Shown piece by piece: positions 1 to 64,000 of a DNA stretch of 64,000 nucleotides. The position numbers and the translations under genes are program-made. The notes under the pieces were generated by a model. It was given only the letters and a program-made list of their open reading frames with translations. It did no database searches and was not told the origin of the DNA. This DNA comes from Streptomyces hundungensis (GTDB lineage: Bacteria; Actinomycetota; Actinomycetes; Streptomycetales; Streptomycetaceae). The stretch lies in contig NZ_CP032698.1 of assembly GCF_003627815.1 (NCBI RefSeq), positions 5,952,001 through 6,016,000 on the forward strand, written 5' to 3'. Position 1 is the stretch's first letter, and each line of letters begins with the position of its first letter.

Positions 1-70
1 GTGGGGCCCGCGCGATCGGCCCGCGGGGCGCGATGACGCGCCACGACACGAGAACGGTCACGCCCTACGC

Positions 71-101
71 TTGCTTGGAGTGCACTCCAGGGTTCTAGCG
101 T
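71..101 (+). promoter_or_regulatory. MerR-type promoter with operator
   Basis: A candidate -35 (TTGCTT, 71-76) and -10 (TAGCGT, 96-101) are 19 bp apart, the long spacer typical of MerR-regulated promoters. The spacer holds a perfect palindrome TGGAGTGCACTCCA (76-89). The predicted start point falls at about 108-109, so the MerR mRNA would be leaderless. Autoregulation by the adjacent MerR protein is inferred. Confidence 0.7.
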
Positions 102-108
102 GGAGGTC

Positions 109-576
109 ATGACGGTGATCGACAGCACGACGGTGACGGTGGCCCGGGTCCAGCAGGAGATCTGCGCCACGGAGCCGGCCCATCCACGCCCCGACGGCCA
201 GGACCGCTACACGATCAGCGAGGTCGTGACGTGCACCGGACTCACCGCGCACACCCTCCGCTGGTACGAGCGGATCGGCCTCATGCCGCACGTGGACCGC
301 TCGCACACCGGCCAGCGCCGGTTCACCAACAAGGACCTCGACTGGCTGGCCTTCGTCGGCAAGCTCCGGCTGACCGGCATGCCGGTCGCCGACATGGTCC
401 GCTACGCCGAACTCGTCCGCGAGGGACAGCACACCTTCGAGGCGCGCCAGGAACTCCTGGAGCAGACCCGGCGCGACGTCCTGGCGCGCATGGCGGAGCT
501 CCAGGACACCCTCGCCGTACTCGACTACAAGATCGACTTTTACGCGGACGCCCGCAAGGCGTCGGAAAGGGCCTGA
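109..576 (+). CDS. MerR family transcriptional regulator
   Basis: DNA-binding regulator of 155 residues. The N-terminal MerR winged helix covers about residues 31-100, with the signature TLRWYERIGLM and a wing GQRRF followed by DLDWLAFV. The C-terminal third is a helical dimerisation segment rich in E, R and L. There is no Cys cluster of a metal sensor, so a small-molecule or redox signal is more likely. I chose ATG 109 over GTG 100 because the 19-bp-spaced promoter predicts transcription starting there. Only 6 bp separate it from the aldo/keto reductase gene, so the two form an operon, probably under MerR autocontrol. The effector is unknown. Confidence 0.9.
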   Translation: MTVIDSTTVTVARVQQEICATEPAHPRPDGQDRYTISEVVTCTGLTAHTLRWYERIGLMPHVDRSHTGQRRFTNKDLDWLAFVGKLRLTGMPVADMVRYAELVREGQHTFEARQELLEQTRRDVLARMAELQDTLAVLDYKIDFYADARKASERA

Positions 577-582
577 ACGCCC

Positions 583-1611
583 ATGAGCAGCAACCCGGTT
601 GAGAAGATCAGCACCGTCCGCCTCGGCACCGAGGGCCCGATGATCGGCGTCCAGGGATTCGGCGCCATGGGCATCAGCGAGTTCTACGGCGACACCGACG
701 AGAGCGCCGCACGCGACACCCTGGAGGCGACCGTCGAGGCGGGCGTCACCCTCATCGACACCGCCGACATCTACGGCTCCGGGGCCAACGAGGAGTTCCT
801 CGCCCCGTTCCTCGCCGCCCACCGCGACGAGGTGACCCTGGCCACCAAGTTCGCCATCGAGCGCCGGGCCGACGACCCGACGTACCGGGGCATCAACAAC
901 AGCCCCGCCTACATCAAGAAGGCCGTCGAAGCGAGCCTGCGCCGCCTGGGCATCGAGACCATCGACCTCTACTACATGCACCGCCGCGACCCCGAGGTGC
1001 CGCTCGCGGAGTCCGTCGGCGCGATGGCCGAGCTGGTCACCGAGGGCAAGGTCAAGTACCTGGGCCTGAGCGAGGTCACCGGAGCCGAGCTGCGCGAGGC
1101 GCACGCCGTGCACCCGATCAGCGCCCTCCAGTCGGAGTGGTCGGTCTTCAGCCGGGACGTCGAGCGCAGCGCCGTGCCGGCCGCCGCCGAACTCGGCGTC
1201 ACCTTCGTGCCGTACTCGCCGCTCGGCCGGGGCTTCCTCACCGGCGCCTTCGCCGACGCGGGCAAGGAGCTGAGCAAGGGCGACTTCCGCCAGTTCCAGC
1301 CGCGCTTCACCGGGGACAACGCCGCGGCCAACGCCGCCCTGCTCGAACCCCTGCACAAGATCGCGGCGGCACACGGCGCGACGACCGCGCAGATCGCGCT
1401 CGCCTGGGTGCAGCAGCGCGCGCAGGTGCACGGCCTCACCGTCGTGCCGATCCCCGGCACCCGCAAGCGCAGCCGCCTCCTGGAGAACACCGGCGCGACC
1501 CGCATCACGCTCAGCGCCGAGGAGCTGGCCCTCCTCGAACCCATCGCCGGGCAGGTCGCGGGCGACCGCTACCCCGACATGTCCTCCACCTCGGCGGCCC
1601 GCGAACAGTAG
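583..1611 (+). CDS. Aldo/keto reductase
   Basis: NAD(P)H-dependent oxidoreductase of 342 residues with the full AKR (beta/alpha)8 length. The catalytic tetrad is visible: Asp59 in LIDTADIYG, Tyr64, Lys89 in LATKF and His133 in DLYYMHRRD. The NADPH-binding end contains VVPIPGTRKRSRLLEN, as in AKR13-type enzymes. It reduces aldehydes or ketones in the cytosol; the substrate is unknown. It is the second gene of the MerR operon, a pairing common in Streptomyces where the reductase is induced with its regulator. Confidence 0.92.
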   Translation: MSSNPVEKISTVRLGTEGPMIGVQGFGAMGISEFYGDTDESAARDTLEATVEAGVTLIDTADIYGSGANEEFLAPFLAAHRDEVTLATKFAIERRADDPTYRGINNSPAYIKKAVEASLRRLGIETIDLYYMHRRDPEVPLAESVGAMAELVTEGKVKYLGLSEVTGAELREAHAVHPISALQSEWSVFSRDVERSAVPAAAELGVTFVPYSPLGRGFLTGAFADAGKELSKGDFRQFQPRFTGDNAAANAALLEPLHKIAAAHGATTAQIALAWVQQRAQVHGLTVVPIPGTRKRSRLLENTGATRITLSAEELALLEPIAGQVAGDRYPDMSSTSAAREQ

Positions 1612-1616
1612 GACCC

Positions 1617-1700
1617 GGCCCGAGGGTGCCCACGCCGAGGGGTGCCCGGCCCGAGGGGGCACGCGCCGAGGGGTGGGGTGCCCGCCCCGAGGGGTCACGC
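1617..1700. repeat. Short degenerate tandem repeat at a stop codon
   Basis: About five imperfect units of 15-20 bp built on a CCGAGGGG core (ending TGCCC or CACGC) fill the gap between the convergent aldo/keto reductase and acyltransferase genes. The last unit contains the acyltransferase stop codon (TCA on the plus strand at 1695-1697). It resembles the stop-codon-linked arrays elsewhere in the window. Confidence 0.7.
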
Positions 1701-2954
1701 GAGCCCCAGCGCGAACACCGCGAAGCCCGCCGCGAGCAGCCCCGCCGCTGCCCGGCGGGCCTTCGTCGCCCTGGTCCAGGGCGCCTCGAAGCCCCGCGCG
1801 TACCGGGCGATCACCACCAGCAGCGCCGCGAACACCGGCATCCAGGCGAGCCGTTCGCCGATCCAGGCCCAGCTTTCGGGCGCGGTGGTGAGGCCCGGCA
1901 CCCGCCCCGCGAAGGAGGCCGGGACGGCGGCGGCGAGCAGCGCCGTCTGGTGCCAGCACAGGATGGTCATCGCGGACAGGTTGACCACCACGACGGGTGC
2001 CCACAGCGCGGGCCGCCTGAGCCGGCCGGCGATCCGGTCGCGCAGCAGGATCGCGGCGCCCGACTGGGCCGCGGCGAGCGCGAGCACCAGCAGCGACGGC
2101 GGATGCGAGTTGGTACGGGCCTGGCCCGGCACCCCGACCATCGACGCCGGGTAGTGGAAGAGGACGAGCAGCGCCGCGAACAGCACCGCCCCGCCGCCGA
2201 GCAGCAGCCACGCACCCCGGCGTCCGATCCTCTTCTCGCCCCAGCAGACGCCGAGTTGGTAGGCGAACATCCAGCCCGGCAGGATGTTGACCAGGGACAG
2301 CCAGGACGGCATCGCGTCGGCGTACGGGCCGTAGCGCAGGGCGTCGACGACGGCGACCGAGCCGAGCAGCGGCGCAGCCGCCCACCCGCCGAGCCGACGC
2401 GCGGAGCGCACACAGTACGGCGTGAGCGCGGTGACGACGGTGTACACCCCCACGAACCACAGCGGTTGGATGACGAGCGTGGAGCCGGTCCGTAGGGTGT
2501 CGTAGGGCACACCGAGGGTGCCGAGCACGGGGATCATCGCGGCCCAGACGGCGGTGACACCGAGCACCGGCCGCCCCAGCCGGGCGATCCTTCCCCGCAG
2601 CCACTGCCCGGTCGACCCCTTCCTGCGACGGAACGACAGGACCGACGCATAGCCGCCCACCAGGAAGAAGATCCCCAACATCTGAAGGACCCAACTGGCC
2701 GGCGCGAGCCCCGCGAAGGAGGACAGCGGGCTGGCGTTGTGCAGCGCGCCGGCGTCGTCACGGGTGAACCCGCCGAGCAGCCAGTGCCCGGTCGGCACGG
2801 CGAGCAGCGCGAGCGCGCGCAGCCCGTCGATGGCGCGGTCGCGGTGGGCGGGGGTGCGTCGCTCGATGTCCGCGACGGTCCTGCCGAGGGCGCGGCGCGC
2901 GGGGGACGCGGGGCGTGTGGCCGTACGCACGGCCGTACTGGTGGACGTACTCAT
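1695..2954 (-). CDS. Acyltransferase family 3 membrane protein
   Basis: Integral membrane acyltransferase of 419 residues. The family N-terminal pattern RAIDGLRALALLAVPTGHW is present near residue 30, followed by about ten hydrophobic segments. Members transfer acyl groups from acyl-CoA or acyl carriers to sugars or lipids of the envelope; the acceptor here is unknown. The start codon overlaps the stop of the upstream DUF1023 hydrolase gene (ATGA at 2951-2954), so translation is coupled. A secreted hydrolase plus a membrane acyltransferase suggests joint work on an envelope glycan or lipid, which is inference. Confidence 0.85.
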   Translation of the reverse strand: MSTSTSTAVRTATRPASPARRALGRTVADIERRTPAHRDRAIDGLRALALLAVPTGHWLLGGFTRDDAGALHNASPLSSFAGLAPASWVLQMLGIFFLVGGYASVLSFRRRKGSTGQWLRGRIARLGRPVLGVTAVWAAMIPVLGTLGVPYDTLRTGSTLVIQPLWFVGVYTVVTALTPYCVRSARRLGGWAAAPLLGSVAVVDALRYGPYADAMPSWLSLVNILPGWMFAYQLGVCWGEKRIGRRGAWLLLGGGAVLFAALLVLFHYPASMVGVPGQARTNSHPPSLLVLALAAAQSGAAILLRDRIAGRLRRPALWAPVVVVNLSAMTILCWHQTALLAAAVPASFAGRVPGLTTAPESWAWIGERLAWMPVFAALLVVIARYARGFEAPWTRATKARRAAAGLLAAGFAVFALGLA

Positions 2955-3994
2955 CGGACATCTCCGGTGGCGATGGCGGCGAAGGCTTTGAGGGACTCGG
3001 TGCCGGGGGCGAAGTAGCCGGTGTGGCCCTTGGCGTCGGAGGCGGGTACGCGGCGGGCCCCGAACGCCGGGTCGGTGGGATCGGCGCCGTGGCCGAGGCC
3101 CGCGAACTCGATGTGCGGCACGTCGTCGATCCAGTCCGAGGGGTCCTTGGCGGCCCACACCCGGGCCTCGGTGCCCAGGTCGGCGACGGTGTCGGCCCGC
3201 ATGCCGGGCGATCCGAGCGCGACGATGTCCGAGGCGTCGGTGCGGTGGGCGGCGAGCCCGCAGACGACCGAGCCGTAGCTGTGGCAGAACAGCACGGGGT
3301 CCGGGGCGCCTACCGCGTCGAGCCCTTCGGTGAGCCGGGTGAGCCGCTCGGCCCCCGCCTCGGCGAGCCTGCCCGACGCGGCGTCGACCCCCACGCCGAC
3401 CGGGGTGGTGTACCCGACCCAGGCGATCACGGCGCTCACGCCGTGATCGGCCTTCCGCAAGGCGGTCGCCATTCCGGCCGGGGTTCCATAGGGATCGCTG
3501 CGGCGGTCGAACGTACGGGCGTCGATGTCGGACCCGGGGACGATGACGGAGACGTGACGGGCGCCCTCCAACTCCCCATAAACCTCGGCGACTTGGCCCC
3601 GGCCTCGCGGGTCGAAGGCGAGGATCTGGTGGCCGGGGGCGGCGAGTCGGAGGTAGCGGGGGGCGTGGGTGGCGGCGATGGCCCGCCGGTTCGCCTCGTA
3701 GCGCAGCGGTACGGGGGCGCCGTCCAGGTTGCCCACGACCTGGGGGTGCCGGCGGGCCAGCGTCTGCCGCTGCTCCTCGCCCAACCGGGCGAAGAACGCG
3801 GCGACTTCGCGGGGGGCCGCGCTCGCGGGGTCGGGCAGGCGGTGACCCGTCGTCGTGTCGGCCCGCCAGGCGGCGGTGCCGGGGGGCGGGCCGGTCACCG
3901 CCTCCTGCGCATCGGCCGCGGCCCACCCCGCGGTACCCGCGACGGCCACGGCCACGAACGCCCCGGCCACCAACGCCCTCCCCAACCCACGCAT
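2951..3994 (-). CDS. Secreted alpha/beta hydrolase, DUF1023 family
   Basis: Protein of 347 residues. Residues 1-27 form a signal peptide (basic start, Ala/Val-rich core, cut near WAAADA). The body has the DUF1023 hallmark HSYGSVVCG carrying the nucleophile Ser, preceded by a VIVPGSDID motif; the acidic and His residues of the triad are probably in the C-terminal third (GLGHGADP region). The start at 3994 follows an AGGGAAG ribosome binding site and begins exactly at the signal peptide. It is translationally coupled to the downstream acyltransferase gene. A close paralogue lies at 7714-8925. The substrate is unknown. Confidence 0.82.
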   Translation of the reverse strand: MRGLGRALVAGAFVAVAVAGTAGWAAADAQEAVTGPPPGTAAWRADTTTGHRLPDPASAAPREVAAFFARLGEEQRQTLARRHPQVVGNLDGAPVPLRYEANRRAIAATHAPRYLRLAAPGHQILAFDPRGRGQVAEVYGELEGARHVSVIVPGSDIDARTFDRRSDPYGTPAGMATALRKADHGVSAVIAWVGYTTPVGVGVDAASGRLAEAGAERLTRLTEGLDAVGAPDPVLFCHSYGSVVCGLAAHRTDASDIVALGSPGMRADTVADLGTEARVWAAKDPSDWIDDVPHIEFAGLGHGADPTDPAFGARRVPASDAKGHTGYFAPGTESLKAFAAIATGDVR

Positions 3995-4219
3995 GGCGCG
4001 ACTTCCCTTCCTCGTCCGTTCCCTGTCCGTTCCTTGACGAGGTGGAAGGTAGGTAGGGGGTGGGGGGCTTGGCGTCACACCGGGGGGTTGGGTGGGGGGT
4101 GCTACCCGGGTAGGGGGTGGATGGGGGGTTTCCCCCACCCCGCCCCTTCCCGAGACCCTCCGGGGGGTGGGGGTGGGCTGCGCATACCTTTTCGCGTGCG
4201 GTTTCGCCGGACCCCGTTG

Positions 4220-4550
4220 AACGCCATTCAGGCCTACGGACCGCAGGCGCCTGCTCGCGCAGTTCCCCGCGCCCCTGGAAACCCGTTTTCGTCTGCGGAC
4301 CGTGGGTGGCTGGTCGCGCAGTTCCCCGCGCCCCTAGCTACTCGGTGCTGGCCCGCGTCGGCCACCTCAGCCTGTCCGGCGATTGAGGACGAGCGCCCTT
4401 CAGGCGCGAACGGGGTCTGGGGCGGAGCCCCAGGAAGGCCCGCACCATCCAACTCTGCGCCTACGGGCGGGTGGGTGGGCGAGGTGCCCCAGGGGGCCGG
4501 AACCAGCCGACCCCCGTCACGGGCGGGTGGGTGGGGAAGCGGGACGGGGG
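4220..4550. repeat. Composite intergenic repeat (A-A-B-C)
   Basis: Fills most of the 556-bp gap between the hydrolase and response regulator genes. Two copies of repeat A (GCGCAGTTCCCCGCGCCCCT, near 4255 and 4315) are followed by repeat B (GGCGATTGAGGACGAGCGCC type, about 4375-4440, ending in GGGGCGGAGCCCC) and a G-rich GGGTGGGTGGG segment C. The same order recurs at 59530-60050 and, inverted, at 47225-47645. No gene is seen here. Confidence 0.75.
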
Positions 4551-5237
4551 CTAGCCCGGGGCTCCGGGGCGTACGACACCCGCCTCGTAGGCGAAGACCA
4601 CCAACTGGGCCCGATCCCGAAGCCCAAGCTTCGCCAACACCCGCCCCACATGCGTCTTGACCGTCTGCTCCGCCAAAACCAACCGCCCCGCGATCTCCTG
4701 GTTGGAAAGCCCCCGGGCGATCAGCTCCAACACCTCCCCCTCCCGCGGCGTGAGCCCGTTCAACCGCAACGCCGCCGCCACCCCCGCCCGCGGAGCCGCC
4801 CGCTGCGCCGCGAACTCCGCGATGAGGCGCCGCGTCACGGACGGTGCGAGCAGCGCCTCGCCCGCCGCCACGACCCGTACCGCCCCGATGAGGTCGGCCG
4901 GCGGCGCGTCCTTGAGCAGGAACCCGGACGCCCCCGCGCGCAGCGCCTCGTACACGTAGTCGTCGACGTCGAAGGTGGTCAGCATCAGGACCTTCGGCCG
5001 GTGCACCACTCCCACCGGCGGGTCCAGGATCTCGCGGGCCGCGGCGAGCCCGTCCATCTCGGGCATGCGGACGTCCATCAGGACCACGTCGGGGTGGGTG
5101 GAGCGCGCCACCTCCACCCCGCGGCGGCCGTCGAGCGCCTCGCCCACCACGTCGATGTCGGCCTGCGCCGAGAGCAGCGCGGCGAACCCCGCGCGCACCA
5201 TGGCCTGGTCGTCGACGATGATCACGCGGATGGTCAA
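4551..5237 (-). CDS. NarL/LuxR-type response regulator
   Basis: Response regulator of 228 residues. The receiver domain (about 3-120) has Asp9/Asp10, phospho-acceptor Asp55 (VVLMDVRMP), Thr87/88 and Lys109 (FLLKD). A LuxR-type helix-turn-helix follows at about 160-220, with LTPREGEVLELIARGLSNQEIAGRL split over its helices. The start is TTG 5237, overlapping the kinase stop codon by four bases (TTGA), so the two are coupled. It should be phosphorylated by the upstream kinase and act as a dimer on DNA; the target genes are not evident. Confidence 0.92.
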   Translation of the reverse strand: MTIRVIIVDDQAMVRAGFAALLSAQADIDVVGEALDGRRGVEVARSTHPDVVLMDVRMPEMDGLAAAREILDPPVGVVHRPKVLMLTTFDVDDYVYEALRAGASGFLLKDAPPADLIGAVRVVAAGEALLAPSVTRRLIAEFAAQRAAPRAGVAAALRLNGLTPREGEVLELIARGLSNQEIAGRLVLAEQTVKTHVGRVLAKLGLRDRAQLVVFAYEAGVVRPGAPG

Positions 5238-6544
5238 CTGACGTCCTTGGATGAGGAGTTGGCGTGGAACTGGGCGGCGGTACTCGAGGCGTCGTCGGGG
5301 TCGAGGGGCAGGCGGGCCGCCACCCGGAAGCCGCCGTCCGGCAGGGGCCCGGTGTCCAGCGAGCCACCGGTCAACCGTACGCGTTCGCGCATGCCGACGA
5401 GCCCGTGCCCCGTCCCCGAGTCCTCAAGGGCCGAAGTGGGGCCCGCCGCCGGGCCGTTGACGACGACCACCGTCAGATGGCGTCCGTCGCAGGTGACGGA
5501 GATACGGGTCGTGGCGCCCGGCGCGTGCCGTACGACGTTGGCGAGCGCCTCCTGCACGATCCGGTACGCCGACAGGTCGACCGCCGGCGGCAGCACGGGC
5601 AGGTCCGCGGCGAGCGAGAGCGCGGCCGGCTGTCCGGAGCGTACGGTCGCCTCGACCAGTTGCTGGAGCCGGTCCACGCCGGGCTGGGGCGTGCGCTCGC
5701 CCCCCTGATCGCTGCCGTCGCTGCGCAGCACCGCGAGCAGCCGTCGCATCTCGCTCAGCGACTCCCGGGCGCTCGACGCGATGGACGCGAACTCCTCCCG
5801 GCTCTCCTCGTCGAGCCCGGTCAGCCGGTACGGCGCCGAGTCGGCCTGCACGGTGATCACGGACATGTGGTGGGCCACCACGTCGTGGAGCTCGCGCGCG
5901 ATCCGGGCGCGCTCCTCCAGGAGGGTGCGCTGGGCGCGCTCGGCCACGCTGATGGTCTCCTGCTCCGCCAGCGCCCGTTCGGCCTCCTCGCGTCGGCGCA
6001 GCACGCCGGTGAAGGCCAGCATCACGCCCGACAGGACGATCAGCAGCGCATGGGTGCTGCTGGAGCCGGCGGGCGGGAAGGCGCCGAACACGAGGCCGGC
6101 CGCGCCCGACACCAGCCACACCGTGACGAGCGTACGAGTCGACTCGCGCAGCCCGAGGCAGGCCATCAGCGCGAGGAAGCCGACGATCCCCGGCGGTGTC
6201 CACGGCCAGGAGCGGGAGGCGGTGTCGGCGCCGTACAGCAAGGCCGCGCCCAGCACGTCGGCGGCGAAAATGATCATCCATGCCTGGAGCGGCCGGGTGA
6301 CCGCGAGCAGCAGCGGCACGGTCTGGGCCACCCCCAGCGCCCCGGCCCAGCCCCCGGCGAGGTGGTAGTCGTCGGCCAGCACGGTGATGCTGATCGGAAG
6401 GAGCGCCGCGACGAAGCAGCCGGCGACGGCGTAGGGGCTCCACCGCTGCCAGCGCCGGGGCGCCTGCCAGAACAGGGGCCGGGTGGCTTCGACGGGAGGC
6501 CGCAGCAGGGCGAGCGCGCGGTGGGAGACGGGTGTGATCTTCAT
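5234..6544 (-). CDS. Sensor histidine kinase, NarL-system class
   Basis: Membrane kinase of 436 residues. Five or six hydrophobic segments lie between residues 38 and 180 with no large extracytoplasmic domain. The HisKA_3 dimerisation helix carries the phospho-acceptor His220 in IARELHDVVAHHMS, and an HATPase_c domain follows (GHGLVGMRERV). Such intramembrane-sensing kinases commonly monitor envelope stress. ATG 6544 is preferred to the codon at 6586 because the latter adds a tail unlike the family. It forms an operon with the response regulator. Confidence 0.9.
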   Translation of the reverse strand: MKITPVSHRALALLRPPVEATRPLFWQAPRRWQRWSPYAVAGCFVAALLPISITVLADDYHLAGGWAGALGVAQTVPLLLAVTRPLQAWMIIFAADVLGAALLYGADTASRSWPWTPPGIVGFLALMACLGLRESTRTLVTVWLVSGAAGLVFGAFPPAGSSSTHALLIVLSGVMLAFTGVLRRREEAERALAEQETISVAERAQRTLLEERARIARELHDVVAHHMSVITVQADSAPYRLTGLDEESREEFASIASSARESLSEMRRLLAVLRSDGSDQGGERTPQPGVDRLQQLVEATVRSGQPAALSLAADLPVLPPAVDLSAYRIVQEALANVVRHAPGATTRISVTCDGRHLTVVVVNGPAAGPTSALEDSGTGHGLVGMRERVRLTGGSLDTGPLPDGGFRVAARLPLDPDDASSTAAQFHANSSSKDVS

Positions 6545-6730
6545 GGCCCGGCCAGCGTAGGCAGCACCGGACCCGCCGCGCGTCATACCGGGGTGCCACC
6601 CGCACCCCGGACCGGAGTATCAGTCGGGCCGCCAAGCCGAGCCCAGACAGCCCCGGCCCCGAGCCGCCCGCCCGACCCCGGGTCGGTCCAGGCCCGACCC
6701 ACCCCCCCGGGGCGGGCCCGGTCCGCACCC

Positions 6731-7597
6731 CTAGAGCTCCGCCAGCAGCTCCGCCTTCTTCGCGCTGAACTCGTCGTCCGTCACCAGGCCCGCCTGGTGC
6801 AGATCCCCGAGGTGGCGGATCCTTTCCGCGATGTCGGCGGGGTCGCGCCGGCCCGCTGCGACCGGCACCGGCTGGTGCGGAATCGCCGGGCTCGCGCCGC
6901 CCCGTACGGCCGCCAGGACCGCCGCCGCGAACGGCAGCGACTCGTGCACCGGGCCGTAGCCGAGGCCGAAGATCACGGCCGCCGGATCGCGGTCGGCCTG
7001 CGCCGGACCGCCGTCGGCGTCGCGGCGCAGCAGTCGCAGATGCCCGTCGAAGACCTCGGGGGAGCGCCAGTCGACGCCGCTGAGCGCGGCGACCGGGAAG
7101 GTCTGGTCGCCCGCCTTCCACTTCTCCGACGAGGCACCCGTCCAGAACCAGCGGAACGTCACCTGACGTCCGTCGAACCCGGCCCTGCCGTCGTACGCCT
7201 TGAAATTCAGGGGCGCCTCGGGCGCGGCCACCAGATGGCGGTCGGCGGGTTTCGAGGCGTACGGCGTCAGACAGGTGCGCAGTTCGTCCGCGTAGTACTC
7301 GGCGAGCGTCTCGCGTTCGGCGGGCAGCACCAGGCGATAGGGGTCGCAGGACTCCTTCAACTGGCCCGCCGCGGCGTCCATCAGCGGATCGGCGCCCGGC
7401 CTGGGCACCGCGTGCAGCACCACCGTGCCGCGCTTGCCCTGGGACAGCGACACCGACTCCAACGCCTCGTGGGGGATGCGTCGTTCACGCAGCGCCTGGT
7501 AGAGCTTGGGCGCACGGATCCCCCGTTCGAAGCGGATGAGCACGGAGTCGGACTCGAACTCCCAGGTGGCATGAATTCCGGCCAGCACATCACCCAT
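6731..7597 (-). CDS. DUF4429 protein with C-terminal SHOCT domain
   Basis: Cytosolic protein of about 288 residues. Two DUF4429 (PH-like) segments are suggested by the repeated pattern of a tryptophan/arginine strand followed by LPVAALSGVDW-type motifs. The last 35 residues (ERIRHLGDLHQAGLVTDDEFSAKKAELL) match a SHOCT helix-turn-helix motif, used for oligomerisation or for recruiting the protein to other domains. No enzyme motif is seen. It is monocistronic. Function unknown. Confidence 0.75.
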   Translation of the reverse strand: MGDVLAGIHATWEFESDSVLIRFERGIRAPKLYQALRERRIPHEALESVSLSQGKRGTVVLHAVPRPGADPLMDAAAGQLKESCDPYRLVLPAERETLAEYYADELRTCLTPYASKPADRHLVAAPEAPLNFKAYDGRAGFDGRQVTFRWFWTGASSEKWKAGDQTFPVAALSGVDWRSPEVFDGHLRLLRRDADGGPAQADRDPAAVIFGLGYGPVHESLPFAAAVLAAVRGGASPAIPHQPVPVAAGRRDPADIAERIRHLGDLHQAGLVTDDEFSAKKAELLAEL

Positions 7598-7713
7598 GCG
7601 CCTCATCGTAGGCGGCGCACGCCCGCGCGTCCCCCTTCGGAGAAAACCCCGTCGTTACGCGGGTCCCCGGGCGATCACACGGTCTCTACGCGTGTCCGCT
7701 CGTCGTTGGCCCG

Positions 7714-8925
7714 TCAGGCCGCCGATGCGTAGGAGATTCCACTGCCGCAGTCGGTGTCGGAGGCGGCGCAGCCGACCGTCCGGTACGCGCCAACTCCGAT
7801 GGCGGCGAAGTTGGCGAGGCTCTGGGTGCCGGGCTCGAAATAGCCGGTGTGACCGATGGCGCCGGCCGCCGACAGGACCCGGGCGCCGAAGGCCGCCGAG
7901 ACCGGGTCGGCGCCGTGGCCCAGACCCGCGACGTCCAGATACGGCACGTCCTGGATCCAGTCGTCCTTGTCGCGCATCGCCCAGACCTGGGCCTTGGTGC
8001 CCAGCTGGGCGGCGTTGCGCACCCGCATCCCGGGGCTGCCGGCCACCGCGATGTCGCTGACGCGGGGCGGCAGTTCATGCGTCGAGACCCCGCACACCAC
8101 CGAGCCGTAGCTGTGGCAGAACAGCTCGACCGAGGACTTTCCGGGCAGCGCCCGCACCATCGCGGAGAGCCGCACCGCGCCTTCCTCGGCCAGCCTGCCG
8201 ATCGCCGCGTCCACGCCGAGACCGGCCGGTGCCGTGTAGTCGGCCCAGGCGATCACGGCCGTCCGCACGTTCGGCGCCGCCGCGTGCTCGGCCTCGTACA
8301 GCGACTCGGCCATGCCGACCGGGGCGGTGTTCTTGCGGTTGGTCTTCTCGAAGGTGAGGACGTTGGTGTCGACGCCGGGGACGATCACCGAGACCCGCTG
8401 AGCGCGGTCCAGATCGCCGAAGACCTCCGCGACCCGGCCGGTGTCGGAGGGGTCGAAGGCGAGGATCTGGCGGTCGTCGTCGAGCAGCGACTCGAACCGG
8501 TGCATCCGGCGGCTCGCCTCCTGGCGGCCGTCGGCGGAGAGCCGGGGGTCGACCATGCGTTTCTGCTCGACGGCGCGCGCGTCGGCGAGCGCGGCCCGGT
8601 TGGCCCGGTAGCGCAGCGACACGGGGGCGCCGTCGAGATTGCCCACGACCAGCGGATAGCGGTCGGCGAGCCGGTCGCGCTCGGCGGCACCGACCGAGCC
8701 GAAGAAGCGGGCGAGTTCCGCGGCGCCGGCGTCCGGCTTGGGCAGCTTGTGGCCGTCCAGGGTGTCGCGCGCCCACGCGGCGAGGGCCTTGGAACGCGGC
8801 TCGAAGTCGCCGGAGTGGCCGCGGATCGCCGTCCAGCCGGAGGTCGCGAGCATGACGAACACGACGGCGAGCGCGAGCAGCGCGCGCCAGGCGTTCAAGG
8901 TGGGGGAGGAGTCGAAGGAAGTCAC
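7714..8925 (-). CDS. Secreted or anchored alpha/beta hydrolase, DUF1023 family
   Basis: Paralogue of the 2951-3994 hydrolase, about 403 residues. An N-terminal hydrophobic segment (WRALLALAVVFVMLA) is a signal peptide or anchor. It shares VVGNLDGAPV, ILAFDPS, VIVPGVDTN, the nucleophile motif FCHSYGSVVCG, and the C-terminal GLGHGADPVSAAFGARV and GHTGYFEPGT motifs. The start is uncertain: GTG 8925 gives a normal signal peptide, a longer form from 8958 is possible. Unlike the first copy it has no linked acyltransferase. Function unknown. Confidence 0.8.
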   Translation of the reverse strand: MTSFDSSPTLNAWRALLALAVVFVMLATSGWTAIRGHSGDFEPRSKALAAWARDTLDGHKLPKPDAGAAELARFFGSVGAAERDRLADRYPLVVGNLDGAPVSLRYRANRAALADARAVEQKRMVDPRLSADGRQEASRRMHRFESLLDDDRQILAFDPSDTGRVAEVFGDLDRAQRVSVIVPGVDTNVLTFEKTNRKNTAPVGMAESLYEAEHAAAPNVRTAVIAWADYTAPAGLGVDAAIGRLAEEGAVRLSAMVRALPGKSSVELFCHSYGSVVCGVSTHELPPRVSDIAVAGSPGMRVRNAAQLGTKAQVWAMRDKDDWIQDVPYLDVAGLGHGADPVSAAFGARVLSAAGAIGHTGYFEPGTQSLANFAAIGVGAYRTVGCAASDTDCGSGISYASAA

Positions 8926-9084
8926 TGCTGAACACGATAGGAGACCCCGAAGGTCCACTGGGCTGACAGTGACTCAGATCACGTTTAGACGGGGAGTGGT
9001 CTCACCATGAGCGCGCGCGGGCGCACGCTCCGTACGAGATCGGCGTGGCGGGAACGGGTGGTCCGGCGGTCCGCCCGTACGCGA

Positions 9085-9738
9085 TCAGGTGCGCCAGTCG
9101 TCGGCCAGGGCCGGGCCCAGGTGGTCGAGGTAGTCGGCGGTCAGCGCGCGGATGGCCGCCACGCTGGGGTCCCCGCCCTGGCCCCAGAGCCCGCCCGCCA
9201 CCCGCATCACACCGGTGAAGGCGGCCACGGCCACCCGGGGGCGCGGGTCGGAGTCGATGTCGAGCCCCTCGCGCTCGGCGACGAGCCGCGCGACCCGCTC
9301 CTCCACCTCCGCCGAGCGGCGCAGATGGACCGCGAGCAGCGCCGGCGTCGACTCGATCACCTGGTACGTACGCATGTAGAGGCCGACCGGCACCACGGGG
9401 GACAGGAGCTCCTCAAGGGTGTCCCAGGCCGAGAGCGCCGCCCGGCGCATGGCGGTGAACGGGCCCTCGGCGGGCGGCCGTTCGCGCAGCGCGTCGACGA
9501 AGTGCGACTCCACCGTGTCCTGTGCGGCGAAGACCACCGCTTCCTTGTTGGCGAAGTAGCGGAAGAAGGTGCGCTGCGAGACGTCGACGGCGTCCGCGAT
9601 CTCGTCGATGGTGGTCTGCTCGTACCCCTGGGTCGTGAACAGCTCCAGAGCCACCCGGAGCAGCGCGTCGCGGGTGCGCTGCTTCTTCAGCTCGCGCAGG
9701 CCGCCCACGGGCGCCAGGGGTCGCTGATCCACCGTCAC
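9085..9738 (-). CDS. TetR family transcriptional regulator
   Basis: Regulator of 217 residues. The TetR helix-turn-helix lies at about 22-68 (RDALLRVALELFTTQGYEQTT, then IADAVDVSQRTFFRYFANKEAV). The C-terminal ligand-binding domain has a pattern common in regulators of MFS drug pumps. GTG start at 9738 with a GAGGAC ribosome binding site. It is transcribed divergently from the MFS transporter at 9856, which it probably represses through the operator at 9827-9841. The ligand is unknown. Confidence 0.9.
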   Translation of the reverse strand: MTVDQRPLAPVGGLRELKKQRTRDALLRVALELFTTQGYEQTTIDEIADAVDVSQRTFFRYFANKEAVVFAAQDTVESHFVDALRERPPAEGPFTAMRRAALSAWDTLEELLSPVVPVGLYMRTYQVIESTPALLAVHLRRSAEVEERVARLVAEREGLDIDSDPRPRVAVAAFTGVMRVAGGLWGQGGDPSVAAIRALTADYLDHLGPALADDWRT

Positions 9739-9818
9739 GTCGTGGTCCTCTTTCGGTCAGTTTGGCGTGTTCAGTCTAACTGTGAGCGACCAGACAGCTA
9801 CCAGCTCCCCGAAATGGT

Positions 9819-9848
9819 TTGTCAACTGTCAGTCGCTGACACTAGCCT
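9819..9848 (+). promoter_or_regulatory. MFS promoter with embedded inverted repeat
   Basis: Candidate -35 TTGTCA (9819-9824) and -10 TAGCCT (9843-9848) are 18 bp apart. Between them lies a perfect inverted repeat TGTCAG-TCG-CTGACA (9827-9841), placed where a bound TetR dimer would exclude RNA polymerase. The predicted start point is at or next to the ATG at 9856, so the transporter mRNA may be leaderless. A weaker CAGT-CTA-ACTG repeat sits on the tetR side near 9775. Confidence 0.6.
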
Positions 9849-9855
9849 CGATCGC

Positions 9856-11454
9856 ATGACTAGTCAGACCGCCGTCGAAAAGGCGCCACAGGACGAGATA
9901 TCGGCGCCGGCCAAAGGGCTGCGGGGCCACCCCTGGCTGACGCTCTTCGCCGTGGCCATCGGCGTGATGATGGTCGCGCTCGACGGCACCATCGTGGCCA
10001 TCGCGAACCCCGCCATCCAGAAGGACCTCGGAGCCTCGCTCCAGGACGTCCAGTGGATCACCAACGGCTACATGCTGGCCCTGGCCGTCTCCCTGATCAC
10101 CGCGGGCAAGCTCGGTGACCGCTTCGGCCACCGCCAGACGTTCCTCATCGGCGTGGTCGGCTTCGCCGCCGCCTCCGGGGCGATCGGGCTCTCCCACAGC
10201 GTCACCTTCGTCATCGCCTTCCGCGTCCTCCAGGGTCTGTTCGGCGCACTCCTGATGCCGGCCGCGCTCGGCCTGCTGCGCGCCACCTTCCCCGCCGAGA
10301 AGCTCAACATGGCGATCGGCATCTGGGGCATGGTCATCGGCGCCTCCACCGCGGGCGGCCCGATCCTCGGCGGTGTGCTCGTCGAGCACGTCAGCTGGCA
10401 GTCCGTCTTCTTCATCAACGTGCCCGTCGGCGCGATCGCCCTCGCCCTCGGCCTGCTGATCCTGCGCGACCACCGCGCGGAGAACGCCCCGAAGTCCTTC
10501 GACGTCGTCGGCATCGTGCTGCTGTCGGTCGCGATGTTCTGCATGATCTGGGCGCTCATCAAGGGCTCGGAGTACGGCTGGGGAAGCTGGAGGACCCTGG
10601 CGTTCATCGGGGTCGCGGTGGTCGGCTTCGTCCTCTTCGCCCTCTGGGAGACCAAGGTCAGGGAGCCGCTGATCCCGCTCGGCCTGTTCCGCTCGGTCCC
10701 GCTGTCCGCGGGCACGATCCTGATGATCCTGATGGCGTTCGCCTTCATGGGCGGCCTCTTCTTCGTCACCTTCTACCTCCAGAACGTGCACGGCATGACG
10801 GCCGTCGACAGCGGACTCCACCTGCTGCCGCTCACCGGCATGATGATCGTCGCCTCGCCGGTCGCGGGCATCCTGATCACCAAGCTCGGCCCGCGTATCC
10901 CGCTGGTCGGCGGCATGGTCTGCACCGCCGTCGCCATGTTCGGCATGTCCCGCCTGACCATCGACACCGGCACCGTCACCATGTCGATCTGGTTCGCGCT
11001 GCTCGGCATGGGCCTGGCGCCCGTCATGGTCGGCGCCACCGAGGTCATCGTCGGCAACGCGCCCCTGGAGCTGTCCGGTGTCGCGGGCGGCCTCCAGCAG
11101 GCCGGTATGCAGGTGGGCGGCTCGCTCGGCACCGCGGTCCTCGGCGCCGTGATGTCCTCGCAGGTCACCTCCAAGCTTCCGGACAACTGGGCCGCCGCCA
11201 AGCTGCCGCCGCTGACCCCCGAGCAGTCCTCGGGCCTGTCGAAGGCGGTCGAGGTCGGCATGGGCCCGGTCCAGCCGGGCACCCCGCCGGAGGTCGCGGC
11301 CAGGATCGCGGGCGTCGCGCACGACACGTTCGTGTCGGGCATGAGCACCGCGTTCACCGTCGCCGGCATCGTCGCGGTGCTCGCCGCCGCGGTCGCGATG
11401 TTCACCAAGCGCGGTGTGAACGCGGAGGCGGGCGCCGGCGTGGGTCACATCTGA
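9856..11454 (+). CDS. MFS efflux transporter, DHA2 (14-TM) family
   Basis: Proton-driven drug exporter of 532 residues with about 14 membrane segments. TM1 carries VALDGTIVAIANPAI, the DHA2 motif, and the motif A-like loop GKLGDRFGHRQ follows TM2. Export of a toxic small molecule across the cell membrane is expected. Control by the divergent TetR protein is suggested by the shared promoter region. ATG 9856 is favoured by promoter spacing over an in-frame ATG at 9814. Confidence 0.92.
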   Translation: MTSQTAVEKAPQDEISAPAKGLRGHPWLTLFAVAIGVMMVALDGTIVAIANPAIQKDLGASLQDVQWITNGYMLALAVSLITAGKLGDRFGHRQTFLIGVVGFAAASGAIGLSHSVTFVIAFRVLQGLFGALLMPAALGLLRATFPAEKLNMAIGIWGMVIGASTAGGPILGGVLVEHVSWQSVFFINVPVGAIALALGLLILRDHRAENAPKSFDVVGIVLLSVAMFCMIWALIKGSEYGWGSWRTLAFIGVAVVGFVLFALWETKVREPLIPLGLFRSVPLSAGTILMILMAFAFMGGLFFVTFYLQNVHGMTAVDSGLHLLPLTGMMIVASPVAGILITKLGPRIPLVGGMVCTAVAMFGMSRLTIDTGTVTMSIWFALLGMGLAPVMVGATEVIVGNAPLELSGVAGGLQQAGMQVGGSLGTAVLGAVMSSQVTSKLPDNWAAAKLPPLTPEQSSGLSKAVEVGMGPVQPGTPPEVAARIAGVAHDTFVSGMSTAFTVAGIVAVLAAAVAMFTKRGVNAEAGAGVGHI

Positions 11455-11484
11455 CCCCTCCCCACCCCGTCAACTCCGTTGTAC

Positions 11485-11519
11485 GAAAGCCCCGCCGGGC
11501 GTGATCCGGCGGGGCTTTC
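11485..11519. terminator. Terminator after the MFS gene
   Basis: Perfect 14-bp stem (GAAAGCCCCGCCGG with its complement) and a 7-nt loop, 30 bp after the transporter stop. It ends in CTTTC rather than a T tract, as is usual in Streptomyces. Confidence 0.8.
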
Positions 11520-11626
11520 ACCTATTCGGATGGTTGTGCACGCCGTGGCCCACATGCCGGAACCGGCACTGGATGCCGGGCGTTTTCCGAGTCCAACTGA
11601 TCGAATCAACACGGGGGTTGACTCAC

Positions 11627-12058
11627 ATGCGTACGACCACGACCACGACCGCACCCACGACCACGACCACGAGCGCACCAACGCGCGCGGCCACGGCCAC
11701 CACCACGGTGGCGGCCCTGCTCGCCGCCACCGCCCTCCTGCTGCCCACCGCCCCGCAGGCCGTAGCGGCCCCGCGCCTGGGCGACTGCGCGCCGGGCGAG
11801 CTCTGCCTGTGGACCAGGCCCGCGTTCAAGGGACCGCGCCAGGTGTACGACCTGACGCGCATCGAGATCGAGAGCTGCACCGCACTGCCGCCGGGCACCG
11901 ACGTCCAGTCCCTCGCCAACCGCACGGGCCGGCCCGTCACCGCGTACCAGTCGGCCGAGTGCGAGGAGACGGCCGAGTTCGACACCTATCCGGGCAAGGG
12001 CACCTGGGCGCCCCAAGTGCCGTACCGAATGCGGGCGTTCAAGGTGTGGGAGCGCTGA
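11627..12058 (+). CDS. Secreted peptidase inhibitor family I36-type protein
   Basis: Protein of 143 residues. A Thr-rich leader is followed by a signal peptide (about 22-47, cleavage after AVAA). The mature part has the I36/beta-gamma-crystallin-like pattern CAPGELCLWTRPAFKG, then later Cys residues (ESC, SAEC) able to form disulfides. Family members include the Streptomyces metalloprotease inhibitor SMPI, but many homologues have no tested activity. The start follows an ACGGGGG ribosome binding site. The threonine run at the N-terminus is unusual. Confidence 0.75.
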   Translation: MRTTTTTTAPTTTTTSAPTRAATATTTVAALLAATALLLPTAPQAVAAPRLGDCAPGELCLWTRPAFKGPRQVYDLTRIEIESCTALPPGTDVQSLANRTGRPVTAYQSAECEETAEFDTYPGKGTWAPQVPYRMRAFKVWER

Positions 12059-12110
12059 GACGTGGTACCCGAATCCTTGAGGCCGAGCCGACCAACCTCA
12101 GGGAGTGATG

Positions 12111-12419
12111 ATGGCGGGCTTCGGACACAGTACGCGTACACGCAGGACCCCCCGGTCACGGAACCGCATGGGGCCCCGGACCGGGCCGGACCGCGCGACG
12201 CTGGGCATCATCGGACTGGTCTGCGCGATCGCGGGATTCTTCGTCCTCGGGATCGTGCTCGGACCCGTGGCGATCATCTGCGGCTGGCTGGCCATGGGAC
12301 GCCGCTGGAACTCCGGCTCGGTCCCGGCCCTGGTGGCCGTGGTCCTCGGTGCCATCGACACCCTGCTGGCCATCGTCTGGCTGATAGGCACAGCAACCCT
12401 GGGCAACGGCATGTTCTGA
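12111..12419 (+). CDS. Small DUF4190-type membrane protein
   Basis: About 102 residues: a basic N-terminus, then two hydrophobic helices (LGIIGLVCAIAGFFVLGIVLG and a second after SGSVPALVAV). The small-residue-rich helix pair with an intervening GWLAMGRR turn fits DUF4190. ATG 12111 is placed correctly behind GGGAG (12101-12105); two upstream in-frame starts (12105, 12108) are too close to it. Function unknown. Confidence 0.7.
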   Translation: MAGFGHSTRTRRTPRSRNRMGPRTGPDRATLGIIGLVCAIAGFFVLGIVLGPVAIICGWLAMGRRWNSGSVPALVAVVLGAIDTLLAIVWLIGTATLGNGMF

Positions 12420-12434
12420 CCCCACCCCAACAGA

Positions 12435-12470
12435 GAAGGGTGGCAGCTCCCAAGAGAGCCGCCACCCTTC
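12435..12470. terminator. Terminator after DUF4190 gene
   Basis: Inverted repeat GAAGGGTGGC...GCCACCCTTC, extended inwards by GCTC/GAGC, 15 bp downstream of the stop codon. Confidence 0.75.
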
Positions 12471-12488
12471 ACTGCACGGACCCCCACA

Positions 12489-12870
12489 GGGGCGCGAGGA
12501 ACCGCGCGAGCAACCACGCACGACCCGCGGACGAGAGCGGGTTGAGGGGCGCGAGGAACTGCGCGACCAGCCACGCACGGCCCGCGGACGAAAACGGGTT
12601 GAGGGGCGCGGGGAACTGCGCGCCCAGCCACGCACGGCCCGCGGACGAAAACGGGTTGAGGGGCGCGGGGAACTGCGCGAGCAACCACGCACGACCCGCG
12701 GACGAGAGCGGGTTGAGGGGCGCGGGGAACTGCGCGAGCAACCACGCACGACCCGCGGACGAAAACGGGTTTCCAGCGGCGCACACCCACGGCCCGCAGA
12801 CGAGAGCGGGTTCAGGGGCGCGGGGAACTGCGCAACCAGCCACAGCCGCCCCGCACAGAACCCACCACCC
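12489..12870. repeat. 57-bp tandem repeat array
   Basis: Five units begin at 12489, 12546, 12603, 12660 and 12717, a period of exactly 57 bp, followed by degenerate partial units near 12774 and 12815. Each unit starts GGGGCGCGGGGAACTGCGCG (or the GAGGAAC variant) and ends with an ACGAAAACGGGTT-type segment. There are no unique spacers. The array fills the gap between the DUF4190 gene and the 3' end of aceE. Single copies of the unit occur at 4.2, 47.3 and 59.5 kb. Confidence 0.92.
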
Positions 12871-12943
12871 GCGGAAGCGAAGGGGGCCAGGGGAAAAACC
12901 CCGCAGCACCCCCGCCACCCCGCACCCAACAGCCTCGCAGAGC

Positions 12944-15673
12944 CTACGCGTCGCCCCCCGCCGCCCCCGGCTCCGCCGCCGCCACATCCAACAACCGGTA
13001 CCGGTCAACCGCCTGCTTCAGCGCCGACCGGTCGACCTTCCCCTCACGCGCCAGCTCCGTGAGAACGGAAAGCACGATCGACTGCGCGTCGATGTGGAAG
13101 AAGCGCCGCGCCGCGCCCCGCGTGTCCGCGAAGCCGAACCCGTCCGCGCCGAGCGACTGGTACGTGCCCGGCACCCAGCGCGCGATCTGGTCGGGAACGG
13201 ACCGCATCCAGTCGGAGACGGCCACGAACGGACCCTGCGCGCCCTGGAGCTTGCGCGTGACATAGGGGACGCGCTGCTCCTCCTCGGGGTGCAGGAGGTT
13301 GTGCTCCTCCACCTCGACGGCCTCGCGCCGCAGCTCGTTCCAGGAGGTCGCGGACCAGACGTCGGCCCGTACGTTCCACTCCTCGGCGAGGATCCGCTGC
13401 GCCTCGACGGCCCACGGCACGGCCACGCCGGACGCCATGATCTGCGCCGGGATGGAGCCCGCAGTACCGGGCGCGAAGCGGTGGATGCCCTTGAGGATGC
13501 CGTCGACGTCGACGTCGGCCGGCTCGGCCGGGTGCTGGATCGGCTCGTTGTAGACGGTGAGGTAGTAGAAGACGTCCTCACTGTTCGGGCCGTACATCCG
13601 GCGCAGGCCGTCCTGCACGATGTGCGCGATCTCGTAGCCGAACGCCGGGTCGTAGGCGACACAGGCCGGGTTGGTGGAGGCGAGCAACTGGGAGTGCCCG
13701 TCGGCGTGTTGGAGCCCCTCGCCGGTCAGCGTCGTACGTCCGGCGGTCGCGCCCAGGACGAAGCCGCGCGCCAACTGGTCGGCCATCTGCCAGAACTGGT
13801 CGCCGGTGCGCTGGAAGCCGAACATCGAGTAGAAGACGTAGACCGGGATCAGCGGCTCGCCGTGCGTGGCGTACGCCGAACCCGCGGCGATCAGCGACGC
13901 GGTGCAGCCGGCCTCGGAGATGCCGTCGTGCAGCATCTGCCCCGTGGGCGACTCCTTGTAGGCGAGCAGCAGTTCGCGGTCGACCGCCTCGTACTGCTGG
14001 CCCAGGGGGTTGTAGATCTTGGCGCTCGGGAAGAACGCGTCCATGCCGAAGGTGCGGTACTCGTCGGGCGCGATCAGCACGAACCGCTTGCCGATCTCCT
14101 TGTCCCGCATCAGGTCCTTCAGGATGCGTACGAACGCCATCGTCGTGGCGATCGACTGCTGCCCGGAGCCCTTCTTGGCGACCGCGTACGTCTTGTCCTC
14201 GGGCAGGGCCAAAGGCTTCGCACGCACCACACGGGTCGGCACATAGCCGCCGAGCCCGAGCCGGCGGTCGTGCATGTACTGGATCTCCTCGGACTTGCGG
14301 CCCGGGTGGTAGTACGGCGGCGCGCCGGACTCCAGCTCCCGGTCCGTGATCGGGATGTGCAGCCGGTCACGGAAGCCCTTGAGGTCGTCGACCGTCAGCT
14401 TCTTCATCTGGTGGGTCGCGTTGCGGCCCTCGAAGTTCGGGCCGAGCGTCCAGCCCTTGACGGTGTGCGCCAGGATCACCGTCGGCTGGCCCTTGTGCGC
14501 CTTGGCCGCCGCGAACGCCGCGAAGATCTTCTTGTGGTCGTGGCCGCCGCGACCCAGGTGCAGGATCTGCTGGTCGGTCATGTTCTCGACCATGGCGCGC
14601 AGCCGCTGGTCGTCGCCGAAGAAGTGGTCGCGGATGTACGCGCCGGTCTCGGTGGCGTACGTCTGGAACTGGCCGTCCGGCGTGGTGTTCATCTTGTTGA
14701 CCAGGATGCCGTCCCGGTCCTGGGCGAGCAGCGGGTCCCAACTGCGGTCCCAGATCAACTTGATGACGTTCCATCCGGCGCCGCGGAACTGCGACTCCAG
14801 CTCCTGGATGATCTTGCCGTTGCCGCGTACCGGGCCGTCGAGGCGCTGGAGGTTGCAGTTGACGACGAAGGTCAGGTTGTCCAGGTTCTCGCGCGCGGCG
14901 ATGGAGAGTTGGCCCAGCGACTCGGGCTCGTCCATCTCGCCGTCGCCGAGGAAGGCCCACACGTGGGAGTTGGAGGTGTCGGCGATGCCGCGCGCCTCCA
15001 TGTAACGGTTCATCCGCGCCTGGTAGATCGCGCCGAGGGGGCCGAGGCCCATCGAGACGGTCGGGAACTCCCAGAAGTCCGGCATGAGCCGCGGGTGCGG
15101 ATAGGAGGAAAGCCCGTACGGGGCCTTCGACTTCTCTTGGCGGAAGGCGTCGAGCTGCTGCTCGCTGAGGCGGTCGAGGAGGAAGGCGCGGGCGTAGATG
15201 CCGGGCGAGGCGTGGCCCTGGAAGAAGATCTGGTCGCCGCCGTCCTCCTCCTTGCCGCGGAAGAAGTGGTTGAAGCCCACGTCGTACAGCGAGGCGGAGG
15301 AGGCGAAGGTGGCGATGTGGCCGCCGACGCCGATGCCGGGGCGCTGCGCCCGGGAGACCATCACGGCCGCGTTCCAGCGGGTCGCGTTGAGGACCTTGCG
15401 CTCGATCTCCTCGTTGCCGGGGAAGAACGGCTCGTCCTTGGTGGCGATCGTGTTGACATAGTCCGAGCTGCGCATCTCGGGCACGGCCACGCGCTTCTCG
15501 CGGGCCCGCTCGATCAGCCGGAGCATCAGATAGCGGGCCCGTTCCCGGCCCCGCTCGTCGACGGCGGCGTCCAGGGAGTCGAGCCACTCCTGGGTCTCTT
15601 CGGGATCGAAGTCCGGGACCTGGCTCGGCAGGCCGCCAATGATGATCGGGTTGCGATCGGATCCGGAAGCCAC
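12944..15673 (-). CDS. aceE: Pyruvate dehydrogenase E1 component, homodimeric
   Basis: Full-length E1 of 909 residues, the first enzyme of the pyruvate dehydrogenase complex; it decarboxylates pyruvate with thiamine diphosphate and acetylates the lipoyl group of E2. The ThDP/Mg motif GDGEMDEPE is at 243-251, closing with NCNLQRLDG at 272-280; the N-terminal half also has [20 protein letters not shown]. The length and single-chain form match the E. coli/actinobacterial type. It is monocistronic here. A promoter-proximal direct repeat at 15765-15784 may mediate regulation. Confidence 0.97.
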
Positions 15674-15764
15674 GCTGTTCCTTCACTGTCGGGGGATGCG
15701 GAGAACGCCAATTCTGCGCCGCATCCCATCGTGTACCGCTGGGGCGCAAACGTCATCTCTACCG

Positions 15765-15784
15765 AGAGGTAACTCAGAGGTAAC
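15765..15784 (-). promoter_or_regulatory. Direct repeat upstream of aceE
   Basis: Two copies of AGAGGTAAC at 15765-15773 and 15776-15784, one helical turn (11 bp) apart, about 90 bp upstream of aceE. On the aceE strand a possible -10 (TAGAGA) lies just downstream, so the repeat would overlap the -35 region. Same-face direct repeats suggest cooperative binding of a regulator that I cannot name. Confidence 0.5.
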
Positions 15785-16111
15785 CGTCCCCGGAGCAGGA
15801 AGTAGGCTCAGGGCCTGGACGGGTCGGGCCAAATCGCAACCTTACGCTCAACCCGGCCATCCGTTCCCGAAGGGTGTTCGGCCCCGATTGGAGTACCCGA
15901 AGGAACACAACGGTGCAAACAGTCACCAATGGTGTGGGATGAATCACCGGCGGGGATGCGGATGTCCCTGAACACGGCCACACTGGCCCCCAAAGGGCGG
16001 GTTCGGAGACCGGGTACTTGCGAGATTCGTCCCGCCCGTGTGGACTACGCCCAATGCCACGCGTATGCGCGCGGCTGAAGAACTTACCGAATCAAGATCA
16101 GGAGGCAAGCC
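15785..16111. other. Intergenic region between aceE and DUF3052 gene
   Basis: Divergent upstream region of about 330 bp. Beyond the aceE direct repeat and an AGGAGGC ribosome binding site for the next gene I see no open reading frame with normal codon use. It presumably holds the promoter of the DUF3052 gene. Confidence 0.5.
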
Positions 16112-16534
16112 GTGAGCGCGACCGCGGACCACGCGGAGGAGCGGACCAACCCGGCCATGAGGCTGGGGTTCGAGCCCGGACAGGTGGTCCAGGAGATCGG
16201 TTACGACGACGACGTCGACCTGGATCTCCGCGAGGGCATCGAGTCCCTGATTGGCCAGGATCTCGTCGATGAGGACTATGACGACGTCGCCGACGTCGTG
16301 CTGTTGTGGTTCCGCGACGAGGACGGCGACCTTACGGACGCCCTGGTGGACGCCATCGGTCTCCTCGAGGACGGCGGCACGATCTGGCTGCTGACCCCGA
16401 AGACCGGCCGGGACGGATACGTCGAGCCCAGCGACATCAACGACGCCGCGCAGACGGCCGGCCTGTCGCCGGCCAAGAGCGTCAGCGTCGGCAAGGACTG
16501 GTCGGGCACCCGCCTGAAGTCCGGCAAGCGCTGA
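16112..16534 (+). CDS. DUF3052 family protein
   Basis: Acidic cytosolic protein of 140 residues beginning at GTG after AGGAGGC. It matches the DUF3052 pattern: RLGFEPGQVVQEIGYDDDVD near 17-36, an acidic middle (DEDYDDVADVVLLWFRDEDGDL) and a C-terminal TGRDGYVEPSDINDAAQTAGL segment. Conserved next to aceE in streptomycetes. Its role is unknown. It ends in a strong terminator. Confidence 0.85.
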   Translation: MSATADHAEERTNPAMRLGFEPGQVVQEIGYDDDVDLDLREGIESLIGQDLVDEDYDDVADVVLLWFRDEDGDLTDALVDAIGLLEDGGTIWLLTPKTGRDGYVEPSDINDAAQTAGLSPAKSVSVGKDWSGTRLKSGKR

Positions 16535-16549
16535 TCCGCCCCTCACGCC

Positions 16550-16590
16550 CCACGGGACCCCCTCAGGCACCAGCCTGAGGGGGTCCCGTG
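16550..16590. terminator. Strong hairpin terminator
   Basis: Near-perfect inverted repeat of about 18 bp (CACGGGACCCC... paired with ...GGGGTCCCGTG, one bulged C) around an ACCA loop, 15 bp after the DUF3052 stop. Confidence 0.9.
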
Positions 16591-16650
16591 CATGAGGGGG
16601 TGCGTAGGGTGGGTGTCACCGATACGGCCCAGTGAAGGGAAGGCGTTTCC

Positions 16651-17109
16651 ATGGCTATCGAGGTCGCCACCTTGGCCCCGGAGTTCGAGCTCAAGGACAA
16701 CCACGGCCGGACCGTGCGGCTGAGCGACTTCCGCGGCGAGAAGAACGTGGTGCTGCTCTTCTACCCGTTCGCCTTCACCGGCGTGTGCACGGGCGAGCTG
16801 TGCGAACTGCGCGACAACCTGCCGAAGTTCGTCAACGACGACACCCAGCTGCTCGCCGTCTCCAACGACTCCATCCACACCCTGCGCGTCTTCGCCGAGC
16901 AGGAGGGCCTGGAGTACCCGCTGCTCTCCGACTTCTGGCCGCACGGCGAGGTCAGCCGTGCCTACGGTGTCTTCGACGAGGACAAGGGGTGCGCGGTGCG
17001 CGGCACCTTCATCATCGACAAGGAGGGCGTGGTCCGCTGGACCGTCGTGAACGGTCTGCCGGACGCGCGCGACCTGAACGAGTACCTCAAGGTGCTCGAC
17101 ACCATCTGA
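16651..17109 (+). CDS. Peroxiredoxin (AhpE/Bcp-like)
   Basis: Thiol peroxidase of 152 residues. The peroxidatic Cys46 lies in FYPFAFTGVCTGELC (the PxxxTxxC motif). Cys51 lies five residues later, as in some Bcp proteins, and Cys113 is a further candidate resolving residue. It would reduce H2O2, organic peroxides or peroxynitrite in the cytosol, recycled by mycoredoxin or thioredoxin. Its position between DUF3052 and the Ter genes fits a stress neighbourhood. Confidence 0.92.
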   Translation: MAIEVATLAPEFELKDNHGRTVRLSDFRGEKNVVLLFYPFAFTGVCTGELCELRDNLPKFVNDDTQLLAVSNDSIHTLRVFAEQEGLEYPLLSDFWPHGEVSRAYGVFDEDKGCAVRGTFIIDKEGVVRWTVVNGLPDARDLNEYLKVLDTI

Positions 17110-17273
17110 CCGGGGCGCGCCTCGGCCCGGGGCCCGGCCGACACCGGGTGGCCGTTCGGCCGAATCGTCTGTTTGTCCCGGGAACCGGTCACTAGGATCC
17201 ATTCGTTGATCCGATGCCAACGCACGACGGGGACGCTGACCAAGCCGGCCCCCTCACACCATTGGGAGGACTC

Positions 17274-17849
17274 GTGGGAGTCAGCCTCAGCAAGGGCGGC
17301 AACGTCTCGCTGACCAAGGCCGCCCCCAACCTGACCGCGGTCATCGTCGGTCTGGGATGGGACGCACGCACCACCACCGGGGGTGACTTCGACCTGGACG
17401 CCAGCGCCCTGCTCACCAACGACCAGGGCAAGGTCACCAACGACGCGAACTTCGTGTTCTTCAACAACCTCAAGAGCCCCGACGGCTCCGTCGAGCACAC
17501 CGGTGACAACCTCACCGGTGAGGGCGAGGGCGACGACGAGGTGATCAAGGTGAACCTGTCCGGCGTCCCGGCCGACGTCGCCAAGATCGTCTTCCCGGTC
17601 TCGATCTACGAGGCCGAGTCCCGCCAGCAGTCCTTCGGCCAGGTGCGCAACGCCTACATCCGCGTGGTGAACCAGGCGGACAACAGCGAGCTCGCCCGGT
17701 ACGACCTGAGCGAGGACGCCTCGACGGAGACCGCCATGGTCTTCGGCGAGCTGTACCGCAACGGCGCGGAGTGGAAGTTCCGCGCCATCGGCCAGGGCTA
17801 CGCCTCGGGCCTGCGCGGCATCGCGCAGGACTTCGGCGTCAACGTCTGA
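17274..17849 (+). CDS. terD: TerD family stress protein
   Basis: Cytosolic TerD of 191 residues. Typical calcium-binding features: [19 protein letters not shown] (about 24-42) and [15 protein letters not shown] (about 76-90), closing with [25 protein letters not shown] 17274 follows GGGAGGA. TerD proteins are metal-ion-binding stress proteins; tellurite resistance is only one reported phenotype. A second terD follows 91 bp downstream with a strong hairpin between, so the copies may be expressed at different levels. Confidence 0.95.
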
Positions 17850-17864
17850 GCCGAGCCGCTCTTC

Positions 17865-17901
17865 CGTCCGGCGCCGCACCCCTTCGGTGCGGCGCCGGAC
17901 G
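17865..17901. terminator. Hairpin between the two terD genes
   Basis: Perfect 16-bp stem (CGTCCGGCGCCGCACC and its complement) with a 5-nt loop, placed 16 bp after the first terD stop and 40 bp before the second start. It should terminate or attenuate read-through. Confidence 0.8.
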
Positions 17902-17940
17902 CGCTCGCCACCTGTTCCACTTCTCGGGGAGGACACGATC

Positions 17941-18516
17941 ATGGGCGTCACGCTCGCCAAGGGGGGCAATGTCTCCCTCTCCAAGGCCGCACCGAACCTG
18001 ACCCAGGTGCTCGTCGGCCTCGGTTGGGACGCGCGCTCCACCACCGGAGCCGACTTCGACCTCGACGCCAGCGCCCTGCTGTGCGCCAACGGGCGGGTGC
18101 TCGGCGACGAGTACTTCGTCTTCTACAACAACCTCAAGAGCCCCGAGGGTTCCGTCGAGCACACCGGCGACAACCTGACCGGTGAGGGCGAGGGCGACGA
18201 CGAGTCGCTCATCGTCGACCTCACGAAGGTGCCCGCCGGCTGCGACAAGATCGTCTTCCCGGTCTCGATCCACGACGCGGACAACCGCGGCCAGACCTTC
18301 GGACAGGTCGCCAACGCCTTCATCCGCGTGGTCAACCAGGCCGACGGCCAGGAGCTGGCCCGGTACGACCTGAGCGAGGACGCCTCGACGGAGACCGCGA
18401 TGATCTTCGGCGAGCTGTACCGCTACAACGGCGAGTGGAAGTTCCGTGCGGTTGGACAGGGGTATGCGTCGGGTTTGCGGGGCATCGCTCTAGACTTCGG
18501 GGTCAACGTCTCCTAA
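17941..18516 (+). CDS. terD: TerD family stress protein, second copy
   Basis: Paralogue of the preceding gene, also 191 residues and mostly identical over long stretches ([28 protein letters not shown]). Differences lie mainly at 45-60 ([14 protein letters not shown]) and around 95-110 (a C in PAGCDK). The calcium-site sequences FDLDAS and [15 protein letters not shown] are kept. ATG start with GGGGAGGAC upstream. Probably a local duplication. Confidence 0.95.
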
Positions 18517-18664
18517 AGAGATCGCCCGGTTGCCTTCAAGTCGAGTGCCGTCGGGGACGGTCCCTGCCGGGGGTCCGGGGGTGGCCCCCCGGGAGACAGC
18601 AGCGTGAAGCCGTGCGCGGTGCGGGGGGACACCCGCTCTACGTAGGGTCGGCCCGCTCTACACG

Positions 18665-19819
18665 ATGGGGAAGTCAGTGGTTCTGAAAACCTTCGGCTGG
18701 TCATTCGTGATCACCGCGATCGGCCTGGCCCTGGCCGTGCTCTACGACGGGTGGACGGCCCTCGGGGTCGTGGCCATCCTGGCCGTCCTCGAGATCTCGC
18801 TGTCCTTCGACAACGCGGTGGTCAACGCCGGAATCCTGAAGAAGATGAACGCCTTCTGGCAGAAGATCTTCCTCACGATCGGCGTGCTCATCGCCGTCTT
18901 CGGCATGCGCCTGCTCTTCCCCGTGGTCATCGTCGCGATCAGCGCCAAGATCGGCCCGGTCGACGCCGTCGACCTCGCGCTCAACGACGCCGACCGCTAC
19001 CAGCAGCTGGTGACCGACGCGCACCCCTCGATCGCCGCGTTCGGTGGCATGTTCCTCCTGATGATCTTCCTCGACTTCATTTTCGAGGACCGTGACATCA
19101 AGTGGCTCGCCTGGCTGGAGCGCCCGCTGGCCAAGCTCGGCAAGATCGACATGCTGTCGGTCTGCATCGCCCTGGTCGCGCTGCTCATCGCCTCCATGAC
19201 GGTCGCCACCCACGCCCACCAGCACGGCGGCGCGCACGTGGACAAGGCGCAGACGGTCCTGATCTCCGGCATCGCCGGCCTCATCACCTACCTCGTCGTC
19301 GGCGGCCTTTCGGGCTACTTCGAGAACCGCCTCGAAGAGGACGAGGAGCGCGAGCACGAGCAGGAGGAAGAGGCGAGGCGCACCGGCAGCGCGGTGTCCG
19401 CCGTCGCCATGGCCGGCAAGGCCGCGTTCTTCATGTTCCTCTACCTGGAGGTGCTGGACGCGTCGTTCTCCTTCGACGGCGTGATCGGCGCCTTCGCCAT
19501 CAGCAACGACATCGTCCTGATGGCGCTCGGCCTCGGCATCGGCGCGATGTACGTACGGTCGCTCACCGTCTACCTGGTCCGCCAGGGCACCCTGGACGAC
19601 TACGTCTACCTGGAGCACGGAGCGCACTACGCGATCGGTGCGCTGGCCGTGATTCTGCTCGTCACCATCCAGTACGAGATCAACGACGTGATCACGGGTC
19701 TGGTCGGCGTGGTCCTCATCGCGTGGTCCTTCTTCTCCTCTGTGCGCCGCAACCGGCGGATCGCCGCGGCCGGCGGCGAGGACGCGGGCGAGAGGGCGGA
19801 AGTCGGCTCCGGGGTGTGA
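18665..19819 (+). CDS. DUF475 (TerC-like) integral membrane protein
   Basis: Membrane protein of 384 residues with about eight to nine helices. Two TerC-type motifs with paired acidic residues are visible: EISLSFDNAVVNAG near 44-57 and LEVLDASFSFDGVIGAF past residue 260. A His-rich loop (ATHAHQHGGAH) and a charged cytoplasmic loop (EEDEEREHEQEEEARR) separate the halves. TerC-like proteins are linked to metal ion handling and membrane docking of TerD proteins. The start may be ATG 18665 or GTG 18677. Confidence 0.88.
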   Translation: MGKSVVLKTFGWSFVITAIGLALAVLYDGWTALGVVAILAVLEISLSFDNAVVNAGILKKMNAFWQKIFLTIGVLIAVFGMRLLFPVVIVAISAKIGPVDAVDLALNDADRYQQLVTDAHPSIAAFGGMFLLMIFLDFIFEDRDIKWLAWLERPLAKLGKIDMLSVCIALVALLIASMTVATHAHQHGGAHVDKAQTVLISGIAGLITYLVVGGLSGYFENRLEEDEEREHEQEEEARRTGSAVSAVAMAGKAAFFMFLYLEVLDASFSFDGVIGAFAISNDIVLMALGLGIGAMYVRSLTVYLVRQGTLDDYVYLEHGAHYAIGALAVILLVTIQYEINDVITGLVGVVLIAWSFFSSVRRNRRIAAAGGEDAGERAEVGSGV

Positions 19820-19981
19820 CCCCGGTGCTTCCGGAGCGCACGCCCCGACGCGTGTGATCCGCCGTCGATTGCGGAACGCTTCCTGCGGGGCGGTCACGAG
19901 GCTCCGGCCTCGTCGGCCGCCCCGCGGTGTCATGACGGCATGGTGTGCGGGGACGGTTCACTGACCTATGGGGTGGGGGCA

Positions 19982-20719
19982 ATGGCGTTCTGGGACGGCC
20001 TGTGGCGGGGCAGGGCCTCACAGTTCGACTCGGGCAGCGCGGCGACCAACACGATCGAGCTGACCCGACGGCACAACACGGTCTCGCTCGGCAAGCAGGG
20101 CGCCAACACCGGCAGCCTGCGGGTCAACCTGTCCTGGCGGATGCGGACCTCGGACTTCGGGGGCAAGCCCGACCAGAGCGGGCTGCTGCTGCGCCATCCG
20201 CTGAAGTTCTTCAAGCCGGAGATGGTGCAGGGCCACACCCACTCCATGGTCAACGTCGACCTGGACCTGGGCTGTCTGTACGAGCTCCAGGACGGCACCA
20301 AGGGCGTGGTCCAGCCGCTCGGCAACTTCTTCGGCGCGACCAACAAGCCGCCCTACGTGGAGTGCAGCGGCGACGACCGCTTCGGGTCGGCCTCCGGGGA
20401 GACGGTCTTCGTCAACCTCGACCACCGCGACGAGATAAAGCGGCTGCTGGTCTTCGTCTACATCTACGACCAGACCCCGGCCTTCGACCGCACCCACGCC
20501 AAGGTGACGCTCTATCCGAGCAACGGCCCGCGCATCGAGATCGAACTCGACGAGCGCGCCCCCGAGGCCCGCTCCTGCGCGGTGGTGTCGATCGAGAACG
20601 TCAAGGGCGACATGATCGTGCGACGCGAGGTGAAGTTCGTGTACGGCTTCCAGGCGGAGCTGGACCGGCTGTACGGCTGGGGGCTCCAGTGGGGCCGCGG
20701 CTACAAGACCAAGGCCTGA
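19982..20719 (+). CDS. TerA/TerD-like stress protein
   Basis: Cytosolic protein of 245 residues starting MAFWDGLWRG. It has a diverged TerD-like beta-sandwich: VNVDLDLGCLYEL corresponds to the FDLDAS strand and SGDDRFGSASGETVFVNL to the acidic loop, ending in YGWGLQWGRGYKTK. This fits the TerA-like branch of actinobacterial Ter loci. ATG 19982 sits behind a GGGGGC region; an upstream in-frame codon at 19940 adds a tail without family character. Confidence 0.82.
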   Translation: MAFWDGLWRGRASQFDSGSAATNTIELTRRHNTVSLGKQGANTGSLRVNLSWRMRTSDFGGKPDQSGLLLRHPLKFFKPEMVQGHTHSMVNVDLDLGCLYELQDGTKGVVQPLGNFFGATNKPPYVECSGDDRFGSASGETVFVNLDHRDEIKRLLVFVYIYDQTPAFDRTHAKVTLYPSNGPRIEIELDERAPEARSCAVVSIENVKGDMIVRREVKFVYGFQAELDRLYGWGLQWGRGYKTKA

Positions 20720-20740
20720 GCCGCGGCCGCCCCCCGCGGG

Positions 20741-21544
20741 CTACGGGCGGATGAACTGCGGCCCCATGGGCGGCAGGACGAACGCGGGGTCCGGCGCGGG
20801 AGCGCTCTGCGGGTAGCCGTAGGCGGGCTGGGGCGAGGCCGGCTGGGGATAGCCGTACGACGGCTGCGCGAGGGGCGGCCGGTCCGGGGGAGCGGGGTGC
20901 GGGTAGCCGTAGGCCGGCTCGGCCGCGTGCCGCGGCAGCGGCTTGGGCACGGACGGCGCGCTGGGGGCGCTCGGCGTGCTGGACGCGCTGTCGGCGCCCT
21001 CGCCGTCGTCCACCGAGATGCCGTACTCGGTGGCGAGACCCACCAGGCCGGTCGGATAGCCCTGGCCGACCGCGCGGAACTTCCAGCCCTCGCCGCGGCG
21101 GTACAGCTCGCCGCAGATGATCGCGGTCTCCTCGCCGGTCTCCGGCTTCACGTCGAACAGCGCGACCGGCTCGGCCCCCGAGGCCGCCGCGTCGAACAGC
21201 AGGATCCGCAGGTCCCGTACGGCACGGAAGGTCGCGCCGTCCGACGACGCGGTGATCAGCACCCGGTCCACGGAGCGGTCGAGGGCCGCCAGATCGGCCT
21301 CGACGGTGTCGGTGAGCCCCTCCGCGACGCGCTTCTTGGGCAGCCTGCGCACCAGCCCCGACGGGTGGCGCGGCTGGTTGTAGAAGACGAAGTCCTCGTC
21401 CGAACGCACCCGGCCGTCGGCGGCGAGCAGCAGCGCCGAGGCGTCCACGTCCGGGACGTCGGCGCCGGGCGACCAGCGGAGCACGGCCCGTACGGCCGGG
21501 GCCTCCAGCGGGACGTTCGATCCCTTCAGCATCGCGTGCGTCAT
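20741..21544 (-). CDS. TerD-domain protein with proline-rich tail
   Basis: About 267 residues. Residues 1-180 are a TerD domain ([55 protein letters not shown]). From about 195 a low-complexity tail rich in Pro, Ala, Ser and Tyr contains repeated AYGYPH/SYGYPQ motifs, likely disordered and suited to protein contacts. The acidic loop of the calcium site is degenerate. It is the only Ter gene here on the minus strand, convergent with the TerA-like gene. Confidence 0.85.
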
Positions 21545-21673
21545 GCCGGTCATCCTGCCTCCCCGCGGCCCCCTCGGACAACGCGGGGCGCGGCCGGGTA
21601 CGTCCCACGACGTACGCGGCGGCGTGAGCGGGGCGAACGATGCAGATGAGTTACCGGAATTTCATGCACTTGG

Positions 21674-21694
21674 GGAACTCTTGACACGTGTTCC
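21674..21694 (+). promoter_or_regulatory. Inverted repeat before the Ter biosynthetic operon
   Basis: GGAAC and GTTCC arms 11 bp apart enclose a perfect -35-like TTGACA (21681-21686) and the palindrome ACACGTGT. No -10 at ideal spacing is clear. It lies 60-80 bp upstream of the aldolase-like gene and may be its promoter and operator. Confidence 0.35.
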
Positions 21695-21752
21695 TACGTA
21701 CTATTACCGGCCACCCAAAGTCTCGGCCGTCCTGGCAGTACAGGGGATGTAG

Positions 21753-22916
21753 ATGCGGCATTTCGGGCACGTCCCGCCGGCTGTGCGGAAGAGCCTCTTC
21801 CATCAGGAGCCCTGTGAGTTCACCGCGGGCTCGTCCGCACGCGTGCTGTCGGCCGCCCTCGGTGCCACGCTCTACAGCCCCGCGACCCGGCCCACGCTCG
21901 CCGGCGACGTCCTGAAACAGGCCCGCCGCGGCGTCACGTCCATGGTGCTGTGCCTGGAGGACTCGATCGACGACGCCGAGGTGGTGGCCGCCGAAGCCAA
22001 CCTGGTGCGCCAGTTCGCCGACCTCGACGCCCGCGGCGAAGAGGTCCCGCTGCTGTTCGTGCGGGTCCGCGACCCCCTCCAGATCCCGGACCTGGTGCGG
22101 CGCCTCGGCACCTCCGCCCGCCTCCTGTGCGGCTTCGTCCTGCCGAAGTTCACCGAGGAGCGCGGCATGGGCTTCCTGGAGGCGCTCACCGCCGCCGAGT
22201 CCGCGAGCGGACGCCGGCTGTTCGCCATGCCCGTCCTGGAGTCCCCCGAACTGCTCCACCTGGAGACCCGGGCCGAGACCTTGGCCGGAATCGCGCGCAC
22301 GGTGGAGAAGTACCGCGAGCGGATCCTCGCCCTCCGCCTCGGCGTCACCGACTTCTGCTCCGCCTACGGACTGCGCCGCTCGCCCGACATGACGGCGTAC
22401 GACGTGAAGATCGTGGCCGGGGTGATAGCGGACGTGGTGAACGTGCTGGGCCGCGCCGACGGCAGCGGCTTCACCATCACGGGCCCCGTGTGGGAGTACT
22501 TCCGGCTCCAGGAGCGGATGTTCAAGCCCCAACTGCGCCGCAGCCCCTTCCTGGAGGGCCGCGCCGAGGAGCTGCGCACCGCGCTGATCGAGCACGACCT
22601 GGACGGGCTGCTGCGCGAGATCGAGCTCGACCGGGCCAACGGGCTGCTCGGCAAGACCTGTATCCACCCCACGCACGTGATGCCCGTCCACGCCCTGTCG
22701 GTGGTCAGCCACGAGGAGTTCAGCGACGCGGCGGACATCCTGCGGCCCGAGCGCGGCGGCGGCGGGGTGCTGCGCTCGGCGTACACCAACAAGATGAACG
22801 AGGTGAAGCCACACCGCGCCTGGGCCGAGCGCACCCTGCTGCGGGCAGAGGTGTTCGGCGTCGCCGCCGAGGACGTCGGCTTCGTGGACCTGCTGACGGC
22901 GGGCCTCGCCGAATGA
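21753..22916 (+). CDS. HpcH/HpaI aldolase/citrate lyase-like protein of the Ter pathway
   Basis: TIM-barrel enzyme of 387 residues. The barrel motifs include SMVLCLEDSIDDAEV near 63-77, FVLPKF and MPVLESPELLHLETR. C-C lyase/aldolase family members use Glu and Asp to hold Mg. As I recall, in Ter-associated gene sets this type is predicted to build part of a nucleoside-like metabolite. The stop overlaps the next start (ATGA, 22913-22916), starting a three-gene coupled operon with the phosphoribosyltransferase and HAD genes. Confidence 0.85.
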   Translation: MRHFGHVPPAVRKSLFHQEPCEFTAGSSARVLSAALGATLYSPATRPTLAGDVLKQARRGVTSMVLCLEDSIDDAEVVAAEANLVRQFADLDARGEEVPLLFVRVRDPLQIPDLVRRLGTSARLLCGFVLPKFTEERGMGFLEALTAAESASGRRLFAMPVLESPELLHLETRAETLAGIARTVEKYRERILALRLGVTDFCSAYGLRRSPDMTAYDVKIVAGVIADVVNVLGRADGSGFTITGPVWEYFRLQERMFKPQLRRSPFLEGRAEELRTALIEHDLDGLLREIELDRANGLLGKTCIHPTHVMPVHALSVVSHEEFSDAADILRPERGGGGVLRSAYTNKMNEVKPHRAWAERTLLRAEVFGVAAEDVGFVDLLTAGLAE

Positions 22917-25405
22917 CCGAACGAACAGAGGGACACAGCACCGTGGTCGAGTGGTCGGGAACGTGGGTCGCCGAGCGGCTCGGAGTCGAGCTCGTCGGGG
23001 ACGAGCGGCTGAGCTCCCTGCTCGGCCTCGCCCTGCGCCGCAACCCCAAGCGCGCCCATCTGCTCGTCTCCCATGTCCTGGGCAAGCACGTACCGCAGCG
23101 GCCGTCCGTGGTGTGGGGCGCCGGGTACGAACTGGGCCTGCGCGTAAGGGAGTTGCTGGGAAGGGAGGCGGCCGGACGGGCCGTGGTGCTCGGCTACGCC
23201 GAGACCGCGACGGGCCTCGGGCACTCGGTCGCCGACGGCCTGTCCCTCGCTCCCTGTCTCCACTCCACCCGCCGCCCCGTCGCGGGCGTCGCGACGGCGG
23301 GCGGTTTCGAGGAGTCCCACTCCCACGCCACCTCCCATCTGCTGCTCCCCGAGGACCCCCGACTCCTCGCAGGGCAGGGCCCGTTGGTGCTGGTCGACGA
23401 CGAGTTCTCCACCGGCAACACGGTCCTCAACACCATCCGTGACCTGCACGCGCGCCATCCGCGCGACCACTACGTCATCGTCGCGCTCGTCGACATGCGC
23501 TCCCCGCGGGACCGCGACCGCCTCACCGCCTTCGCGGCGGAGATCGGCGCCCGCATCGACCTCATCGCCTCCGCGTCGGGCACGGTCCGGCTCCCGGAGG
23601 GCGTCCTCGACAAGGGCCGGGCGCTGGTCGAGGAGTACGAGACGGCGAACCCCGGACATCTGCTTTGTAAGAGCAGCGCTCCTTCCCCGAGCCCCGCGCG
23701 CCGCGTCGACCTGGACTGGCCCCAGGGCCTGCCCGACGGCGCCCGTCACGGATTCACCCCCGCGCACCGGGCCACCCTGGAGGCCGCTCTGCCCGGCATG
23801 GCCGCGCGCCTGGCCGGGGCCCTCGATCTCCCCCGCGCCACCGGAACGCCGCGCGTCCTCGTGCTCGGCTTCGAGGAGCTGATGTACGCGCCGCTGCGCC
23901 TCGCCCTCGCTCTCGAAGAGCGCGGCGGCGCCGAGGTGCGCTACTCCACCACCACCCGCTCGCCCGTCCTCGCGGTCGACGACCCCGGCTACGCCATCCG
24001 CACCCGCCTCGCCTTCCCCGCGCACGACGACCCGGCCGACGGGCCAGGCGAGCGGTACGCCTACAACGTCGCGGGCGGCGGCTTCGACGCCGTCGTGGTG
24101 GTCGTGGACTCGGCCGCCGACACCCCCCAACTGCACGCCCCCGGCGGCCTGTTGGCCCAGCTCGCCGCCCACCTACCGCACGTCGTGCTCGCCGTCGTGC
24201 CCTCGTACGTACCCCAAGGTGCCCCCATGCCCGAGCCGCTGCGCGGCCCCGCCTTCTCCTCCTACGCGCCCGACGAGGTGGGCTGGCTGCTCAAGGACCT
24301 CTCCTCGGTCGCGCTCGAAGCGCCGACCGAGGAGCGCGAGGAGGCCATCCAGAGCGGCGGCGCACACTACGCGGAGTCGCTGCCGGTCGAGTACCAGCCG
24401 AGCCCGCAGTACCAGGAGCTGTTCCGGGCCGCGCTGGACGGCTCGGCCGGACGGATCGCGCGGGCCGTCGGAGTGGTGACCGAGACGATCCTGGCCGAGC
24501 TCCCCCAACGCCGAAAGCGCCTGGGGGACCCCCATCCGCGCCCCGTGCTGGTCTCGCTCGCCCGCGCCGGAACGCCCGTCGGCGTCCTGATGCGCCGCTG
24601 GGCCCAGTACCGCCACGGCCTGGACCTGCCGCACTACGCGGTCTCCATCGTGCGCGGCCGGGGCATCGACCCGAACGCGCTGCGCTGGCTCGCCGCCCAC
24701 CACGACCCCGCCGACGTCGTCTTCGTCGACGGGTGGACCGGCAAGGGCGCCATCACCCGTGAACTGGCCGCCGCCCTGGGCGAGTTCCCCGAGTTCGCGG
24801 ACTTCGACCCGGAGATCGCGGTGCTCGCCGACCCCGGCTCCTGTGTGCGCACCTACGGCACCCGCGAGGACTTCCTGATCCCCTCCGCCTGTCTCAACTC
24901 CACGGTGTCCGGCCTGATATCGCGCACCGTGCTGCGCGGCGACCTCATCGGCCCGGGTGACTTCCACGGCGCGAAGTTCTACCGGGAACTGGCCGGCGCC
25001 GACGTCTCGGGCCACTTCCTCGACTCCGTCGCCGCGCGCTTCGAGGAGGTCGCCCCCGAGGTGGAGCGCGATGCCAAGGCCCTGCGGGACACCGACCGCA
25101 CCCCGAGCTGGGAGGGCTGGGCCGCCGTCGAGCGCATCAGCGAGGAGTACGGCATCCACGACGTCAACCTGGTCAAACCCGGCGTGGGCGAGACCACCCG
25201 GGTGCTGCTGCGCCGGGTCCCCTGGAAGATCCTCGCCGGGCGCGGCGCCGGAGCCGACCTCGACCACATCCGGCTCCTCGCCGAGCAGCGCGGCGTACCG
25301 GTCGAGGAGGTGGACGGCCTGCCGTACAGCTGTGTCGGCCTCATCCACCCCCAGTACACCCGGGGCGCGACCGGCGCCGACGGCACGGCGGTGGTCGCGC
25401 AGTGA
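22913..25405 (+). CDS. Multi-domain phosphoribosyltransferase (PRTase_2-TRSP-PRTase_1-PELOTA)
   Basis: Protein of 830 residues in a single chain. The first phosphoribosyltransferase domain has a PRPP-binding motif LVLVDDEFSTGNT at 158-170. A TRSP-type segment follows (about 275-510). A second PRTase-like domain has PVLVSLARAGTPVG near 541 and VVFVDGWTGKGAI near 602. The C-terminal 90 residues (VNLVKPGVGETTRVLLRRVPW) fit a PELOTA-type RNA-binding fold. Predicted to join a base to PRPP in the Ter nucleoside pathway. Elsewhere these halves are, to my memory, often separate proteins. Residues about 248-256 (GHLLCKSSA) are encoded by an antisense tRNA-Val sequence. GTGA overlap with the HAD gene. 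Confidence 0.88.
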   Translation: MTERTEGHSTVVEWSGTWVAERLGVELVGDERLSSLLGLALRRNPKRAHLLVSHVLGKHVPQRPSVVWGAGYELGLRVRELLGREAAGRAVVLGYAETATGLGHSVADGLSLAPCLHSTRRPVAGVATAGGFEESHSHATSHLLLPEDPRLLAGQGPLVLVDDEFSTGNTVLNTIRDLHARHPRDHYVIVALVDMRSPRDRDRLTAFAAEIGARIDLIASASGTVRLPEGVLDKGRALVEEYETANPGHLLCKSSAPSPSPARRVDLDWPQGLPDGARHGFTPAHRATLEAALPGMAARLAGALDLPRATGTPRVLVLGFEELMYAPLRLALALEERGGAEVRYSTTTRSPVLAVDDPGYAIRTRLAFPAHDDPADGPGERYAYNVAGGGFDAVVVVVDSAADTPQLHAPGGLLAQLAAHLPHVVLAVVPSYVPQGAPMPEPLRGPAFSSYAPDEVGWLLKDLSSVALEAPTEEREEAIQSGGAHYAESLPVEYQPSPQYQELFRAALDGSAGRIARAVGVVTETILAELPQRRKRLGDPHPRPVLVSLARAGTPVGVLMRRWAQYRHGLDLPHYAVSIVRGRGIDPNALRWLAAHHDPADVVFVDGWTGKGAITRELAAALGEFPEFADFDPEIAVLADPGSCVRTYGTREDFLIPSACLNSTVSGLISRTVLRGDLIGPGDFHGAKFYRELAGADVSGHFLDSVAARFEEVAPEVERDAKALRDTDRTPSWEGWAAVERISEEYGIHDVNLVKPGVGETTRVLLRRVPWKILAGRGAGADLDHIRLLAEQRGVPVEEVDGLPYSCVGLIHPQYTRGATGADGTAVVAQ
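23655..23681 (-). other. Antisense tRNA-Val-derived segment within a coding gene
   Basis: These 27 bases are the exact reverse complement of tRNA-Val(TAC) positions 30619-30645 (end of D stem, anticodon arm, variable loop). Similarity continues on both sides with small gaps, into a GGTTCG T-loop-like motif at about 23646-23651 and a GGGGAAG stretch opposite the D-loop GGGGTA. It keeps the host reading frame open and falls between two domains. Likely a scar or insertion from a tRNA-Val-specific mobile element. Confidence 0.8.
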
Positions 25406-26217
25406 ACGCCGCCCGCACGCTCGTCGCCAGCGATCTCGACCGCACCCTGATCTACTCGGCCGCCGCCCTCGCCCTCACCATGCCCGACCACCGGGCGCCG
25501 CGGCTGCTCTGCGTCGAGGTGCACGAGCACAAGCCCCTGTCGTACGTCACCGAGGAAGCGGCCCGGCTGCTCGCCGAGCTGAAGTCGTCCTCGGTGTTCG
25601 TGCCCACCACCACCCGCACCCGCAAGCAGTACCAGCGCATCCAACTCCCCGGCCCGCCCTCGAAGTTCGCGATCTGCGCCAACGGCGGCCACCTGCTCGT
25701 GGACGGGGTGTCCGACGTGGAGTGGGCCCGTTCGGTGACGGACCGCATCGCCACCGAGTGTGCTCCCCTCGACGAGGTCCGCGCCCATGTGCGGGCCGTC
25801 GCCGATCCGCACTGGCTGCGCAAGGAGCGGATCGCCGAGGACCTGTTCGTCTATCTCGTGGTGGAGCGGGAGCTGCTGCCCGGGGAGTGGGTCAAGGAGC
25901 TCGCCGCCTGGGCCGACCCGCTCGGCTGGACGGTCTCGCTCCAGGGGCGCAAGATCTACGCCGTGCCGAAGCCGCTCACCAAGAGCGCCGCGGTGCGGGA
26001 AGTGGCCCGCAGGACCGGCGCCGAGCTCACCCTCGCCGCCGGGGACTCGCTCCTCGACGCGGACCTGCTGCTCGCCGCAGACCAAGGCTGGCGGCCGGGC
26101 CACGGCGAGCTCGCCGAGGCCGGCTGGCTGGCCCCGGGCACCGAGGCGCTGGTCGAGCGGGGGGTGCTGGCGGGGGAGGAGATCCTGCGCCGCTTCCTGG
26201 CCCGCGCCGCACGCTGA
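25402..26217 (+). CDS. HAD family hydrolase of the Ter biosynthetic operon
   Basis: Phosphatase-like protein of 271 residues. HAD motif I is ASDLDRTLIYS (nucleophile Asp11, general acid Asp13); motif II is PTTTRTR; a capped insert follows; motif IV is GDSLLDADLLLAA. GTG start overlaps the stop of the phosphoribosyltransferase gene, so translation is coupled. It probably removes a phosphate from the nucleotide-like product of the preceding enzymes, which is inference from context. Confidence 0.88.
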   Translation: MNAARTLVASDLDRTLIYSAAALALTMPDHRAPRLLCVEVHEHKPLSYVTEEAARLLAELKSSSVFVPTTTRTRKQYQRIQLPGPPSKFAICANGGHLLVDGVSDVEWARSVTDRIATECAPLDEVRAHVRAVADPHWLRKERIAEDLFVYLVVERELLPGEWVKELAAWADPLGWTVSLQGRKIYAVPKPLTKSAAVREVARRTGAELTLAAGDSLLDADLLLAADQGWRPGHGELAEAGWLAPGTEALVERGVLAGEEILRRFLARAAR

Positions 26218-26258
26218 GGAGCGTTTCCGCGCCGCGCGGCAGCGGGTACGGTCGCCGC

Positions 26259-26918
26259 ATGAGCAAGGGAAACAGCACCAAGATCACCGATGAGCTGTAC
26301 GCCTACATGCTGGCCCACAACCCGCCCCTGGACGAGGTCCAGCGGGACCTGGTGAAGACCACCTACGCCCGGCTGCCCGACCACGCGGGGATGCAGTCGG
26401 CCGAGGAGCAGGCACCGCTCCTCGCCTTCCTGGTACGCCTGGTGAACGCCCGCCATGTCGTCGAGGTGGGCACCTTCACCGGGTTCTCGGCCCTCGCCAT
26501 GGCCCAGGCGCTGCCCGCCGACGGCAAGCTGATCGCCTGCGACATCTCCGAGGAGTGGACGGCGTACGGCAAGGAGGCCTGGGCGAGGGCCGAGGTCGCC
26601 GACCGCATCGAGCTGCGGATCGCGCCCGCCCTGGACACCCTGCGCGCGATGCCGGCCGAACCGCACATCGACTTCGCCTACCTGGACGCGGACAAGGGCA
26701 ACTACATCGCGTACTGGGAGGAGTTGGTGCCCCGGATGCGGCCCGGCGGCCTCATCGCCGCGGACAACGTGCTGTACCACGGCACGGTCCTCGACGCGGA
26801 GGCCACCGGGTCGCCCGCGGCGATCCGCGCCTTCAACGAACACGTCGCCAAGGACCCGCGGATGGACAGCGTCATGCTGACCGTCGCGGACGGCCTGACG
26901 CTGTCCCGCAAGATCTGA
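26259..26918 (+). CDS. Class I SAM-dependent O-methyltransferase (COMT-like)
   Basis: Family 3 O-methyltransferase of 219 residues. SAM motif VVEVGTFTGFSALAMAQALP at about 67-86, acidic ribose-binding CDIS, metal-site DFAYLDADKGNY and DNVLYHGTV. Such enzymes methylate catechol-like or CoA-ester phenolics using Mg. It begins 42 bp after the HAD gene and could be read from the Ter operon, though no overlap links it. Substrate unknown. Confidence 0.9.
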   Translation: MSKGNSTKITDELYAYMLAHNPPLDEVQRDLVKTTYARLPDHAGMQSAEEQAPLLAFLVRLVNARHVVEVGTFTGFSALAMAQALPADGKLIACDISEEWTAYGKEAWARAEVADRIELRIAPALDTLRAMPAEPHIDFAYLDADKGNYIAYWEELVPRMRPGGLIAADNVLYHGTVLDAEATGSPAAIRAFNEHVAKDPRMDSVMLTVADGLTLSRKI

Positions 26919-26922
26919 CCGG

Positions 26923-26969
26923 GATCGGTGCGCCGGGATAGGGGCGCCGGGGCCAGTGCGCCGGGATCA
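26923..26969. repeat. 14-bp tandem repeat reaching the fmdB-type stop codon
   Basis: Units GATCGGTGCGCCGG, GATAGGGGCGCCGG and GGCCAGTGCGCCGG (26923-26964), then GATCA, where the last bases form the stop codon of the zinc-ribbon gene (26967-26969). It fills the entire gap between two convergent genes. Confidence 0.85.
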
Positions 26970-27182
26970 GCCGCAGCAGCCGCCCCCGCAGCAGCCTCCG
27001 CCGCCGCCCGCGGACGGGGCAGGGCCGGGCGTGGCGGCGCCGCCCACGGCCACCGTGGACAGCAGCTTCACGGTGTCGTCGTGACCGGCCGGGCAGGCGG
27101 CGGGGGCCGAGGACTCGGCCATCGGGCGGCTGAGTTCGAAGGTGTCGCCGCAGGAGCGGCAGCGGTATTCGTAACGAGGCAT
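26967..27182 (-). CDS. FmdB-type zinc ribbon protein
   Basis: Small protein of 71 residues. MPRYEYRCRSCGDTFELSRPMAESSAPAACPAGH-type layout: CxxC near 8-11 and a second C/H pair form the zinc ribbon of the FmdB family (split here by S/A insertions). The tail is Gly/Pro-rich and ends in GGCCGGGCCG, two more Cys pairs. Function unknown; a regulatory or metal-binding role is usually assumed. Confidence 0.88.
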   Translation of the reverse strand: MPRYEYRCRSCGDTFELSRPMAESSAPAACPAGHDDTVKLLSTVAVGGAATPGPAPSAGGGGGCCGGGCCG

Positions 27183-27244
27183 GGGCCCAGACTAAGCGCT
27201 CCCCGGGCCCGGAGGTCCGTCTTCCGTGGGCCCTGTGACCCGGC

Positions 27245-27766
27245 CTAGGGGCGCTCCTCGTCGAGGTGCTCGTGGCGCGCCCTCCAGTACGGGTTGTCGT
27301 ACGGCAGGAAGCCGGTGACGCGCCCGTACATCCCGAACACCATCAGGAGCAGCCCGACCGCGAAGCTGAACAGCACGTTCTGCATCTGGAAGGCCAGGAA
27401 GTTGCGCGAGGTGTCGAGCAGGGCCAGATTCACGAAGCCGCTCACCAAGAACAGGACGCCGAGCACGATGTTGAGCGTCGAGGCGAAGTTGCCGCCCCTG
27501 ACCATCCCGTACAGGAGCAGCAGGCCGACGACGATCGACAGCACGCTCAGCGCGCCGTTGGTGCTGAGCCCGGCGACGGTGTCACCGCCGGTGTCGAAGA
27601 AGCCGATCCGATGGATCAGACCGAGGATGCCGAAGATCAGCAGAACGATGCCCATGGCGCCGGCACCGAAGCGGTAGACGCTGTTGAGACGGTGATCGAT
27701 CGGCAGGTGCTCGTTGAGCGAGACGCGGCTGTGGTTGATGCGCTGGGAGATCGTATGGGTGGCCAT
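27245..27766 (-). CDS. DUF4383-type membrane protein
   Basis: Membrane protein of 173 residues with four helices (FGAGAMGIVLLIFGILGLIH; ALSVLSIVVGLLLLYG; LNIVLGVLFLVSGFVNL; FSFAVGLLLMVFGMYGRV), an arrangement typical of DUF4383. ATG 27766 has GGAGGG upstream. Function unknown; such proteins are often stress-regulated in actinomycetes, which I cannot show here. Confidence 0.82.
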   Translation of the reverse strand: MATHTISQRINHSRVSLNEHLPIDHRLNSVYRFGAGAMGIVLLIFGILGLIHRIGFFDTGGDTVAGLSTNGALSVLSIVVGLLLLYGMVRGGNFASTLNIVLGVLFLVSGFVNLALLDTSRNFLAFQMQNVLFSFAVGLLLMVFGMYGRVTGFLPYDNPYWRARHEHLDEERP

Positions 27767-27893
27767 AGTGGGAGCCCTCCTCGTCCCTGGGCACGCAGGG
27801 CGTACGTACTCAAGGATCCGCCCGGGCGGGGCCCGCAACAACTCAGCGGGGCGGGGGCGGGGCGCGGGCCCGGCCTGGTCGGCCCGGGGCGGC

Positions 27894-27966
27894 GGCTCAG
27901 GAGCCGTGGTACCCGGGTGGGCGGGTCAGGAGCCGCAGTACCTGGCTGGCGGCTCAGGAGCCGTGG
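27894..27966. repeat. Three-copy 28/29-bp repeat containing a stop codon
   Basis: GGCTCAGGAGCCGTGG-type cores at 27894, 27923 and 27951. The copy at 27951 includes the last codons and stop (TCA at 27954-27956) of the coiled-coil gene; the other two repeat that gene end outside the frame. Each core is itself an imperfect hairpin (GGCTC-AG-GAGCC). Confidence 0.85.
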
Positions 27967-29315
27967 CCGAGCTCCTCCCGGATGTCGGCCACCACCTGCG
28001 CCACGGCGCGGCGCACCGCCTCGGTCTCGGTCAGGAAGTGCCAGTAGTCGGGGTGGCGGCCCTCCAGCGTGGCGATCGCCCGGTCCAGGCGCGCCACGCA
28101 GTCGTCGAGCGGCCGGGCGTGCCGGGGGTCGGGGGTGGTGCGGCCGGACATCGCGAGGCGCTGGGCGTCGCGGATCGCGAACCGGGTGCGCTGGATCTCC
28201 TGCTGCGGGTCCTTGGAGACGGCGTTGAGCCGCTGAAGCCGGTCACCGGCGGCCGAGACGGCCTCGTCCGTGGAGTTGAGCAGCGCCCGTACCGTACTGA
28301 GCCGCGACGTCGCGTCCGCCCAGCGCTGCTCGTCGCGCGCCGCGGCGGCCTCCTTGAGCTTGTCCTCCGCCTGCCGTACGGAGACGGCGGCCTGCTCGGG
28401 CACCTGCTGGAGGTCCTGCCAGCAGGCGGCGGTGAAGCGGCGGCGCAGCTCGCTCAGGATCGGGTCGACATTGCCGGCCCGGGTGGTGAGCGCCTGGGCG
28501 CGGGTGCGCAGCGAGACGAGCCTGCGGTCGATCTCGGCGGCCCTGGCGGGCAGCTGCTCGGCCTCGGCCCGCACCGCCTCGGCGTCCCGCAGCACCCGGT
28601 CCGCGCGCTGGAGCGTCTCGGGCACACCGTGCTGCCCCGCGCCCTGGTTGAGCTTGGTCAGTTCCGGTCCGAGGGAGGCGAGCCGGGCCGCGAGGTCGTC
28701 GGCGCGCAGCCCCGAGGCGCGTACCGCGTCCAGGGCGGTGCTGGCGCCCAGCAGCGCGTGCCGGGCCCGCTCGACGGCGGGGGCGAGCCGGGCGAGCTGG
28801 GTCTCGGCGGTGTCCAGGAGCGGCCGCAGGTTCTGCTCGAAACGGTCGAGCTCGCCCTTGACCCGGACGAGCTCGTCCTTGGCGGCGGCGAGTTCCGTGC
28901 GCGCCCGTGCGGCGACGGAGGCGTCCAGGTCGTCCCGGTCCAGGTCGTGCGCGTCCACGGCGTTGATGTACTGGTTGGAGACCTCGTCGATACGGCGCCC
29001 GAGAGCGGCGAAGTCGTCGACGGCCCGGCGCGCGCCGGGCGAACTGTCCACGGCCATGATCGTCTCGATGGAGATCCGCAGATCGCGCTGGGCGGTGTCG
29101 AGTTCGTAGAAGGCGGCCGCCGCGGCGTCCTTGGCGGCCTGCGCGTCCGCGCGCACGCTCTCGCCGCGCCCCCCGAACCAGCGGCGCGTACCGCCCCCGG
29201 CGAAGGCGCCCGGCAGCGCCACGGCGCCGAGCACCACGGGAAACGCGATCAGCGCCAGCACGTCCCGGACGGTGGCACCCGCTCTGCTGTCAGGCCGCGC
29301 GTGTGTCCCCGTCAC
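27954..29315 (-). CDS. Membrane-anchored coiled-coil protein
   Basis: About 453 residues. One hydrophobic segment near the N-terminus (VLALIAFPVVLGAVALPGAFA) is followed by a long helical region rich in Ala, Arg, Glu and Leu with heptad character from about 60 to the end. No catalytic motif is seen. It may be a structural or septum/envelope organising protein. GTG 29315 follows GGGAGAGG; ATG 29351 is the alternative. Its 3' end lies in a three-copy repeat. Confidence 0.7.
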   Translation of the reverse strand: MTGTHARPDSRAGATVRDVLALIAFPVVLGAVALPGAFAGGGTRRWFGGRGESVRADAQAAKDAAAAAFYELDTAQRDLRISIETIMAVDSSPGARRAVDDFAALGRRIDEVSNQYINAVDAHDLDRDDLDASVAARARTELAAAKDELVRVKGELDRFEQNLRPLLDTAETQLARLAPAVERARHALLGASTALDAVRASGLRADDLAARLASLGPELTKLNQGAGQHGVPETLQRADRVLRDAEAVRAEAEQLPARAAEIDRRLVSLRTRAQALTTRAGNVDPILSELRRRFTAACWQDLQQVPEQAAVSVRQAEDKLKEAAAARDEQRWADATSRLSTVRALLNSTDEAVSAAGDRLQRLNAVSKDPQQEIQRTRFAIRDAQRLAMSGRTTPDPRHARPLDDCVARLDRAIATLEGRHPDYWHFLTETEAVRRAVAQVVADIREELGHGS

Positions 29316-29572
29316 ATCCCTCTCCCGTGCTGTGTCGCCCTGCGGGTCCATTCTCCCACCAGGGAAGGACGAACACACGGCCCGGTCAGTTCACGGTTCT
29401 CCCTGTTGTTCTTGGGGGTGTTCTTCTCGGGGGTTCCTCTGAGGGCTCCTCTCGGGGTTCTCCTCGGGGTTCTCCTCGCGGCCCAGGGAGCCGGCGGCGT
29501 CCGCCACGTCGAAGGTGGCCGCCGCCATGGTGGCCGCCGCCAAGGGGGCCGCCTCGGAGGTGGCCACCTTCA
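29316..29572. other. Low-complexity intergenic stretch
   Basis: Contains runs such as CTCGGGGTTCTC repeated near 29450-29480 and GGTGGCCGCCGCCAAGG-type repeats near 29515-29555. No gene is supported; it precedes the 14-bp array. Confidence 0.5.
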
Positions 29573-29656
29573 GCTCACCCGTTGCGGCTCACCCGTTGCG
29601 GCTCACCCGTTGCGGCTCACCCGTTGCGGCTCACCCGTCGCGGCTTACCCGTTGCG
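29573..29656. repeat. 14-bp x 6 tandem array carrying the DUF4097 stop codon
   Basis: Six adjacent units of GCTCACCCGTTGCG (unit five has CGTCGCG, unit six GCTTACC). The sixth unit (29643-29656) is the last codons and TAA stop of the lipoprotein gene; units one to five repeat this end with TGA in place of TAA. It is a likely length-variable locus. Confidence 0.95.
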
Positions 29657-30403
29657 AACGGTGACCCGGCCGTTGTCGCTGCGGGCGGTCAGGGCATGCG
29701 TACTGGAATCGGAGCGGGCGACGGTGACTGCGACGCGGCCGTCGTCGGAGCCGGCGGTGACCTTGTAGGTGTCCTTCGGCACGGCGAGGTCGACGCGCCC
29801 GTCGTCACTGGTGGCCTCCACGCTGTCCGGTACGACGGCGAAGGCCAGGCTCACCCGGCCGCTGTCGGAGGCGGCCCGGACGGTCTTCGCTCGGAGGCCC
29901 TCGCCCTCGATCCGCCCGTTGTGCGAGGTGAGGTCCAGGGGGCCGGAGGAGTTGGTGACGCTGACCCGCCCGTTGTCGGAGGCGATCGTCAGCGGGGTGT
30001 CGAACCCGCTGGCCTCGATCCGTCCGTCGTCGCTGCGCACGGTCACGGCGACCCCGCGCGGCACGGTCACCTCGTGGCGGGCGCCGCAGTCCTTGACGGC
30101 CCCGCTGCACTTCACGGAGAGGCTGAGCGTGCCCTGTTCGAGCCGCCAGTCGGCATCGGGCCCGCTGCCGAAGGCGACCCAGCCGTCGACCTGCCGCGCG
30201 ACCTCGACGTCCCGCACGTCCGCCGACCGCACCACGACGGTGGAGCTACTGCCCTCGATGGTCAGCGCCTTCCCGGCGAAGGCGAAGTTCTTGTGCTCCA
30301 CGGGCGCGTTCGCGGGATCAGAACTCGCGCACCCCGTCAGCGCAAGGGCGACGACGCCGGCCCCGACGGTGGCGAGCAGCGCGGTGCGACAGTGAAAACC
30401 CAT
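29645..30403 (-). CDS. DUF4097-type lipoprotein, beta-helix
   Basis: Lipoprotein of 252 residues. A signal peptide ends in the lipobox ALTGC (Cys25). The mature part consists of repeating strands with DDGRV/DNGRV/HNGRIE motifs about every 20 residues, a right-handed beta-helix as in DUF4097 adhesin-like proteins. Attached to the outer face of the membrane; function unknown. ATG 30403 gives a proper lipoprotein signal, unlike the longer reading from 30469. Confidence 0.85.
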   Translation of the reverse strand: MGFHCRTALLATVGAGVVALALTGCASSDPANAPVEHKNFAFAGKALTIEGSSSTVVVRSADVRDVEVARQVDGWVAFGSGPDADWRLEQGTLSLSVKCSGAVKDCGARHEVTVPRGVAVTVRSDDGRIEASGFDTPLTIASDNGRVSVTNSSGPLDLTSHNGRIEGEGLRAKTVRAASDSGRVSLAFAVVPDSVEATSDDGRVDLAVPKDTYKVTAGSDDGRVAVTVARSDSSTHALTARSDNGRVTVRNG

Positions 30404-30598
30404 GGTGATGATCCCCCGATGACGTGCGATGGCCGTACCTCTCCACGGTACGAAGCCGCACGTGAACACGGACTGGAGCCTGCTACCGAATCCGAGGGGG
30501 TGCTACCCCCACCCCCTCCTTCCCCCCGCCCGCAATCGGGTCCGCAATCGGGTTTGCGGCGGCACCCCGTGGGCCATGTACGCTGGTCCCTCATCCAC

Positions 30599-30670
30599 GG
30601 GTGTGTAGCTCAGGGGTAGAGCGCTGCTCTTACAAAGCAGATGTCGGCGGTTCGAAACCGTCCACGCCCA
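30599..30670 (+). tRNA. tRNA-Val (anticodon TAC)
   Basis: Complete cloverleaf: acceptor GGGTGTG/CACGCCC, D stem GCTC/GAGC, anticodon stem CTGCT/AGCAG with loop CTTACAA (TAC at 34-36), T arm GGCGG-TTCGAAA-CCGTC, discriminator A. CCA is not encoded. A hairpin terminator follows. The 3' part is duplicated in diverged form at 35996-36040, marking it as the attachment site of an integrative element. Confidence 0.97.
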
Positions 30671-30703
30671 CCGACGAGATAGGAGCAGGTGAGAGCCTGC
30701 TTT

Positions 30704-30733
30704 GGCCCTCCAGTCATGATCGACTGGAGGGCC
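30704..30733. terminator. Terminator of tRNA-Val
   Basis: Perfect 12-bp stem GGCCCTCCAGTC/GACTGGAGGGCC with a 6-nt loop followed by TTCTCT. A decayed copy follows the tRNA fragment at 36060-36100. Confidence 0.9.
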
Positions 30734-31190
30734 TTCTCTGTGATCGAAGTCCACAAAGAGTCCACATCCCCCCGCGATCTTGCTAGTCGAGGCCTCCGCC
30801 ATCACTCTTTCGGGGGGCTTGCGTGGCGTCAACAACTGGTTAGAGTGCAGTCCGACCGGGGCCGGCGCGTCTCCCCCACGCGCGCCAGATCTACGCCGGT
30901 CAGATCCTGTGGTGCCGCGACGGGGAGGTCCGGTCCACGGGGAGAGGCCCCCTGCCGCATCAGTCGGCGGGGGGCCTTCTTGCACAGTAAACCGCGTCGC
31001 CCCTCGGGAGGGGCGAGGCGGCGCGCTCTGACTGAATCAGAACGCAGGACGGTCAGTTACGGCGGATCCACGTACGCCGTCGACCGTCCCGCCCGGCCGG
31101 GCGCGCACGAGGCGGCGCCGACGGGCGGACATACATTCGATCATGGCGCCGTAAGCGTGGACACGTGCCACGCTCCGCTCCATCGCCCGA
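30734..31190. other. Left end of the accessory island, no intact gene
   Basis: About 450 bp where an integrase would be expected. No tyrosine or serine recombinase motifs are present on either strand. A strong hairpin (30945-30977; AGGCCCCC...GGGGGCCT) with a T-rich end looks like the terminator of a lost gene. An unframed stretch near 30885-30940 reads like a short gene remnant. Confidence 0.6.
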
Positions 31191-31405
31191 CTGGGTAGTA
31201 CACCCGCCGCCGGGCCATCGGCGACCGGATCCGCGCCGCACGTCTCTACGCGAACCTCACGCAAGAGAAGGTCGCCTTGCGCGCCGGCATAGACCGGGCG
31301 ACGTACAACCGCATCGAGCAGGGCCACAGTTCGCCGGGCCTCGACATCCTCATCCTGATTGCCGACGCCATCGGCGTACCCCTGGCAGACCTAGTGCGGC
31401 AGTAG
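31191..31405 (+). pseudogene. XRE family regulator, frameshifted
   Basis: From 31214 the frame encodes a full helix-turn-helix (AIGDRIRAARLYANLTQEK, IDRATYNRIEQGHSSPGLD, LILIADAIGVPLADLVRQ, then TAG). There is no start codon in this frame: an upstream TAG lies at 31196. In the neighbouring frame CTG GGT AGT ACA CCC reads LGSTP, and restoring one C in the run at 31203-31205 would give the family-like N-terminus MGSTPRRRAIGD. A one-base deletion (and ATG to CTG change) has probably inactivated it. Confidence 0.75.
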
Positions 31406-31408
31406 AAA

Positions 31409-31448
31409 GCCCCGGCCACCACCGCGGGGGAGCGCTGATGGCCGGGGC
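31409..31448. terminator. Terminator after the XRE pseudogene
   Basis: Stem GCCCCGGCCA/TGGCCGGGGC, 10 bp, with a 20-nt loop, directly after the stop codon. Confidence 0.75.
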
Positions 31449-31461
31449 GCTCAGGCGCTAC

Positions 31462-31632
31462 TCAGCTGGCAGGCTGCCCCGATCCCGGACACATTTCCCG
31501 GCTTCCCTCCGCCTGGTGCGATGGCGTGGGCTGGCCCGGCTCTGCGCCGTTGATCGAGCCGCAGACGGGGCAGCCGCCAGCGACCCGGGCCGGATCGAAC
31601 CGCTCTCCTCGGTGACGACAGGTGCATTCCAT
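31462..31632 (-). CDS. Small zinc-ribbon-like protein
   Basis: Predicted 56-residue protein beginning MECTCRHRGERF. CxC at 3-5 and CPVC near 24-27 could form a zinc knuckle (VAGGCPVCGS is a common ribbon turn). A GAAGGG ribosome binding site is 10 nt upstream of the ATG. No family recognised. Last gene of the left cassette. Confidence 0.55.
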   Translation of the reverse strand: MECTCRHRGERFDPARVAGGCPVCGSINGAEPGQPTPSHQAEGSREMCPGSGQPAS

Positions 31633-31703
31633 TTCGACACATCCCTTCGATAGGGGTGGTGCTGGTGATGGTGCACTCCCCGGCCACTGTCGGCCGGGGA
31701 AGA

Positions 31704-32177
31704 TCAGAACTCGCCTTGCAGGGAGAACGCGTTGGTCCCCTTGTCCTGCCCAGGCCGGGCCGTGTGGTGGAACAGGCAGTGGGCCCGGCCCGTCGAGTGG
31801 AAGATCACGCCGAACCCGGGGTTCTGTGCGTCCTCCGCGTAGGCCTCGGCCCGGAGGATCTCGGTGTTCCCCGAGTTCGTCAGAGCGGCGGCGAGGTAGT
31901 GCGCAGCAACCCGCGGGGTCGTCTTGCCGTTCGTGTACAGCTCCGGGTACGGCGACTCTGCGGGGGCCTCGCCAGTGACCGGCGTCTCGGGCTGGTCGCT
32001 CTTTTCGCCGGGGGGCGCCACGGCAGTGAGGCCTGCCCAGATGCGGGCCCCGGACGTGAGGGTGATCTGCCAGCCGTACAGGTGGTCTTCGCCGCGGTCC
32101 CAGCGGTCCACGGTCTGGACGTCGGGTGCTTTGGCCAGTGCCTCGGTGGCGAACGCGTGGAACCTCTCGATGCGCAT
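31704..32177 (-). CDS. Hypothetical protein
   Basis: 157 residues, beginning MRIERFHAFATEALAKAPDVQTVDRW, no signal peptide or membrane segment. Codon use is typical of the host, and a GAAGGA ribosome binding site sits upstream. The C-terminus (FGVIFHSTGRAHCLFHHTARPG) contains His and Cys residues but no known catalytic pattern. Small hypothetical gene in the island; similar genes are found in Streptomyces accessory regions to my knowledge. Confidence 0.65.
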   Translation of the reverse strand: MRIERFHAFATEALAKAPDVQTVDRWDRGEDHLYGWQITLTSGARIWAGLTAVAPPGEKSDQPETPVTGEAPAESPYPELYTNGKTTPRVAAHYLAAALTNSGNTEILRAEAYAEDAQNPGFGVIFHSTGRAHCLFHHTARPGQDKGTNAFSLQGEF

Positions 32178-32309
32178 TTGTGATCATTCCTTCTCGTCGC
32201 GGCGGATGCGCCAGTCTATGAGCGGCGCCCGTGCTGGCTCCGCCCCCGCCCCGGCCGCGGTCCTGCCAGGGAGTGTCAGCCAGGGCGGGGAGTCAGTGGC
32301 TTTGGGGGT

Positions 32310-32344
32310 CCGGCCCCTGCCGGGTCGGCGGCGGCAGGGGCCGG
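32310..32344. terminator. Terminator of the left cassette module
   Basis: Perfect 12-bp stem CCGGCCCCTGCC/GGCAGGGGCCGG with an 11-nt loop, just past the 3' end of the 32349 gene on the minus strand. Confidence 0.8.
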
Positions 32345-32348
32345 AGTC

Positions 32349-32609
32349 TCAGCTGCGCGGCGAGAGGTAGCTGCGCTGCGATTCCCGGGTGAGGCCCAGC
32401 GCTTTGACGGCCGCGGCCTCCTCAGGTGTGGCGCGACGGAGTTCGCGGGTCTTGATCGTGGCGTCGGGCAGATCGCCGGGCCGAGCAGAAGGAACGAACG
32501 CCACACGCTTCATGTCGTCCCCGGGCGACGTGACGCTGCTGTCCAGATCGCGGGGGATAAGTCCGGTCCGGCCCTCGCAGACGACGACGACGTAGTCCCA
32601 CTGCTTCAT
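32349..32609 (-). CDS. Conserved small module protein (MKQWDYVVVV family), left copy
   Basis: 86 residues, begins MKQWDYVVVVCEGRTGLIPRDLD. Compact alpha/beta sequence without Cys clusters or membrane segments. It is close to the protein at 36333-36614 (shared GDDMKRVAFVPS, ATxKTRELR, EEAAAVKA, GLTRESQ). Start overlaps the stop of the 32606-33094 gene (ATGA), so the two proteins are translated in a fixed ratio. The family is not one I can name. Confidence 0.7.
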   Translation of the reverse strand: MKQWDYVVVVCEGRTGLIPRDLDSSVTSPGDDMKRVAFVPSARPGDLPDATIKTRELRRATPEEAAAVKALGLTRESQRSYLSPRS

Positions 32610-33094
32610 GCCGTGGTCTCCACTCCAAGGATGGCCGTGCCTGTCTCGATCAGGTCGGCAAGTTGCATCGGATCGCACAGCGCACCCGGCGTGGCCATGG
32701 GTACAACCCAGTAAGCCGCGAGCCGCTCGACCGGCTCGGCGTCCCCGACCCGGGGCACCCCGATGTAGTTTCCGAGGCCGAGGTACGTGGCGTACGGGCC
32801 GAGGCTCTGACTCGGCGGAGAAGGCGGCACGAGGGCGTAGAAGCGGTGCCCGCGGACATCGTGGATGACAGGGCCTCGCAGGCGCCGGAGCGCGGCGGTC
32901 GCAGTTACCGGCCCCGCGGTGGCCGCCACGGCATACACGAGATCATCGGCCAGCCGGACGGCGGAGAACCGGCGCCCCAACGCAAGGACCGCAAGGTGGT
33001 ACTCCTCCCACTGCTCACGCGCGCCGGCCGGGCGGTTGAGGCTGTCGGCCAGCCACACCGCAACGGCGGCGTCTCGATCGGCAGTTGTGCGCAT
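32606..33094 (-). CDS. Conserved module protein, about 160 residues, left copy
   Basis: 162 residues. Homologous to 36611-37114: shared WLAxSLNRP, EQW, LALGRRFSAVRL, LVYA, GPVxH, RFYALxPP, YLGxxxYxGVP, YWxVPxxxPGxLCDP. The pattern GRRF-AVRL ... GPV ... YLG...VP ... W-VP recalls small prim-pol-like proteins of Streptomyces, a weak inference. Starts at TGATG overlapping the 72-residue gene and ends in ATGA overlapping its small partner. Function unknown. Confidence 0.7.
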   Translation of the reverse strand: MRTTADRDAAVAVWLADSLNRPAGAREQWEEYHLAVLALGRRFSAVRLADDLVYAVAATAGPVTATAALRRLRGPVIHDVRGHRFYALVPPSPPSQSLGPYATYLGLGNYIGVPRVGDAEPVERLAAYWVVPMATPGALCDPMQLADLIETGTAILGVETTA

Positions 33095-33312
33095 CACTGG
33101 ACCGGCACCGCTCGGCGCAGGGCTCGGGCGCAACGGTCGAGCAGCACGTCGAGGGCAGCGTGTAGCCGCTGCGCTTCACCGTAGGAGAGAACGAGGTCGA
33201 CGTCCTCGTCGAGGCGGTCGACGTTCCAGACGCCGAGCGGCACGCGGACCTCGCCGGTGCTGTCGTCGCATGTGGGTTTCGCGTCGCGCGGTGACGCGTG
33301 CCGACGGGGCAT
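33094..33312 (-). CDS. Small hypothetical protein
   Basis: 72 residues with a GGGAGG ribosome binding site. VRVPLGVWNVDRLDEDVDLVLSYGEAQRLHAALDVLLDRC suggests two strands followed by a helix. The stop codon overlaps the next start (TGATG). Absent from the right cassette. No family recognised. Confidence 0.65.
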   Translation of the reverse strand: MPRRHASPRDAKPTCDDSTGEVRVPLGVWNVDRLDEDVDLVLSYGEAQRLHAALDVLLDRCARALRRAVPVQ

Positions 33313-33378
33313 GGTGCCTCCCGGGTGGTGAGGATCCGTCAGGAGGCGCCACCGTAAGGGAGATGCTGGTAGGTAACT

Positions 33379-33412
33379 GGGACAGATTGTCCCCGTGTCC
33401 CACCCTGTCCCC
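33379..33412. promoter_or_regulatory. Candidate operator with GGGACA half-sites
   Basis: Perfect inverted repeat GGGACA-GAT-TGTCCC (33379-33393) followed by further TGTCCC half-sites up to about 33411, between the regulator gene at 33413 and the three-gene operon it precedes. Likely a binding site of that regulator. Confidence 0.5.
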
Positions 33413-34642
33413 CTAGCTGACCTCGCGAAGCCCCACCTTCTCGGCAAGCTGAGCGGCCTCGGGCCGCAGTGCCCGAGGAGCCTGCCGCCACAGCTCGGCG
33501 ATCACGGTCCGCGCGGACGGCGTGAACTGGACCGTCTCGGCGCCGATTTCGTGGGCCAACTTCATGACGTGCAGGGCGGCCGTGCGGTCGCCGCGCTGGA
33601 GATGCCCGCGGCCGACCTCGACCCACAACCGGGCCCGCCGCTCGATCGACGGCATGGAGTCCGGGTCGATCTCGTCGGCCGCCGCGAGCGCGGCCCGAGC
33701 GGTGCGCAGATCCGTCGCGACACTGACCTGATGGAAGTCGACGTTCGCGCGGCCGAACACCGTAGAGGGGTGGACGTACGCGGTCGGCAACGACTTGGCG
33801 ACCTGGTCACCCGCCTCCCAGTACCGCCACGCGTCGCCAGCGCGAGCGTCCCGCGCCGCCGTGACTGCGGCGTGCAGTTGCAGCGCCCCGTACACGCCAC
33901 GCCAGTCGTCGGGCGCCGTGTCCAGGTGCGGCCGGATGAGGTCCGCGGCCTCCAAGACCACACGGAGCGCCTCCTCCGGATACTCGGTCTCCCGCAAGAT
34001 GTTGCCCATGTTCCAGGCCGCGGCTGCGATGGCCGCCGGGTTGTCGGCGTCCTGCGCGGCAGACATCGCCCGGTCCGCAACGACCCACGCCATCTCGGCC
34101 GGCGCCACGTAGGCCGTCGCCTGCCCAGTGAGACGGTAGACGTCGGACAGAGCGACGAGCGCAGCCCGCCGGTCCTCTCCTGTCGTCAGGCGTACGGCCG
34201 CCTCAGCGTCCCGGATCATGCGCGGAAGCACCTTGGACACCTCGGTGCGGTTCTCGCCGGTCGAATGCCACTGAATCCACGTACGGTCCACGCGCCTTTG
34301 CAGATCGGCGACGTTCACCGGCCCGCCCGCCGGGGGAGGGCTGAGCCGCCGTGTCATCACCGCGTCCCACACCGCAGGCATCCCCGGGTGCTCAAGGCGC
34401 CCCGTCGGGACGGTCATCGGCGTAGCCGCTCCCGTCAGGATCGATGCGTCCGACAACTGGAGCGCGGCCGCCATCTTCAGCGTCAACGAAGTGTTGTGCA
34501 GTTCGCGCTCGCCGCTTTCGATCTTCTTCAGCCAGTCAGGTCCGCGGCCGCACATGCTCGCGAGCATCTCGCGGGTCTTGCCTCGTGATTCACGGAGGAG
34601 TCGGATGCGCTCACCAGCGCTGAGGTCTGCGGGGATGTCCAT
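33413..34642 (-). CDS. XRE regulator with TPR-like C-terminal domain
   Basis: 409 residues. The N-terminal Cro/CI helix-turn-helix (about 8-65) reads AGERIRLLRESRGKTREMLASMCGRG followed by WLKKIESGERELHN. From about 110 the chain is all helical, with alternating A-rich pairs characteristic of tetratricopeptide-like repeats (AMAWVVADRAMSAAQDADNP, AAAWNMGNILRETEYPEEAL). Such regulators sense peptides or small ligands. It lies at the head of the left cassette on the same strand. Confidence 0.82.
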   Translation of the reverse strand: MDIPADLSAGERIRLLRESRGKTREMLASMCGRGPDWLKKIESGERELHNTSLTLKMAAALQLSDASILTGAATPMTVPTGRLEHPGMPAVWDAVMTRRLSPPPAGGPVNVADLQRRVDRTWIQWHSTGENRTEVSKVLPRMIRDAEAAVRLTTGEDRRAALVALSDVYRLTGQATAYVAPAEMAWVVADRAMSAAQDADNPAAIAAAAWNMGNILRETEYPEEALRVVLEAADLIRPHLDTAPDDWRGVYGALQLHAAVTAARDARAGDAWRYWEAGDQVAKSLPTAYVHPSTVFGRANVDFHQVSVATDLRTARAALAAADEIDPDSMPSIERRARLWVEVGRGHLQRGDRTAALHVMKLAHEIGAETVQFTPSARTVIAELWRQAPRALRPEAAQLAEKVGLREVS

Positions 34643-34723
34643 GGTGCCCCTTCTAATGCAGTGCCGTGACAATGCGATACGCCCACCGTACGGCGGGACA
34701 CGCTGGCCGGGAATGACGAAGAC

Positions 34724-34756
34724 GCCCCCTGCCGGCCCGGAGGCCAGACAGGGGGC
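34724..34756. terminator. Terminator after the 59-residue gene
   Basis: Stem GCCCCCTG/CAGGGGGC, 8 bp, with a 17-nt loop, about 20 bp past the gene end on the minus strand. Confidence 0.65.
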
Positions 34757-34774
34757 GCACTCGCGCGTGGGTAG

Positions 34775-34954
34775 CTACAGGGCGGACTGAAACGTCGAGG
34801 CGCTCGGCACGTTGTCGGCGGCCGTGGTGATGCGGTCGAGGGCGCCCGGGATGCGGCCGGTGTGCTGAGCTGCGGCCCGGTCGGCGAGCGGGATCCGGCG
34901 GGCCTGCGGGGTGGCGGCGGGGCGCGCGGCGGCCGAGACGAGCGTAGTGGTCAT
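34775..34954 (-). CDS. Small hypothetical protein, 59 residues
   Basis: MTTTLVSAAARPAATPQARR..., Ala-rich, basic in the middle (RIPLADRAAA), no Cys, no membrane segment. GAAGGGGA ribosome binding site upstream and a terminator downstream support a real gene. No family recognised. Confidence 0.55.
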   Translation of the reverse strand: MTTTLVSAAARPAATPQARRIPLADRAAAQHTGRIPGALDRITTAADNVPSASTFQSAL

Positions 34955-34994
34955 GGGCTGATTGTCCCCTTCTCGGGCTGGTTCGGATGCGAAC

Positions 34995-35138
34995 TCACGC
35001 CTCTGAGGCAGGAGTTCCGTAGCCCTCGTGGTGGTGGTCGGTGAAGCAGCCGGGGCAGAGCGGGCAGTGGCAGATCCGGCAGCGCAGCTGTGCCTGCTCC
35101 CGAGTGCAGCGGGAGCAGGCGTCCGGCCTCTCGGTCAT
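34995..35138 (-). CDS. Small Cys-rich zinc-finger protein, 47 residues
   Basis: MTERPDACSRCTREQAQLRC... contains CSRC, CRIC, CPLC and a final C before HHH, six or seven Cys plus His, sufficient for two zinc sites. Start overlaps the stop of the truncated upstream gene (ATGA), showing it was part of an older operon. No specific family recognised. Confidence 0.65.
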   Translation of the reverse strand: MTERPDACSRCTREQAQLRCRICHCPLCPGCFTDHHHEGYGTPASEA

Positions 35139-35278
35139 CGGTTCACCGCGTCCCAGATGGCGCGACCGACGGTGCTCGGCTTCGCGTCGCCGCTGGTGGT
35201 CCGGGTGGCGCCGAACGTCTTGCCGTTCCGCTCGGACCAGTACGAGACGTAGGCCCGGGGAATCCAGGACGTGGCCGT
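35135..35278 (-). pseudogene. 5'-truncated gene remnant
   Basis: The frame reads TSWIPRAYVSYWSERNGKT, then FGATRTTSGDAKPSTVGRA and IWDAVNR, ending in TGA that overlaps the next ATG. No start codon exists in the frame and a stop occurs just upstream (35279-35281). The well-formed C-terminus and the coupled stop indicate the end of a formerly longer protein. Confidence 0.6.
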
Positions 35279-35351
35279 TCAATCCGGTGATCGGTTCCGT
35301 GAGATCCCGCGCGAGGGTGGTCCGGCGACCCCCTCGGGGTGGGCCCGAGCC

Positions 35352-35544
35352 CTAGGGCCTGTCCGGCGGATCTTGTCTGGGACGCGGGGGGCTGCCACGC
35401 CCATCTGCGGCGTTGTCGTCGGTTGCCGACGCTCCGCGTCGCCGCCCTCCTCCGCCTTGCAGCTGGACGCACCAGCCCCCCGCTCACCAGCACCACAAGG
35501 CCAAGGCACCCCGACGGCGACCAGATCCGCCGGACAGGCCCTAG
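35352..35544. mobile_element. MITE-like 193-bp element with 22-bp inverted ends
   Basis: Perfect 22-bp terminal inverted repeats (35352-35373 and 35523-35544) begin CTAGGGCCTGTCC and end with the complement, so both outer ends read CTAG. The inside is also partly palindromic (GCGGGGGGCT near 35384 against AGCCCCCCGC near 35488). It encodes no protein. One end of the same sequence is present at 50410-50443. Confidence 0.85.
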
Positions 35545-35688
35545 TGCTGGATGATGCGGCTCGCTGTCCAGCCGTCCTAGGTGCCCCTCGCCCGTGCGCC
35601 GGTGCCTCTCATGCGCGCCTACCCGACGACGGTCTTCCCTGGGACGATGCGTGTTCCGTCCACAGCGATCCGTACGCAGGAGGGGCAC

Positions 35689-35865
35689 GTGACGCAGTCG
35701 AAGTGTGGAGCGCCGACGCAGAGCGGGCAGCGGTGCCAGAACAAGGCAGTCATTGGGACCTCGCGGTGCTCCAAGCACCAGGGGCCGTTGTCTGCTTACG
35801 GGGTCCAGCAGCGGAAGAAGAAGGAAGCCGAGGCGAAGCTGAAGAAGCTTCGCAAGAAGCGGTGA
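35689..35865 (+). CDS. Small DUF5763-like zinc-binding protein
   Basis: 58 residues from GTG with an excellent AGGAGGGG ribosome binding site. Pattern KCGAPTQSGQRCQNKAVIG then SRCSKHQG (Cys, Cys, Cys, His) fits a DUF5763-like zinc site; the C-terminus is a Lys-rich helix (QQRKKKEAEAKLKKLRKKR), likely to bind nucleic acid. Only gene of the island on the plus strand that is intact. Confidence 0.7.
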   Translation: MTQSKCGAPTQSGQRCQNKAVIGTSRCSKHQGPLSAYGVQQRKKKEAEAKLKKLRKKR

Positions 35866-35995
35866 GCCGGGGCGCCGACCCGCTCGGCTGACGTCCACGG
35901 GTGACATCAACGAAGGCGGACCGGAGCGGTCTCGGCGGTTCGCCGCAGGGTCACAGTCGAGGCGGGCGCGCGGCTGGAGCGGGGTACGGGGAGAA

Positions 35996-36125
35996 CTTAC
36001 AAAGCAGATGTTGGCGGTTCGAAACCGTTCATCCCACCGGTGGTATGCAGCAGGTGCGAGCCTGTTGGCGCCGCCCTCCAGTCGATCATGACTAGCGGTC
36101 TTTTCCGTGATCGGAGTCCACCAGC
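35996..36125 (+). other. Diverged attachment-site copy of tRNA-Val 3' region
   Basis: 35996-36040 matches the tRNA-Val 3' portion from the anticodon loop (CTTACAAAGCAGATG, then GGCGGTTCGAAACCG) with a few differences. Similarity continues into the region of the tRNA terminator and beyond (GTGATCGGAGTCCAC against GTGATCGAAGTCCAC). It lacks the 5' half and cannot fold as a tRNA. It marks the far end of an integrated element or of a tandem insertion. Confidence 0.85.
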
Positions 36126-36179
36126 GCCACGGGGGGAGGATGCCCCGGCGGGCTCGTCGGCCGGCCGGGGTGGTGAACG

Positions 36180-36299
36180 TCAGGCTTCGGTCCGCGGGAC
36201 GAGGAAGCCGCGTACCGGGCGGTCCTCGGAACTTTGTTGGCGGTGCCACTGCTTGACGAGTTCGGCGTATCGCGGGTCCGTCCACTCCTGGTTTTCCAT
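36180..36299 (-). CDS. Small hypothetical protein, 39 residues
   Basis: MENQEWTDPRYAELVKQWHR... ends ...FLVPRTEA. A perfect AGGAGG is 7 nt upstream of the ATG, and the hydrophilic, well-formed sequence argues for translation. No signal peptide, no Cys. Last gene of the right cassette. Family unknown. Confidence 0.6.
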   Translation of the reverse strand: MENQEWTDPRYAELVKQWHRQQSSEDRPVRGFLVPRTEA

Positions 36300-36316
36300 G
36301 CCTGCCTCCTGGTTCG

Positions 36317-36380
36317 CCCTGCCTCGACAGTCTCATCCTGATCGCCGACGCGATGGGCGTGTCCCAGGAATTCGTAAGGA
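36317..36380 (+). pseudogene. Fragment of a second XRE regulator
   Basis: LDSLILIADAMGVSQEFVR corresponds to the C-terminal part LDILILIADAIGVPLADLVR of the pseudogene at 31191. Everything upstream of this segment is missing and it fuses at its 3' side with the antisense end of the 36333 gene. Confidence 0.65.
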
Positions 36381-36614
36381 CTGTGATTCCCGAGTGAGGC
36401 CCTGAGCCTTGACGGCGGCGGCCTCCTCGGCTGTCGCATGCCGCAGTTCGCGGGTCTTGAACGTGGCGTCGGGGAGCTCACCGGGCCGAGTGGAGGGAAC
36501 GAACGCCACCCGCTTCATGTCGTCCCCGGGGAAGTACGCGCTGCTGTCCAGGTCCCGGGTGATGAGCCCGGTCCGGCCCTCGCGCACGACGACGACGTAG
36601 TCCCACTGCTTCAC
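36333..36614 (-). CDS. Conserved small module protein (MKQWDYVVVV family), right copy
   Basis: 93 residues from GTG; starts VKQWDYVVVVREGRTGLITRDLD. Highly similar to the 32349-32609 protein through GLTRESQ; after that the tail SLRIPGTRPSRRRSG is unrelated and is encoded by the antisense strand of the XRE fragment, so a deletion replaced the original C-terminus. GTGA overlap with the upstream 167-residue gene. Confidence 0.7.
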   Translation of the reverse strand: MKQWDYVVVVREGRTGLITRDLDSSAYFPGDDMKRVAFVPSTRPGELPDATFKTRELRHATAEEAAAVKAQGLTRESQSLRIPGTRPSRRRSG

Positions 36615-37114
36615 GACTCGGCCCCCTGCAACTCCAGGGAGCCGGTTGCGACCAAGGCGGCCAGCCGGGAGGGATCGCACAGGTCGCCGGGGCGGGTGAG
36701 GGGGACAGCCCAGTAACCGTCGACGCCCTCATCGGGATCGCGGAGTTCGATGGGGGGCACGCCGAGGTAGTGGTCGCGGCCCAGGTACTCGGCGTGCGGA
36801 CTGTGCCCCCAGGTTGGTGCGGCGGGGGGAGTGAGGGCGTAGAACCTGCGCGTCGAGGGGGCGTGGAGGACGGGGCCTTGCAGGGTGCCCGCCAGCACCC
36901 GGGTCACCTGGACGGGCAGCGTGCTTTTGGTGATCGCGTACACCAGGGTCTCGGTGAGGCGAACGGCCGAGAAGCGGCGGCCGAGCGCCAGCGTGGCGAT
37001 GCCGCCCTGCTTCCACTGCTCCTTGGCCAGGTGGGGCCGGTTGAGACTGCCTGCGAGCCAGTCTGAGATCGCGTCCCGTTCGGACGTGGTGAGGGGGTGG
37101 GGCAGGGTGCTCAT
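36611..37114 (-). CDS. Conserved module protein, 167 residues, right copy
   Basis: Homologue of 32606-33094 (WLAGSLNRP, EQWKQGG, LALGRRFSAVRL, GPVLHAPSTRRFYALTPP, YWAVPLTRPGDLCDP). GGAGG ribosome binding site upstream of ATG 37114. Coupled to the small partner by GTGA. Weak likeness to prim-pol-like proteins as noted for the left copy; function unknown. Confidence 0.7.
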   Translation of the reverse strand: MSTLPHPLTTSERDAISDWLAGSLNRPHLAKEQWKQGGIATLALGRRFSAVRLTETLVYAITKSTLPVQVTRVLAGTLQGPVLHAPSTRRFYALTPPAAPTWGHSPHAEYLGRDHYLGVPPIELRDPDEGVDGYWAVPLTRPGDLCDPSRLAALVATGSLELQGAES

Positions 37115-37200
37115 GGGGGCCTCCGCGGTCGGCTGGTGAAGCGGCGCGTGCGCCGTCGTGACCAGCAAAGTAAGGAGGCAGGAGGCGGTTTCGCTCGGCG

Positions 37201-37218
37201 ATTGCGCGCAATTGCGCA
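37201..37218. promoter_or_regulatory. Candidate operator ATTGCGCGCAAT
   Basis: Perfect 12-bp palindrome ATTGCGCGCAAT (37201-37212) immediately followed by a further TTGCGCA. It lies between the regulator gene end and the module gene start at 37114. Similar sites occur upstream of the regulator operon (38889-38940). Confidence 0.5.
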
Positions 37219-37246
37219 CGGGGGAAGGCGCGTTCGTGGGGATTGC

Positions 37247-38089
37247 TCACATGGTGTCGAGAGATGCCCGGGCCCGGGCGATGGCGCGGTGCGCTTGCGG
37301 CCCATACACGGCTGACTCGGCCAGCCAGTCCCATGCGCGCTCGTACAGTCGGATCGAATCCTCGTCGTCGAGCCACATCTCGGTGTCGATCGTCTCAACG
37401 ATCACGAGACGCCTGTCGTAGATCCAGAACCCGTGGGCCGGGGTGCGCCGCAGTTGCGCGCCGAGAGGGACGATGCCGAGCTCGATCGTGTCGAGACCGA
37501 TCAGGCTGACGAGCCGATCCAGTTGAGCCGCGTGAACCTCGCGCGAGCACATGCGCACGTACAAGGCGGCCTCCCATACGAGGAAGCGGAAACTCTTACC
37601 CGGTTCGTACAGTGCCTGCTGGCGGCGCATCCTGGTTCGCACGGCGTCGTCGATGTCCTTGACGACCTGCCGAAACTCGGAGTTCGCTGCGAAGGTCGCC
37701 CGCGCGTAGTCCGGCGTCTGGAACAGCCCCGGGATGCGGGCGACTTCCAGCCCGCGGATCACCTTGGTGTCCGCCGTTTCCGCGATCGCCAGCTCCTGTC
37801 TGGCACGGTGCCCGGTTACGAGTTGGCGACGCCAGGACCGGTACTTGGTCTCCACCCCCGACAGGCGTCCGGTCAGCTCGGCCGTCAGCTCCGGCCGCCC
37901 GACGGCCTGCGCCCATGCGCCGAGATCACCTGGAGTAGGGGTCTGCTTCCCAAGCTCCAGGCGGGATACCTTGGAGCGCTGCCAGCCGAGCCGCTCCGCG
38001 ACGCCTTTCCCGTCGAGGCCGGCCGCGATGCGCAGCTCACGCAGCCGCGCACCCAAGGCGACCCTCGCGTTCTGGAAGTCCGTGCTCAC
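37247..38089 (-). CDS. XRE regulator with DUF5753-type domain
   Basis: 280 residues from GTG. Helix-turn-helix at about 10-65 (LGARLRELRIAAGLDGKGVAERL, WQRSKVSRLELGKQTP). The remainder fits DUF5753 (YRSWRRQLVTGHRARQ, IRGLEVARIPGLFQTPDYARA, LGAQLRRTPAHGFWIYD, VIVETIDTEMWL). In Streptomyces such regulators usually pair with DUF397 genes; here the partner is a DUF6879-type protein instead. GTGA overlap with that gene. Confidence 0.88.
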   Translation of the reverse strand: MSTDFQNARVALGARLRELRIAAGLDGKGVAERLGWQRSKVSRLELGKQTPTPGDLGAWAQAVGRPELTAELTGRLSGVETKYRSWRRQLVTGHRARQELAIAETADTKVIRGLEVARIPGLFQTPDYARATFAANSEFRQVVKDIDDAVRTRMRRQQALYEPGKSFRFLVWEAALYVRMCSREVHAAQLDRLVSLIGLDTIELGIVPLGAQLRRTPAHGFWIYDRRLVIVETIDTEMWLDDEDSIRLYERAWDWLAESAVYGPQAHRAIARARASLDTM

Positions 38090-38826
38090 ACGGGGGAACG
38101 TACCTGCCTCTGAAACTCCTCGGTACGGGTCGCGCAGTGCCATGCGCTGTCCCGCGCCTGGCAGGCGGCCAGGACTTCGGCGGGATCTTCGCTGACGATC
38201 ACACCGAGGGTGTTGTCCTCGTCGTCGAAGACGAAGCGGACCAGAACGCGGGAGTCGAAGAGCCAGAAGTCCCAGTCGGGCAGTCCGAGCCGACCGGCTT
38301 CTGCCCGGGTCATGTTGCGGATGTCCTCGCCGGCCGCGACGTTTCCGAGCCCGGAGGCCAGGAGGTACGCCTGCCCCTCGGTGGCCGGCTCGTCGACGAG
38401 CCGGACGCGCTCGAAGCGTTTGCCCTGCTCCGTCTGCTTGCGCACATTGCTGCGCCAGGCGTCGAACGGCTCGTCGGCGATGCCTTCGCCAGCCTGCCAG
38501 CGCTGCCACTTCCGGCTCTTGCGGTCGGAGGCGTAGCCGCGTCGTGTCTCCAGGCGCCAGGCTGTGTGCTTGAAGTCAGCGAACATGTGGGCCACTTCGG
38601 CGAACGGGATCAAGGCATTCGTCATGGCTCGGGGAGCGAACCGGGTCAGCAGGTCCCGTGGCACAGTGACGAAGGTTTCGGACTCCTTCACGTCGCGCAG
38701 TTGGGCCAGGTGCTCGGGGTCGGTAACTCGCTCGCCTTGGACGAGGATCTCTCCGGTCCCCTCGACTTCGTACAGCGTGGGGCAGTCGCCGTCGTCGCTG
38801 GTGGTGCCGATGAACCTGAGCGTCAT
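38086..38826 (-). CDS. DUF6879-type protein with fused N-terminal small domain
   Basis: 246 residues. Residues 1-70 (MTLRFIGTTSDDGDCPTLYEVEG...) look like a separate small protein family; from about 70 (MTNALIPFAEVAHMFADF) the sequence is DUF6879-like with WDFWLFDSRVLVRFVFDDED. The inner Met lies in GCCATGACG, where loss of one C would create an ATGA overlap of two genes, the arrangement I recall from other species. Start at 38826 follows GGAGGG. Partner of the XRE regulator. Confidence 0.7.
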   Translation of the reverse strand: MTLRFIGTTSDDGDCPTLYEVEGTGEILVQGERVTDPEHLAQLRDVKESETFVTVPRDLLTRFAPRAMTNALIPFAEVAHMFADFKHTAWRLETRRGYASDRKSRKWQRWQAGEGIADEPFDAWRSNVRKQTEQGKRFERVRLVDEPATEGQAYLLASGLGNVAAGEDIRNMTRAEAGRLGLPDWDFWLFDSRVLVRFVFDDEDNTLGVIVSEDPAEVLAACQARDSAWHCATRTEEFQRQVRSPV

Positions 38827-38888
38827 CTCGCCCTCCATCCGCGCTTGTTGGAGGTCCAGCATGCGGGAGCTGGGAGGCGAGCGCTCGA

Positions 38889-38940
38889 TGATTGCGGCAG
38901 ATTGCGAAGCGGCTGACGGGGCTGCCGCTTGCGAGCAATC
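38889..38940. promoter_or_regulatory. TTGCG half-sites upstream of the regulator operon
   Basis: ATTGCGGCAGATTGCG (38890-38905) and CTTGCGAGCAAT (38929-38940) lie 60-115 bp upstream of the DUF6879 gene. They resemble the palindrome at 37201, suggesting one regulator acts at both. Confidence 0.45.
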
Positions 38941-39197
38941 GGCCACGACGAAGCGCCATCTGCCGGACCCGTAGGCCTAGCAGTGGGCGCTCGTGCGTGC
39001 GGCTACAGCGCGGGTTGGACGCGAACGCTCTCGGCACCGTTTCGGCGGCCCAGCGTTCAGTGGGGGCCCGTGCCGCGCGACCACCCCGCGTACTGCGGTC
39101 GCGGCGTAGCGAGGGAGGCGGACAATGGGAAGTGCGTCGGCACGGCACCGCGCGGCGTACCCGCTCTTAGCTGAGCCGAAGTGTCCGAGGAGCAGAC
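38941..39197. other. Right edge of accessory region, no gene seen
   Basis: About 250 bp without a supported gene; a GAGGAG ribosome binding site for the next gene lies at its end. The transition from island to core-type genes probably falls here. Confidence 0.4.
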
Positions 39198-39710
39198 ATG
39201 CGTCGGCGGAAGGTCAAGTCAGCAGTCCTCATCGGCGCGGTCGCGGCCACGGTCGCCGCCCTCGGGTCGGCCGGGGCCGCCGCCCCCGAGGGCCGACAGG
39301 GGGCGCCCCTGCCGGCCGGGGCCGCCGCCCCCGAGGGCCGACAGGGAGCGTCCCCAACCGTGGTGGTCGACTGTTCCGGGGATGCCCAGGTCCGGCCGGG
39401 CAGCTATCTGATCGCCTGCGGTGACGGGAACAACGGGCTCGTCTCGCTGCACTGGACGCGGTGGGGGGCGACCTCCGCCGAGGCCCGGGGCTCGAACGTG
39501 GTGAACGACTGCCTCCCCTACTGCGCCGCCGGGCACTTCCACACGTTCCCCGTGACGGTCCGCCTCGACACGGTCCGCGCCAGGCCGGGGCAGCAGAGCC
39601 AGGCCTATTTCACCGTGCTGCACCTCCACTACACGGCCGACGGGCCGCCCCGGACGCCTCGCGACGCGGCGTACTCGATCGTGGCCGTCAAGCCGGGGGT
39701 CGCCGGTTAG
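39198..39710 (+). CDS. Secreted hypothetical protein with duplicated segment
   Basis: 170 residues. Signal peptide 1-28 (MRRRKVKSAVLIGAVAATVAALGSAGAAA in part). A 15-residue segment GAAAPEGRQGAPLPA is repeated at once, reflecting a 45-bp duplication (39269-39350). The mature domain has four Cys (CSGDAQ, IACGDGNN, NDCLPYC) and aromatic strands. To my knowledge it matches an uncharacterised secreted family of Streptomyces. Function unknown. Confidence 0.72.
   Translation: MRRRKVKSAVLIGAVAATVAALGSAGAAAPEGRQGAPLPAGAAAPEGRQGASPTVVVDCSGDAQVRPGSYLIACGDGNNGLVSLHWTRWGATSAEARGSNVVNDCLPYCAAGHFHTFPVTVRLDTVRARPGQQSQAYFTVLHLHYTADGPPRTPRDAAYSIVAVKPGVAG
39269..39350. repeat. 45-bp tandem duplication in a coding gene
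   Basis: GGCCGGGGCCGCCGCCCCCG-led segment starting at 39269 repeats at 39314 with few changes; the period of 45 keeps the frame and doubles an Ala/Pro/Gly-rich linker just after the signal peptide. Confidence 0.85.
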
Positions 39711-39753
39711 GGCTGCTCCGTGTCGTACGGCCCGGCCGGCCGGCCCGCAGCGG

Positions 39754-39782
39754 GAAGCCCCGTCGGGTGCGGACGGGGCTTC
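39754..39782. terminator. Terminator
   Basis: Perfect 11-bp stem GAAGCCCCGTC/GACGGGGCTTC with a 7-nt loop, 44 bp after the secreted protein gene. Confidence 0.85.
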
Positions 39783-40002
39783 TCGGCCGGCGGCGTGGCG
39801 TGCTCGGGGTTCACGCCCGGCGCCGGGGTCCGGCGGGTCAGGAGCGGGGAGGACTCCGCCGGATGGCTGAGATTACGCCCGTGTTTGGCTGGAACGTAAC
39901 CCCTGTGCATGATGAGGCCCCGATGGGTTGACGGGACGCCGGGGCGGACGATCGGTGAGCCGTGGGCCGTGGCGGCGGGCGGGCGAGTGGAGGGGGTGCG
40001 GG

Positions 40003-40569
40003 GTGGGCGGGAAGAGGGCGTTGCGGCGGGCGTATGCCCGGGCGTGCGGGGACGCGCCCAGTTACCGGGAGGTCGGCGCCACCGGCGAGGGTGCGCTGCC
40101 CGGCGGGTACCGGGTGTTCCGGCGGCGGATCCGCGTCGGGTGCGGGCAGGACGCCTTCGAGCGGGCCGGCGCGTACGTGCTGGGCTGGGGGGTTCAGCGC
40201 GGCGCCGGGTTCGGGGTGTACCCCGGTGTGCCCGCCGTGCCCGGCGCCACCGCTCTGGTCGTGCTGCGACCGCCCGGGCTGCCGTGGCCCCGCCTGGTCA
40301 TCCCGTGCCGCGTGGTGTGGACCGTACGCGCCGCCGAACGCATCGGTTTCGCCTACGGCACCCTGCCCGGTCACCCGGAGCGCGGCGAGGAGTCGTTCGT
40401 CGTGGGGCGCGAGGCGGACGGGCTCGTCTGGTTCGAGGTCGCCGCGTTCTCCCGGCCCGCACGCTGGTACGCCCGCCTCGGCGGGCCCCTCACCCGCCTG
40501 TTCCAGGACCTCGCCACCCGGCGCTATCTCCGGGCGGTGGCCGCCGCCGTGCGTGAGCGAGCCCACTGA
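40003..40569 (+). CDS. DUF1990 family protein
   Basis: About 188 residues, GTG start. YREVGATGEGALPGGYRVFRRRIRVGCGQDAFERAGAYVLGW, then RVVWTVRAAERIGFAYGTLPGHPERGEESF and WYARLGGPLTRLFQDLATRRY match the DUF1990 pattern well. Cytosolic, function unknown. The N-terminal boundary is uncertain because longer in-frame readings exist. Confidence 0.8.
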   Translation: MGGKRALRRAYARACGDAPSYREVGATGEGALPGGYRVFRRRIRVGCGQDAFERAGAYVLGWGVQRGAGFGVYPGVPAVPGATALVVLRPPGLPWPRLVIPCRVVWTVRAAERIGFAYGTLPGHPERGEESFVVGREADGLVWFEVAAFSRPARWYARLGGPLTRLFQDLATRRYLRAVAAAVRERAH

Positions 40570-40669
40570 AGGGAACGCGAGCGGGGTCCACCTCGTCTCT
40601 CCGGGAGGTGCGAGGACGTACAGGAGGCGGTGACACACTGGCCGCTCGTTCGGTGAAGGGAAGCTGGTC

Positions 40670-41761
40670 GTGGCGATGATGCGGAACCTGCGGAGGGCGG
40701 TGCGCCGCTCCTACCGGCGGACCGTCGACCTCAGCCATCCGGTGCGCTCGCCCCTGGGGAGCGCCGTCGTCAACTGTGCCGTGTACGTCGACGGCGTACG
40801 GCAGAAGGAGGACTGCCCCGCCGAGGAGGCGCTGCGGCGGGTGCGCCGGCTGGGCGAGGGGGCCTTCGTCTGGATCGGGCTCCAGGAGCCGACCCAGGAG
40901 GAGTTCGCGGGGCTCGCGGAGCTGTTCGGGCTGCATCGGCTGGCCGTGCAGGACGCCGTCACCGCGCACCAGCGCCCCAAGGTCGTGCCGTACGACGACA
41001 CCTTGTTCTCGGTCTTCAAGACGTGCCGTTACGTCGAGCACGAGCAACTCACCGCGACCAGCGAGGTGGTGGACACCGGGGAGCTGATGGTGTTCACCGG
41101 AACCGACTTCGTCATCACCGTGCGGCACGGCTGCCACGGCTCGCTCGGACCGCTGCGGGAAGAGCTGGAGAGTGAGCGCGAGCGGCTGGCCAAGGGGCCG
41201 TCGGCGGTGCTGCACGCCGTCGCCGACCACGTCGTGGACGACTACCTCGCCGTCATCGAGGCCATGCAGAGCGACATGGACGCGGTCGAGACCGCCGTCT
41301 TCGCCGAGAACGCGGGCCGGGGCGACGCCGGACGGATCTACCAGCTCAAGCGTGAACTCCTCGAACTGAAGCGGGCGGTGGCGCCGCTGGCCCGGCCCCT
41401 GCAAAGGCTCGCCGGCGAGGAGGTGCCCGGCATCGACCCGGAGGTCAGGCCGTACTTCCGGGACGTCACCGACCACCTGCTCCGCACCACCGAACAGATA
41501 GCGGCCTTCGACGGGTTGCTCGACTCCATTCTCCAGGCCCACCTCGCCCAGGTCACGGTGGCCCAGAACGAGGACATGCGGAAGATCACGGCGTGGGCGG
41601 CCATCGTCGCCGTGCCGACCATGGTCTGCGGGATCTACGGCATGAACTTCGAGAACATGCCCGAACTGCACTGGCGTTACGGCTACTTCATGGCGCTCGG
41701 GCTCATGGCGGTCGCCTGCTTCGTCATCCACCGCGGCTTCCGTCGCAACGGCTGGCTGTAG
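40670..41761 (+). CDS. corA: CorA family magnesium/divalent cation channel
   Basis: 363 residues. A long cytoplasmic domain is followed by two C-terminal helices; TM1 ends in the signature YGMNFENMPE, the pore entrance of CorA. The cytoplasmic stalk helix (EAMQSDMDAVETAVF, RIYQLKRELLELKRAV) is typical. Forms homopentamers importing Mg, Co or Ni. GTG 40670 has GAAGGGAAG upstream. Confidence 0.93.
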   Translation: MAMMRNLRRAVRRSYRRTVDLSHPVRSPLGSAVVNCAVYVDGVRQKEDCPAEEALRRVRRLGEGAFVWIGLQEPTQEEFAGLAELFGLHRLAVQDAVTAHQRPKVVPYDDTLFSVFKTCRYVEHEQLTATSEVVDTGELMVFTGTDFVITVRHGCHGSLGPLREELESERERLAKGPSAVLHAVADHVVDDYLAVIEAMQSDMDAVETAVFAENAGRGDAGRIYQLKRELLELKRAVAPLARPLQRLAGEEVPGIDPEVRPYFRDVTDHLLRTTEQIAAFDGLLDSILQAHLAQVTVAQNEDMRKITAWAAIVAVPTMVCGIYGMNFENMPELHWRYGYFMALGLMAVACFVIHRGFRRNGWL

Positions 41762-41829
41762 AGCGGGGTCCGGCGGCGGTACGGGGCCGGGCGGTGCGGG
41801 CCCGCACGGCAACTGCCGTACAGGGCGCG

Positions 41830-42102
41830 TCAGTTGCGGTGGCGGGAGAACAGGCCCTGGCGCTCGCGCCGGTAGCGCCGCTCCCAGCGCTCCATCCGGT
41901 CCCGGCGGGCCCGGTAGGAGCGGTAGTCGGAGTCCGCCCGGCCGGCTCCGGCCGGGCCGCCCGAGCCCGACGCCGAGCCGCCGCGGGAGGGACGCAGGAA
42001 GGTGATCAGGAGGGCCGCGACGGCCACCCAGAGGAGGACACTGCCGAGGCTGAGGCCGAATCCGTACAGGATCAGGGCGAGAAGGATCATCCAGAGGATC
42101 AT
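41830..42102 (-). CDS. Small membrane protein
   Basis: 90 residues. Residues 1-35 are hydrophobic (ILWMILLALILYGFGLSL, VLLWVAVAALLITFL), two short helices; the rest is Gly/Ser-rich and then Arg-rich (RARRDRMERWERRYRRERQ). Function unknown. Confidence 0.65.
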   Translation of the reverse strand: MILWMILLALILYGFGLSLGSVLLWVAVAALLITFLRPSRGGSASGSGGPAGAGRADSDYRSYRARRDRMERWERRYRRERQGLFSRHRN

Positions 42103-42256
42103 GGTGGGTCCTTGAGGGACGGACCGGCGGCTTCCCCTGGCCGCCGATTTCAAGCCTCCAAGCTACTCCGCCCCAGGGGGAGTTGGCCTCCGAGTTACTG
42201 CGGGGCGAATCCGCTGGACGTCACCGCGAGCCTGGTCCCCACCCCGTTCGGGGCCC

Positions 42257-42682
42257 TCAGCCCGCGGTGCGGCGGCTCTCCGCGAGGCCGCGCAGACGCT
42301 CCATCTCGCGCCGGTCCCGCTTGGTGGGCCGGCCGAGGCCGCGGTCGCGTACGCCGGCGGCGAGGACGTCCGCGCGGGCGGGCGGCGGCGGGCTGTTGTC
42401 GATGTACGCCTCGACGGCGACCGGTGCGCCGACCCGCTTGCGCAGCAGCTGGACGACCTTGACGATCCGCTCCCGCCCGTCCATGCGCAGCCGCACCTCG
42501 TCGCCGACCCTCACCTGGTGGGCGGCCTTCACGCGCTCGCCGTTGACCTGGACGTGGCCGGCCCGACAGGCCGTGCCCGCCTGGGAGCGCGTCTTGGTGA
42601 GCCGGACCGACCAGATCCAGCTGTCGACGCGCACGGGGCCGGTACCTGTGCCGGTGGTGGTGCCGTTCGCTGCTTGGGCCAT
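42257..42682 (-). CDS. S4-domain RNA-binding protein (Hsp15-like)
   Basis: 141 residues. The S4 domain runs about 17-80: VRVDSWIWSVRLTKTRSQAGTACRAGHVQVNGERVK. A C-terminal basic region (GRPTKRDRREMERLRGL) follows. This is the layout of Hsp15/HslR, which binds stalled 50S-tRNA complexes; the actinobacterial version is longer at the start. Confidence 0.85.
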   Translation of the reverse strand: MAQAANGTTTGTGTGPVRVDSWIWSVRLTKTRSQAGTACRAGHVQVNGERVKAAHQVRVGDEVRLRMDGRERIVKVVQLLRKRVGAPVAVEAYIDNSPPPPARADVLAAGVRDRGLGRPTKRDRREMERLRGLAESRRTAG

Positions 42683-42860
42683 GCCCCCGACTCTAATCGG
42701 CGGGCGCGGCGGAGCCTCGCGGTTTTGGGACACGGACGGTGGATCGTCGCGCGGCACGGCGGCAGCGTCCTGGGCCTCAGCGGGGGGTGTAGGCCCCGGC
42801 AGGGGCGGGCGGACAAGGCGTTCCGGGCCCGTTGTCAGTGGTGTCGGTCACACTGAGGGC

Positions 42861-43091
42861 ATGTGCAGAAGCATCAAGACGCTGAGGCCGCCGGCCATGC
42901 CGGAGGAGGCCACCGAGGACGACATCAGGGCCGCCGCCCTGCAATACGTGCGCAAGGTGTCCGGCTTCCGGGCGCCCGCCGAACACAACAGGGAGGTCTT
43001 CGAGCGCGCGGTGGACGAGATAGCCGACGCCACCCGCGCCCTCCTCGCCCACCTGGAGGTGCGCGGCGCGGGCGCGCGGAAGCCCGCGTGA
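42861..43091 (+). CDS. DUF2277 family protein
   Basis: 76 residues beginning MCRSIKTLRPPAMPEEATEDD. AALQYVRKVSGFRAPAEHNREVFERAVDEIADATRALLAHL is the DUF2277 helical core. Cytosolic, function unknown. Confidence 0.85.
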   Translation: MCRSIKTLRPPAMPEEATEDDIRAAALQYVRKVSGFRAPAEHNREVFERAVDEIADATRALLAHLEVRGAGARKPA

Positions 43092-43136
43092 CCGGCCCGC
43101 TCGGGGGCGCGGGGCGGGAGACACCGGCGGCCTCGG

Positions 43137-43772
43137 TCAGGAAGCCGGGGCCGGCGCCGGTATCGGGCGCTTGACGACGTACGCCGCCAGCGCGCCCGCC
43201 GCGAACAGGGCGAGCAGGGACACCGCCGTGCCCAGCCAGGTCGCGCCCAGCCACTGGCCGCCGAAGTAGCCGAGCCCCACGCTGTACGTCGCCCACGCCA
43301 CGCCCGCCAACGCCGACCAGGGCAGGAACTCCCGGATCTTGCGCTGCGCCGCGCCCGCGCCGAGCGAGACGACGGAGCGCCCGGCGGGCGCGAAGCGCGC
43401 GATGACGACGAGGCCGCCGCCGCCCCGGCTGAGCGCGAGGCCCAGTCGTTCCTGCGCCCGGGTCAGCCGGCGGGAGCGGCCGATCGCGCGTTCCAGGCGG
43501 GCGCCGCCGCGTCGGGCGAGACGGTAGGCGATCAGGTCGCCCAGGACGGAGGCGGTGGCGGCGCAGGCGGCGAGGGCGAAGAGGTCGGCGTGGCCGGTGG
43601 CCGGGACCGCTCCGGCGCCGGCCACCGTAGCCGACCCCGCGGCCGCGGTCGCCGCCGTGATCACGAGCACCCCGCTGGGCAGCACGGGAAGGAAGACGTC
43701 GAGAAGGACGGAGAGGGTGACGACGGCGTAGATCCAGGGGCTGGACGTCAACGCCCCCACACTCTCCAACAC
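43137..43772 (-). CDS. DedA family membrane protein
   Basis: 211 residues with the SNARE-associated (VTT) domain: FLPVLPSGVLVITA near 27-40, GDLIAYRLARRGG, and ARFAPAGRSVVSLGAG containing the family Arg/Pro residues (RF-P-G-R). DedA proteins are phospholipid or undecaprenyl phosphate transporters or scramblases. Slightly divergent (PAGRS for typical PxxR). Confidence 0.82.
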   Translation of the reverse strand: MLESVGALTSSPWIYAVVTLSVLLDVFLPVLPSGVLVITAATAAAGSATVAGAGAVPATGHADLFALAACAATASVLGDLIAYRLARRGGARLERAIGRSRRLTRAQERLGLALSRGGGGLVVIARFAPAGRSVVSLGAGAAQRKIREFLPWSALAGVAWATYSVGLGYFGGQWLGATWLGTAVSLLALFAAGALAAYVVKRPIPAPAPAS

Positions 43773-43965
43773 GTGCGCTCCTCTGCGGCTTGTCGGTTCC
43801 CCGGACGGTGAATACCGCGGTGTCGCGGGGAAGCGGCAGGGGGCGGCGGTACAGCCGTACAGCGTACGCCCGGGCCTCGGGACGTTTCTGCCAGGGGCGG
43901 GTGGTGTCCCGCTGGGGAGACGGTCGAGCGCGCGGTCGGGTCGGCGTGGCCCGCGTCATGACATG
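43773..43965. other. Intergenic region upstream of the dedA-type gene
   Basis: Promoter region of about 190 bp; no gene is seen. Confidence 0.4.
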
Positions 43966-44004
43966 CCGCTGCCCGGAGTTCGGGGACTGAACTCCGGGCA
44001 GCGG
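43966..44004. terminator. Very strong terminator hairpin
   Basis: Perfect 16-bp stem CCGCTGCCCGGAGTTC and complement with a 7-nt loop, 65 bp past the DoxX gene end on the minus strand. Confidence 0.9.
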
Positions 44005-44069
44005 AACGGGCGTTGGCGGTACGAGCCTCGCGGTACGGGCTGGTGGGTGCCGGGTGCGGGGCCGTCGGC

Positions 44070-44528
44070 TCAGGCGGCGACGCTTTCGCGCTGGGCGTCG
44101 GCGGCCGGCCGGGCGGTGCGCCGGGCGCCGAGGAGCTGGTCGAGCGCGAGCGCGCCGGGACCGGTGAAGACCAGCAGCAGGAACGCCCAGCAGTACAGGG
44201 CGGAGGCCTCGCCGCCGTTCTGCAACGGCAGCAGCGCGTTCGACTGGTGGACGCTGAAGTAGGCGTACGCCATCGAGCCGGAGGAGATCAGGGCGGCGGG
44301 GCGGGTGAGGAGGCCGGTCAGCACCAGGACGCCACCGACGAGCTGGATCACGGCGGCGTACCAGCCGGGCCAGGTGCCCGCCGGGATCGAGCCGCCGCCC
44401 ATGGCGCCGCCGAAGACGCCGAACAGGGAGGCCGCGCCGTGGCAGGCGAAGAGCAGGCCGATGACTATGCGGAACAGGGCGAGCGCGTAGGGGCGCGCGC
44501 GCTCGGCGTCGAGCGTGGGGGAGGCCAT
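44070..44528 (-). CDS. DoxX family membrane protein
   Basis: 152 residues with four helices (LALFRIVIGLLFACHGAASLF, AVIQLVGGVLVLTGLLTRPAAL, MAYAYFSVHQ, YCWAFLLLVFTGPGALALDQLLG), the DoxX pattern. In actinobacteria some members act with SodA in a membrane oxidoreductase complex. ATG 44528 has AAGGAG upstream. Confidence 0.88.
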   Translation of the reverse strand: MASPTLDAERARPYALALFRIVIGLLFACHGAASLFGVFGGAMGGGSIPAGTWPGWYAAVIQLVGGVLVLTGLLTRPAALISSGSMAYAYFSVHQSNALLPLQNGGEASALYCWAFLLLVFTGPGALALDQLLGARRTARPAADAQRESVAA

Positions 44529-44610
44529 GGGGGGCTCCTTCGGTGGGGGACGTGACCGATGGGGTGCACAGGTTAGGCAGGCCTCAGTAGTGCTTGCAAG
44601 TTCAACATTC

Positions 44611-46287
44611 TTAATGTCTTGTTTCGGCTCGGTGAATTGAGCCAGGTGTGGCTTCGGGGGTGATCGGCCGGTCCATGACGGTCGTGAGGCGGACTGGACC
44701 ACCGCGCGGACGGCGCGACCGGCGTGCCTGATCGAGCCGCAGCCGGGCCGAACGGCCTTGCAGCGTAAGGGTCATGAGCTGGTTGCCGAACCAGGGTCCG
44801 CCCGCCCTGCGCCACTCGAACAGCGGCCGTACCACCCCTCCGTGCCGCGCCAGCGCGTGGCCGAGAGCGCGCCCCATCCGGCTCCAGCCGAGGCGGAATC
44901 CGGCCCGTACGGGGGCCGGTACCGAGTTGTGGATCGGCGAGCACGTCAACTGACGTACACATGCGGTGGGTTGGGGCCCCGAAATTGGCCAGAAGGGCTC
45001 CGCCACATAGGCGTGGTGTACATCACCCGACAGGACGCTGACGGTGGCCGGCGCCCCGGGACGGGAGCCCGCGCGGGTGATCAGTTCGGTGAGGAACGCG
45101 AACGAGCCGGGGAAGGCGGCCCAGTGCTCCAAGTCGGCCCGCCGGCGCAGCCGTTCGCCCACCCGCGCCCAGCGCGCGCCCCGGGAACCCGCGCACAGGG
45201 CCGCGTTCCAGACCTCCGCGTCATGGATGAACGGAGGGAGCAGCCACGGGAGGGAGGTCCCGATCAGGAGATGGTCGCACGCTCCGGGACCGGGCAACTG
45301 GGCCCGCAGCCACCGCTCCTCGCCCTCGTCGAGCATCGCCCGCCGCCGCTCGTCCAGGACGCGGGCGGCCCTGCTGTCCACCATCAGGATCCGGGTGCGG
45401 CCGATGTCGCGCCGGTAGCTCCAGCGCGCCGCCGCCGGATCGGCACCGGCCCGGGCCGCGAAGGAGCGCAGCGCCTCCGTGCCGTCCGGTGTGCCCCGCA
45501 CCGCCGCGTACAGCGGATCGGCGGCCAGCTCGGCGGGGGAGAGGTTGCCGAGGTGCTGATGGACCCAGTACGACATCAGGCCGCTGACCAGCCGCTCCTG
45601 CCACCAGGGCGTGGCACGCATCTCGGCGAGCCAGGCGGCGCTGGTGTTCCAGTCGTCGATCACGTCGTGGTCGTCGAAGAGGTGGCAGCTCGGCACGGTC
45701 GAGAGCAGCCAGCGCACCTCGGGGTCGAGCCAGGACTCGTAGTAGAGCCGGGTGTACTCCTCGTACTCCGCCACCTCGGCGCCCGGGGCCTCGCGCAGGT
45801 CCCGGCGCGCGGCCAGCCAGCGGCGGGTGCCGGCCGAGACGCTGTCCGCGTACACCTGGTCTCCCAGGAGCAGCAGGATGTCGGGCCGCTCGGCCCCGGC
45901 GTCGGCCGCGAGGCCCGCCGCGAGGGCGTCCAGGGCGTCCGTCGCGGTGGCGTCGGGGGCGCGGCGGCAGGATCCGAAGGTGACCCGGAGCGCGGCGTCG
46001 GGCGCCGGGACGTGGATCGTGCTCGGCGGGAAGCGGGAGTGCGGCGGCGGCCAGACCGGTCGTTCGTCGAGCAGCACCTCGTACGCGGTGGCGGTGCCCG
46101 GCGTCAGGCCGGCCAGCGGGACCAGCGCGTAGTGGTGCCCGGCGATCTGGAACGTGGGGGCCAGGCCCGTGGTGCCGTCGGCGCAGCGCACCCGGGCGGT
46201 GCAGGGCCGGTCGGCCTCCACCCACACCGTGGCGGACCCCTGCGGGTCCAGGTGTCGCAGCAGCGGCCCCAGTCGAAGCCCGGCCAT
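44611..46287 (-). CDS. PhoD-like metallophosphoesterase
   Basis: 558 residues. Metal-binding motifs: LLLLGDQVYADSVS, HLFDDHDVIDDWNTS and VLSGDVHHAYVAEP. The N-terminal domain (WVEADRPCTARVRC) is the Ig-like part of alkaline phosphatase D. No signal peptide is visible, so it may be cytoplasmic, or a Tat signal is missing; the phosphodiester substrate is unknown. The start at 46287 is the first Met with a normal context. Confidence 0.87.
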   Translation of the reverse strand: MAGLRLGPLLRHLDPQGSATVWVEADRPCTARVRCADGTTGLAPTFQIAGHHYALVPLAGLTPGTATAYEVLLDERPVWPPPHSRFPPSTIHVPAPDAALRVTFGSCRRAPDATATDALDALAAGLAADAGAERPDILLLLGDQVYADSVSAGTRRWLAARRDLREAPGAEVAEYEEYTRLYYESWLDPEVRWLLSTVPSCHLFDDHDVIDDWNTSAAWLAEMRATPWWQERLVSGLMSYWVHQHLGNLSPAELAADPLYAAVRGTPDGTEALRSFAARAGADPAAARWSYRRDIGRTRILMVDSRAARVLDERRRAMLDEGEERWLRAQLPGPGACDHLLIGTSLPWLLPPFIHDAEVWNAALCAGSRGARWARVGERLRRRADLEHWAAFPGSFAFLTELITRAGSRPGAPATVSVLSGDVHHAYVAEPFWPISGPQPTACVRQLTCSPIHNSVPAPVRAGFRLGWSRMGRALGHALARHGGVVRPLFEWRRAGGPWFGNQLMTLTLQGRSARLRLDQARRSRRPRGGPVRLTTVMDRPITPEATPGSIHRAETRH

Positions 46288-46395
46288 GTGGTGCCCCCTC
46301 CGTCGCCGGTCCGTTCGTACGGTACGGAACGACGGAGGGGTGCGACAGGTTTCAACACCTGTGTGCTGCAAGGCAGTTGGCCGGGCCGACGGTTG

Positions 46396-47064
46396 TCAGC
46401 AGCCGTTGAGGATGCCCTGGAGCGCCGACTTCTCGGCGGAGTCCACCGTGAGGCTGTAGTAGTGCTTCACGTCCACCCACATCCGGGCGTAGGTGCAGCG
46501 GTAGGAGGTCAGGGACGGCAGCCACTTGGCCGGGTCCTTGTCGCCCTTGGCCTGGTTGACGTTGTCGGTGACCGCGATCAACTGGGGGCGGGTCAGGTCG
46601 TTGGCGAAGCCCTGGCGCTGGGGCGTGGTCCAGGTGTTGGCGCCGGAGCGCCAGGCCTCGGCGAGCGGCACGATGTGGTCGATGTCCACGTCGGCGGCGG
46701 CGGACCAGGTGGCGCCGTCGTACGCGGAGTACCAACTGCCGCTGGTGGCGGCGCAACTGGAGTCGGTCGAGACGTTGGTGCCGTCGCGCTTGAGGACGAC
46801 CTCGCGGGTGTTGCAGGTGCCTGACTGGGTGATCCAGTGCGGGAACTTGTCGCGGCTGTAACCGGTGAGCGAACCCTCCGCCCGCACGGTCAACTCGCCC
46901 AGGTAGGTGCGGGCGGTGGCGGCGCTCACCGGGGTCGGCGGGGAGGCCTCGGCGGCCGGCGCGGTGACGAGCGCGGCACCCGCGACGAGCGCGGCGGCGG
47001 CGGCGAGGACGGCCGAGCGACGCGCGTAGACGCGGGGCGTGCGCGATTCTATGGCGGCTGACAT
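46396..47064 (-). CDS. Secreted HNH-family nuclease (DUF1524-type)
   Basis: 222 residues. Signal peptide about 1-40, cut near AEA. The active-site motif DIDHIVPLAEAWRSGA at about 127-142 (catalytic His in DHIVPLAEAW) is followed by NQAKGDKDPAKWLP, the HNH second half. Disulfide-forming Cys pairs are present. Secreted non-specific nucleases of this kind occur in many Streptomyces; likely for nutrient nucleic acids or competition. Confidence 0.88.
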   Translation of the reverse strand: MSAAIESRTPRVYARRSAVLAAAAALVAGAALVTAPAAEASPPTPVSAATARTYLGELTVRAEGSLTGYSRDKFPHWITQSGTCNTREVVLKRDGTNVSTDSSCAATSGSWYSAYDGATWSAAADVDIDHIVPLAEAWRSGANTWTTPQRQGFANDLTRPQLIAVTDNVNQAKGDKDPAKWLPSLTSYRCTYARMWVDVKHYYSLTVDSAEKSALQGILNGC

Positions 47065-47224
47065 CCGAACTCCCTTGACGTGGGGGGAACTTGACCGGCC
47101 ACAGGACGGGCGGCTCGGTCAGCGTGGCGGCGCCGGGTTGCCTGGGGATGGGCGCCAGGTAACAGGGTGGCGACATGGGCACGACAGATCAAGGCCCCGA
47201 ACGAGATCGCTCCCCAAGGCAACT
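47065..47224. other. Upstream region of the nuclease gene
   Basis: Promoter region of the secreted nuclease; nothing specific is recognised. Confidence 0.4.
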
Positions 47225-47645
47225 GACACCCCGTCGCCCCGGCCCGCCGAAACGCCTTGGGGCTCCGCCCCAAACCCCGGTCGCGCCTGAACGGCGCTCG
47301 TCCTCAATCGCCGGACGGGCTGTAGGTGCCCCCGCACCGAGTGGTTAAGGGGCGCGGGGAACTGCGCGCCCAGCCACGCACGGCGTGCGGACGAAAACGG
47401 GTTTTCAGGGGCGCGGGGAACTGCGCGGGAAGCGACCGCGGCCCGCACCCGAAACGCCTTGGGGCTCCGCCCCAAACCCCGTTTCGCGCCTTAAGGGCGC
47501 TCGTCCTCAATCGCCGGACGGGCTGTAGGTGCCCCCCGGCACCGAGTAGTTAAGGGGCGCGGGGAACTGCGCGACCAGCCACGCACGGCGTGCAGACGAA
47601 AACGGGTTTTGGGGCGCGGGGAACTGCGCGGGAAGCGGCCGCGGG
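47225..47645. repeat. Composite intergenic repeat, inverted orientation
   Basis: Two B segments (GGGGCTCCGCCCC ... CCTCAATCGCC, about 47240-47322 and 47455-47527) alternate with A segments (GGGGCGCGGGGAACTGCGCG at 47349, 47408, 47555 and 47611). Read on the minus strand each A precedes a B, the same order as at 4.2 and 59.5 kb. The block lies before the FetB gene. Confidence 0.8.
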
Positions 47646-47737
47646 TGGTCATCGTCCTGGGGCGGGCCCGGACGACACCCGGCCCCGTCAGGGAATGACG
47701 TACCGGCGCGACACTTCCCGCGCCGTACCGTGGGCCC

Positions 47738-48490
47738 GTGCTGCTGCCCGTGAACGTCACGCTCGGGGTCGTCCTCGCCGTCCTGCTCCTCGCGGCCGCC
47801 GGCGTCGCCGCGGCCGCGCGGCTGGGGCGGCATCGCGAGATCCTGGTCGCCGGGGTGCGGGCGGCGGTTCAGCTCGCCGTGGTCGCCCTGGTGATCCACT
47901 GGGTGGTCGGCTCGGTACCGCTGCTGCTCGGGTTCCTCGCCCTGATGTACGCCGTCGCCGTACGCACCGCGGGCCGCCGCCTGACCGCCAACCGCACCTG
48001 GTGGTGGGCGGCCGCCCCCATCGCGGCCGGCGTCCTGCCCGTGGTGGTGGCGCTGCTGCTCACCGGGCTCGTCCCGGTCAAGGGCATCGCGCTGATCCCG
48101 GTCACCGGCATCCTCATCGGCGGCGCGCTCACCGCGACCGTGCTCGGCGGGCGCCGCGCCCTGGACGAGCTGACCGCGCGGCGCGGCGAGGTGGAGGCCG
48201 CGATGGCGCTCGGCCTGCTCGACCGCGACGCACGCCTGGAGATCGCCCGGCCGGCCGCGTCCGACGCGCTGCTTCCCGGTCTCGACCAGACCAGGACGGT
48301 GGGCCTGGTCACCCTGCCGGGCGCGTTCGTCGGCATGTTGCTGGGCGGCGCCTCACCCGTGCAGGCGGGCGCGGTCCAGCTCTTCGTCCTGGTCGCGCTC
48401 ATGGCCGTACAGGCCGTCGCGGTCTCGGTGGTGCTGGAGCTGGTCGCGCGCGGCAGGGTGCACCGCGACGTCCGGGAGCTCGGTCCCTGA
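47738..48490 (+). CDS. FetB/YbbM-type ABC transporter permease
   Basis: 250 residues with about seven helices. The family signature GLDQTRTVGLVTLPGAFVGMLLGG is present near 185-208, and LGRRHREIL/RAAVQLAVVALV near the start. Homologues (UPF0014, FetB) export iron or relieve oxidative stress with an ATPase FetA, which is not adjacent here. GTG start. Confidence 0.85.
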   Translation: MLLPVNVTLGVVLAVLLLAAAGVAAAARLGRHREILVAGVRAAVQLAVVALVIHWVVGSVPLLLGFLALMYAVAVRTAGRRLTANRTWWWAAAPIAAGVLPVVVALLLTGLVPVKGIALIPVTGILIGGALTATVLGGRRALDELTARRGEVEAAMALGLLDRDARLEIARPAASDALLPGLDQTRTVGLVTLPGAFVGMLLGGASPVQAGAVQLFVLVALMAVQAVAVSVVLELVARGRVHRDVRELGP

Positions 48491-48522
48491 TGGGGCGCGC
48501 GCGGCGTGCCGTACCCTGGATG

Positions 48523-48645
48523 ACGCAGAAGGGGAGTAGCTCTTCGCCGGAACGTCGACATACTGCCGAGTCCCCCAGGGGTTCTTGGCCGGCGCCCGGA
48601 GGCGAGTGCCCGCGAGGGCCCCGCCAGCGAGACCTTCGGCCGCAG
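48523..48645 (+). promoter_or_regulatory. yybP-ykoY (manganese) riboswitch
   Basis: Conserved parts are present in order: AAGGGGAGTAGC at 48529-48540, GCCG and GACATAC elements, a variable hairpin, then GCCAGCGAGACCTTCGGCCGC at 48623-48643. The 5' GAAGG pairs with 3' CCTTC. It lies 100 bp upstream of the GDT1-type transporter gene, a standard target of this Mn2+ sensor. Mn binding is expected to turn expression on. Confidence 0.9.
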
Positions 48646-48745
48646 TGACCTGACCCTTCATGGCGCTGCCGAGCCGAAGCGACCCCGGATCCGGTGGAAC
48701 CGCTCTCGGAGCGGACGCGCCCGAACCGATTGAGGAACCCCTTCC

Positions 48746-49327
48746 GTGCTCAGCTTCACGATCATGGCGATCACCTTCGGTGTGATCTTCCTCGCCGAAC
48801 TCCCCGACAAGACCGCGCTCGCGGGACTGATGCTCGGCACCCGCTACAAGGCCTCCTACGTCTTCGTCGGCGTCGCGGCCGCCTTCGCCGTGCACGTCGT
48901 CCTCGCCATCGCGGCGGGCAGCGTGCTCACCCTGCTGCCGCACCGGCTGCTCCAGGCGATCGTCGGCGTCCTCTTCCTGGCGGGCGCGGCGATGCTGCTC
49001 TTCAAGAAGGACGAGGACGACGAGGAGGTCAAGGCCCCCTCCGACCAGTCGTTCTGGAAGGTGTCGGGGGCGGGCTTCATGCTGATCCTGGTCGCCGAGT
49101 TCGGCGATCTGACCCAGATCATGACCGCCAATCTCGCCGCCCGTTACGACAACCCGCTCTCCGTCGGCATCGGCGCGGTGCTCGCCCTGTGGGCGGTCGC
49201 GGGCCTCGGCATCGTGGGAGGCCGCGCGCTGATGAAGCGGGTGCCTCTGCGCCTGATCACCAAGGTCGCGGCCTGCCTGATGCTGGCCCTGGCCGGCTTC
49301 AGCCTCTTCGAGGCGATCACGGGCTGA
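48746..49327 (+). CDS. GDT1/TMEM165 (UPF0016) cation transporter
   Basis: 193 residues, six helices, in two repeats. Motif ExxDK: FLAELPDKTALAGLML (about 16-30) and ILVAEFGDLTQIMTANLA (about 110-127). An acidic loop DEDDEE lies between. Bacterial members export Mn2+ (MneA). Control by the upstream yybP-ykoY riboswitch supports this. GTG start. Confidence 0.92.
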   Translation: MLSFTIMAITFGVIFLAELPDKTALAGLMLGTRYKASYVFVGVAAAFAVHVVLAIAAGSVLTLLPHRLLQAIVGVLFLAGAAMLLFKKDEDDEEVKAPSDQSFWKVSGAGFMLILVAEFGDLTQIMTANLAARYDNPLSVGIGAVLALWAVAGLGIVGGRALMKRVPLRLITKVAACLMLALAGFSLFEAITG

Positions 49328-49396
49328 GGCCGCCCGCACGGCGGCGAGCGCGGGCCGTCCGCACCGCCGTCGTGCACGCGAGCGTGCGCCTACGGA

Positions 49397-49426
49397 AACG
49401 GCCCCCGTGGTAGGACGGGGGCCGTT
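49397..49426. terminator. Bidirectional terminator
   Basis: Perfect 12-bp stem AACGGCCCCCGT/ACGGGGGCCGTT with a 6-nt loop, between the convergent transporter and HAD genes. Confidence 0.85.
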
Positions 49427-49434
49427 GGTCCGTG

Positions 49435-49532
49435 GTGGCCCGGGCGGGCCTCGCGGAAGGGATCGGCGTGGCCGGGCGGGGCCTCGCGAAGGGGGCAGCG
49501 TGGCCGGGGCGGGCCTCGCGGAGAGGTCAGCC
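49435..49532. repeat. Three-copy 32/33-bp repeat reaching a stop codon
   Basis: Copies start GTGGCC at 49435, 49468 and 49500 and contain GGGCGGGCCTCGCGGA-type cores. The third runs into the stop codon (49527-49529) of the HAD gene on the minus strand. Confidence 0.8.
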
Positions 49533-50201
49533 GGCGATCTCCAGGCGCAGGGTGCCGTCCGCCTCGGCGGTGACGGTGACGTGCGTGAGGTCGGGGACGT
49601 ACGCGGTGGGCTCGTGGGCGTTGGCGCGCGGGCCCACGCCCACGACCCGCATCCCGGCCGCCCGGCCCGCCGCGATGCCGGCCTCGGAGTCCTCGAAGAC
49701 GACGCACTGCGCCGGGTCGAAGCCCAGCTCGGCCGCGCCCTTGAGGAAGCCCTCCGGGTCCGGCTTGCTCGCGCCGACGCATTCGGCGGTGACCCGCACG
49801 TCGGGCATCGGCAGACCCGCGGCCGTCATACGGGCCCGGGCGAGCGCCGCGTCGGCGGAGGTGACCAGCGCGTGCGGCAGGCCGGCGAGGGAGGCCATGA
49901 AGGCGGGCGCCCCGGGGACCGGGACGACGCCGTCGGTGTCGGCGGTCTCCTCGGCGAGCATCACCTTGTTGTCGGCGTGGTTCTGCTCCATCGGCCGGTC
50001 CGGGAGCAGCAGGGCCATCGTCGCGTACCCCTGGCGGCCGTGCACGACCTTGAGGGCGGCCTCCGGGTCGAGGCCGTGGCGCTCCGCCCAGCCGCGCCAG
50101 CAGCGCTCCACGACGGCGTCCGAGTTCACGATCGTCCCGTCCATGTCCAGGAGGAGGGCGCGGGCGGTCAGAACGGTGGTCGTCGTAGCGCTGGCCGGCA
50201 T
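49527..50201 (-). CDS. HAD superfamily sugar-phosphatase-like protein
   Basis: 224 residues. Motif I ALLLDMDGTIVNSDAV near 15-30, motif II LVTSADAALA, motif III/Lys in GASKPDPEGFL and motif IV CVVFEDSEAGIAAG. This is the beta-phosphoglucomutase/DOG-phosphatase subfamily. Acts on small phosphorylated sugars; exact substrate unknown. Start at 50201 chosen over an in-frame GTG at 50219. Confidence 0.9.
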   Translation of the reverse strand: MPASATTTTVLTARALLLDMDGTIVNSDAVVERCWRGWAERHGLDPEAALKVVHGRQGYATMALLLPDRPMEQNHADNKVMLAEETADTDGVVPVPGAPAFMASLAGLPHALVTSADAALARARMTAAGLPMPDVRVTAECVGASKPDPEGFLKGAAELGFDPAQCVVFEDSEAGIAAGRAAGMRVVGVGPRANAHEPTAYVPDLTHVTVTAEADGTLRLEIAG

Positions 50202-50409
50202 CGGCGAACTCCAGGTCACGGGAGTGGGGGGGCACGGAAACACAAAGGTGACCCCCGCCCGCCGGTCAGGGAGGAAACAGGCAGGGATCACTTTGTTTCT
50301 CCACGATACAAAACGCGGGGGGTGTTGCGCCACCCGCCCCCTCCCCAGGGCCGCGAGGCCGTCGCCAGGCCGGGCCGCGAGGGCGCGCTCCTCCCTGCGG
50401 TGTGAGCCC

Positions 50410-50443
50410 GCGTCCCGGACGAGATCCGCCGGACAGGCCCTAG
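50410..50443. repeat. Single end of the MITE-like CTAG element
   Basis: 34 bp nearly identical to the inverted left end of the element at 35352 (AGATCCGCCGGACAGGCCCT at 50422-50441, preceded by GCGTCCCGGACG), ending in CTAG (50440-50443). Only one end is present. The TAG forms the stop codon of the 50440 gene. Confidence 0.8.
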
Positions 50444-51357
50444 GGCTGATCGGTCATCGACTCCAGGGCCTGACGGGTCGGCGGGCCGTAGACCCCGGCC
50501 GGGTCGCCGCTCACCCCCGTGTACGACTGGAAGTCACGCACCGCGCGCTCGGTGCGCGAGCCGAAGGTGCCGTCCGCATGGCCGCTGTAGAGCCCCAACT
50601 GGGCCAGCCGCTCCTGGAGTTCGAGAACGCCCGGTCCGCTGTCGCCGCGCCGCAGCGTCGTGCTCGGCGGGGGCGCCACCGGCTTGCCACCGGTGGAGGC
50701 GGAGGGTCCTGGCGCGGAGGGCGAGGGCGTCGGGGTGTGTTTCGACGGGGTCGGCGAGGCGGCCCTGGACGCGGAGGCGGAGGGCGTCGGCGAGGGCCGC
50801 GCGGAGGGGGAACGGCTCGGGGTGGCCTTCTTCGAAGGGCTCGCGGAGGCCGACGGGGTCCCGGCGGGCGCCGTGTCGCCGCCGCTGTAGGGCAGGCCGG
50901 TGTCCGCCGCGTCCGGCAGCGCCCGCTTCGGCGTGGCGTCGTCGGCGAACAGGGTGCTGGCGAAGGCCGCCGTGGCGATGACGACCGCGGCGGCCGCGCC
51001 CGCGGTCAGCGCGACGAGACGGCGACGCCTGCGGGGCGCCCCCGCGCCGTCCGGCACGGTGGGACGCGGAGCCCGCACGGGATCGGGCCGCGCCGCCGCA
51101 ACCACCGCGCCCAGCCGCATCGTCCGCTCGGCGTCGGGGACGCCCACGACGCCCGAGGGGCCCTCGTCCGGCGCCGCCGAGGCGTTCGGCAGCATCACAT
51201 ACGGGCGGATCCGCAGCGGGTCGAACTCCTCCGTCGCGGCGGCCTGTGCCGAGCGTTCGGCGTGCAGCGTCTGGGCGGCGCGCTCGGCGCAGACACAGCC
51301 GGGTCTGCCGTCCACCCCGCGTTCCGCACCACATTCAGGACAGCCGTGTCCGGTCAT
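50440..51357 (-). CDS. Membrane-anchored peptidoglycan-binding protein
   Basis: 305 residues. The N-terminus has a zinc-ribbon-like CPECGAERGVDGRPGCVC; one membrane helix (LVALTAGAAAAVVIATAAFA) at about 113-133; a Ser/Pro/Ala-rich linker (150-230); and a C-terminal PG_binding_1 domain (RRGDSGPGVLELQERLAQLGLY, GTFGSRTERAVRDFQSYTGV). Tethered to the membrane with the domain outside, it probably binds the cell wall. The stop codon is supplied by a repeat fragment. Confidence 0.85.
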   Translation of the reverse strand: MTGHGCPECGAERGVDGRPGCVCAERAAQTLHAERSAQAAATEEFDPLRIRPYVMLPNASAAPDEGPSGVVGVPDAERTMRLGAVVAAARPDPVRAPRPTVPDGAGAPRRRRRLVALTAGAAAAVVIATAAFASTLFADDATPKRALPDAADTGLPYSGGDTAPAGTPSASASPSKKATPSRSPSARPSPTPSASASRAASPTPSKHTPTPSPSAPGPSASTGGKPVAPPPSTTLRRGDSGPGVLELQERLAQLGLYSGHADGTFGSRTERAVRDFQSYTGVSGDPAGVYGPPTRQALESMTDQP

Positions 51358-51549
51358 CGTCGGGTTCCCTCCCCATGGGCTGCGAGCGATTATGCCGGGC
51401 GGCCCGAGCCGCTGTGCCGGGGCCGCCCGGGCGGCCCCGGGGCGCCTGGCCGAGCCCGGCAGGCCATTTCCGTACATTCCGATCAAGATGGGGGGACGAG
51501 TCGCAGCACCTACGACGAGTCGCCGCACACACACCGATGGGACGTGGCC

Positions 51550-53592
51550 ATGGCTCAGCGAACCGCCCCCGCCGCCGTCGCCCCCGGCGCGGGGCACGAA
51601 CGGCGGAACGTACTGGTCGCCATCGGCGCGCTGCTCCTCGGCATGCTGATCGCCGCGCTCGACCAGACCATCGTGTCGACCGCGCTGCCGACCATCGTCA
51701 GCGACCTGGGCGGGATGGAACACCTGTCGTGGGTCGTCACCGCGTACATGCTCGCCGCGACCGCCGCGACCCCGCTGTGGGGCAAGCTCGGCGACCAGTA
51801 CGGCCGCAAGAAGCTGTTCCAGCTGGCGATTCTCATCTTCCTCATCGGCTCGGGGCTGTGCGGCATCGCGCAGAACATGGGCGAGCTCATCGGCTTCCGC
51901 GCGCTCCAGGGCCTGGGCGGCGGCGGCCTGATGGTGCTGTCCATGGCGATCGTCGGCGACATCGTCTCGCCCCGCGAACGCGGCAAGTACCAGGGCCTGT
52001 TCGGCGCGGTCTTCGGCGCGACCAGCGTGCTCGGCCCGCTGCTCGGCGGGTTCTTCACCGAACAGCTCAGCTGGCGCTGGGTGTTCTACATCAACCTGCC
52101 CATCGGGGTGATCGCGCTCCTCGTCATCGCCGCCGTGCTGCACATTCCGGCGCGCGGCACCCGGCACACCATCGACTACCTGGGCACCTTCCTCATCGCC
52201 TCCGTCGCGACCTGTCTGGTCCTGGTCGCCTCGCTCGGCGGCACGACCTGGCCCTGGGCCTCGGCGCGGATCATCGGGCTCGCGGTGCTCGGTGTGCTGC
52301 TGCTCGTGGTCTTCGTCGCCGTGGAGCGCAGGGCGGCCGAGCCGGTCCTGCCGCTGAAGCTGTTCCGGGTGCGCACCTTCACCCTCGTCGCGGTCATCAG
52401 CTTCATCGTGGGCTTCGCGATGTTCGGCGCGATGACGTACCTGCCGACGTTCCTCCAGATCGTGCGGGGCATCTCACCCACCATGTCCGGGGTGCACATG
52501 CTGCCGATGGTCCTCGGCATGCTGCTGACCTCGACGGCGTCCGGCCAGATCGTCTCCCGCACCGGACGCTGGAAGGTCTTCCCCATCGCGGGCACGGCCC
52601 TCACCACGATCGGCCTGCTGCTCCTGCACCGGCTCACCGAGACGAGCTCCACATGGGAGATGAGCCTCTACTTCTTCGTCTTCGGCGCCGGCCTGGGCCT
52701 GGTCATGCAGGTCCTGGTGCTGGTCGTGCAGAACGCCGTCGACTACGCGGACCTGGGCGTCGCGACCTCCGGCGCCACCTTCTTCCGCTCCATCGGAGCC
52801 TCGTTCGGCGTGGCCATCTTCGGCACGATCTTCACCAACCGGCTCACCGGCAAGCTCTCCGACGCCCTGGCCGGACAGCCGCTGCCACCCGGCACCGGCC
52901 CCGCCACCATCGCCGCCGACCCGCACACCATCGCCCAACTCCCGCCCGCAGCAAGGCCGTCGGTGCTGCACGCCTACGCCTCGTCCATCACCGACGTCTT
53001 CCTGTACGCGGCCCCGGTCGTACTCCTCGCCTTCGTGACGGCGTGGTTCCTGCGGGAGGACAAGCTGCGCGGGGCGGTCACCGCGCCCGACACCAGCCAG
53101 ACCCTCGCGTCCAACCCCGTCGAGCGTTCCTCGTACGACGAGTGCGCGCGGGCCCTGTCGGTGCTCGGCACCCGCGAGGGACGCCGGGAGATCTACCGGA
53201 CGATCACCAAGAAGGCGGACCTGGACCTGCTCCCGGCGGCGAGTTGGCTGCTGCTGCGCATCAACAAGTACGGCTCCGCCGAACCCGCCATGCTCGCCGA
53301 ACGCAGCCCCGTACCGATCCAGGTCATCACCGAGGCCGCCCGCCAGGTCGAGGAGCGCGGGCTCGCCCGGCGCGAGGGCCTGCCCCTGGTGCTGACCGAG
53401 CCGGGCCGCGAGGTCGCGGTGCGGCTCGTGGCGGCGCGTGAGGAGTCGCTCGCCGAACTGCTCGGCGACTGGTGGGGCCCGAACCGGCCCCGGGACCTGG
53501 TGAAACTGATCGCCGAGCTGTCCTCGGAACTGTCCGGCTCGGACGGCGAGCAGCCGACGGGCCCCGCGCCCCACCACGGCGGCAGGGCCTGA
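51550..53592 (+). CDS. MFS exporter (DHA2) with C-terminal winged-helix-like domain
   Basis: 680 residues. Residues 1-510 form a 14-helix transporter (AALDQTIVSTALPTI, GKLGDQYGRKK, LGGGGLMVLSMAIVGDIV). From about 530, after TM14, a soluble part (AREGRREIYRTITKKADLDLLPAASWLLLRI, QVITEAARQVEERGLARREG, LVLTEPGREVAVRL) resembles a MarR-type winged helix. Domain fusion suggests drug-dependent or scaffold function; the helix could be vestigial. Substrate unknown. Confidence 0.88.
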   Translation: MAQRTAPAAVAPGAGHERRNVLVAIGALLLGMLIAALDQTIVSTALPTIVSDLGGMEHLSWVVTAYMLAATAATPLWGKLGDQYGRKKLFQLAILIFLIGSGLCGIAQNMGELIGFRALQGLGGGGLMVLSMAIVGDIVSPRERGKYQGLFGAVFGATSVLGPLLGGFFTEQLSWRWVFYINLPIGVIALLVIAAVLHIPARGTRHTIDYLGTFLIASVATCLVLVASLGGTTWPWASARIIGLAVLGVLLLVVFVAVERRAAEPVLPLKLFRVRTFTLVAVISFIVGFAMFGAMTYLPTFLQIVRGISPTMSGVHMLPMVLGMLLTSTASGQIVSRTGRWKVFPIAGTALTTIGLLLLHRLTETSSTWEMSLYFFVFGAGLGLVMQVLVLVVQNAVDYADLGVATSGATFFRSIGASFGVAIFGTIFTNRLTGKLSDALAGQPLPPGTGPATIAADPHTIAQLPPAARPSVLHAYASSITDVFLYAAPVVLLAFVTAWFLREDKLRGAVTAPDTSQTLASNPVERSSYDECARALSVLGTREGRREIYRTITKKADLDLLPAASWLLLRINKYGSAEPAMLAERSPVPIQVITEAARQVEERGLARREGLPLVLTEPGREVAVRLVAAREESLAELLGDWWGPNRPRDLVKLIAELSSELSGSDGEQPTGPAPHHGGRA

Positions 53593-53601
53593 GCCCCGCT
53601 G

Positions 53602-54105
53602 TCACAGCTCCTTCGCGAACCAGCGCTCGCTGTAGGGCCCCTGGTTGTACGGGTCGATCTCGCGATAGCCGTGCTTGGCGTACAGGCCGCGCGCCTCGAC
53701 CAGATCGTGCCGGGTGTCCAGCGCGATCCGCCGGGCGCCCAGGCGACGCGCCGCGTCCTCCAGGGCCGACAGGAGCGCCCCGCCGCCCCCGGTCCCCCGC
53801 GCGAAGGGGCGGACGAACACACGGGTGAGCTCGGCCGTCGCCGGAGCCGTGCCGTCGATGACGGGGGCCTTCGCACACAGCAGTACGCCCCCGCACGCCG
53901 CGGGCCGCCCCTGGAAGCGGCCGACCACGAAGTCCCCCGTCGGCGGCCAGAGGCGGTCCGCGCCGTCGTCGGTGAGGCCTTGCTCGATCTCCTCATCGGT
54001 GGCGGCCCGGCCGTACCAGCGGCTCGCCACCTCGTCGTAGTAGTCGCGCCTCAACAGGCTCGCGTCGGGGGTGTCGGGCCGCTCAACAGCCATGATCCAG
54101 CTCAT
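53602..54105 (-). CDS. GNAT family N-acetyltransferase
   Basis: 167 residues. The acetyl-CoA-binding motif A is VFVRPFARGTGGGGALLSALEDAARRLG, with LDTRHDLVEARGLYAKHGYREI as motif B. Transfers acetyl to an unidentified amine. Adjacent, convergent with the exporter gene; no functional link is evident. Confidence 0.9.
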   Translation of the reverse strand: MSWIMAVERPDTPDASLLRRDYYDEVASRWYGRAATDEEIEQGLTDDGADRLWPPTGDFVVGRFQGRPAACGGVLLCAKAPVIDGTAPATAELTRVFVRPFARGTGGGGALLSALEDAARRLGARRIALDTRHDLVEARGLYAKHGYREIDPYNQGPYSERWFAKEL

Positions 54106-54182
54106 GGATCACTGACTATCCCGGCGGCGGGGGCCCTGACCACCGAATTAAATCCGGCCCCGCCGCGCCACGGCTGCGGCTC

Positions 54183-54232
54183 GGCTCACGACGGAACCGG
54201 CCGGGGCTCACGACGGAACCGGCCGGGGCTCA
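54183..54232. repeat. 22-bp tandem repeat ending at a stop codon
   Basis: GGCTCACGACGGAACCGGCC-led unit at 54183, repeated at 54205, then a partial GGGGCTCA in which TCA (54230-54232) is the stop of the monooxygenase gene. Confidence 0.8.
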
Positions 54233-54559
54233 CTCCGTGGGCGCGGCCTGCTGCACGACTTCGAAGGACCACAGCGTGGACCCCGAAGCGGCGGGCTTGG
54301 GCCGCTCGCCGCCCTCGCCCTGAGCGCCGCCGTGGGAGCCGCGCATGGAGGTCGCCATCCAGTTCTGGAAGTCCTCCTCGCTGCGCCAACGCGTGTAGAC
54401 GAGGTACTGGTCGGTGCCCTCCACGGGCCGCAGCAGCTCGAACCACTCGAACCCGTCCGAGCCCTCCACCGAACCCGCCCGCGAGGCGAACCGCTTCTCC
54501 AGAACCTCCCGCTGCTCGTCCGGCACGGTCAGTACGTTGATCTTTACGACGCTGGGCAC
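54230..54559 (-). CDS. Antibiotic biosynthesis monooxygenase (ABM) domain protein
   Basis: 109 residues, start GTG at 54559 with GAGAGGTG upstream. FASRAGSVEGSDGFEWFELLRPVEGTDQYLVYTRWRSEEDFQNWM is a clear ABM ferredoxin-like fold; this subset includes heme-degrading enzymes (IsdG/MhuD), with W and H residues (WMATSMRGSH). Haem oxygenase activity is possible; not shown. Confidence 0.85.
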   Translation of the reverse strand: MPSVVKINVLTVPDEQREVLEKRFASRAGSVEGSDGFEWFELLRPVEGTDQYLVYTRWRSEEDFQNWMATSMRGSHGGAQGEGGERPKPAASGSTLWSFEVVQQAAPTE

Positions 54560-54682
54560 GCGACACCTCTCGTCAGAAGGCCGCCGGGGCGGAGGCCTTC
54601 GGATCGTCCATGAAAGAGCAGTGTGCTCCATGGCCGGGTCAAGACGGTGTGAGGCGGCGTGCCCCGAGCGTGCGGCGGAGGG

Positions 54683-55852
54683 CTAGGCCGGGCGGCTGTG
54701 CGAGACGGGCTCCGGGAGTTGGGCGTCCCCCCGTCGCCTGCGTCGGCCGCGCACGGCCAGGACTGTTCCGAGAGCCCCCGCGAGCAGGACCGCCAGCGCG
54801 CCGCCCACCGTCACCAGCCACAGCGGAGCCCCGCCCACCGTCATCAACTCATCGGTGTACCAGGTCCGTTGGAAGCCCGTGTCATCGGCGGCCCGGGTCA
54901 GTTCGTGGTCGCCCGTGATGCGCGAGGGCCGGGTGAAGAACTGCGTCAGGGCGGTCAGATAGACCGGTCCGGTGCCTCCCGTCAGCTCGGCCAGAGGGCC
55001 CGAAGGGTGCTCGACATCGCCCGCGAACAGGGTCTCGGGCCGGTCACCCCCGATCGTGGAGGCCGTCTCCATCCGGTGGTCGGCCAGCACGTACAGGTCC
55101 AGGGTCTGCGGCGTCTTCGCCAGGCGCGACAGGCGCATCGGATAGATGAGCCGGTCGCTGGCGAAGCTCAGGCTCAGCGGGTCCAGCGGGCCGCCGAGGG
55201 CCCGGCCCGGACGGTCGGGCGCCAGACGGATCGCGACGTACTCCCACTTCTGGTCGACGTAGGGGCGCAGCTCGGTGGAGAGGGCGGGCGGGAGCTGGAA
55301 GCCGTTGCGGCTCAGCCAGTCGCGCAGCGCCGTCGGGTCGGAGGCGGTCAGCCGGGCCACGTCGAAGGGGCCGAGCCGCTCCCTGCCGACCACCTCCACG
55401 GGCGGCTTGGCGGCCGGCCGGGGCGCGCCGTCGCCGACGCTGCGGTCCCGGGCGAGCGGCCAGTCGCCGCTGCGGGGCCAGAAGTAGGTGCGGGTGCGGT
55501 GCACCGGCGCGGAGAGCCGCTCCAGCTCATCGAAGAGTTGCCGGTCGCCGAGCTTCACCGTCGCCCGGCTCGGCACCGGCATGATCCACGCGGCTTGCGG
55601 CGCGTTCCCGTCGACGGTCAGGCGCATCACGATCTGCTCGTGGTGGCCGTCCCAGCGCACCGCCGACGTCTCCTGGCGCACGCTGAGCTGCCGTCCGCTC
55701 TGCGGCACCATCGCCCCGCACCCGCAGGCGTACGCCGGTGCCACGAGGGAGCCCAACTGCAAGGCCACCAGCGCCAGCGCCACCAGCAGCACCCGTCGCC
55801 ACGGCCGCCGGCCGTCCCCTGTGCGCCGCAGTCGTCCCGTGCCGTCCCGCAT
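54683..55852 (-). CDS. DUF2330 membrane protein
   Basis: 389 residues. Signal peptide about 1-43 (RVLLVALALVALQLGSLVAPAYA) ends before CGCGAMVPQSGRQLSVRQETSAVRWDG, the DUF2330 start. A C-terminal helix (LWLVTVGGALAVLLAGALGTVLAV) anchors it, with a short cytoplasmic Arg-rich tail. An extracellular domain of unknown role. Confidence 0.87.
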   Translation of the reverse strand: MRDGTGRLRRTGDGRRPWRRVLLVALALVALQLGSLVAPAYACGCGAMVPQSGRQLSVRQETSAVRWDGHHEQIVMRLTVDGNAPQAAWIMPVPSRATVKLGDRQLFDELERLSAPVHRTRTYFWPRSGDWPLARDRSVGDGAPRPAAKPPVEVVGRERLGPFDVARLTASDPTALRDWLSRNGFQLPPALSTELRPYVDQKWEYVAIRLAPDRPGRALGGPLDPLSLSFASDRLIYPMRLSRLAKTPQTLDLYVLADHRMETASTIGGDRPETLFAGDVEHPSGPLAELTGGTGPVYLTALTQFFTRPSRITGDHELTRAADDTGFQRTWYTDELMTVGGAPLWLVTVGGALAVLLAGALGTVLAVRGRRRRRGDAQLPEPVSHSRPA

Positions 55853-55917
55853 GTCCGCGTACCCCCGTGTGATCGACCGACGGGAGGTACGACGGCGTGG
55901 CGGCGCCTTCGGTTCCG

Positions 55918-56640
55918 CTACGGCCTCGTGTCGCGTCCCGTTCCGAGCAGCGCGACGTGACCCGGCATCGCGATGCCGGCGGCGAGGGCGGGATCGGGCT
56001 CGGGCGGTCCGAAGTGGCTGTGCAACGGCACCACCCCGGCCCACAGCCCCAGCTCCCCGTCGGGCCCCTGCCCGTCCTCGGGCGGGCCCGACGCGGTCTT
56101 CACGGACGCCTCCTCCAAGGAGAGGGCCAGGAGTGAAGTGGCCGCCAGTTCCCTGGAGTTGGGGCGCCGGGCGTAGTCCCACTGTCCTGGGGCGCAGTGC
56201 TCGGTCAGGACGCGGAGCCCGTGCAGCAGCTCGTCCCCCTCGGTGATCAGCCGGGGCACGGCGTACACCATCGCGCTGCGGTAGTTGACGCCGTGCTCGA
56301 AGACCGACCGGGCCAGCACGAGCCCGTCGATGTGGGTGACGGTGACGCAGACCGTCGCCCGGGGCGCGGCCACGATGCTGCGGGAGGCGACCGAGCCGTG
56401 CAGGAACAGCGTCCGGGTCGCGAAGTCCACCCCGTACACCGTCGGCACCACCATCGGTGTGCCGTCCACGACGACCCCGAGATGGCACACGAAGCCGGCC
56501 TTGAGGATCGCGTCGAGGTCCTCGACCCGGGTGCTGCCCTGCTCGCGAAGCCGCCGGTGCCGGGTCCGCTCGGTGACGGCCAGCCCGACCGGCGCGGCCG
56601 GCTCAGGTCGGGCGTGCTGATCCGGTTGCTGTACGTCCAT
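55918..56640 (-). CDS. Pyridoxamine 5'-phosphate oxidase family protein
   Basis: 240 residues. FCHLGVVVDGTPMVVPTVYGVDFATRTLFLHGSVASRSI is the flavin-binding split barrel typical of the MSMEG_3356-type FMN or F420 proteins. C-terminal half carries RRPNSRELAATSLLALSLEEASVK. Possibly an F420 or FMN-dependent reductase or heme-binding protein; substrate unknown. Confidence 0.83.
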   Translation of the reverse strand: MDVQQPDQHARPEPAAPVGLAVTERTRHRRLREQGSTRVEDLDAILKAGFVCHLGVVVDGTPMVVPTVYGVDFATRTLFLHGSVASRSIVAAPRATVCVTVTHIDGLVLARSVFEHGVNYRSAMVYAVPRLITEGDELLHGLRVLTEHCAPGQWDYARRPNSRELAATSLLALSLEEASVKTASGPPEDGQGPDGELGLWAGVVPLHSHFGPPEPDPALAAGIAMPGHVALLGTGRDTRP

Positions 56641-56816
56641 TTCCCTGCCGATTCCGTTGCGAAGGAGTACTGACGCAACTGTTTCAGCAGGACGGGTAAG
56701 CGGACAAGGGGCAGCGGCCGACCGGCATCGGGCGCGCTCCCGAGCGGAGGGGGCTCCGGGAGGAGACAGGGGCGGGGCGTAGGGGGACGGCCCCTGCCTC
56801 CCGGTCGTGAAAAGGG

Positions 56817-58076
56817 TCAGCCGTGAATCACCCGGAGGCCCTTGATCCCGTTCAGCCAGGCAGACCGCAGACGGCGGGGGTCGCCCGCCAGGCGCAGATC
56901 GGGCAGGACGTCCGCGATCGCGTTGAAGATCAGGTTGATTTCGAGCACGGCCAGGGACTTGCCCAGACAGAAGTGCGGACCGCCGCCGCCGAAGCCGAGG
57001 TGGGGGTTGGGGTCGCGGGTGATGTCGAAACGGTCCGGCTCCTCGAAGACCTCCGGGTCGTTGTTGGCCGAGGAGTAGAAGATGCCGACCCGGTCGCCCG
57101 CCTTGATCTTCTGGCCGCCGAGCTCGGTGTCCTGGGTCGCCGTGCGCTGGAAGGCGACGACCGGGGTCGCCCAGCGCACGATCTCCTCGGCCGCGGTGAC
57201 CGGGCGCTCGCGTTTGTAGAGTTCCCACTGGTCGGGATGGGTCAGGAAGGCGTGCATCCCATGGCTGATCGCGTTGCGGGTGGTCTCGTTGCCGGCCACC
57301 GCGAGCAGGATCACGAAGAACCCGAACTCGTCGGAGAGCAGATTGCCCTCGCCCTCGGCCGCCACCAGCTGCGAGACGATGTCCTTGGCCGGGCACTCCT
57401 TGCGCGCCGCCGCCAGGTTCATCGCGTACGACACCAGCTCCATCGCCGCCTCGGCGCCGATCTCCTCGGTGATCGCGTACTCGGGATCGTCGTACGCGGC
57501 CATCTTGTTGGACCAGTCGAAGATCTTGGTCCGGTCCTCCTGGGGGACGCCGATCAGCTCGGCGATCGCCTGGAGCGGGAGCTCGACGGCGATCTGGGTG
57601 ACGAAGTCGAAGGCGCCGTCGTTCTTGTCGGCCTCCGACAAGGCCGCGTCCACGATGCCCCGGGCCCGGTCGCGCAGCGCGCCCTCCAGGGAGCGGATCG
57701 CCCGCGGGGTGAAGCCGCGCTGGACGATCTGACGGACCCGGGTGTGTTCGGGCGGGTCCATGTTCAGCATGATCAGCTTCTGGACGTCGATCTGCTCCCG
57801 GCTGATCGACTCGTTGAAGCGGATCACCGCGGTGTTGGTGTGGGAGGAGAACAACTCCGGGTGGGTGGAGACGTACTTGACGTCCGCGTGCCGCGTCACC
57901 GCCCAATAGCCGTCGTCCTGGAAGCCGGAGATGCCGGTCGGCTGGGCGCACCACCAGACCGGTGCGGTCTGTCGCAGCTCGGCGAACTCCGGGTGCGGTA
58001 CGCGGGATTGGAGCAGGTCGGGGTCGGTGAAGTCGAACCCGTCGGGCAGGTGGGGGCAACGCATCGGCCACTCCAT
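56817..58076 (-). CDS. Cytochrome P450, CYP125-like (steroid side chain)
   Basis: 419 residues. I-helix VAGNETTRN with the Asn-Glu of this clade, K-helix ExxR (EEIVRW), heme Cys in FGGGGPHFCLGKSLA. The N-terminus CPHLPDGFDFTDPDLLQSRVPHPEFAELRQTAPVWW strongly resembles CYP125 cholesterol C26/C27-hydroxylases. Divergently transcribed from a FadA5-like thiolase with a KstR-like box in between. The start is uncertain between 58076 and 58064. Confidence 0.86.
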   Translation of the reverse strand: MEWPMRCPHLPDGFDFTDPDLLQSRVPHPEFAELRQTAPVWWCAQPTGISGFQDDGYWAVTRHADVKYVSTHPELFSSHTNTAVIRFNESISREQIDVQKLIMLNMDPPEHTRVRQIVQRGFTPRAIRSLEGALRDRARGIVDAALSEADKNDGAFDFVTQIAVELPLQAIAELIGVPQEDRTKIFDWSNKMAAYDDPEYAITEEIGAEAAMELVSYAMNLAAARKECPAKDIVSQLVAAEGEGNLLSDEFGFFVILLAVAGNETTRNAISHGMHAFLTHPDQWELYKRERPVTAAEEIVRWATPVVAFQRTATQDTELGGQKIKAGDRVGIFYSSANNDPEVFEEPDRFDITRDPNPHLGFGGGGPHFCLGKSLAVLEINLIFNAIADVLPDLRLAGDPRRLRSAWLNGIKGLRVIHG

Positions 58077-58114
58077 GTCTGACGGCCCATCAGAATTTGT
58101 GGGAAAGGTAATAA

Positions 58115-59473
<1,359 letters not shown>

Positions 59474-59529
59474 CCCCCGGGCGCCTCGCCCCCGGCCCCC
59501 CGGCCGGCCCTCAGGGCTCCAGGCCTCCC

Positions 59530-60050
59530 CACCCGGGCCTGCTGTTGCGCAGTTCCCCGCGCCCCTAAACCCTCCCGAACCTGCGGGCCGTGGTCGCTTC
59601 TCGCGCAGTTCCTCGCGCCCCCAAGAAACCCGTTTTCGTCTGCGGGCCGTACGTGGCTGGTCGCGCAGTTCCCCGCGCCCCTGGCAGGACTGGTGCCGGC
59701 CCGGACGGGACTTGGGCGCGCAGTTCCTCGCGCCCCTAGCTACTCGGTGCTGGCCAGCACCTCAGCCTGTCATGGGGGTCCCCCCTGGCCCTTAAGGCCT
59801 TGGGGGAGATTGAGGACGAGCGCCGTTCAGGCGCGAACGGGGGTGCAGGGGGCGGAGCCCCCGCGGGGGTCTGGGGCGCAGCCCCAGGGCTCAGCCCGTT
59901 CAACGCGCCGCACGGGCGGGTGGGTGGGAAAACGCGTCGGGGTCTGGGGCGGAGCCCCAGGGGGCCCGGGCCAGCCAACCCCCGTCACGGGTGGGTGGTG
60001 GGCAAAAGGGGCCCGGGGTCCGGGGCGAATCCCCGGGGTTGGGGGTGGGT
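59530..60050. repeat. Composite intergenic repeat (A x4, B, C)
   Basis: Four A copies (GCGCAGTTCCCCGCGCCCCT and variants near 59536, 59598, 59664 and 59720) are followed by B (GATTGAGGACGAGCGCCGTT and GGGGCGGAGCCCC near 59808-59880) and by G-rich C segments. Fills the gap between thiolase and transglycosylase genes. Same order as at 4.2 kb. Confidence 0.85.
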
Positions 60051-60472
60051 CAGTACCAGTTGTTCTGCTGCCAGAAACTCCAGGCGCCGCACGGGCTGCC
60101 GTACCGCTCGTTCATATAACCCAGCCCCCACTTGATCTGGGTCGCCGGATTCGTCTGCCAGTCCGCCCCCGCAGACGCCATCTTCGAGCCGGGCAGAGCC
60201 TGCACGAGCCCGTACGCCCCGGAGGACGCGTTCGTGGCCGACGGATTCCAGCCGGACTCATGGTTCACGATCTTGCTGAAGCACTGGAACTGATCGGACG
60301 GCATCATCTGCCGCGCAATCGCCTGCGCACTGGTCGGCGCGGCCTGGGCCGGCACGGCGGCGAGGGCGACCCCGGAGGCGGCCAGCAGCGTGGCACCGGC
60401 GGCGGCGACGGACTTCTTGCGAGCGGTGAAACGGGCGGCGAAAGACAACGCGAAACCTAACCTCGGGGGCAT
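60050..60472 (-). CDS. Secreted transglycosylase (SLT-domain) protein
   Basis: About 140 residues. Signal peptide (SVAAAGATLLAASGVALAAVPAQA), then an SLT-type domain: FSKIVNHESGWNPSATNASSGAYGLVQALPGSKM, catalytic Glu in HESGWNP; ends GAWSFWQQNNWY. Lytic cell wall enzyme; may act in spore germination or growth. A TTG at 60448 behind GAGGTTAGG gives a shorter, better signal peptide; ATG 60472 is the alternative. Confidence 0.88.
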   Translation of the reverse strand: MPPRLGFALSFAARFTARKKSVAAAGATLLAASGVALAAVPAQAAPTSAQAIARQMMPSDQFQCFSKIVNHESGWNPSATNASSGAYGLVQALPGSKMASAGADWQTNPATQIKWGLGYMNERYGSPCGAWSFWQQNNWY

Positions 60473-60781
60473 GGGCGCCGCACTCCGCCGGAGGTTTCGA
60501 AGACCTCCACGGCGAGGGAACCCGTCATGCGTCGGCCCAGGAAGCGGACCGGTTGGTTCCGGCGACTCGCACAGTTGTAACGGGCCTTGGGGGCGGCCCG
60601 CAATGACCCCGTGTACTAGTGGGAGTCGCACTCGGGGTGCAACGACCCGCGCCGTGCAAGCAGGGGTGAAGCCCAGGTCAGCCCGGTCGCGCGGGGGCGC
60701 CTGGAGCACGTCCCAGGGCCACTATCGCGCCTCGTAGAGGACCATCGGCCTGTGGGCGGCCTCACCCCGCGGGGACGCCGT
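60473..60781. other. Upstream region of the transglycosylase gene
   Basis: About 310 bp. A hairpin (GGAGGTCTTCGAAACCTCC on the minus strand) lies near 60490-60510. I looked for the c-di-AMP (ydaO) riboswitch that often precedes such genes in Streptomyces; the conserved core is not convincing on the coding strand. Confidence 0.4.
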
Positions 60782-61651
60782 TCAGTCCTCGAATGTGACC
60801 TGGGCCTCGAAGGCCGCGCGACGCGTCGCCCGCCGCAACGCCTTGAGCAGGGTGGTCCCGAGGGTCAGCGTCAGCACCACGGTGAGCGCCGCCCGCCCCA
60901 GGTCCCAGCCGAGCGAGGTGGCCGCGCAGTACGCGAAGAACCGGATCAGGTTGTCGTGCAGCGGGTCGCCGGGGTGGAAGGAGATCCCCGAGGACAGGCC
61001 GCCGATGAAGGTCCAGCCCTGGAGGTTCATGACCGTCCCGTACGCGAACGAGGCCAGCGCGCCGTAGAGGGCGAGCAGTGCGCACTCGGCCCGGCCGCGC
61101 AGCCGGTGCGGTCCCGGCAGCAGACCCGCGCCCATCGTGAACCAGCCCATCGCGAGCATCTGGAACGGCATCCACGGTCCGACCCCGCCGGTCAGCAGCG
61201 CGGAGGCGAACATCGTCACCGAGCCGAGCACGAAGCCGAAGCCGGGGCCGAGCACCCGGCCGCTCAGCACCATCAGGAAGAACATCGGCTCCAGGCCCGC
61301 CGTGCCCGCGCCCAGCGGACGCAGCGCCGCGCCCACCGCGGCGAGGACGCCGAGCATCGCGACGGCCTTGGCGTCCATGCCGTCGTCGGCGATGGTGGCG
61401 ATCACCACACCCACAAGGAGCGGAAGCAGCGCGGCGAAGAGCCAGGGGGCGTCCCTCGCGTGCGCCAGGCCGGAGTTGGCGTCGGCCAGCAGCGGCCAGC
61501 CGAAGACGGCGATGCCGATGAGGGTGATGAGGCTCAGGGCCACCACCGCGCGGGGGCCGAGCCGTACGGCCGGTACGGCCCGCCCGGCATGGTCGGGTCG
61601 TGTGCGCTTGGCGGGCCCGGTGGGCTCGGGCGGCTCCGTGGTGTGCGTCAC
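60782..61651 (-). CDS. ECF transporter S component
   Basis: 289 residues with about seven helices and an N-terminal disordered part. LEPMFFLMVLSGRVLGPGFGFVLGSVTMFASALLTGG and PFQMLAMGWFTMGAGLLPG have the ECF substrate-binding component pattern. GTG start overlaps the stop of the ATPase gene (GTGA). Imports a vitamin or cofactor precursor; which one is not shown. Confidence 0.82.
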   Translation of the reverse strand: MTHTTEPPEPTGPAKRTRPDHAGRAVPAVRLGPRAVVALSLITLIGIAVFGWPLLADANSGLAHARDAPWLFAALLPLLVGVVIATIADDGMDAKAVAMLGVLAAVGAALRPLGAGTAGLEPMFFLMVLSGRVLGPGFGFVLGSVTMFASALLTGGVGPWMPFQMLAMGWFTMGAGLLPGPHRLRGRAECALLALYGALASFAYGTVMNLQGWTFIGGLSSGISFHPGDPLHDNLIRFFAYCAATSLGWDLGRAALTVVLTLTLGTTLLKALRRATRRAAFEAQVTFED

Positions 61652-63330
61652 GACAGCGCCTCGCGTACTTGGGAGACGGTCAGCCAGTGCTGGGGCGCGA
61701 GGACCTTGGCGATCTGCGGGGCGAAGGCGGGCGACGAGACGACCACCTCGGCGGTGGGGCCGTCCGCGACGACCTCGCCGCCCGCGAGGATCACGACCCG
61801 GTGGGCGAGTTCGGCGGCCAGCTCCACATCGTGGGTGGCCAGCACGATGGCGTGCCCCTCGGCGGCGAGCGCCCGCAGTACCTCGACCAGACGGGCCTTG
61901 GCCGCGTAGTCCAGGCCGCGGGTCGGCTCGTCCAGGAGGAGCAGGGGAGGACGGCCGGTCAGGACGATCGCGAGGGCGAGGGCCAGGCGCTGGCCCTCGG
62001 ACAGATCACGGGGATGCGTGTCGTCGCGTACGCCCGGCAACAGCGCCGAGACCAGCGACCGGCAACTGCCCGGGGCCGCCCCCGCATCGGCGTCCGCGGC
62101 GGCGCACTCGGCGGCGACGGTGTTGGCGTACAGCAGGTCCCGCGGCTCCTGGGGTACGAGGCCGACCTCGCGGATCAGTTCGGCCGGCGGGGTGCGGTGG
62201 GGGGTGCGGCCGCCCACGGTGACCGAGCCCGTGGTGGGCTCGACCATGCCGACGAGGGTGTTGAGGAGGGTGGACTTCCCGGCGCCGTTGCGGCCCATCA
62301 GGGCGATGATCTCGCCCGGGGCGACCGTGAGGTCCACCCGGCGCAGCGCCTCCACGCGGCCGCGGCGTACGCCCAGGGCGGTGGCGGTCGCCGTGCCGGT
62401 GGGGGCGGGGGGCGTCTGCGGGCGGCGGAAGAAGCGGGTCAGCGTGCGGGGTGCCGCGGCGCGGGGGCGGGGTTCGGCGGGCCGGGCTTCAGTGCGGGGT
62501 TCGGCGGCGACCCGGGTGGAGAGTTCGGTGCGCAGGGGGCCTGATCTGCGGCGGGCGTCGCGTACCGAGAGGGGGAGGGGGGTCCAGCCCGCCAGGTGGC
62601 CCAGGGCCACCACCGGGGGGTGGACGGGGGAGACCTTCATGATGTCGGCGGGGGTGCCCATCATCGGGGGCGCGCCGGGGGAGGGGAGGAGGACCACCTG
62701 GTCCGCGTACTGGACCACCCGCTCCAGGCGGTGCTCGGCCAGCAGCACCGTCGTGCCCAGGTCGTGGACGAGGCGCTGGAGGACCGACAGGACGTCCTCC
62801 GCGGCGGCCGGGTCCAGGGCCGACGTCGGCTCGTCCAGGACCAGCACCTTCGGATGCGGAGTGAGGACCGACCCGATCGCGACCCGCTGCTGCTGGCCGC
62901 CGGAGAGCGTGGCGATGGGCCGGTCGCGCAGCTCCGCGAGGCCCAGCAGATCCAGGGTCTCCTCGACCCGGCGGCGCATCACGGCCGGGGCGAGCCCCAA
63001 CGACTCCATTCCGTAGGCGAGTTCGTCCTCCACGGTGTCGGTGACGAAGTGGGCGAGCGGATCCTGACCCACCGTGCCGACCAGGTCGGCGAGTTCGCGC
63101 GGCTTGTGGGTGCGGGTGTCGCGGCCGTCGACGGTGACGCGGCCGCGCAAGGTGCCGCCGGTGAAGTGCGGGACGAGTCCGCTGACCGTACCGAGCAGCG
63201 TCGACTTGCCGACCCCGGACGGACCGACGAGCAGGACCAACTCCCCTTCGGGGATGGCCAGTTCGACGTCGCGCACGGTCGCCTCGTCGGCGCCGTCGTA
63301 GGTGACCGACACGTTCTCGAACCGGATCAC
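61648..63330 (-). CDS. ECF transporter ATPase, two fused nucleotide-binding domains
   Basis: 560 residues. NBD1: Walker A GPSGVGKST at 36-44, signature LSGGQQQR, Walker B VLVLDEPTSALD. A linker (AEPRTEARPAEPRPRAAAP) leads to NBD2: GRNGAGKST, signature LSEGQRLAL, LLLLDEPTRGLD. Equivalent to EcfA-EcfA' in one chain. GTG starts overlap neighbours both sides (GTGA), so T, A and S components are made together. Confidence 0.93.
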   Translation of the reverse strand: MIRFENVSVTYDGADEATVRDVELAIPEGELVLLVGPSGVGKSTLLGTVSGLVPHFTGGTLRGRVTVDGRDTRTHKPRELADLVGTVGQDPLAHFVTDTVEDELAYGMESLGLAPAVMRRRVEETLDLLGLAELRDRPIATLSGGQQQRVAIGSVLTPHPKVLVLDEPTSALDPAAAEDVLSVLQRLVHDLGTTVLLAEHRLERVVQYADQVVLLPSPGAPPMMGTPADIMKVSPVHPPVVALGHLAGWTPLPLSVRDARRRSGPLRTELSTRVAAEPRTEARPAEPRPRAAAPRTLTRFFRRPQTPPAPTGTATATALGVRRGRVEALRRVDLTVAPGEIIALMGRNGAGKSTLLNTLVGMVEPTTGSVTVGGRTPHRTPPAELIREVGLVPQEPRDLLYANTVAAECAAADADAGAAPGSCRSLVSALLPGVRDDTHPRDLSEGQRLALALAIVLTGRPPLLLLDEPTRGLDYAAKARLVEVLRALAAEGHAIVLATHDVELAAELAHRVVILAGGEVVADGPTAEVVVSSPAFAPQIAKVLAPQHWLTVSQVREALS

Positions 63331-64000
63331 GGGGATTCCTTCGGTGGTACGGGTGCGACGAACGCCGGGAGCAGACCGGCGAGCAGCGACAGCGCCGGCC
63401 ACAGCGGCAGGCTCGGTGCGGCCAGGGGTACGACCCCGAGGGTGAGCGCCTCGGGAGCGTACGTACCGGTCCACAGGAGCAGCCCGGCGACCGCGACCCC
63501 GGACCCGGCCACCAGCCAGGACCGGACGCCCCAGCGGTCGGGCCGGTAGCGGGTACGCAGCTGGCGGCGGCCTCCGAGACGGAGCCCGGCCAGGGAGGCG
63601 AGCACCCCACCGGCCAGCACGGGAAGGCCGTACCCGGCGCCTTCGGAGGCGAGCAGTCCATACGTTCCCGCGCACACGCCCAACAGTCCGCCGAGCGTGA
63701 GGACGGTGGTGGTCAGGCGGACGGGGGCGGGGACCTGGGCGGTGCGGCCGTAGCCCCGTGCGTCCATCGAGGCGGCCACCGCGACCGAACGTTCCAGGGC
63801 GCCTTCGAGGACCGGCAGGCCGATCTGGGCGATGGCCCGGAGGCCCCCGGTGGGGCGGCCGCGCAGCCTTCGCGCGGTCCGCAGCCGTACGACGTCGGCG
63901 ACCATGTTCGGCGCGAACGTCATGGCGACGACCACGGCGACGCCGGCCTCGTACAGGGCGCCGGGCAGCGACTTGAGGAGACGGGCGGGGTTGGCGAGCG
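63327..64000 (-). CDS. ECF transporter T component (CbiQ-like), partial
   Basis: Continues beyond the window edge. The visible part has ARG-type coupling motif ASMDARGYGRT (typical of EcfT/CbiQ), preceded by RTARRLRGRPTGGLRAI, and several helices after it. Its stop overlaps the ATPase start. Start codon and N-terminus lie outside. Confidence 0.9.
   Translation of the reverse strand, partial: LANPARLLKSLPGALYEAGVAVVVAMTFAPNMVADVVRLRTARRLRGRPTGGLRAIAQIGLPVLEGALERSVAVAASMDARGYGRTAQVPAPVRLTTTVLTLGGLLGVCAGTYGLLASEGAGYGLPVLAGGVLASLAGLRLGGRRQLRTRYRPDRWGVRSWLVAGSGVAVAGLLLWTGTYAPEALTLGVVPLAAPSLPLWPALSLLAGLLPAFVAPVPPKESP

Follow-up and report, generated by a model that had tools for sequence, protein, structure and literature searches.

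The window, by which we mean the whole 64,000-nucleotide stretch of the Streptomyces hundungensis genome that was analysed, contains a Ter-type gene for a PRTase_2-TRSP-StiP-PELOTA protein at 22913..25405 of the forward strand (the ATG start at 22913 is our own reading). A match to this protein was present in all 101 of the 101 Streptomyces genomes searched, among the matches listed. With residues numbered from 22916, the gene encodes PRTase_2 (residues 35-222), TRSP (residues 274-414), StiP (residues 448-705), and PELOTA_1 (residues 732-811) domains, and a hypervariable linker at 23582..23734 of the forward strand (residues 223-273) joins PRTase_2 to TRSP. Within this linker lies a segment of 27 bases, at 23655..23681 of the forward strand, that is identical at 27 of 27 positions to the reverse complement of 30619-30645, which are positions 21-47 of a tRNA-Val(TAC) gene. 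The tRNA gene itself occupies 30599..30672 on the same strand, ~7 kb from the segment, and is its likely source; the shared part comprises the 3' part of the D stem, the anticodon arm, and the start of the variable region. As the initial annotation of this DNA had proposed, the segment falls between two domains of a gene that stays open: it is outside both PRTase_2 and TRSP, overlaps no conserved protein domain, and is read through in frame. Ten codons are touched by the 27 bases (residues 247-256, GHLLCKSSAP); the residues named earlier, GHLLCKSSA, are correct as the first nine, and the final P was unlisted.

The match to tRNA-Val and its likely source

Across the genome (8,393,044 bases in one contig), the 27-base pattern has two sites with at most 3 mismatches, the tRNA-Val gene and the linker segment, and a reversed-pattern control had 0 sites in this genome and 0 across 392 Streptomyces genomes. 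The similarity continues on both sides of the exact match: over the wider stretch at 23646..23701 (forward strand), compared ungapped in the register of the tRNA, 7 of 9 upstream bases, 27 of 27 core bases, and 11 of 20 downstream bases agree. Allowing gaps, the linker reaches a local score of 68 against antisense tRNA-Val, and the maximum among 2000 codon shuffles of the same linker was 29. When the 67 tRNA genes of the genome were compared on both strands, Val(TAC) in antisense was the top match for the linkers of the window, S. violascens, and S. xanthochromogenes. Given the 27/27 match, its uniqueness in the genome, the shuffle and tRNA scores, and the absence of control sites in 392 genomes, chance similarity can be practically dismissed. 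The earlier claims of an exact antisense match, of similarity reaching beyond it, of a negligible role for chance, and of an origin from tRNA-Val are thus all upheld.

The likely source is also a close neighbour. Among 68 tRNA matches in the genome, tRNA-Val(TAC) alone lies less than 50 kb from the segment (the second nearest is ~56 kb away), and the distance between segment and tRNA-Val is ~6.7-8.3 kb in all six members of the clade described below. This proximity bears on the idea that a tRNA-Val fragment was captured by way of RNA, either in the form of cDNA or through the joining of broken ends. Transfer RNAs are abundant, and the traceable piece ends inside the tRNA, both of which count in favor of such a route, but a randomly drawn tRNA source would be the nearest of the 68 genes only about once in 68 cases, and we consider capture via RNA quite unlikely.

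A role for the antisense segment, in which the mRNA pairs with tRNA-Val or the RNA-binding domain of the protein makes use of the segment, appears very improbable. It would be in keeping with 27 perfectly complementary bases, with the PELOTA RNA-binding domain in the same protein, and with the mildly greater stability of the predicted RNA fold of the S. violascens stretch relative to its shuffles (z -2.00; 9/200), but the match drops to 13-24 of 27 in relatives, and for the window stretch the fold is no more stable than in shuffles (z -0.04). The segment is probably neutral and without function.

Comparable copies are rare in the genus. More than one tRNA-Val-like site with at most 2 mismatches occurs in 5 of 392 genomes, including that of the window (from a table read by eye), and these extra copies give no mechanism. 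At two loci (L148, 8001-8027; L150, 1394-1420), a decaying tRNA-Val-like stretch at which ARAGORN called no tRNA follows the same gene, in the same sense, after ~20-25 bases. At two others (L149, 8001-8027; L151, 3300-3326), copies of the tRNA-Val anticodon arm lie in sense orientation ~17-25 bases past the stop codons of unrelated open reading frames, and part of the copy at L151 is doubled. Plasmid and phage records gave weak partial matches only (11 and 13 records, respectively, at E up to 1), none of which covers 80% of the query, and 6 of the 13 phage hits are tRNA genes by annotation. Exact matches on five IMG/VR contigs were set aside: four of the contigs have a tRNA-Val by ARAGORN, the fifth matches tRNA positions 12-74 at the edge of its stretch, and none carries the gene segment.

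The linker in other Streptomyces

The comparison of orthologues drew on 111 genes: 29 loci from Streptomyces genomes, 80 loci from named Streptomyces genomes (the best 80 of that scan), the window, and one locus (L183) whose gene is identical to that of S. sp. NBC_00083. The linker set comprises 110 sequences (106 distinct), with one orthologue dropped as its linker borders were not recognised; that gene carries unrelated sequence where PRTase_2 gives way to the linker. In the 29 orthologues, which are ~75-83% identical, ungapped comparison of the linker with the 27-base segment gives at best 11-15 matching positions. Five close relatives, with 88-92% identity in the best segment, are found among the best 80 loci: S. 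sp. ASQP_92 (L063), S. xanthochromogenes (L064), S. sp. WM6378 (L065), S. sp. NBC_00083 (L066), and S. violascens (L067). A search of 392 Streptomyces genomes with 181 bases around the linker added a single full-length match at 80%, in a genome (G328) whose gene is again identical to that of NBC_00083; the remaining full-length matches listed are at or below 73%.

Resemblance to the tRNA is graded within this clade. Against 27 of 27 in the window, the core matches at 24 bases in S. violascens, 21 in S. xanthochromogenes, 19 in NBC_00083, 18 in ASQP_92, and 13 in WM6378, and over the next 20 bases the tRNA matches number 11 in the window and 15, 10, 10, 8, and 8 in the same order of relatives. 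Upstream of the core, S. violascens agrees at 4 of 9 bases in the tRNA register. Of the tRNA matches in the 47 bases of core and downstream sequence, 35 are common to the window and S. violascens, 4 occur in S. violascens only, and 3 in the window only. Local scores against antisense tRNA-Val are 68 for the window, 55 for S. violascens, and 25 for S. xanthochromogenes, the last being equalled by a fraction of 0.0005 of its own shuffles. The NBC_00083 linker is borderline (shuffle fraction 0.08), tRNA-likeness is not significant in ASQP_92 and WM6378 (0.78 and 0.19), and in these three linkers other tRNAs are the top matches, with scores of 20-24. None of the 103 sampled linkers from outside the clade (100 distinct) resembles antisense tRNA-Val: their best score is 20, their 2060 codon shuffles reach 24, and their best score against any tRNA is 33. 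The initial annotation had named, as the observation that would speak against it, orthologues in element-free genomes sharing the segment as ordinary ancestral coding sequence. The result is divided: the homologous stretch is indeed ordinary coding sequence in S. violascens (24/27) and in ASQP_92 (18/27, not significant alone), in neither of which a comparable element was seen, but the S. violascens stretch is itself tRNA-like rather than ancestral code of unrelated origin.

Constraint on the linker is weak. Between the window and its five relatives, differences in the linker fall on the three codon positions in the ratio 31/39/40 (125 codons), so that the third-position excess seen in the rest of the gene (181/140/776 in 3868 codons) is missing. 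The window linker is not longer than those of the relatives, and an insertion as such is not shown by length.

The linker also keeps short foreign sequence in frame, as a dispersed repeat makes plain. The repeat GGGGCGCGGGGAACTGCGCGA or its complement occurs with at most 3 mismatches in 17 of 110 linkers, all 17 distinct, compared with 0 of 110 when the rest of the gene is scanned and with a single hit among 2200 codon-shuffled linkers. All 15 forward copies are in one reading phase and may thus reflect few independent events. In the window the repeat has 16 copies with at most 2 mismatches, against 0 expected, and these form clusters at 4255-4334, 12489-12835, 47349-47631, and 59545-59736, with copies mostly 55-60 bases apart. 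It is conceivable, and we advance it as speculation only, that short foldable DNA is captured again and again in the PRTase_2-TRSP linker of Streptomyces. On this view the repeat and the copy of the tRNA anticodon arm would have a common origin, in which folded single strands are copied into gaps during replication or repair and the protein is continually supplied with new coding sequence. If the linker does capture DNA generally, it would preserve a natural archive of short bacterial insertions made from a template. This reading is weakened because the repeat, though able to form a short stem, has a predicted fold no more stable than that of shuffled sequences (z -1.07 and -0.44).

Elements at tRNA-Val and the attachment-site question

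A third tRNA-Val-derived sequence lies at 35996..36038 of the forward strand, and the earlier count of three such sequences within 13 kb holds. It is a displaced 3' fragment (tRNA positions 31-74, with 3 mismatches and one gap) and represents the far end of an element that begins after 30672; it supports the proposal that tRNA-Val serves as the attachment site of a nearby element, and it is not the source of the linker segment, which includes the 5' side of the anticodon stem together with a portion of the D stem, both missing from the fragment. Five reading frames were tested in 30673-35995, of which one has helix-turn-helix domains and four have no Pfam match, and none of the eight matches to tyrosine integrase (PF00589) in the genome falls in the 64-kb window.

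Occupancy of the tRNA-Val site varies within the clade. In ASQP_92, DNA homologous to the window from 39745 onward starts ~350 bases past the tRNA, and the element and the DNA up to 39745 are therefore absent there; relative to that genome, the insert in the window reaches ~39745. At tRNA-Val in S. violascens there is a gap of ~2 kb with two short pieces resembling 32732-32848 and 38642-38940 of the window, no second copy of three words from the tRNA 3' end was found at the locus, and no comparable element was seen. In S. xanthochromogenes, a remnant resembling 35583-36028 of the window adjoins the tRNA. Elements thus seem to arrive and leave at tRNA-Val independently of the linker segment.

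The initial annotation had suggested that the segment is a scar of off-target integration or excision by the tRNA-Val element, or else a secondary attachment site. The use of tRNA-Val for attachment, the displaced 3' fragment, and the similar remnant in S. xanthochromogenes speak for such an account, but the segment corresponds to an inner part of the tRNA in reversed orientation and contains 5' sequence missing from the displaced fragment, the window is without a PF00589 match, and S. violascens retains 24 of 27 bases while showing no comparable element. Nor does the segment have all the properties by which tRNA gene (tDNA) fragments of tRNA-targeting genomic islands are recognised in Islander, to judge from the portion of PMC4383910 that sets out its filters. 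It agrees with the domain filter, lying between PRTase_2 and TRSP, and, at ~7 kb, with the interval filter of 2 to 200 kb. It is excluded by the integrase filter (which asks for an integrase gene inside, or overlapping, the stretch from tRNA to fragment), by the end filter (the fragment must reach one end of the tRNA gene, and the segment covers positions 21-47 of 74), and by the orientation filter (the fragment must run in the direction of the tRNA gene, and the segment is its reverse complement). By published criteria the segment is not an attachment-site fragment, and we think it improbable that a scar or secondary site accounts for it.

Age and origin of the segment

A gene tree of the six clade members and six outgroups, built from 752 codons with the linker left out, separates the two sets at 100% support. 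Within the clade, the window pairs with ASQP_92 and S. violascens pairs with WM6378, both at 100%, and the grouping of the four clade members other than the first pair has 62% support. Because the window and S. violascens are both tRNA-like across a fully supported split, the capture most likely predates that split. Quartet-informative sites mostly follow the tree: 114 agree with it, 14 unite the window with S. violascens, and 9 favor the third grouping. Five of the 14 discordant sites are at residues 249-257, and another five at residues 529-530, at the border of an indel with an alignment-dependent position. Given the five discordant sites at residues 249-257, and since ASQP_92 and WM6378 have a common alternative linker state contrary to the tree, short-tract exchange between lineages may have carried the segment.

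Another feature of the same gene has a distribution partly at odds with the tree. An in-frame insert of ~10 residues, bounded by inverted repeats and located in the StiP domain (24500-24533 of the window), is present in the window, NBC_00083, and S. violascens and absent from ASQP_92, S. xanthochromogenes, and WM6378, with variants seen by eye at two further loci (L068 and L070). It was considered as a dispersed repeat and rejected, having a single copy in the genome under strict patterns.

We favor, with moderate confidence, the view that an ancestral inverted copy of tRNA-Val entered a tolerant linker and then decayed as functionless coding sequence. Some 45-60 bases of tRNA-Val(TAC), the nearby tRNA gene, would have been copied in inverted orientation into the linker in a common ancestor that the window shared with the group of S. 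violascens and S. xanthochromogenes, in what may have been a single capture for all members. The likeliest route would be a DNA-level copying error, such as a template switch to the opposite strand during replication or break repair, because an inverted copy of a near neighbour is the expected product of such a switch. A linker that accepts nearly any in-frame sequence would have retained the copy as functionless code, and point changes would then have eroded it, leaving 27 of 27 bases intact in the window and 13-24 of 27 in the five relatives.

Under plain decay the intact core in the window is somewhat lucky. Its branch shows 11-15% change per site, at which 27 unchanged sites are ~1-5% likely by an arithmetic estimate, and this objection is softened by the fact that the case was picked for its perfect match. 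The main rival explanation, which we hold to be unlikely, addresses this point directly: a partly tRNA-like linker of the clade would have been made identical to the tRNA later, in the window lineage, through gene conversion or a template switch involving the tRNA gene 7 kb away. The contrast between 27 of 27 bases in the window and 18 of 27 in its sister ASQP_92, in a fast-changing linker, is what such an event would leave, and PMC8604942 describes how the arms of inverted repeats in yeast coding DNA become homogenised. S. violascens nevertheless matches at 24 of 27 and 15 of 20 bases, far above codon shuffles, and a tRNA-derived precursor is needed regardless.

The segment is a part of a tRNA gene turned protein-coding in a bacterium, placeable on a gene tree and with resemblance graded among relatives, and it cautions against reading every tRNA fragment near a tRNA gene as an attachment site. 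In the literature covered (titles and abstract openings, with few subscription journals), no tRNA segment within a bacterial protein gene was described. Set beside known systems, as portrayed in parts of the cited papers, the segment resembles the Islander fragments (PMC4383910) in being a partial tRNA copy on the same replicon, kilobases from the intact gene, and differs in being internal, inverted, and in coding sequence, within a window that has no tyrosine integrase. In yeast, template switching between inverted repeats gives multinucleotide mutations in coding DNA (PMC8604942); as there, inverted copies are found on one molecule and several codons of a protein gene are changed, but here 7 kb separates the arms, a tRNA gene forms one of them, and the organism is a bacterium. 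The palindromic elements of Rickettsia, which occur in protein genes (described in PMC6649704), are likewise short foldable in-frame DNA that is tolerated by the protein and fades in identity with time. They are dispersed repeats, whereas the tRNA segment is a single copy (one non-tRNA copy at up to 3 mismatches), and the GGGGCGCGGGGAACTGCGCGA repeat found in 17 of 110 linkers stands nearer to them than the tRNA segment does.
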